Below the pieces are notes generated by a model, which was given only the letters and a program-made list of their open reading frames with translations, did not search any database and was not told the origin of the DNA. This document shows, one piece after another, positions 1 through 20,085 of a stretch of DNA of 20,085 bases. The translations under genes were made by a program, and so were the position numbers. Within the stretch, counting starts at the first letter, position 1. Every line of letters begins with the position of its first letter. Location of the stretch: IMG/VR virus record IMGVR_UViG_3300049737_000365, positions 1 to 20,085 of that record, one strand, 5' to 3'. The stretch comes from a virus.

Positions 1-150
1 GATTACGGCTACAGTGTGTCTTCTTATGCTTTTTATAATTCAGCAGGAGCATTTGTACAGGGGTATAGCTCTACAGCAACAGTCTTTACTTTATACAGTG
101 GAACACATACTGAGAGTAATAAATTTTTCATGAGATGGTTCGCAACATAA
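1..150 (+). CDS. C-terminal end of a probable virion/tail protein (partial)
   Basis: Frame 1 is open from the first base and stops with TAA at 148-150, giving the last 49 residues of a protein that begins upstream of the window. The segment is rich in Ser, Thr, Tyr, Gly and Phe with alternating polar and aromatic residues, and ends in FFMRWFAT. This looks like the beta-rich C-terminus of a phage fibre, spike or other exposed structural protein, but no domain can be named. Its stop codon overlaps the start of the next gene (TAATG), so it belongs to the same transcription unit. Coding status is fairly secure; the function is a guess from composition and context. Confidence 0.6.
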   Translation, partial: DYGYSVSSYAFYNSAGAFVQGYSSTATVFTLYSGTHTESNKFFMRWFAT

Positions 151-413
151 TGAATAGACCTTATACAGAATCGATAACAAAAGACTATACAGTTAGAGAA
201 TTTTCATCTAATACATCTACTTTTGAATTTGTTTGGCATAGAGATAAAGAAGATAGAGTAGTACAGGCTATGCATGATACTGATTGGAAATTCCAACTAG
301 ATAACGGTACACCACAGGTATTATCTGAAAATAAACTATTTATACCAAAAGAGACCTATCACCGTCTTATTAAAGGAACAGGTAATTTAAAGGTCAAAAT
401 TTTTAAACTATGA
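150..413 (+). CDS. small cupin-like protein
   Basis: This 87-aa protein has the look of a single small beta-barrel. Residues 25-40 contain FVWHRDKEDR, followed by a hydrophobic/polar alternation (WKFQLDNG) and then FIPKETYHRLIKGTG near residues 64-78. The two His residues (H30 and H71) with nearby acidic residues are compatible with a cupin-type metal site. Similar short proteins with WHRD...YHR are, from memory, common hypothetical genes in marine phages. I chose the ATG at 150 because it overlaps the preceding TAA (TAATG), the coupling style used repeatedly here; an in-frame ATG at 135 would add five residues. Its substrate and role are unknown. Confidence 0.62.
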   Translation: MNRPYTESITKDYTVREFSSNTSTFEFVWHRDKEDRVVQAMHDTDWKFQLDNGTPQVLSENKLFIPKETYHRLIKGTGNLKVKIFKL

Positions 414-751
414 AAATATTAGACATAATATTAGAAAATACAGACTACAGTAATCAAGAAGATAGTTTAGCTAGAGATATACGAAACGCGACTAAGTCTG
501 GAGAATTATATGTTAGTATGGGAGATTACGTTGGTGGGAGAAGTGATGATGATCCATTAAAAGATATGTCTTTTGGTAAAGTAACTTTTAAAACACAATC
601 TGATTTTGATCCAAAACACTGGAGTGAAATTATAAAGTTTATAGAGTCTAAAGGATATGAAATCACCAGTGACAGCAATTACGCAGACTCTGACGACGAT
701 AGATACTACTACCCTACTATAAAATTTCATTTCAAAACTCCTACTAAATAA
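410..751 (+). CDS. hypothetical protein with capsid-targeting-like N-terminus
   Basis: This 113-aa acidic protein is coupled to the upstream gene by an ATGA overlap. Its first nine residues, MKILDIILE, match the leader pattern shared by several neighbours: a short amphipathic segment ending in I-x-E. By analogy with T4 internal proteins this could be a capsid-targeting peptide cut by the prohead protease after E9. The rest has an Asp-rich loop (around residues 45-52, GRSDDDPLKD) and a likely alpha/beta unit ending in alternating hydrophobic strands (YYYPTIKFHFKT). I do not recognise the fold and assign no function. The gene is real by its tight packing and codon use typical of the window. Confidence 0.6.
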   Translation: MKILDIILENTDYSNQEDSLARDIRNATKSGELYVSMGDYVGGRSDDDPLKDMSFGKVTFKTQSDFDPKHWSEIIKFIESKGYEITSDSNYADSDDDRYYYPTIKFHFKTPTK

Positions 752-758
752 AACATGT

Positions 759-1187
759 ATGAGACTTTCACACGTTATACTAGGAGAAATTTTATACTAT
801 GATCCTGATTTTGAAAAGCAGGTTGATAAAATACTAGATCAAGGAGGAAAGCACCTCGGTTCAGGTGACTACGGTTCAGCTTATTTACTTAACGGAAGAG
901 TTTATAAAGTAACCACAGACGAAATCGAATTAGAACACGCAGAAGCACTTAAAGGTAAAAAAACAAATAACTTCGCTAGAATATACGATGTAGAGGTTAT
1001 TAACCCTAAATTGGGTATTATACAAATGGAGGTTTTAGGAGAGTTTAAAGGTAATATTCCGGAAGAGTGGATTAACGCAGTAGAAAAGGAAGCTCAACAA
1101 TACGGAATAGATCCTGATGAATTAGACATCAGACCTTCAAATGTTATGGTAAATCAGAAAAAACACCTAAAATTAGTTGATATTTAG
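759..1187 (+). CDS. minimal protein-kinase-fold protein with capsid-targeting-like N-terminus
   Basis: This 142-aa protein carries the main kinase-fold signatures in order. They are a glycine-rich loop (GSGDYG, residues 34-39), the VYK lysine (K50), an acidic helix that could supply the C-helix Glu (E57 or E59), a catalytic-loop-like DIRPSN (D123, N128), and a terminal LVD (D141) matching the metal-binding Asp of DFG. The protein stops one residue after that Asp, so the activation segment and most of the C-lobe are absent. Eukaryotic-like kinase domains are usually about 250 aa. The first ten residues, MRLSHVILGE, fit the (L/I)-x-E leader pattern of neighbouring genes. It may phosphorylate a host protein or small molecule, or be a pseudokinase. 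Fold assignment is good; activity is unproven. Confidence 0.72.
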   Translation: MRLSHVILGEILYYDPDFEKQVDKILDQGGKHLGSGDYGSAYLLNGRVYKVTTDEIELEHAEALKGKKTNNFARIYDVEVINPKLGIIQMEVLGEFKGNIPEEWINAVEKEAQQYGIDPDELDIRPSNVMVNQKKHLKLVDI

Positions 1188-1198
1188 ACTAATTCTTC

Positions 1199-1212
1199 TT
1201 ATATTATAGTAT
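1199..1212 (+). promoter_or_regulatory. AT-rich element upstream of the primase gene
   Basis: The 45-nt gap before the primase gene contains TTATATTATAGTATAA, which resembles a sigma-70 -10 box or a degenerate form of the TATTTATA element found before other uncoupled genes here. No Shine-Dalgarno sequence lies before the ATG at 1233. The assignment is weak because the whole region is AT-rich. Confidence 0.25.
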
Positions 1213-1232
1213 AACTAGTTACAGAACATTGT

Positions 1233-2156
1233 ATGGATTATACATTCCTACTGGGCTCTATTGAAAATTTGTTAGGCAAATCTCATAAGAGAGCAAGAGA
1301 TAATCACGCTTTCCATTGCCCTTTTTGCAATCATCATAAGCCTAAGCTTGAGATTAAGATGAGCACTAATGAACAAGGTCAAAATCCTTGGGAATGCTGG
1401 GTATGCCAAACTAAAGGACGTACAATAAGATCACTTCTTAAACAATTAAAAACTCCTAGAGATACTGCTAACGAGATATTAAAATACGTACCGAGAGGTT
1501 CACAAATAGAATATAAGCAGCTATCTATAATAGAGCTACCGAAAGAATACCAACCCCTCTATTCCGCTTCCAGTACTTCAGTTATAGCTAATCTAGTTAA
1601 AAAATACTTATATGAACGAGGACTTACCGACAATGATTTTATTAAATACGGTGTTGGATACTGTACAACTGGAGAATATGGAGGAAGAGTCATTATCCCA
1701 AGTTATACTTCATCCGGTACGCTCAACTTTTTTATTGCAAGAAGTTTTGATGGAAGCTACTTTAAGTACAAAAATCCTGAAGCTTCCAAAGACATAATAT
1801 TCTTCGAAAATCTGATTAACTGGAATGCACCTATTATTATATGCGAGGGAGTATTTGATGCTATTGCAATACGCCGAAACGCTATTCCTATATTGGGGAA
1901 GAGTATTTCTAAAGAACTTTATAAAAAGATTATAACAAGCAATGTAAGAGACATCTATATTGCCTTAGATAACGATGCTAAATCTAGAGCATTACAAATA
2001 GCAGAACAATTTTTAAATAATGGTAAAAGAGTTTTTATAGTTGAGATGAAGGATAAAGATCCTTCCGAAATGGGATTTCGAGCTTTTACCGAACATATTC
2101 AATCAGCAGAAGAGTTAGACCTGTCTCGTCTAATGCTGCACAAATTAGACCTATGA
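1233..2156 (+). CDS. DNA primase, T4 gp61-type (CHC2 zinc finger plus TOPRIM)
   Basis: This 307-aa protein should make the RNA primers for lagging-strand synthesis together with a replicative helicase. The N-terminus has a four-Cys zinc-binding site (C29, C32, C55, C58), the spacing expected for a primase zinc module. The central region includes YLYERGLTDNDFIKYGVGYC, typical of DnaG-type catalytic cores. The TOPRIM domain is visible as IIICEGVFDAIA (E205) and IALDNDA (D246 and D248), which would bind the catalytic metals. T4 gp61 is 342 aa, so the length is close. Its stop overlaps the next gene's start (ATGA), linking it to a nuclease gene. Placing a replication gene within this otherwise virion-oriented block differs from T4. 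Confidence 0.9.
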   Translation: MDYTFLLGSIENLLGKSHKRARDNHAFHCPFCNHHKPKLEIKMSTNEQGQNPWECWVCQTKGRTIRSLLKQLKTPRDTANEILKYVPRGSQIEYKQLSIIELPKEYQPLYSASSTSVIANLVKKYLYERGLTDNDFIKYGVGYCTTGEYGGRVIIPSYTSSGTLNFFIARSFDGSYFKYKNPEASKDIIFFENLINWNAPIIICEGVFDAIAIRRNAIPILGKSISKELYKKIITSNVRDIYIALDNDAKSRALQIAEQFLNNGKRVFIVEMKDKDPSEMGFRAFTEHIQSAEELDLSRLMLHKLDL

Positions 2157-2935
2157 TAAAACAAGGTATGAACATTCTCAAGCAGAATGAAAAAAAGAGG
2201 TTGGATTTTCAACCAGAGTTAAAACAAATTAATTTTTTAGATAGAAGAGTGTATAAGAGATCGGAAGGAGTATACTACCCATCTGTAACTACCATACTCC
2301 AGTATATGCCCAAAAATAAATTCTTTGAGTCATGGCTTAAGGATGTTGGGCATAGCGCCGATCTTATTATGAGAAGAGCTGGAAAAGAGGGTACTCAAGT
2401 TCATGAGGCAGCAGAATCGTTAGTATTAGGAGAAGAAATTTCATGGATGGACGACTATGGAAATGCTAAATATTCTCAATTAGTTTGGGAAATGATTTTA
2501 AAATTTCATGATTTCTGGACTACACACAAGCCGGAACTTATATCAGCAGAAGATTTTGTTTATTCAGATGAGCATAAATATGCAGGTACTGCTGATTTAG
2601 TTGTAAAGATGGATGGTGAAGTTTGGTTATTAGATATTAAAACATCTAATAGTATTCATAAATCATACGATTTACAGTTAGCTTCTTATGCAAAAGCATT
2701 AGAAGAATCTAAAGGTATAAAGATTGAAAGAACTGGAATTATTTGGTTAAAAGCTCAATCAAGAGGTCCTTCAAAGAAAGAAGGAGTATACCAAGGAAAG
2801 GGGTGGAAAATTAAAGTTATAGATGAAATTGACTATAATTTTGATTTATTTAAGACTATATACAAACTATATAATTTAGAGAACCCTACAGTTGAACCTA
2901 TTTATAATAGTTACCCAACTACTTTAAAATTATGA
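2153..2935 (+). CDS. PD-(D/E)XK nuclease, RecB/Cas4-like
   Basis: This 260-aa protein has the RecB-family nuclease signature. An N-terminal segment has YYPSVTTILQYMP followed by a helix with GTQVHEAAE. Then comes GTADLVV (D148), LLDIKTS (D161, K163) and the QLASY motif (Q175) that completes the active site. Such enzymes act as 5' or 3' exonucleases in phage recombination and DNA processing. It overlaps the primase gene by 4 nt (ATGA) and is itself overlapped by the lipoprotein gene by 4 nt. An alternative start is the ATG at 2168. The family call is secure; whether it is an exonuclease for recombination, host DNA breakdown or end processing is not determined by sequence alone. Confidence 0.85.
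   Translation: MIKQGMNILKQNEKKRLDFQPELKQINFLDRRVYKRSEGVYYPSVTTILQYMPKNKFFESWLKDVGHSADLIMRRAGKEGTQVHEAAESLVLGEEISWMDDYGNAKYSQLVWEMILKFHDFWTTHKPELISAEDFVYSDEHKYAGTADLVVKMDGEVWLLDIKTSNSIHKSYDLQLASYAKALEESKGIKIERTGIIWLKAQSRGPSKKEGVYQGKGWKIKVIDEIDYNFDLFKTIYKLYNLENPTVEPIYNSYPTTLKL
2899..2906 (+). promoter_or_regulatory. candidate TATTTATA promoter element inside the nuclease gene
   Basis: CTATTTATAATAG occurs 25 nt before the ATG of the lipoprotein gene, within the coding end of the nuclease gene. The same core and similar spacing occur before the genes at 7251, 9504, 17282 and 19201. It may give the lipoprotein gene its own transcript, although that gene is also coupled by ATGA. Chance occurrence is possible in DNA this rich in A+T. 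Confidence 0.3.
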
Positions 2936-3858
2936 AAAACTTTATAACATTATTATCCTTATTATTACTCACCTCTTGTGGTACAACATATAAGTTGACA
3001 ACTTTAAATTACGACCCAATATACGATAGTGCTGGTGATACAGTGGATGTAAGTGTTATAAATAATGAATTTGAACTTGCAAGAAAGTTTAGAACAGATG
3101 ATACATTTAGATGGAACTTTGCTAGATATGCAATGAACCAAGATCTAAGATGGCATTATGATTTCTACTGGAATAATAGAATGCACAGAAGTCCATTTAG
3201 ATCGCCATATGATTTTTATTGGAATTCACACCAATACTGGTGGAATTGGTCATCTAACTACTCTTTTAATTATGGATTCAACCATTGGAATACATTAGGA
3301 TTTAATGGATGGGGATGGAATCACTGGAATAGATACGATAGCTGGAGATGGGGTTACGGACATCCATTCTATAATAACTTCGGCTGGAGAAATGAAATGA
3401 ACGATTATGCATGGCGAAATAGAAATAGATCAAATACTGCTTACATAGTCGGTAGGAGAGGGAGTAATATAGCTAATTATAATAATAGGACCATAAGTGA
3501 TCAAGTAACTATTAGAAATAATAAACCTAGAAGAGTTATCCGTATAGATAATGTGGATAGGGTTATAAGAGACTTTAAAGACAAAGGTCTAGACGTAAAA
3601 ATAATTAATAACAATAACAATGATCAAATTAACAGATCTAATCTTAGAATCTACCTCAGGCCCGAAAGTGGTAGTAATGGCAGGGGGAGCTGGAGCAGGC
3701 AAAACGTACCTGTTAAGCCAATTGTCCCTATCATCACTCCCTCAAATAAACCCAGACAAGTATATAGAGGATCCGGATCATCCAGCGTACAACAATCTAG
3801 GGGCGGCAGCACGTCTAGCAGACAAAACGGCGGAGGAGCTAGCAGACAAAGGAACTAG
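2932..3858 (+). CDS. Trp/Asn/Tyr/Arg-rich lipoprotein
   Basis: This 308-aa protein starts with a bacterial lipoprotein signal peptide: a short basic start (MKN), a Leu-rich core, and a lipobox LLTSC with the lipidated Cys at residue 16. It should be exported and anchored to a host membrane. Residues about 60-170 are extraordinarily rich in Trp, Asn, Tyr, Phe and Arg (FYWNN, WWNWSSN, WGWNHWNRY), without obvious globular motifs. Residues 180-230 look like an ordinary folded segment with VIRIDNV and DVKIINN. The C-terminal ~79 residues are Ser/Gly/Arg-rich and disordered; they are encoded by DNA that also encodes the start of the next gene in another frame. The role could be lysis, superinfection exclusion or envelope remodelling; none is shown. 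Confidence 0.75.
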   Translation: MKNFITLLSLLLLTSCGTTYKLTTLNYDPIYDSAGDTVDVSVINNEFELARKFRTDDTFRWNFARYAMNQDLRWHYDFYWNNRMHRSPFRSPYDFYWNSHQYWWNWSSNYSFNYGFNHWNTLGFNGWGWNHWNRYDSWRWGYGHPFYNNFGWRNEMNDYAWRNRNRSNTAYIVGRRGSNIANYNNRTISDQVTIRNNKPRRVIRIDNVDRVIRDFKDKGLDVKIINNNNNDQINRSNLRIYLRPESGSNGRGSWSRQNVPVKPIVPIITPSNKPRQVYRGSGSSSVQQSRGGSTSSRQNGGGASRQRN

Positions 3859-4552
3859 TTTCGTTTGGGATACTACAGCTTCTAACCCTAAAAAGATTCA
3901 GTCTTTAGTAGATAAAGGATACAAAGTATTCATGGTAATGGTATACACTCATCCAATGATCTCTTATATTTCTAACTTTTCTAGAGCTGATAGAAATGTA
4001 CCTGCTTCAGCAGTATTTTCAACTTGGAGAAACGTTTACCAATTAATTGCTGATTATGATAAAATTACAAACGGTAATTTAGCTATTCATGTTTCCGATA
4101 GAGGAGGTAAATATAGTAAAGAAATAGAAGCATTTAATACTGCTGCTAAAAACGGACCTTCTGGTATAGAAGATTACTTGAAAAGATATAACGAAGAAAA
4201 CGGAATCGGAGGTTCTAGTTTTAGAAAACCTATTGAGTTAACTACTCAAGAAGAAGAAGAGTTTAAAAAACATATTGGTAGTTTAGATTATGATAAAAAT
4301 AACTATAGCGAAGATAGAGCTCTAAAAAAAGCATTTAAAGATGCTTACGATAAAAATGGAGTAGGACCTGGTCAAGATAAAATGAAAGAAGTTCTTAAAA
4401 AGTATAGAGATAGAAAAGCTAAACAGGATGAAAGAGAAGTAGCAGTATTAGATAATATTGCTGATATGTTGTTTAATGATAAGTTTCAAAAGCTTTTACA
4501 ACATGCTACTCCTAAAGAAATAGATTCAAAAGTACAAGCATTTTTAACATGA
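3620..4552 (+). CDS. P-loop kinase (zeta-toxin/AAA_33-like) with capsid-targeting-like N-terminus
   Basis: This 310-aa protein has a Walker A motif GGAGAGKT (residues 22-29, K28), then INPDKYIEDPDHP, FVWDTTASNP (Walker B-like) and an Arg-containing lid (NFSRADRN). This is the arrangement of zeta-toxin and polynucleotide-kinase-like P-loop kinases. The C-terminal half, from about residue 195, is a charged helical extension with EEEEFKKHI and YRDRKAKQDERE. The first ten residues, MIKLTDLILE, match the shared (I/L)-x-E leader; cleavage after E10 would leave a complete kinase domain. The start at 3620 lies 239 nt inside the lipoprotein gene, and no later ATG would retain the P-loop strand. The end overlaps the next gene by ATGA. 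The phosphate acceptor (nucleic acid end, nucleoside, peptidoglycan sugar) cannot be told. Confidence 0.82.
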   Translation: MIKLTDLILESTSGPKVVVMAGGAGAGKTYLLSQLSLSSLPQINPDKYIEDPDHPAYNNLGAAARLADKTAEELADKGTSFVWDTTASNPKKIQSLVDKGYKVFMVMVYTHPMISYISNFSRADRNVPASAVFSTWRNVYQLIADYDKITNGNLAIHVSDRGGKYSKEIEAFNTAAKNGPSGIEDYLKRYNEENGIGGSSFRKPIELTTQEEEEFKKHIGSLDYDKNNYSEDRALKKAFKDAYDKNGVGPGQDKMKEVLKKYRDRKAKQDEREVAVLDNIADMLFNDKFQKLLQHATPKEIDSKVQAFLT

Positions 4553-5859
4553 TAGCATTATACCCAGGAGCATTCAAACCACCTCATAGAGGTCATTTTA
4601 ACGTAGTAAAATCTTTACTCGACGGCTCTTATAATGGTTCTATTTATAATAAAGATAACTATAAAGAAAAAGGAGCTGATTTAGTTACAGGTAAATCAAA
4701 TGAAAAACCAGATATAAGTAAAGTAATTGTTTTTGTAGGTGCTGGAGAAAGAAACGGTATAGACAAAGACGAAGCATTGAGTATTTGGAATATCTATGCT
4801 AAATATTTAGGTAATGTAGAAATTTTAGACGGAGGAAGTAATCCAATGTTTGCTGCAAAAGATTATGCACAAGCAGATCCTGAAACTGGATTTGTAGCAG
4901 TAACAGGAGTAAGATCAGAAGAAGACTTCGTAGATTTAAGAAGAGTTACTACATTTAAAAATGCACCTAATGTACAGGGATTAGCTTTAGCTTCTAAACC
5001 AGGATCAGGAGTAAGAGCAACAGATTTTAGAAAGAGTATACTATCTGGTAATTTAGATACTATAACAGACTTTTTTCCTGAAGATTTGTCTAGAGAAGAA
5101 ATATTAAATATTTTAAACGATTTGAAAGATAAAATAGTAGCAGAAATATTATCATCTAATATCGAAGGATTTGTAGAAGGATATTTTACAGAAGAAAATC
5201 GATATAATAAAGACGGATATGACGAAGGTGATATTCGACTAATGGGTGATATGATTCTACCAACCGGTAAAATGGTTGTGCTTCAAGCAGAAGAAGACAC
5301 TTATAATAGAGGTTTATTAGTAACTAGTAATGAAGATAAAAGTTACGACGTAGCTTATTGGGCAGATGATAAAACTAAGCCTTATCCAATTGGTATAGAA
5401 ATAGACGGTAAAGAAGTAGCTAAAGATGCTACGATTGTTAAGTTTATGTTTCATCCAGAAATGAAAGAAGGGGTAGAACAATCTAAACCTGAATTAAAAG
5501 ATTATATTACTTCTCTGACTGAATATATGTTAGAATTAGGAATGAATATAACTCCTTTACCAGAAGTTAAATTAAGAAAAGATGAAGCAAATGCTTCTAA
5601 CTTTTTTGGTAAAACTGCATACTACGATCCTAACAGTAGAGAAATAGTATTATATACTTCAGGTAGACACGATAAAGATATTGTAAGATCATATGCTCAT
5701 GAAATGGTGCATCACATCCAAAACTTACAAGGTACTTTACATAATATACAGACACAAGATACAACTGCTGATAGTAAGCTTTTAGAACTTGAAAAAGAAG
5801 CATATACGTTAGGTAATATAACTTTTAGAAACTGGGAAGATAGTTTAAAAAATAACTAA
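4549..5859 (+). CDS. HxGH nucleotidyltransferase fused to an HExxH zinc metallopeptidase-like domain
   Basis: This 436-aa protein combines two catalytic signatures. The N-terminus reads MIALYPGAFKPPHRGH, the nucleotidyltransferase HxGH motif (H13, H16) of NMN/pantetheine/cytidylyl transferases. The partner motif lies at SGVRATDFR (R156), matching the usual ISSTxxR position. Residues about 200-330 form a linker or middle domain with SNEDKSYDVAYWADD. The C-terminus has AHEMVHH (H384, E385, H388), a zincin zinc-binding motif, with EKEAY (E417) as a plausible third ligand. The overlap with the upstream kinase gene (ATGA) suggests joint function, perhaps in nucleotide or NAD metabolism. It lacks the leader seen on its neighbours. 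The transferase substrate and peptidase target are unknown. Confidence 0.8.
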   Translation: MIALYPGAFKPPHRGHFNVVKSLLDGSYNGSIYNKDNYKEKGADLVTGKSNEKPDISKVIVFVGAGERNGIDKDEALSIWNIYAKYLGNVEILDGGSNPMFAAKDYAQADPETGFVAVTGVRSEEDFVDLRRVTTFKNAPNVQGLALASKPGSGVRATDFRKSILSGNLDTITDFFPEDLSREEILNILNDLKDKIVAEILSSNIEGFVEGYFTEENRYNKDGYDEGDIRLMGDMILPTGKMVVLQAEEDTYNRGLLVTSNEDKSYDVAYWADDKTKPYPIGIEIDGKEVAKDATIVKFMFHPEMKEGVEQSKPELKDYITSLTEYMLELGMNITPLPEVKLRKDEANASNFFGKTAYYDPNSREIVLYTSGRHDKDIVRSYAHEMVHHIQNLQGTLHNIQTQDTTADSKLLELEKEAYTLGNITFRNWEDSLKNN

Positions 5860-5996
5860 TGAAGTGCTGTAATGAATATATGATTAAGTCTTACTGGAAA
5901 ACAGGTTCATATTTAGCAAAATGTAATAAATGCGGAAGCACAGCTATGATACAAGATAAGCCTTATGAAAAAAAAGTCACTCAAAAAGTTGTTTAA
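5859..5996 (+). CDS. 45-aa Cys-containing small protein (zinc-ribbon-like)
   Basis: A short open frame starts at an ATG that overlaps the preceding TAA (TAATG) and ends at TAA 5994-5996. It encodes 45 residues with Cys at positions 3, 4, 22 and 25. The C-N-K-C-G element at 22-26 is a typical zinc knuckle, and the earlier Cys pair could supply the other ligands. The tail is Lys-rich. The overlap coupling, full occupation of an otherwise gene-free gap and the paired Cys residues make it a likely real gene. Its function is unknown; nucleic-acid or protein binding would fit a zinc ribbon. Confidence 0.62.
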   Translation: MKCCNEYMIKSYWKTGSYLAKCNKCGSTAMIQDKPYEKKVTQKVV

Positions 5997-6013
5997 GAAC
6001 GTAAAAGTTCGTA

Positions 6014-6022
6014 TATTTACTA
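6014..6022 (+). promoter_or_regulatory. candidate promoter element before the HAD gene
   Basis: TATTTACTA lies 27 nt before the ATG at 6050, in the 53-nt gap after the small Cys protein. It is a one-base variation on the TATTTATA element before four other uncoupled genes, at a comparable distance. A weak AAAGG precedes the ATG. It is a candidate only. Confidence 0.28.
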
Positions 6023-6049
6023 TAGAAAATACACTTAAATAAAGGTTAT

Positions 6050-6640
6050 ATGAATACAAGTATTGTAGATTTATTAGAAGCATATCCGCTTCCGGAACAA
6101 AAAGAAACTCCTCCATACAAGATATACTGTGATATGGACGGTGTACTAACTGATTTCGAAAAGAGATTTCATCAAAAATTAAACGAAGTAGGACCTGATC
6201 ACTACCCTCTAAAAGACATTCAGAAAGTAGTTAAACCAAAAGACTTTGAAGCTATATTCGGTATAGAAGAGTTTTGGAAGTTTATTGATAAGATTGTAGG
6301 TGTAGGTTTTTGGGTAGGAATGGACTGGATGCCACAAGGTCAAGAATTATGGAACTTTATATCTCCATATAAACCAGATCTTTTAACTTCTCCTTCTAGA
6401 GATAATGGTTCTAGATTAGGTAAACAACTTTGGGCTAAAAATAATTTAAACCCTAAGCCTAAAGTAATAATGGCTTATTCAGCAGACAAACAAAGATATG
6501 CTAATGAAAATAGCATTCTTATAGACGATAAAAAATCAAATATTAAAGAATGGATAGCAAAAGGTGGAATCGCTTTTAGAGTAAAAGGTGGTGATATTGG
6601 TCCTGCTATTCAAGGACTAAAAGAGTTAGGTTATGAGTGA
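6050..6640 (+). CDS. HAD-superfamily phosphatase (5'-nucleotidase-like) with capsid-targeting-like N-terminus
   Basis: This 196-aa protein has HAD motif I as YCDMDGVLTDF (D28, D30), the nucleophile and acid/base aspartates. It also has a motif II-like LLTSPS followed by a Lys-containing helix (LGKQLWAKNNL), and motif IV as ILIDDKKSNI (D159, D160). The pattern resembles 5'(3')-deoxyribonucleotidases and nucleic-acid-end phosphatases. The first ten residues, MNTSIVDLLE, place (L)-x-E at positions 8-10 as in several neighbours, followed by a Pro/Glu linker before the catalytic domain. Together with the P-loop kinase at 3620 it could form the two halves of a polynucleotide kinase/phosphatase activity that T4 has in one chain. 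That link is inference. Confidence 0.82.
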   Translation: MNTSIVDLLEAYPLPEQKETPPYKIYCDMDGVLTDFEKRFHQKLNEVGPDHYPLKDIQKVVKPKDFEAIFGIEEFWKFIDKIVGVGFWVGMDWMPQGQELWNFISPYKPDLLTSPSRDNGSRLGKQLWAKNNLNPKPKVIMAYSADKQRYANENSILIDDKKSNIKEWIAKGGIAFRVKGGDIGPAIQGLKELGYE

Positions 6641-7208
6641 TAATGCTCTAAAAAAAGAGTTTAGACCATCAGACGTAGAGAGAATAAGAAACTTAGTTAA
6701 TAAAGATTACACATCTAAGACTAAGTATCAATCTGGGTATAAAAGAACGTCAAATAGACATAAAGAAGGCGATGTTTGGGAAGAGAATGGTAAGAAGTGG
6801 ACTATCAAAAATGGTTTAAAGCAGAACGTTACCAAATTAGATAAAGCTAAAAAAGCAGTACATGTACCTTTAGCTTGCCCTAAATGTGGAGGTTCAATGC
6901 ATCATCACCTAAGTAAGAAGATTTATAAAGTTCATAAAATGTGCTTCAACTGTTTTATAGATTATGAAGCTGAACTTAAAAAGAACGGGCAATATGAAAA
7001 TTATTTAATGCATGCTCGTAAAGGAAATATAGAGTATTTCATAGCTCAACTAGAGCAAGAATTGGAAGAAATGAAGAATGCTGATGATTCTTTTGTTACT
7101 GAACAAGGAGATGTTGAGACATGGAAAGTTAATAAAAGTAAGACAAAAGAACTATATACAGAGAAATTCCAAGAATTTATTACTTACTTACGTAATAAGC
7201 TAGAGTAG
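6633..7208 (+). CDS. zinc-ribbon phage protein of unknown function
   Basis: This 191-aa protein overlaps the end of the HAD gene by 8 nt. It has three parts. A basic N-terminus runs to about residue 70, with KEGDVWEENGKKWTIKNG. A four-Cys zinc ribbon follows at residues 82-107 (CPKCGG and CFNC: C82, C85, C104, C107). A helical acidic C-terminus completes it. The segment WEENGKKWTIKNGLKQ resembles short strands found in other marine phage proteins. The order basic arm, zinc ribbon, helical tail suggests a nucleic-acid-binding or scaffolding role, but I recognise no characterised relative. No TATTTATA element precedes it, in line with coupling to the HAD gene. Confidence 0.65.
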   Translation: MSDNALKKEFRPSDVERIRNLVNKDYTSKTKYQSGYKRTSNRHKEGDVWEENGKKWTIKNGLKQNVTKLDKAKKAVHVPLACPKCGGSMHHHLSKKIYKVHKMCFNCFIDYEAELKKNGQYENYLMHARKGNIEYFIAQLEQELEEMKNADDSFVTEQGDVETWKVNKSKTKELYTEKFQEFITYLRNKLE

Positions 7209-7210
7209 TA

Positions 7211-7228
7211 TATATTTATATTTATATT
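7211..7228 (+). promoter_or_regulatory. TATATT triple repeat containing two overlapping TATTTATA elements
   Basis: The gap between the genes at 6633 and 7251 begins with three tandem copies of TATATT, which create TATTTATA at 7213-7220 and again at 7219-7226. The second copy ends 24 nt before the ATG at 7251. No Shine-Dalgarno sequence is present. The element is the clearest candidate for the promoter type that recurs before genes 9504, 17282 and 19201. Confidence 0.4.
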
Positions 7229-7250
7229 TACATTACTATATTAAAGCCTT

Positions 7251-7610
7251 ATGACACAAAAGCAGCTGCTAGAATCCGTATTATCAGAGCTTGTACATAT
7301 TAAAAAACATATGCCAAATGGAGAACTCCAGGCTATGGTAGAGGACGTAAAAGACCTAAAGCAAGATATTTCGGATCTTAAATACACATTACTTAATCCT
7401 GAAGACGGAGTAATTGTAAAGACAAACCAAAACACGACCTTCAGGAGAAAGATGGAACAAGGAGATAAAGAGTTTGCAAAAAAAATGGCTGAAGTCCAAG
7501 ATCTATCAAGATGGAGAGATGGAGTCAATAAAGCACTCTGGATTATATTTACAGTGCTTGCCGGTGTTGTAATTAAACTTTTATCTGAAGTTGTAAAAAT
7601 AGGAGGGTAA
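7251..7610 (+). CDS. coiled-coil protein with one C-terminal membrane segment (holin/XhlA-like layout)
   Basis: This 119-aa protein starts with an amphipathic helix (MTQKQLLESVLSELVHIKKH), followed by a heptad-like coiled-coil region (MVEDVKDLKQDISDLK). It ends with WRDGVNKALWIIFTVLAGVVIKLL, a single hydrophobic span near residues 92-112. The layout of N-terminal coiled coil plus C-terminal span resembles XhlA-type haemolysin/holin accessory proteins, though it could also be a virion membrane contact. Leu-Leu-Glu at residues 6-8 loosely fits the leader pattern seen elsewhere. The gene follows the clearest TATTTATA element and is coupled to the next gene by TAATG. An AGGAGGG lies only two bases before that overlap, so it probably reflects Gly-Gly codons. 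Confidence 0.6.
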   Translation: MTQKQLLESVLSELVHIKKHMPNGELQAMVEDVKDLKQDISDLKYTLLNPEDGVIVKTNQNTTFRRKMEQGDKEFAKKMAEVQDLSRWRDGVNKALWIIFTVLAGVVIKLLSEVVKIGG

Positions 7611-8425
7611 TGACCGATACAAATAAAAAGATACCTGCTGATGTTTATGCTTTTATGAGAGAGCTCGTACAGGAATCTTTGCGTGATTGGTTTAAAAAAG
7701 AAAAGTGGGTAAGAATATCATCTTCTGGTAATATAGCAGGACCTTGCGGAACTTCTAAGAATAAAAAAAATCCTGATAGATGTTTACCAAAAGCGAAAGC
7801 ACAAAGTTTAACTAAAGGCCAAAGAGCCGCTACTGCAGCAAAGAAAAAGAAAGCAGGTAGTAAAGGAAAAACAGTCGTGAAAAATACTAAAAAAGCAACC
7901 GTAAAAAAAGAAGGCCTTTGGGCTAATATAAATGCTAAGAAAAAAGCTGGAAAGAAATCATCTCATGGTAACTCTAATGCTTACAAAGATGCAAAGAAAG
8001 CAGGTAAAGCTCTAAAAGGAGAAACTAAAGGTGCTCCAAAAGGACATTACTTTACTAAATCAGGTAACTTAGTAAAAGGAAGATTAACTAAAGATGCTCA
8101 AGAAAGAGGAGCTAGATTAAGTGATCCTAAAGATAAACAAAGATCTAAAGTTCCTCCAGTAACTCAATATAATAAAGAAAATGTAGCTCCTAATCATAAT
8201 GATAAAGCAGCACCATTTGGTTCTGGGTATAAAAAAGTAACTAAAGAAGATATTAGAAATCTAGTTGTAGGTTTATTACAAGAAAGAGAAGGTAAAGAGG
8301 TTATAATGGAGAAAGACGATAGATGTACTAGATTAGCAAAGAGTAAATATGACACCTGGCCATCAGCTTACGCCTCCGGGGCAGTTGTTCGTTGTAGAAG
8401 AGGCGAAATTTGGAAAAAGAAATAA
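7610..8425 (+). CDS. Lys-rich two-part phage protein with Cys-paired end domains
   Basis: This 271-aa protein is very basic. An N-terminal helix (FMRELVQESLRDWFKKEKW) precedes a small domain with SSSGNIAGPCGTSKNKKNPD and CLPKAKA (C46, C58). A long Lys/Ala-rich disordered stretch covers roughly residues 65-200. A second amphipathic helix (DIRNLVVGLLQE, ending at E225) precedes a C-terminal domain with DDRCTRLAKSKY and PSAYASGAVVRCRRG (C239, C262). From memory both small domains recur in marine phage proteins of unknown function. LLQE just before the last domain could be a prohead-protease site that would release it. DNA compaction or capsid-interior packing would suit the charge, but this is inference. 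Coupled upstream and downstream by TAATG. Confidence 0.62.
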   Translation: MTDTNKKIPADVYAFMRELVQESLRDWFKKEKWVRISSSGNIAGPCGTSKNKKNPDRCLPKAKAQSLTKGQRAATAAKKKKAGSKGKTVVKNTKKATVKKEGLWANINAKKKAGKKSSHGNSNAYKDAKKAGKALKGETKGAPKGHYFTKSGNLVKGRLTKDAQERGARLSDPKDKQRSKVPPVTQYNKENVAPNHNDKAAPFGSGYKKVTKEDIRNLVVGLLQEREGKEVIMEKDDRCTRLAKSKYDTWPSAYASGAVVRCRRGEIWKKK

Positions 8426-8622
8426 TGCCTGCTAAATTAAAACCTAGTACTAAACAATACGATAGAGACAAGAGAGGTAAGATGTTAAATACATTTACCT
8501 GGATACATTATACACCATCTAATACATCTACAGAGGAATTAAAAAAGATGTATGAAAATCCTTCTTATAGAAAGAAGAAAAACATTATTAAAAGAGAACT
8601 AGAAAAAAGAAATGCCTTTTAA
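8425..8622 (+). CDS. small basic conserved phage protein
   Basis: This 65-aa protein starts MPAKLKPSTKQYDRDKRGKM and contains FTWIHYTPSNTSTEELKKMY, then a Lys/Arg-rich helical end. I recall near-identical short proteins from marine T4-like phages, where they are uncharacterised. The ATG at 8425 overlaps the upstream TAA (TAATG), which favours it over an in-frame TTG at 8410. Between two genes carrying small Cys-paired domains, it probably works with them. Function is unknown. Confidence 0.66.
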   Translation: MPAKLKPSTKQYDRDKRGKMLNTFTWIHYTPSNTSTEELKKMYENPSYRKKKNIIKRELEKRNAF

Positions 8623-8854
8623 AAAATCACAAATATTAGAGCTCGTAAGAGAAGTATTAGACGAAAACTTTAAAGACGGTAAAGTTAAAGGTAAATCTAA
8701 ACCAGGTAGAGTAAAAAAATCTGGTGCTAGTTGTAAAGGTTCTGTAACTAGCTTGAGAACAAAAGCTAAAAAGTACGGTGGTGAGAAAGGAAAAATGTAT
8801 CACTGGTGTGCAAATATGAAATCAGGAAAAAAGAATGAAAATAGCAGACAATAG
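8612..8854 (+). CDS. small basic Cys-paired protein with capsid-targeting-like N-terminus
   Basis: This 80-aa protein overlaps its upstream neighbour by 11 nt. The first 18 residues, MPFKKSQILELVREVLDE, form an amphipathic helix with ILE at positions 8-10 and LDE at 16-18; both fit the prohead-protease consensus. The rest is a Lys/Gly-rich segment with GASCKGSVTSLRTKAKKYGG and MYHWCANMKSGK (C41, C66), a small domain that I recall from marine phages. Like the C-terminal domain of the upstream 271-aa protein, it has two Cys about 25 residues apart in a very basic context. A structural or DNA-associated role is possible, but nothing in the sequence proves it. Confidence 0.62.
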   Translation: MPFKKSQILELVREVLDENFKDGKVKGKSKPGRVKKSGASCKGSVTSLRTKAKKYGGEKGKMYHWCANMKSGKKNENSRQ

Positions 8855-9464
8855 ATTAAATCGTAATGCTTATTTTTTAGACGCCACTGAAGAGATAGAA
8901 ACTCTAAAAGATCCACGATCTGTGGATTTATTTGATCAAAATGGTTATCACTTAACTAAAGCCGAACAGGCTTTCCTCCCTTATAACGGATTTGAACCTA
9001 TAGCAAGAAGACATGAAGATTGTTTAAGATATGACTGGATCTTATGTGATAAAAAAGAAGGAGCTCATATTAATCACTCAGACTTATTTGAAAGAAAAGG
9101 ATTTTATTCTACTGCTTTAGAGCAAATTGAATATTTAGCAAATGAAGCTAATCCTATGTTGTTTAAGTTAGTTAAAATGAAACCTAAATGGGGAATAGAT
9201 ATTTCAATAGATTATGTATCAGCAGATGCTGTCTTTGAAGTATTTCACTATGAATGGGATTCTTTTAACTTCTGTCATGTGATGGAAAAGAAACAAGAAA
9301 TAGAGCAATTCGTTATCAATCAAGATTGGGATGATATTGCTAAAACATTGTGGAAAAAGAAAGATGAATGGTATAATTTAGATTTCTTTGAGCAAACACA
9401 ATGGAGAACAGATTATTTTGGATTATCACCAGAAAAGTTTAAAAACGTTATTTGGGAAGATTAA
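8835..9464 (+). CDS. hypothetical phage protein
   Basis: This 209-aa protein overlaps the upstream gene by 20 nt. It is acidic and aromatic-rich (WILCDKK, YEWDSFNFCHVMEKK, DEWYNLDFFEQTQWRTDYF) with no membrane span, signal peptide or catalytic motif I can name. The pattern of helices and strands suggests a globular alpha/beta protein. It ends the run of small genes; the next gene begins after a 39-nt gap with a candidate promoter element. Coding is secure from length and codon use; function is unknown. Confidence 0.6.
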   Translation: MKIADNRLNRNAYFLDATEEIETLKDPRSVDLFDQNGYHLTKAEQAFLPYNGFEPIARRHEDCLRYDWILCDKKEGAHINHSDLFERKGFYSTALEQIEYLANEANPMLFKLVKMKPKWGIDISIDYVSADAVFEVFHYEWDSFNFCHVMEKKQEIEQFVINQDWDDIAKTLWKKKDEWYNLDFFEQTQWRTDYFGLSPEKFKNVIWED

Positions 9465-9470
9465 TCTATT

Positions 9471-9478
9471 TATTTATA
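9471..9478 (+). promoter_or_regulatory. candidate TATTTATA promoter element before the 885-aa gene
   Basis: TATTTATA followed by TAG lies in the 39-nt gap, 25 nt before the ATG at 9504. The leader between has no purine-rich ribosome-binding site. The element recurs at similar distance before the genes at 7251, 17282 and 19201. Confidence 0.4.
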
Positions 9479-9503
9479 TAGCTATACAATAAAATACACT
9501 ACG

Positions 9504-12161
9504 ATGACGTACGATGAAATCAAAAAACGTCTAACGCAGGTAGAATCTGCTTTGCAAAGCATTCAATCTACTAAGTCTCCTGCAACAGACCAACTCTTCT
9601 CTACTAATACAGTAGAGCAACTCACTACTATAAAAGAATCCCTACAAAAGCAATTAGCAGAAAAAGAGGAAACTATGTTTATCTCTACCAAAGGCGGCGA
9701 AACTAAAGCTGTACAAATGGACAGAAAAACTGCTATGGACCTTAAAAAAGATCCTGCTATAACTGGAATTGAAACTGCAAAAGGTCAAGACTTAAAAGAA
9801 TTAGATAAAAACTCAGGCGTTGAGTTTGACAATAACGAAACTAAAGCAATTGCTAAACAAGTGGGTAAAGCATTAGCTATAGCTTTAAAGAAGGCTGGTG
9901 ATGAATTAGCTAGAATGAAAGCTCACCGTATTGAACCTAACAGCTTTGATATAGAGGTAACGTACAAAGGAGAAGGCGGTACAGATGAATTTTCTTTCTA
10001 TATTAGTGACGATTCGTTGCACCTAGTAGATTTTTCATTCGATAAAGAGTTAGTTGATGTAGGTGTTAAACCTTCAGGAGAGGCAATCGTTAACGTTGAT
10101 GTACTAGCAAATGAGCTATTAAAACACTTCAAATCTCTAAATGAAAAAGTAAACTATAAAGGTAGAGAGTTAAGCCATGAAGAAACAGATAGATTGGATT
10201 TAATTGCTCATAAAGAATTTGGAGGTAAAGATTTTAGTCAACTATCTGATGAAGACAAAGAAAAGGTATTTGCTAAAAGAGACAAAGTAGGAGTTAAAGA
10301 AGGAGAAGGAGCACATCAAACTACATATATTAAGGTTGCAAGATCTGATTATAAAAAAGCAATGGCTGTATTAGATCAAAATTTAGATCCAACTTATGTT
10401 AAAACTGATATAGTAGATGACGATGGAGACGGTAATGTGATCATATACTTTAACTTTAGAGCTAAAGATGACGGAGAACCAGGTGAAGATGTTGCAGCAT
10501 TTATATACGATGCAGCTATGGATTTACAGTCTCAAGGTATTCAAGTAGTAGACGCAAGTCACGACTTAGAAGAAGCTTACGATCCTGACCAAGAACAAAA
10601 AGACGATGAGGAAGATCATGGAGTAGCTTACGATGATGATGGGACACCTTTAGGAGAAAATATAGATAAAAAATATAGTGATTTCTTATTAGCATTAAGA
10701 GATTCAGGAGTAACTAATATGTTTGGTGCTGCTCCTTATTTGCAAAAAGAATTTGGTTTAGATAAAAGAGAAGCAAGAGAGATCTTAGCTAACTGGATGA
10801 AATCATTTAATGAAGGACACGGAGAAGATGATTTAGATGTAGGACATCAAGATGATGAGCCTAGTATGTTAAAGTCATCTGCTTTTGAAACAGCTACTTA
10901 TGCTGCTAAATTAGCAAAGAAATTAGCTCAATATGATCAAGTAGATGGGGAAGTAGATTTTCCTAACTGGTGGCAAAAGAAATTAATATTAGCTAGAGAC
11001 TATATGTCTGCAGCATATCACTATTTAGATTCAGAAGAAAAACAACCTCTTATTGATAAGTTAGCTTTAGAAGAAGGAGTTAACGAAGGTACTGAACTAT
11101 ACGATAAAGGCGGTATGCAAATAAAAAGATTCTCTGGTGGCAAAAAAGGAGTAATGGTACAAATCACAGTACCATCACAAACTGAATTTGGAGGAGATTA
11201 TATTCAAGTTACTGCCGATCAGTTTGAAACATTAGCAAAAGCAATGCAATCAGTTGTTGGTGACTTAAGAGATATGTCAACTCAATATCCAAGACGTAAA
11301 AATATTGACGAGATAAAAGCTGCTAAGATTCAAAAAGCACATAGTCAAGTAGTTGCTAAAATGAAAGAATTAGCAAAACAATACAAAGCTGGTGATAAAT
11401 CAGTAGTATCTCAATTAAAAGATTTAACTGCTAAAAAGAAAGAATTAGAAAAACATTTAGATCAAGCAGTAGCAGGAACTCATCATAATCAAGAATTAAC
11501 TGAACTTTCATCAGATCAAAAAAATGCTATCTATGATCTACAAGCTATTTTAGATGAGTTGGCTCAAAAAGGAGATGAAGCTAGAGAAATTGTTAGAGAG
11601 AAGTTTCCAAGAATGCTATCTAAAGGAGATGCTTACGGTGCCTTTGATTTCGGTTCAAGTTCTAATAGATACGACACTACATTAGAATCTATCATCGAAG
11701 AGATTCAAGAATACTACGATGAAGAAGAAGATGATATGGATGAAGGTAAGTATAAATCTGACGCTCAAAGAAAAGCTATTTACGCTACAAAAGCTGAAAA
11801 GAATGAAGCTGAACTTGATAAAAAAGAAAAAAGCCAAGTTAAGAAGATTGTAAAGCAATTAAAGAAGTCTGTTAAAGGACATGGCGATCAAGCTAAATAT
11901 TTAGATAAACTATCTAAAGAATCAGCTCCTGGATATAAACACGATTGTGCTGCTAAGGTAGTTCATGAAACATACGGAGAAGGTATTTGCATTCCAGAAA
12001 AACATACCTTAATAAAAGAAGGAAATAAATATGTTGTTACTCATTATGACGTATTATTTAAAGAAGGTAAAAAAGTAGTAGAAGATATTCCTGTTGAAGA
12101 GTTAAAAATAGTTACTCAAAAAGAACACTGGCATAAAGGCTACAAAAAGAAAAAGAAATAG
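9504..12161 (+). CDS. 885-aa modular virion-associated protein
   Basis: A long acidic protein built as a string of short modules joined by Glu/Asp-rich linkers. It has an N-terminal coiled coil (residues 1-55) and an alpha/beta module (about 115-210). A second unit follows at about 268-355 (YIKVARSDYKKAMAVLDQ). Next are a helical SDFLLALRDSGVTNMFGAAP unit (390-435), a helical VDFPNWWQKKLILARDYM unit (460-520) and a GMQIKRFSGGKKGVMVQIT unit (535-590). The last units are helical (670-735, 750-805) and a C-terminal strand domain with two Cys (C815, C828). Several modules resemble stand-alone marine-phage proteins from memory. (L/I)-x-E sites sit at junctions, such as LEEA (355-358) and LEEG (522-525), so the prohead protease may process it. 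Its single function is not known; a capsid-interior or scaffold component is inferred. Confidence 0.68.
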   Translation: MTYDEIKKRLTQVESALQSIQSTKSPATDQLFSTNTVEQLTTIKESLQKQLAEKEETMFISTKGGETKAVQMDRKTAMDLKKDPAITGIETAKGQDLKELDKNSGVEFDNNETKAIAKQVGKALAIALKKAGDELARMKAHRIEPNSFDIEVTYKGEGGTDEFSFYISDDSLHLVDFSFDKELVDVGVKPSGEAIVNVDVLANELLKHFKSLNEKVNYKGRELSHEETDRLDLIAHKEFGGKDFSQLSDEDKEKVFAKRDKVGVKEGEGAHQTTYIKVARSDYKKAMAVLDQNLDPTYVKTDIVDDDGDGNVIIYFNFRAKDDGEPGEDVAAFIYDAAMDLQSQGIQVVDASHDLEEAYDPDQEQKDDEEDHGVAYDDDGTPLGENIDKKYSDFLLALRDSGVTNMFGAAPYLQKEFGLDKREAREILANWMKSFNEGHGEDDLDVGHQDDEPSMLKSSAFETATYAAKLAKKLAQYDQVDGEVDFPNWWQKKLILARDYMSAAYHYLDSEEKQPLIDKLALEEGVNEGTELYDKGGMQIKRFSGGKKGVMVQITVPSQTEFGGDYIQVTADQFETLAKAMQSVVGDLRDMSTQYPRRKNIDEIKAAKIQKAHSQVVAKMKELAKQYKAGDKSVVSQLKDLTAKKKELEKHLDQAVAGTHHNQELTELSSDQKNAIYDLQAILDELAQKGDEAREIVREKFPRMLSKGDAYGAFDFGSSSNRYDTTLESIIEEIQEYYDEEEDDMDEGKYKSDAQRKAIYATKAEKNEAELDKKEKSQVKKIVKQLKKSVKGHGDQAKYLDKLSKESAPGYKHDCAAKVVHETYGEGICIPEKHTLIKEGNKYVVTHYDVLFKEGKKVVEDIPVEELKIVTQKEHWHKGYKKKKK

Positions 12162-12162
12162 T

Positions 12163-14250
12163 ATGCATAAATTAGAAAAACTCATATTAGAGTCATACAG
12201 CGAACTGCTTAACGAAATGGATAGCGGTAAACTATTCGATTACTTAAATACTAAGTACCACGTAAAAGATCATTTTCACAGTGATAATAGCTTTATGGTT
12301 ACAAGAAGATCAGATACTAATGATCAATATGTAATATTTGACTTCGATAAAGATAAAAATCAATTTTATATCAGACAATTAGGAGGTTACTCTATCGATG
12401 ATGCAGAAGCTGGAGAAGCTGGTATGAACGGTAAAGGCGGATCAAGAATAGCTGGTATCGAATCATATTATACCGACGGTAATTACTCACCAGAAGAAAT
12501 TTCTCCTGTTGCTTTAATGAAGATAGTTGACCACGTAATGAGTGGTTTAGATAGAGAAGCTGCAGCTCAAAGAGCTTTTTATGCCAAAAGAGGTAGAACT
12601 TCAGGTACTATAGATGAAATGGCTAAAGCTGAAATGGAAAAGAAAGCTAATAGCAACGTTTTACAATGGGAAGATCTTACTGATAAACAAAGAGCTGGTA
12701 TCGTTAAAAGATACGGTGAGCCAATGTTTAACGGGGAACATGATTTCTTTAGCAGTAGTATGGAAACATATTTTAAGACTTACAGTAAAAATAAAGAGAC
12801 AGGGCAAATAGGACATAAGGTAATTAAACTTCCTTCTTTTGGATCTTTATATAAAAACTTTTCAGATATTATAGCTGATATTAAAAAGTTAATGGGATCT
12901 GATGATATTAGAACTGACCAAGCAGCTAGAGAGTTTTTCGATTTAACTAAAACTAACTTTAGAAAACTACAAAGATACCTTAGAACAGAAAGACCTGAGC
13001 AGTATAATCTGCTTAAAATGCAAAGAATGATGGAAGGTATCGAATCAGCTTTTTCTAAGATTGACGAAAGAATGGACGTAAACGATCCAGTTGCTATTAA
13101 AGTAAGAGCTGCAAGAATGAAAGCTCAACAAGCTAAAAAATCAGCACCTAAATCAAGAGGAATCAGTTTAGAGAAAGCTATGGACTTAAGATTAAAACTT
13201 CAAGACTTAGAAGACGAAAGAGCTGATGTTTTAAGAAATATGGAGCAAGAAGCTGAACCTGAAGGAGGTCCAATAGCAGATGATTACGGAGCAATCCTTA
13301 ATGATATAGATAAGAAAATTGATCGTATAATGAGCGCACTGCGAAGATACGATATGAATGAAAATTCAAATGATGAAGTTCATTTTGGATATGATTTAGA
13401 CGCAATACAAGCTGTTGTAGATTATTTAAAAAGGAAATATGAAGAAGGTATAGATTACGAACTCTTCACAGGAAGAGGTGATACTCATCCTAATACAGTA
13501 AGAATTATAAATCCTAGATTACATAATAATGCTGCGTTAAACGACTTATTAAATTACGCTCAAAGTGATGAAGATAGGTATGATGATTATACCGACTACG
13601 AACAACGTAGAAGAGAAGAAGACGATTATTATGAAGATCCAGACTACTATAAGGAAAACGTAAATGAGTCTTTAGTAGATGAAGTAGAAGATGAACCTAA
13701 ACCTGAAGAAGAAGGTGATAAAGAAGCTTCTAAAGAGACTGTATTAGAAGATGCTACAGATCAAATATTATCTAAGTTTCCTACTTTACAGGCAGCTATT
13801 ATAAAATTACAAACAGAAGACTTTAAAGAATTTGTCGATAGTATCGATTGGATTTCTCCAAGACCTACTGAGTTTAGAATTAATCTAAAGAACGGTCAAG
13901 ATTATATCTTAAAATGGACCGGTACTGGATTTGAAGCTCAGATAATGGGTAAAAGATTTTATATCGACAAAATAAACGATTATCAACAAGCGTTAGATAA
14001 ATTAGCTGTATTGTACAAAGAAGGTCCAATGACCGGAGCCGGAGAAGGAGAACCTGCTGATGTAGATTCAGGAGGCTCTTCTGGAGGCGGTGGAGGAGAT
14101 TTTCCTGGAACTGATACTGCCGGAGGCGGCGGAGGTGGTTTAGATGATACTGCCGGAGGTGGAGGAGAAGAAGGCGGTGAAGAAGGCGGAGCTGACCTAA
14201 CAGGTGAACCAGTTGATTTTGAAGAGCCAGCAGAAGAACCAGAAGCATAA
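12163..14250 (+). CDS. 695-aa modular protein with capsid-targeting-like N-terminus and Gly/Glu-rich tail
   Basis: Starting one base after the preceding TAG, this protein begins MHKLEKLILE, with ILE at positions 8-10 as in several neighbours. It contains helical segments with QLGGYSIDDAEAGEAGMNG, a region rich in Arg/Lys helices (about 265-400), and a module at about 407-467 with DYELFTGRGDTHPN. A very acidic linker with DYYEDPDYYKE follows. Another module at 533-625 reads SPRPTEFRINLKNGQDYILKW. From about residue 625 the tail is almost only Gly, Glu, Asp and Ser. The last modules look like units I recall from marine phage proteins. It is probably a capsid-interior protein that the prohead protease trims, but no enzymatic motif is visible. 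Confidence 0.66.
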   Translation: MHKLEKLILESYSELLNEMDSGKLFDYLNTKYHVKDHFHSDNSFMVTRRSDTNDQYVIFDFDKDKNQFYIRQLGGYSIDDAEAGEAGMNGKGGSRIAGIESYYTDGNYSPEEISPVALMKIVDHVMSGLDREAAAQRAFYAKRGRTSGTIDEMAKAEMEKKANSNVLQWEDLTDKQRAGIVKRYGEPMFNGEHDFFSSSMETYFKTYSKNKETGQIGHKVIKLPSFGSLYKNFSDIIADIKKLMGSDDIRTDQAAREFFDLTKTNFRKLQRYLRTERPEQYNLLKMQRMMEGIESAFSKIDERMDVNDPVAIKVRAARMKAQQAKKSAPKSRGISLEKAMDLRLKLQDLEDERADVLRNMEQEAEPEGGPIADDYGAILNDIDKKIDRIMSALRRYDMNENSNDEVHFGYDLDAIQAVVDYLKRKYEEGIDYELFTGRGDTHPNTVRIINPRLHNNAALNDLLNYAQSDEDRYDDYTDYEQRRREEDDYYEDPDYYKENVNESLVDEVEDEPKPEEEGDKEASKETVLEDATDQILSKFPTLQAAIIKLQTEDFKEFVDSIDWISPRPTEFRINLKNGQDYILKWTGTGFEAQIMGKRFYIDKINDYQQALDKLAVLYKEGPMTGAGEGEPADVDSGGSSGGGGGDFPGTDTAGGGGGGLDDTAGGGGEEGGEEGGADLTGEPVDFEEPAEEPEA
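14070..14200 (+). repeat. Gly/Glu-rich GC-elevated coding repeat
   Basis: The end of the 695-aa gene contains runs of GGA/GGC/GGT codons. An exact 14-bp repeat, GATACTGCCGGAGG, lies at 14113-14126 and 14146-14159, 33 nt apart and in frame, encoding D-T-A-G-G twice (residues 651 and 662 onward). The stretch is noticeably richer in G+C than its surroundings. It encodes a flexible tail and could expand or shrink by slippage. Confidence 0.8.
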
Positions 14251-15662
14251 TGAATCTTATCGATAGAGTCATATTAGAATGGTCATATAAGACCAAAAAA
14301 GGATATCCTGACATTAATAATGAAAAGGATATGGCTCTATTTGAATCTATGTTTGGTTTTAATCTAAATGAAACACCCCTTACTCCTAAAGAGTTAAGTA
14401 AGCAAAACTCTAAAACAAAAGAAGAAAGGATAGATATACTAATCTACAAAATTAAAAATAAAGAACCTTTAGAATTAGATAAAGGCGGAACCTTTTTAGT
14501 TAACGATCCAGCAGGATCTAAAGTAGCAGAATTAGAAGCTTGGGATATAAGCAAAGGACCAGTTACCTTAGAAGATAAAGAAGGAAATAAAATAAGTACT
14601 TCTAAACTTAAAAAATCTGATGATTTTGGAGGAGGTAAAGGTTCTGGAGGTGGTGCTGCACAGACAGCTATTCAAGAAACAGCTCAATGCTTAGTTAATG
14701 CTTTAGCACAGAAGATAGGTAGTGAAATCTCAGTAGCAGATTTAACAGAAGAAAAACTTAATTCTGTAGTAAGTGATATTGACTCTAATACTCCAGTTGC
14801 TGATATAATTCAATTTATTATTAATTCACCAGGTTGGGCTTTAACTTTTATTAATACTGCTAAGAAACTTAACTCTTTTGCAGGAACTGGTTTTGAATAC
14901 CACAGAGGCTCATCATTTGTAGATTCTATATACACAGCCTGGAAAAAAGTTAGAAAAGATAACGGATGGAGAATATCAGATGATAAATGGAACCCTGCAG
15001 ATATATGGATTGTATCACCATCAATTAAAAACGTTACACTACGTAATGGAGATATAGCTGAATTAAACAACCACCTATTAGAGTTATTCAGTGAAAAGAA
15101 ACTTATAGGAGTGTCATTAAAGAAGTTAGGACCAGACAGTAAAATGAGTGTTCTAAATAAAGAAACATCTGCTGAAAAAGATGGATACGCTTCTTCTACA
15201 GTATCACCTACATCTAAAGATGCTTACATAAATTTTGACTCTGGCACAAAGATGCAATTAAGAACCTTTACCACAGATGGTACAAGCTTTCAAGGAGAAA
15301 TAAAAGGTAAGACTGCTAACCAAGGAAAGATCGGAGGAGGAGTAATAAGCTTACTAATTCAGAAAGCAGGACTAGATCCACTACCTACTCAGAAAAATGC
15401 ATTAGCAGATTCGATTAATTTATCAGATGAGTTTGTAAACAACTTTATTGATATTGCAAAAAAATACGGAGGGTTTAATATATCCTCTGAAGAACTAAAA
15501 GAAAAGAGTACTGACTGGATATCATCAAAATATCAAGCTCTTTCGTTTATAAAGATTATTGAAACAGGAGATAAAGCATCAGTGTCCAATGCATTAACAG
15601 ACATAGTTAATTATGCAGGATCAAAAAGTTCTATTTCATCTGTTTACATTAAAGTAAGTTAG
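14250..15662 (+). CDS. 470-aa protein with nuclease-like motif and capsid-targeting-like N-terminus, just upstream of terminase
   Basis: The ATG overlaps the preceding TAA (TAATG). The leader MNLIDRVILE has ILE at residues 8-10, followed by WSYKTKKGYPD. The C-terminal two thirds carries a possible PD-(D/E)XK-type arrangement. GTGFEYHRGSSF has E216, DDKWNPADIWIV has D251, and about 40 residues later LIGVSLKK has S289-x-K291. In this fold the acidic residues and the Lys of an xxK strand form the active site. A GGGKGSGGG linker near residues 129-137 separates the N-terminal part. It occupies the position just before the large terminase, where T4 carries its small terminase, but does not look like one. 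Nuclease assignment is tentative; a packaging accessory is the main alternative. Confidence 0.6.
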   Translation: MNLIDRVILEWSYKTKKGYPDINNEKDMALFESMFGFNLNETPLTPKELSKQNSKTKEERIDILIYKIKNKEPLELDKGGTFLVNDPAGSKVAELEAWDISKGPVTLEDKEGNKISTSKLKKSDDFGGGKGSGGGAAQTAIQETAQCLVNALAQKIGSEISVADLTEEKLNSVVSDIDSNTPVADIIQFIINSPGWALTFINTAKKLNSFAGTGFEYHRGSSFVDSIYTAWKKVRKDNGWRISDDKWNPADIWIVSPSIKNVTLRNGDIAELNNHLLELFSEKKLIGVSLKKLGPDSKMSVLNKETSAEKDGYASSTVSPTSKDAYINFDSGTKMQLRTFTTDGTSFQGEIKGKTANQGKIGGGVISLLIQKAGLDPLPTQKNALADSINLSDEFVNNFIDIAKKYGGFNISSEELKEKSTDWISSKYQALSFIKIIETGDKASVSNALTDIVNYAGSKSSISSVYIKVS

Positions 15663-15664
15663 TT

Positions 15665-17239
15665 ATGGCACAAGATATTAAAAAGATAATAGCACAGGAG
15701 TATATAAAATGTGCTAAGGATCCGGCGTACTTTATGAAGAAGTACTGCTATATTCAGCATCCTACTCGTGGTAGAATACTCTTTAATCTTTATCCATTTC
15801 AGTCTAAAGTATTACATTTATTTAGAGATAATCAATATATTATTACTTTAAAGTCAAGACAGTTAGGTATATCAACTTTATCTGCTGCTTATTCTCTATG
15901 GTTAATGTTATTTCATAAAGATAAAAACGTTCTTGCTTTAGCAACTACTCAAGCTACAGCTCGTAACTTAGTTTCGAAGACAATGTTTATGTATGATCAG
16001 TTACCTAAATGGTTACGTTTGACAGCATTAGAAAAGAATAAACTATCTTTAAGACTTAAAAATGGATCTAAAATTACAGCGAAATCTTCTAATACTGATG
16101 CAGCAAGATCCGAGGCAGTATCATTACTACTTATCGATGAGGCAGCCTTTGTTGATAACATTGAAGAAACGTTTACAGCAGCTCAACAAACCTTAGCAAC
16201 CGGTGGTCAATGTATGGCTTTATCAACACCTAATGGTATTGGTAACTGGTTCCATCAAACTTGGGAGAAAGCAGAAGCAGGAGAAAATAGCTTCTTACCT
16301 ATAAAACTACCATGGACGGTTCATCCTGAAAGAAATCAAGCATGGAGAGAACAACAAGACTCAGACTTAGGTCCTAGAATGGCAGGTCAAGAGTGTGATT
16401 GTGATTTCTTAGCTTCTGGTGATACAGTATTCGAACCAGATGATATGATGTTTTATGAACAAACATACTTAAAAGAACCTTTAGAAAAAAGAGGTGTAGA
16501 TGGTAATTTATGGATATGGGAAGGAGTAGATTATACTAAATCTTATATGGTAGTAGCTGATGTTGCTAGAGGTGATTCTGCCGATTATTCTGCATTTCAT
16601 ATATTTGATATAGAATCATGTACACAAGTTGGTGAGTATAAAGGTAAATTATCTCCTAAAGATTTTGGTAACGTATTAGTAGGAATAGCATCAGAATATA
16701 ATGATGCATTATTAGTAGTAGAAAATGCTAATATAGGATGGGCTACTATAGAACAGATATTAGAACGTCAATATAGTAACTTATATTATAGTTCTACCTC
16801 TCAAATGGAAACAGTAGAATCTTATATGTCTAAATACGAAAGAGATAAATTAGTACCAGGCTTTACTATGTCAGTTAGAACTAGACCTTTAGTAGTAGCT
16901 AAAATGATAGAATATATAAGAGAAAGAGGAGTAACCATACAGTCTAAGAGATTATTAGGAGAAATGAGAGTATTTGTATGGAAAAACGGTAAACCTCAAG
17001 CACAGATCAACTATAACGATGATTTACTTATATCTGCAGCAACTGCTTTATATGTACGAGATACTGCATTGAGATTAAGACAACAAGGTATGGATTTAGC
17101 TAGAGCTCAACTATCATCTTTTCAAAATTTAAATGCAAAAAACAAAGCAGTTATGAAATCAGTTGGAAATCAGCAAAATAATCCTTATCTTATAGATAAT
17201 GGCTACGGGTCACAAGAAGATATATCTTGGTTATTATAA
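15665..17239 (+). CDS. terminase large subunit, T4 gp17-type
   Basis: This 524-aa motor protein cuts concatemeric DNA and pumps it into the prohead. The ATPase has a Walker A region LKSRQLGIST (residues 62-71) with the lysine at the start (K63) instead of before the final Ser/Thr. This is the deviant layout known from phage lambda gpA, whereas T4 has GKTT. Walker B is LLLIDEAAF (D158, E159), and the coupling motif reads ALSTPNG. The nuclease domain shows VVADVARGDS (D299), LLVVENANIG (E353) and NYNDDLLISA (D452, D453), the three acidic clusters of the RNase H-like fold. T4 gp17 is 610 aa. It starts 3 nt after the upstream stop and is followed directly by the portal gene. Confidence 0.95.
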   Translation: MAQDIKKIIAQEYIKCAKDPAYFMKKYCYIQHPTRGRILFNLYPFQSKVLHLFRDNQYIITLKSRQLGISTLSAAYSLWLMLFHKDKNVLALATTQATARNLVSKTMFMYDQLPKWLRLTALEKNKLSLRLKNGSKITAKSSNTDAARSEAVSLLLIDEAAFVDNIEETFTAAQQTLATGGQCMALSTPNGIGNWFHQTWEKAEAGENSFLPIKLPWTVHPERNQAWREQQDSDLGPRMAGQECDCDFLASGDTVFEPDDMMFYEQTYLKEPLEKRGVDGNLWIWEGVDYTKSYMVVADVARGDSADYSAFHIFDIESCTQVGEYKGKLSPKDFGNVLVGIASEYNDALLVVENANIGWATIEQILERQYSNLYYSSTSQMETVESYMSKYERDKLVPGFTMSVRTRPLVVAKMIEYIRERGVTIQSKRLLGEMRVFVWKNGKPQAQINYNDDLLISAATALYVRDTALRLRQQGMDLARAQLSSFQNLNAKNKAVMKSVGNQQNNPYLIDNGYGSQEDISWLL

Positions 17240-17245
17240 CGTAGC

Positions 17246-17253
17246 TATTTATA
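17246..17253 (+). promoter_or_regulatory. candidate TATTTATA promoter element before the portal gene
   Basis: CTATTTATAATATATA lies in the 42-nt gap, 28 nt before the portal ATG at 17282. The leader has no Shine-Dalgarno sequence. It matches the elements before genes 7251, 9504 and 19201. Confidence 0.4.
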
Positions 17254-17281
17254 ATATATACTGAATCTAAATATTCATTGA

Positions 17282-19171
17282 ATGGCCGATAAATCATTAT
17301 TTGGAAGACTACAAAGACTCTTCTCTTCGGATGTAATAATAAGGAACGTAGGAGGTACCGATCTTAAGGTAGCCGACATAAACCGTATACAAACTACTGG
17401 TAACTTTGAGACTAACGCACTTATCGATAGATTCTCAAGATTACATGTATTTAATAGTAAAAACTTATTTAATCCAAGTCTTAACTATCAAACGTTAAGA
17501 ATCCAGTTATACTCAGATTATGAAGCAATGGATACCGATCCAATTATTGCTTCTGCTTTAGATATATTAGCCGATGAAGCTACCTTAAAGAACGATTTAG
17601 GAGAAGTACTATCCGTTAAATCATCAGATGAGAATCTACAAAGAGTATTATATAACCTATTTTACGATGTATTAAACGTAGAGTTTAACTTATGGTCATG
17701 GGTAAGAGGAATGTTAAAGTACGGAGATTATTTCTTAAAACTAGAAATAGCTGAAACCTTTGGTGTTTACAACGTACTTCCTTACACAGTATATAATATG
17801 AACAGACACGAAGGTGCTAACCCAGAAAAACCTTCTGAAGTTCAATTTACTATAGATCCTGATGGTATAGCAGCATCACAAGATCCTAACTATATTCCTA
17901 GAAGAGATAATAAAGTAGTTAAATTAGATAATTACGAAGTTGCTCACTTTAGATTAATATCTGATCATGCTTACTTACCTTACGGTAGATCTTATATTGA
18001 ACCTGCTAGAAAAATATTTAAACAATTAACGTTAATGGAAGATGCGATGTTAATTCACCGTATAATGAGAGCTCCTGAAAAGAGAACTTTCTTTGTTAAT
18101 GTTGGTTCTATTCCTCCTGCAGAAGTTGATCAGTTTATGCAAAAGACTATCAACACTATGAAAAAGACTCCTTATGTTGATCCATCTACAGGTCAATATA
18201 ACTTGAAGTTCAATATGCAGAATATGATGGAGGATTTCTATATACCGGTTAGAGGCGGAGATGCTTCTACTAGAATCGAAACTACTAAAGGTTTAGATTA
18301 TGACGGAACAAATGATATCCAGTATCTACAAGCTAAAATGTTTGCAGCTCTTAAAATACCGAAAGCATATTTCGGATACGAAGGAGACTTACAAGGTAAA
18401 GCAACACTTGCAGCAGAAGATATTAGGTTCGCTAGAACTGTTGAAAGAATACAAAAAATCATTGAATCAGAGTTAACTAAAATAGCTTTGGTTCATCTAT
18501 ATACTCAAGGTTTTACCGGAGAAAGTTTAACTAACTTCGAATTAAAGCTTACTAATCCTTCTGTAATATACGAACAAGAGAAGGTAGCTCTATTAAAAGA
18601 AAAGATTGATCTAGCTAATCAAATGAAAGATTCTAAATTATTCTCTTCAGACTACATTTATGAAAACATATTTGATATGTCAGAAGATACTTATAATGAG
18701 ATGAGAGATTTAGTTAGAGAAGATGGTAAGAGAGCCTTTAGACATGCTCAAATAGAAGCTGAAGGTAATGATCCTGCTAAATCAGGTAGATCATATGGTA
18801 CCCCTCATGACTTAGCCTCAATGTACGGTAGAAGAGCTACCGCTACAGAGAAAGGCGGAGCAATGGGATCTGTACCAGATGGATATAATGAAATAGGACC
18901 TGAAGGCGGTAGACCTAAAGAGAAGGCATCGATATACGGAACTAACGATGATCCAATGGGCGGTAGAGATAGATTAGGAGTCCATGGTATGCATGGAGGA
19001 TTTCCATCTGACAACGAAAATATGATGGAAACTAACACAACTAAAGCACAAACAGTCTATCATCAAATCAAAGATTCTTTTGAAGATAAAAAGAAATTAA
19101 TCTTTGAAAAGACAGAAGAAACCAAGTCTAACCTCTTAGATGAAAGTCAATTAAGAGATTTAGAGGACTAA
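17282..19171 (+). CDS. portal vertex protein, T4 gp20-type
   Basis: This 629-aa protein forms the dodecameric ring at one capsid vertex that starts prohead assembly, docks the terminase and later the neck. Typical portal features are visible: SDYEAMDTDPIIASALDILADEAT near the N-terminus, then LWSWVRGMLKYGDYF, VAHFRLISDHAYLPYGRSYIEPARKIFKQL and RAPEKRTFFVNVGSIPP, a run shared by T4-like portals. T4 gp20 is 524 aa; this one has a C-terminal extension rich in Gly, Pro and charged residues (RRATATEKGGAMGS to the end, about 110 residues) that is likely disordered. The gene stands alone after a 42-nt gap, directly downstream of terminase without the tail sheath and tube genes that separate the two in T4. 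Confidence 0.94.
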   Translation: MADKSLFGRLQRLFSSDVIIRNVGGTDLKVADINRIQTTGNFETNALIDRFSRLHVFNSKNLFNPSLNYQTLRIQLYSDYEAMDTDPIIASALDILADEATLKNDLGEVLSVKSSDENLQRVLYNLFYDVLNVEFNLWSWVRGMLKYGDYFLKLEIAETFGVYNVLPYTVYNMNRHEGANPEKPSEVQFTIDPDGIAASQDPNYIPRRDNKVVKLDNYEVAHFRLISDHAYLPYGRSYIEPARKIFKQLTLMEDAMLIHRIMRAPEKRTFFVNVGSIPPAEVDQFMQKTINTMKKTPYVDPSTGQYNLKFNMQNMMEDFYIPVRGGDASTRIETTKGLDYDGTNDIQYLQAKMFAALKIPKAYFGYEGDLQGKATLAAEDIRFARTVERIQKIIESELTKIALVHLYTQGFTGESLTNFELKLTNPSVIYEQEKVALLKEKIDLANQMKDSKLFSSDYIYENIFDMSEDTYNEMRDLVREDGKRAFRHAQIEAEGNDPAKSGRSYGTPHDLASMYGRRATATEKGGAMGSVPDGYNEIGPEGGRPKEKASIYGTNDDPMGGRDRLGVHGMHGGFPSDNENMMETNTTKAQTVYHQIKDSFEDKKKLIFEKTEETKSNLLDESQLRDLED

Positions 19172-19175
19172 CCCA

Positions 19176-19183
19176 TATTTATA
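19176..19183 (+). promoter_or_regulatory. candidate TATTTATA promoter element before gene 19201
   Basis: CATATTTATATATAG sits in the 29-nt gap after the portal gene, ending 17 nt before the ATG at 19201, with no ribosome-binding site in the leader. This is the shortest spacing of the set. Confidence 0.35.
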
Positions 19184-19200
19184 TATAGTAACCGTATATT

Positions 19201-20055
19201 ATGAAGATAAAACATTCCAAGTTTAAGAATACCGGTTTAATTTTCGAACTGTTAGTTAAACAAATCGCTGCTGATACATTATCTAAGAATGAGTCGGCTG
19301 CAGTCGGTATATTAAAAACATACTTCGGCGGTAATACTGCATTAGCAAAAGAATTAAAATTATATGATTATATTTTAAAGAATAATAGTTTAAGTGAAGC
19401 TAGAGCAGAGACAGTTATATCTACAATTACCGAAATTTCAAGGAAATTTAACCAGAAGGCTTTAAAAGAAGCTAAATATAAGTTAATAGCAGAATTAAAA
19501 GAAAGCTATAATATAGAAGAATTTTTTGCTATTCAAGTAAGAGACTATAAACCTCTTGCAGCTTTATACTGTCTATTAGAAGCTCAAAATAATCCAACAT
19601 TAGTAAATCCGGATTTTTTAGTTAATAATAAACTAACTGTATTAGAGCATTTAACATCTACAGAGATAGATAAAGAAGCAGTAAAAGATACATTAATAGA
19701 AGAATATTCTAAGTACGATAAAGATTTACGTTTATTAACGTATAAAATTTTATTAGAGAAATTTAACTCTAACTATAAAACTTTATTACCAGAACAAAAG
19801 AATATACTAAAAGAATTTATAACCTCAGTTAATTCTACAGCAAGACTAAGAAACTTAGTTAATGAAGAAGTAGAGAAGATTAGAAAAGAAATCGACGAAC
19901 TAGCAAGTAAAGTTAAAGACGAGGTAGTAAAAATAAAATTACAGGAAGTTCTTAAAGGGATTAGTCCTTTAAAGAAGACTGAGAAGATTTCTGATAACCA
20001 CTTAATTAACCTAATGCAATATTACGATCTAGTTAACGAAATGCGTAAACTATGA
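19201..20055 (+). CDS. helical conserved phage protein downstream of portal
   Basis: This 284-aa protein begins MKIKHSKFKNTGLIFELLVK and is almost entirely alpha-helical, with LIFELLVKQIAADTL, LKLYDYILKNNSLSEARAE and a Lys/Glu-rich coiled-coil-like end (LVNEEVEKIRKEIDELASKV). I recall close relatives in other marine T4-like phages at the same spot after the portal, always uncharacterised. In T4 the genes after gp20 encode the prohead core and protease (67, 68, 21, 22), so a role in the prohead core or in portal assembly is plausible but inferred. It lacks the serine-protease motifs expected of gp21. The next gene starts in its stop codon (ATGA). Confidence 0.7.
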   Translation: MKIKHSKFKNTGLIFELLVKQIAADTLSKNESAAVGILKTYFGGNTALAKELKLYDYILKNNSLSEARAETVISTITEISRKFNQKALKEAKYKLIAELKESYNIEEFFAIQVRDYKPLAALYCLLEAQNNPTLVNPDFLVNNKLTVLEHLTSTEIDKEAVKDTLIEEYSKYDKDLRLLTYKILLEKFNSNYKTLLPEQKNILKEFITSVNSTARLRNLVNEEVEKIRKEIDELASKVKDEVVKIKLQEVLKGISPLKKTEKISDNHLINLMQYYDLVNEMRKL

Positions 20056-20085
20056 AACGAAGTAAGCTAGTTAAAGCGGTTAGAG
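20052..20085 (+). CDS. start of next gene (partial)
   Basis: An ATG overlapping the preceding TGA (ATGA) opens a frame reading MKRSKLVKAVR to the window edge. Only 11 residues are visible, so no product can be named. The coupling and the absence of a stop support a real gene. By position it may be another prohead-core or protease gene. Confidence 0.5.
   Translation, partial: MKRSKLVKAVR

Follow-up and report, generated by a model that had tools for sequence, protein, structure and literature searches.

The 239 nt in which a predicted lipoprotein gene runs out of frame into a P-loop kinase gene very probably form a genuine and long-conserved overprinted overlap, where the first ~79 codons of the kinase gene supply the C-terminal tail of the lipoprotein. 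The sequence analysed, here called the window, is the 20,085 nt of the IMG/VR virus record IMGVR_UViG_3300049737_000365. The virus belongs to a marine family whose hosts are probably flavobacteria; the host assignment follows from the terminase, which shares 77% identity with that of Flavobacterium phage immuto (Immutovirus), the nearest cultured phage. The exonuclease is 71.5% identical to that of immuto and the primase-exonuclease order is the same, but immuto has neither the kinase nor the lipoprotein at the corresponding locus.

Organization of the Overlapping Genes

In the proposed arrangement, the lipoprotein gene lies between the exonuclease and kinase genes and would be read on, out of frame, into the latter. 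The features concerned, all on the + strand, are as follows.

2153..2935, +, PD-(D/E)XK exonuclease gene, upstream of the lipoprotein gene (PHROG 298, 1.3e-43)
2932..3858, +, lipoprotein gene (308 aa) for a signal peptide with lipobox Cys16, a body rich in W/Y/N and a basic, disordered tail rich in S/G/R/Q
2932..2979, +, signal peptide and lipobox LLLLTSC, Cys codon at 2977-2979 (read directly; C16 conserved)
2936..3612, +, exchangeable lipoprotein body (unalignable with sister phage L030; flanks align at 94% and 85%)
3600..3619, +, putative kinase initiation site, A-rich and unstructured (A at -3, -6, -12, -13; F. johnsoniae rules)
3620..4552, +, P-loop kinase gene, 310 aa, zeta-toxin/polynucleotide-kinase-like (PF06414, 8e-14; AlphaFold2; PDB fold matches)
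3620..3858, +, out-of-frame double-coding overlap, 239 nt; 78 sense codons and a stop in the lipoprotein frame
3620..3652, +, kinase N-terminal leader MIKLTDLILES, candidate capsid-targeting propeptide with L-x-E cleavage site (E10 invariant in 23 kinases)
3683..3706, +, kinase Walker A GGAGAGKT, on which the S/G/R-rich beginning of the tail is overprinted
3856..3858, +, lipoprotein stop TAG, formed by kinase codons Thr79 (ACT) and Ser80 (AGT)

The exonuclease 3' end and the lipoprotein start share 4 nt (ATGA). Both open reading frames of the long overlap lie on the same strand and the lipoprotein is read in the +2 frame of the kinase, each tail codon consisting of the wobble base of one kinase codon and the first two bases of the next. 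The initial annotation had placed 79 lipoprotein codons on the kinase gene; the out-of-frame overlap of 239 nt holds, but the 79 include the TAG stop, which leaves 78 sense codons. Other gene overlaps across the window measure 1-20 nt, as had been claimed. The G+C content of the overlap is 47.7% against 32.4% in the lipoprotein body, 30.4% in the rest of the kinase gene and 33.0% in the window, a richness matched by only 0.9% of 239-nt stretches. The local counts given earlier are right for positions 4321-4380 (19 of 60), but 3661-3720 contains 33 of 60 rather than 34. Downstream of the kinase, the gene at 4549-5859 has a nucleotidyltransferase-like N-terminus (PHROG 395, weak) and, in its C-terminal part, a HEMVHH motif like that of zinc proteases; its counterpart in immuto is larger and has extra domains.

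Distribution Among Relatives

In IMG/VR we found 80 kinase loci; two lipoprotein subsets gave a further 80 and 32 loci. These subsets served as profile queries, the 18 long lipoproteins taken together having no conserved stretches. Removal of kinases that were ≥95% identical left 62. The kinase +2 frame was open for 206-242 nt from an upstream lipobox ORF in 46 of these 62, but not in the other 16; the lipobox was present in all 46 upstream ORFs. The overlap is exactly 239 nt in 22 of the 46 relatives, most tails stop within a few codons of one common place, and 29 have the same stop at the same site as the window. IMG/VR contigs are fragments and not independent, and the one kinase counted per 95% cluster is still related to the others by descent.

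No cultured phage carrying the kinase or the lipoprotein was found, and the lipoprotein had no match in Pfam, PHROG or PDB and no homologue of known function was found. A host origin of the lipoprotein was sought by a genome-collection scan and in 248 Flavobacteriales genomes, and was rejected as only MAG contigs that seemed viral or contaminated were recovered. Two of the lipoprotein relatives are on contigs binned as a Woesearchaeota MAG (L083) and a Schleiferiaceae MAG (L084); gene content suggests that both are phage contigs, and L083 was probably mis-binned.

Selection on the Tail Frame

For kinase codons with four-fold degeneracy, we scored which tail residue a wobble T would create, and compared the overlap with the rest of the same genes. 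Where a stop would result, T was used at 0 of 519 sites in the overlap and at 581 of 1004 (58%) in the rest; where Cys would result, the counts were 1 of 328 and 203 of 527 (39%). Avoidance was graded for the other residues: Leu 1/77 against 127/307, Phe 5/121 against 252/556, Tyr 12/148 against 250/448 and Trp 37/260 against 84/294. Where a wobble T would create Ser, its use was near normal (111/286, or 39%, against 172/375, or 46%). The 16 relatives without overlap showed normal wobble use over the same stretch, with T at 77 of 157 stop-making sites. Codon families with a choice of first base were shifted as well: CTN accounted for 77% of Leu codons in the overlap and 40% in the rest, and CGN for 89% and 6% of Arg codons, respectively. 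GC3 was 0.45 in the overlap against 0.20 in the rest, and 0.21 against 0.22 in the relatives without overlap.

Given the kinase protein and the codon usage of the family, the probability that the tail frame is open is 1e-7 for the window, with a median of ~2e-7 over the 46 relatives. Chance is excluded as the source of the open frame. Since the wobble avoidance is all but complete for stop and Cys and slight for Ser, the controls are normal and tails have decayed where the overlap was lost, comparative evidence indicates that the tail frame is under protein-level selection; the lipoprotein tail is therefore almost certainly translated. The reading of 3620-3858 in two frames in the initial annotation is borne out by the way in which synonymous choices in the kinase keep the tail free of stops, Cys and large hydrophobic residues. 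Selection is visible in both frames, as residue-graded wobble avoidance in the tail and as the retained Walker A and fold in the kinase.

Between diverged pairs, the overlap did not exceed the rest of the gene in wobble identity, which counts against a role for the exact tail sequence. The tail sequence therefore drifts, and the residue class is what is kept. The same class occurs in dedicated tails (n=33), taken from related lipoproteins whose genes either precede the kinase gene without overlapping it or lie at other loci. Disorder-promoting residues make up 0.85 of overlapped and 0.84 of dedicated tails, net charge per 75 residues is +11.5 and +10.6, aliphatic residues are at 0.13 in both and Cys is ~0 and 0, respectively. 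Dedicated tails use Asn (25%) where overlapped tails favour Gln, Ser, Gly and Arg. A null tail from recoded kinases has 0.66 disorder-promoting residues, 6% Cys, ~10 stops per tail and an SGR fraction of 0.38. In the AlphaFold2 model of the window lipoprotein, residues 117-308 have pLDDT <50 and nothing past residue 116 is confident.

Selection thus keeps the tail frame open, and its residue class constant, through the kinase wobble bases and the Leu and Arg codon families. The class so kept is polar, basic and disorder-promoting, without Cys and with few aromatic or aliphatic residues. Overprinting may have replaced a dedicated tail of the same kind, sparing ~240 nt. The lipoprotein is predicted to be anchored in the outer membrane, from which its basic tail would extend into the periplasm as a binding arm or flexible linker; this disordered tail could bind envelope polymers or nucleic acid.

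Alternative Explanations

The tail could be a tolerated read-through, its frame kept open by nothing more than chance or base composition, with the body being the sole part that matters. This would fit the free drift of the exact sequence and the bias of the +2 frame towards S, G and R that the many G-starting kinase codons create without selection (the null SGR of 0.38), and a relative with a short lipoprotein that stops at the kinase start, without such a tail (L072), manages without it and counts against our explanation. Still, the absence of any stop-making wobble among 519 sites, an avoidance graded from stop, Cys, Leu, Phe, Tyr and Trp to hardly any for Ser beyond what base composition gives, the chance probability of ~1e-7 and the decay of unused tail frames make mere read-through very unlikely. 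Wobble bases might also be biased by a regulatory element or RNA structure at the 5' end of the kinase gene, with no second protein, and the segment is indeed locally G+C-rich. Since avoidance is graded by residue, neither plain base composition nor RNA structure is a likely cause: the bias follows the tail residue that a T would create and leaves Ser-making sites nearly unaffected, and in other respects diverged relatives differ freely at their wobble bases. The kinase start region is also unstructured and the signal is absent from relatives in which no lipoprotein enters the frame, so that we give an RNA element next to no weight.

A further possibility is that programmed frameshifting joins the frames to a lipoprotein-kinase fusion, besides or instead of two separate proteins. 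The tail and kinase frames are one base apart, and one contig (L075) joins both through an indel at the tail end into a 520-residue fusion. This contig is the single case and was set aside, as its close relative L050 retains the stop and the fusion is therefore likely an assembly or sequencing error. Furthermore, the type and place of the stop codon vary over a few codons and the kinase has its own ATG in an A-rich context in nearly all overlap lineages, which makes a frameshift product improbable to a high degree. We thus retain the overprinted overlap as the explanation.

The P-Loop Kinase and Its Probable Translation Start

The kinase frame had been said to carry conserved motifs, and it does. 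Its product matches the Pfam family Zeta_toxin (PF06414, 8e-14), and Walker A takes up residues 22-29, within the overlap. The AlphaFold2 model, built with 23 relatives, has a mean pLDDT of 86.7, and its Foldseek matches in the PDB include 4gp6, 1gvn and 3q8x (E 5e-6 to 4e-5), the best fold matches being bacterial polynucleotide kinase and zeta toxin. Walker A and the fold are shared with zeta toxin, PezT and polynucleotide kinase, whereas the N-terminal phage leader and a C-terminal helical region are additions. Zeta toxin proper has a paired antitoxin gene and a UDP-sugar substrate.

The leader, MIKLTDLILE in its first ten residues, has low model confidence (pLDDT 44), and Glu10 is invariant in 23 relatives. 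It resembles the capsid-targeting propeptides (CTS) described for T4 (PMC9026906). Similar leaders occur on window genes starting at 410, 3620, 12163 and 14250 (also 759, 6050, 7251 and 8612), with examples MKILDIILE, MIKLTDLILE, MHKLEKLILE and MNLIDRVILE, and the leader pattern is found near the start of 6 of 20 window genes against 0.6% of internal 14-mers. Because of the T4-like leader and its likes on other window genes, the kinase may be packaged and injected; by this analogy, which we regard as a lead, several other leader-bearing proteins may be packaged in the head as well.

The kinase start is located far inside the lipoprotein gene, whose own frame has no stop close by. The 20-nt stretch preceding this start is A-rich and is read mostly as Asn codons in the lipoprotein frame. 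In Flavobacterium johnsoniae, A at -3, -6, -12 and -13 promotes initiation (PMC6847099), and the window has A at all four positions. Over the 46 relatives, the mean A-score was 2.6 at kinase starts and 1.4 at random lipoprotein-body positions, and the MFE was -2.4 kcal/mol at kinase starts against -7.3 kcal/mol in lipoprotein bodies. Such an A-rich, unstructured context makes internal initiation plausible, and kinase translation probably starts independently within the lipoprotein gene at this site of the Flavobacterium (Bacteroidota) type.

Gains, Losses and Decay of the Overlap

On a tree of the non-overlapping kinase part, the overlap state changes 9 times, and at least 8 of these changes are forced by well-supported branches. 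With two distant kinases as root and equal costs, an ancestor without overlap is favoured, with 9 changes in all. One early gain followed by several losses is among the cheap readings of the tree; recombination within the kinase blurs the number of gains and losses. The arrangement has thus changed repeatedly, the tail frame decaying once the lipoprotein stops using it. In L038, which has no lipoprotein, the tail frame is recognisable yet broken by stops, and in L048, where the lipoprotein has its own tail, the tail frame of the kinase has decayed as in L038.

The initial annotation had named relatives in which the lipoprotein ends before the kinase as evidence against double coding. Such relatives were found (L040, L043, L048, L055, L105, L113, L117, L120 and L128), but they leave the overlap standing. 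Since usage in their first 75 kinase codons is normal, or is decaying towards normal, and the tail frame contains stops, these nine lineages are natural controls.

In some relatives the exonuclease gene directly precedes the kinase gene and the lipoprotein is absent; as the kinase occurs in lineages without the lipoprotein, it is probably the older occupant of the locus. According to a published rule, the older frame retains the codon usage of the genome (PMC3744397). With a correlation to the window's other genes of 0.07 for the overlapped kinase part and 0.49 for the tail frame, this rule would make the tail ancestral, which is the wrong way round here and counts against our explanation. The overlap therefore offers a worked counter-example to identifying the older frame by codon usage.

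Comparison With Known Overlaps

Spanins of the Rz/Rz1 type include an outer-membrane lipoprotein encoded out of frame on a neighbouring phage gene, with overlapped and separated members in the family (PMC6139136). The present lipoprotein, with its lipobox in 46 of 46 cases, likewise lies out of frame on an adjacent gene. In contrast to spanins, its partner is a soluble P-loop kinase and not an inner-membrane i-spanin with an N-terminal transmembrane segment, its gene is the first of the two and is overprinted at the tail rather than at the start, and W/Y/N-rich bodies are swapped over one fixed tail. A spanin pair of the known overlapped kind was ruled out by the kinase partner with Walker A at residues 22-29. 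The overlap also resembles the general class of de novo viral overprinted frames with disordered products (PMC3744397), as a conserved enzyme gene carries a new frame whose product is a disordered stretch of low complexity. It differs from this class in that related genes have dedicated tails which the overprinted stretch matches in make-up, and in that codon usage is more distorted in the older frame than in the newer.

No published equivalent of the lipoprotein-kinase overlap was found in the literature searched. The case for a long same-strand overlap in a phage usually rests on a single genome. Here dozens of diverged relatives replicate it, and there are also natural losses, copies that have decayed and versions of both genes that do not overlap, so that the target of selection in overprinting can be measured unusually cleanly, namely residue class and not sequence. 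The analysis adds to the initial annotation that the overlap is widespread, that the class of the tail is conserved and its sequence is not, that dedicated tails exist elsewhere, and that two types of body share one tail.

Exchange of Lipoprotein Bodies

The window and its sister phage L030 share 94% identity as far as the last bases of the exonuclease gene (2935). There is no similarity across the lipoprotein body, which is long in the window and short in L030, and identity resumes at 85% from 3613, a point 7 nt ahead of the kinase start. When bodies are split by length into two classes, the class changes at least 7 times on the tree of the 46 overlapped kinases. When profiles of the two classes were compared, the match was confined to the ten residues that follow the lipid-bearing Cys. 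Homology between them was considered and nothing convincing was found beyond the lipobox start and a shared low-complexity composition; a few weak cross-class pair matches are probably due to composition. As judged from these alignments the two classes are dissimilar, with a distant common origin still possible. Dissimilar upstream bodies thus share one kinase-borne tail, which stays with the kinase whichever body precedes it.

This suggests that an overlap can serve as a shared out-of-frame exon beneath interchangeable upstream genes. We lean slightly towards a model in which the kinase gene would act as a fixed out-of-frame C-terminal exon, so that any body recombining in the right frame gains a basic disordered tail; the overlap would then favour modular exchange, with the kinase bearing the codon cost.

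Both lipoprotein types also occur at a second locus (contigs L091, L093, L096, L106, L108, L116, L132, L164, L185 and L188), ~22-25 nt before a gene whose product mostly starts with MDNF or MDKF, and have dedicated tails there. This locus looks like another home site for the same exchangeable lipoproteins.
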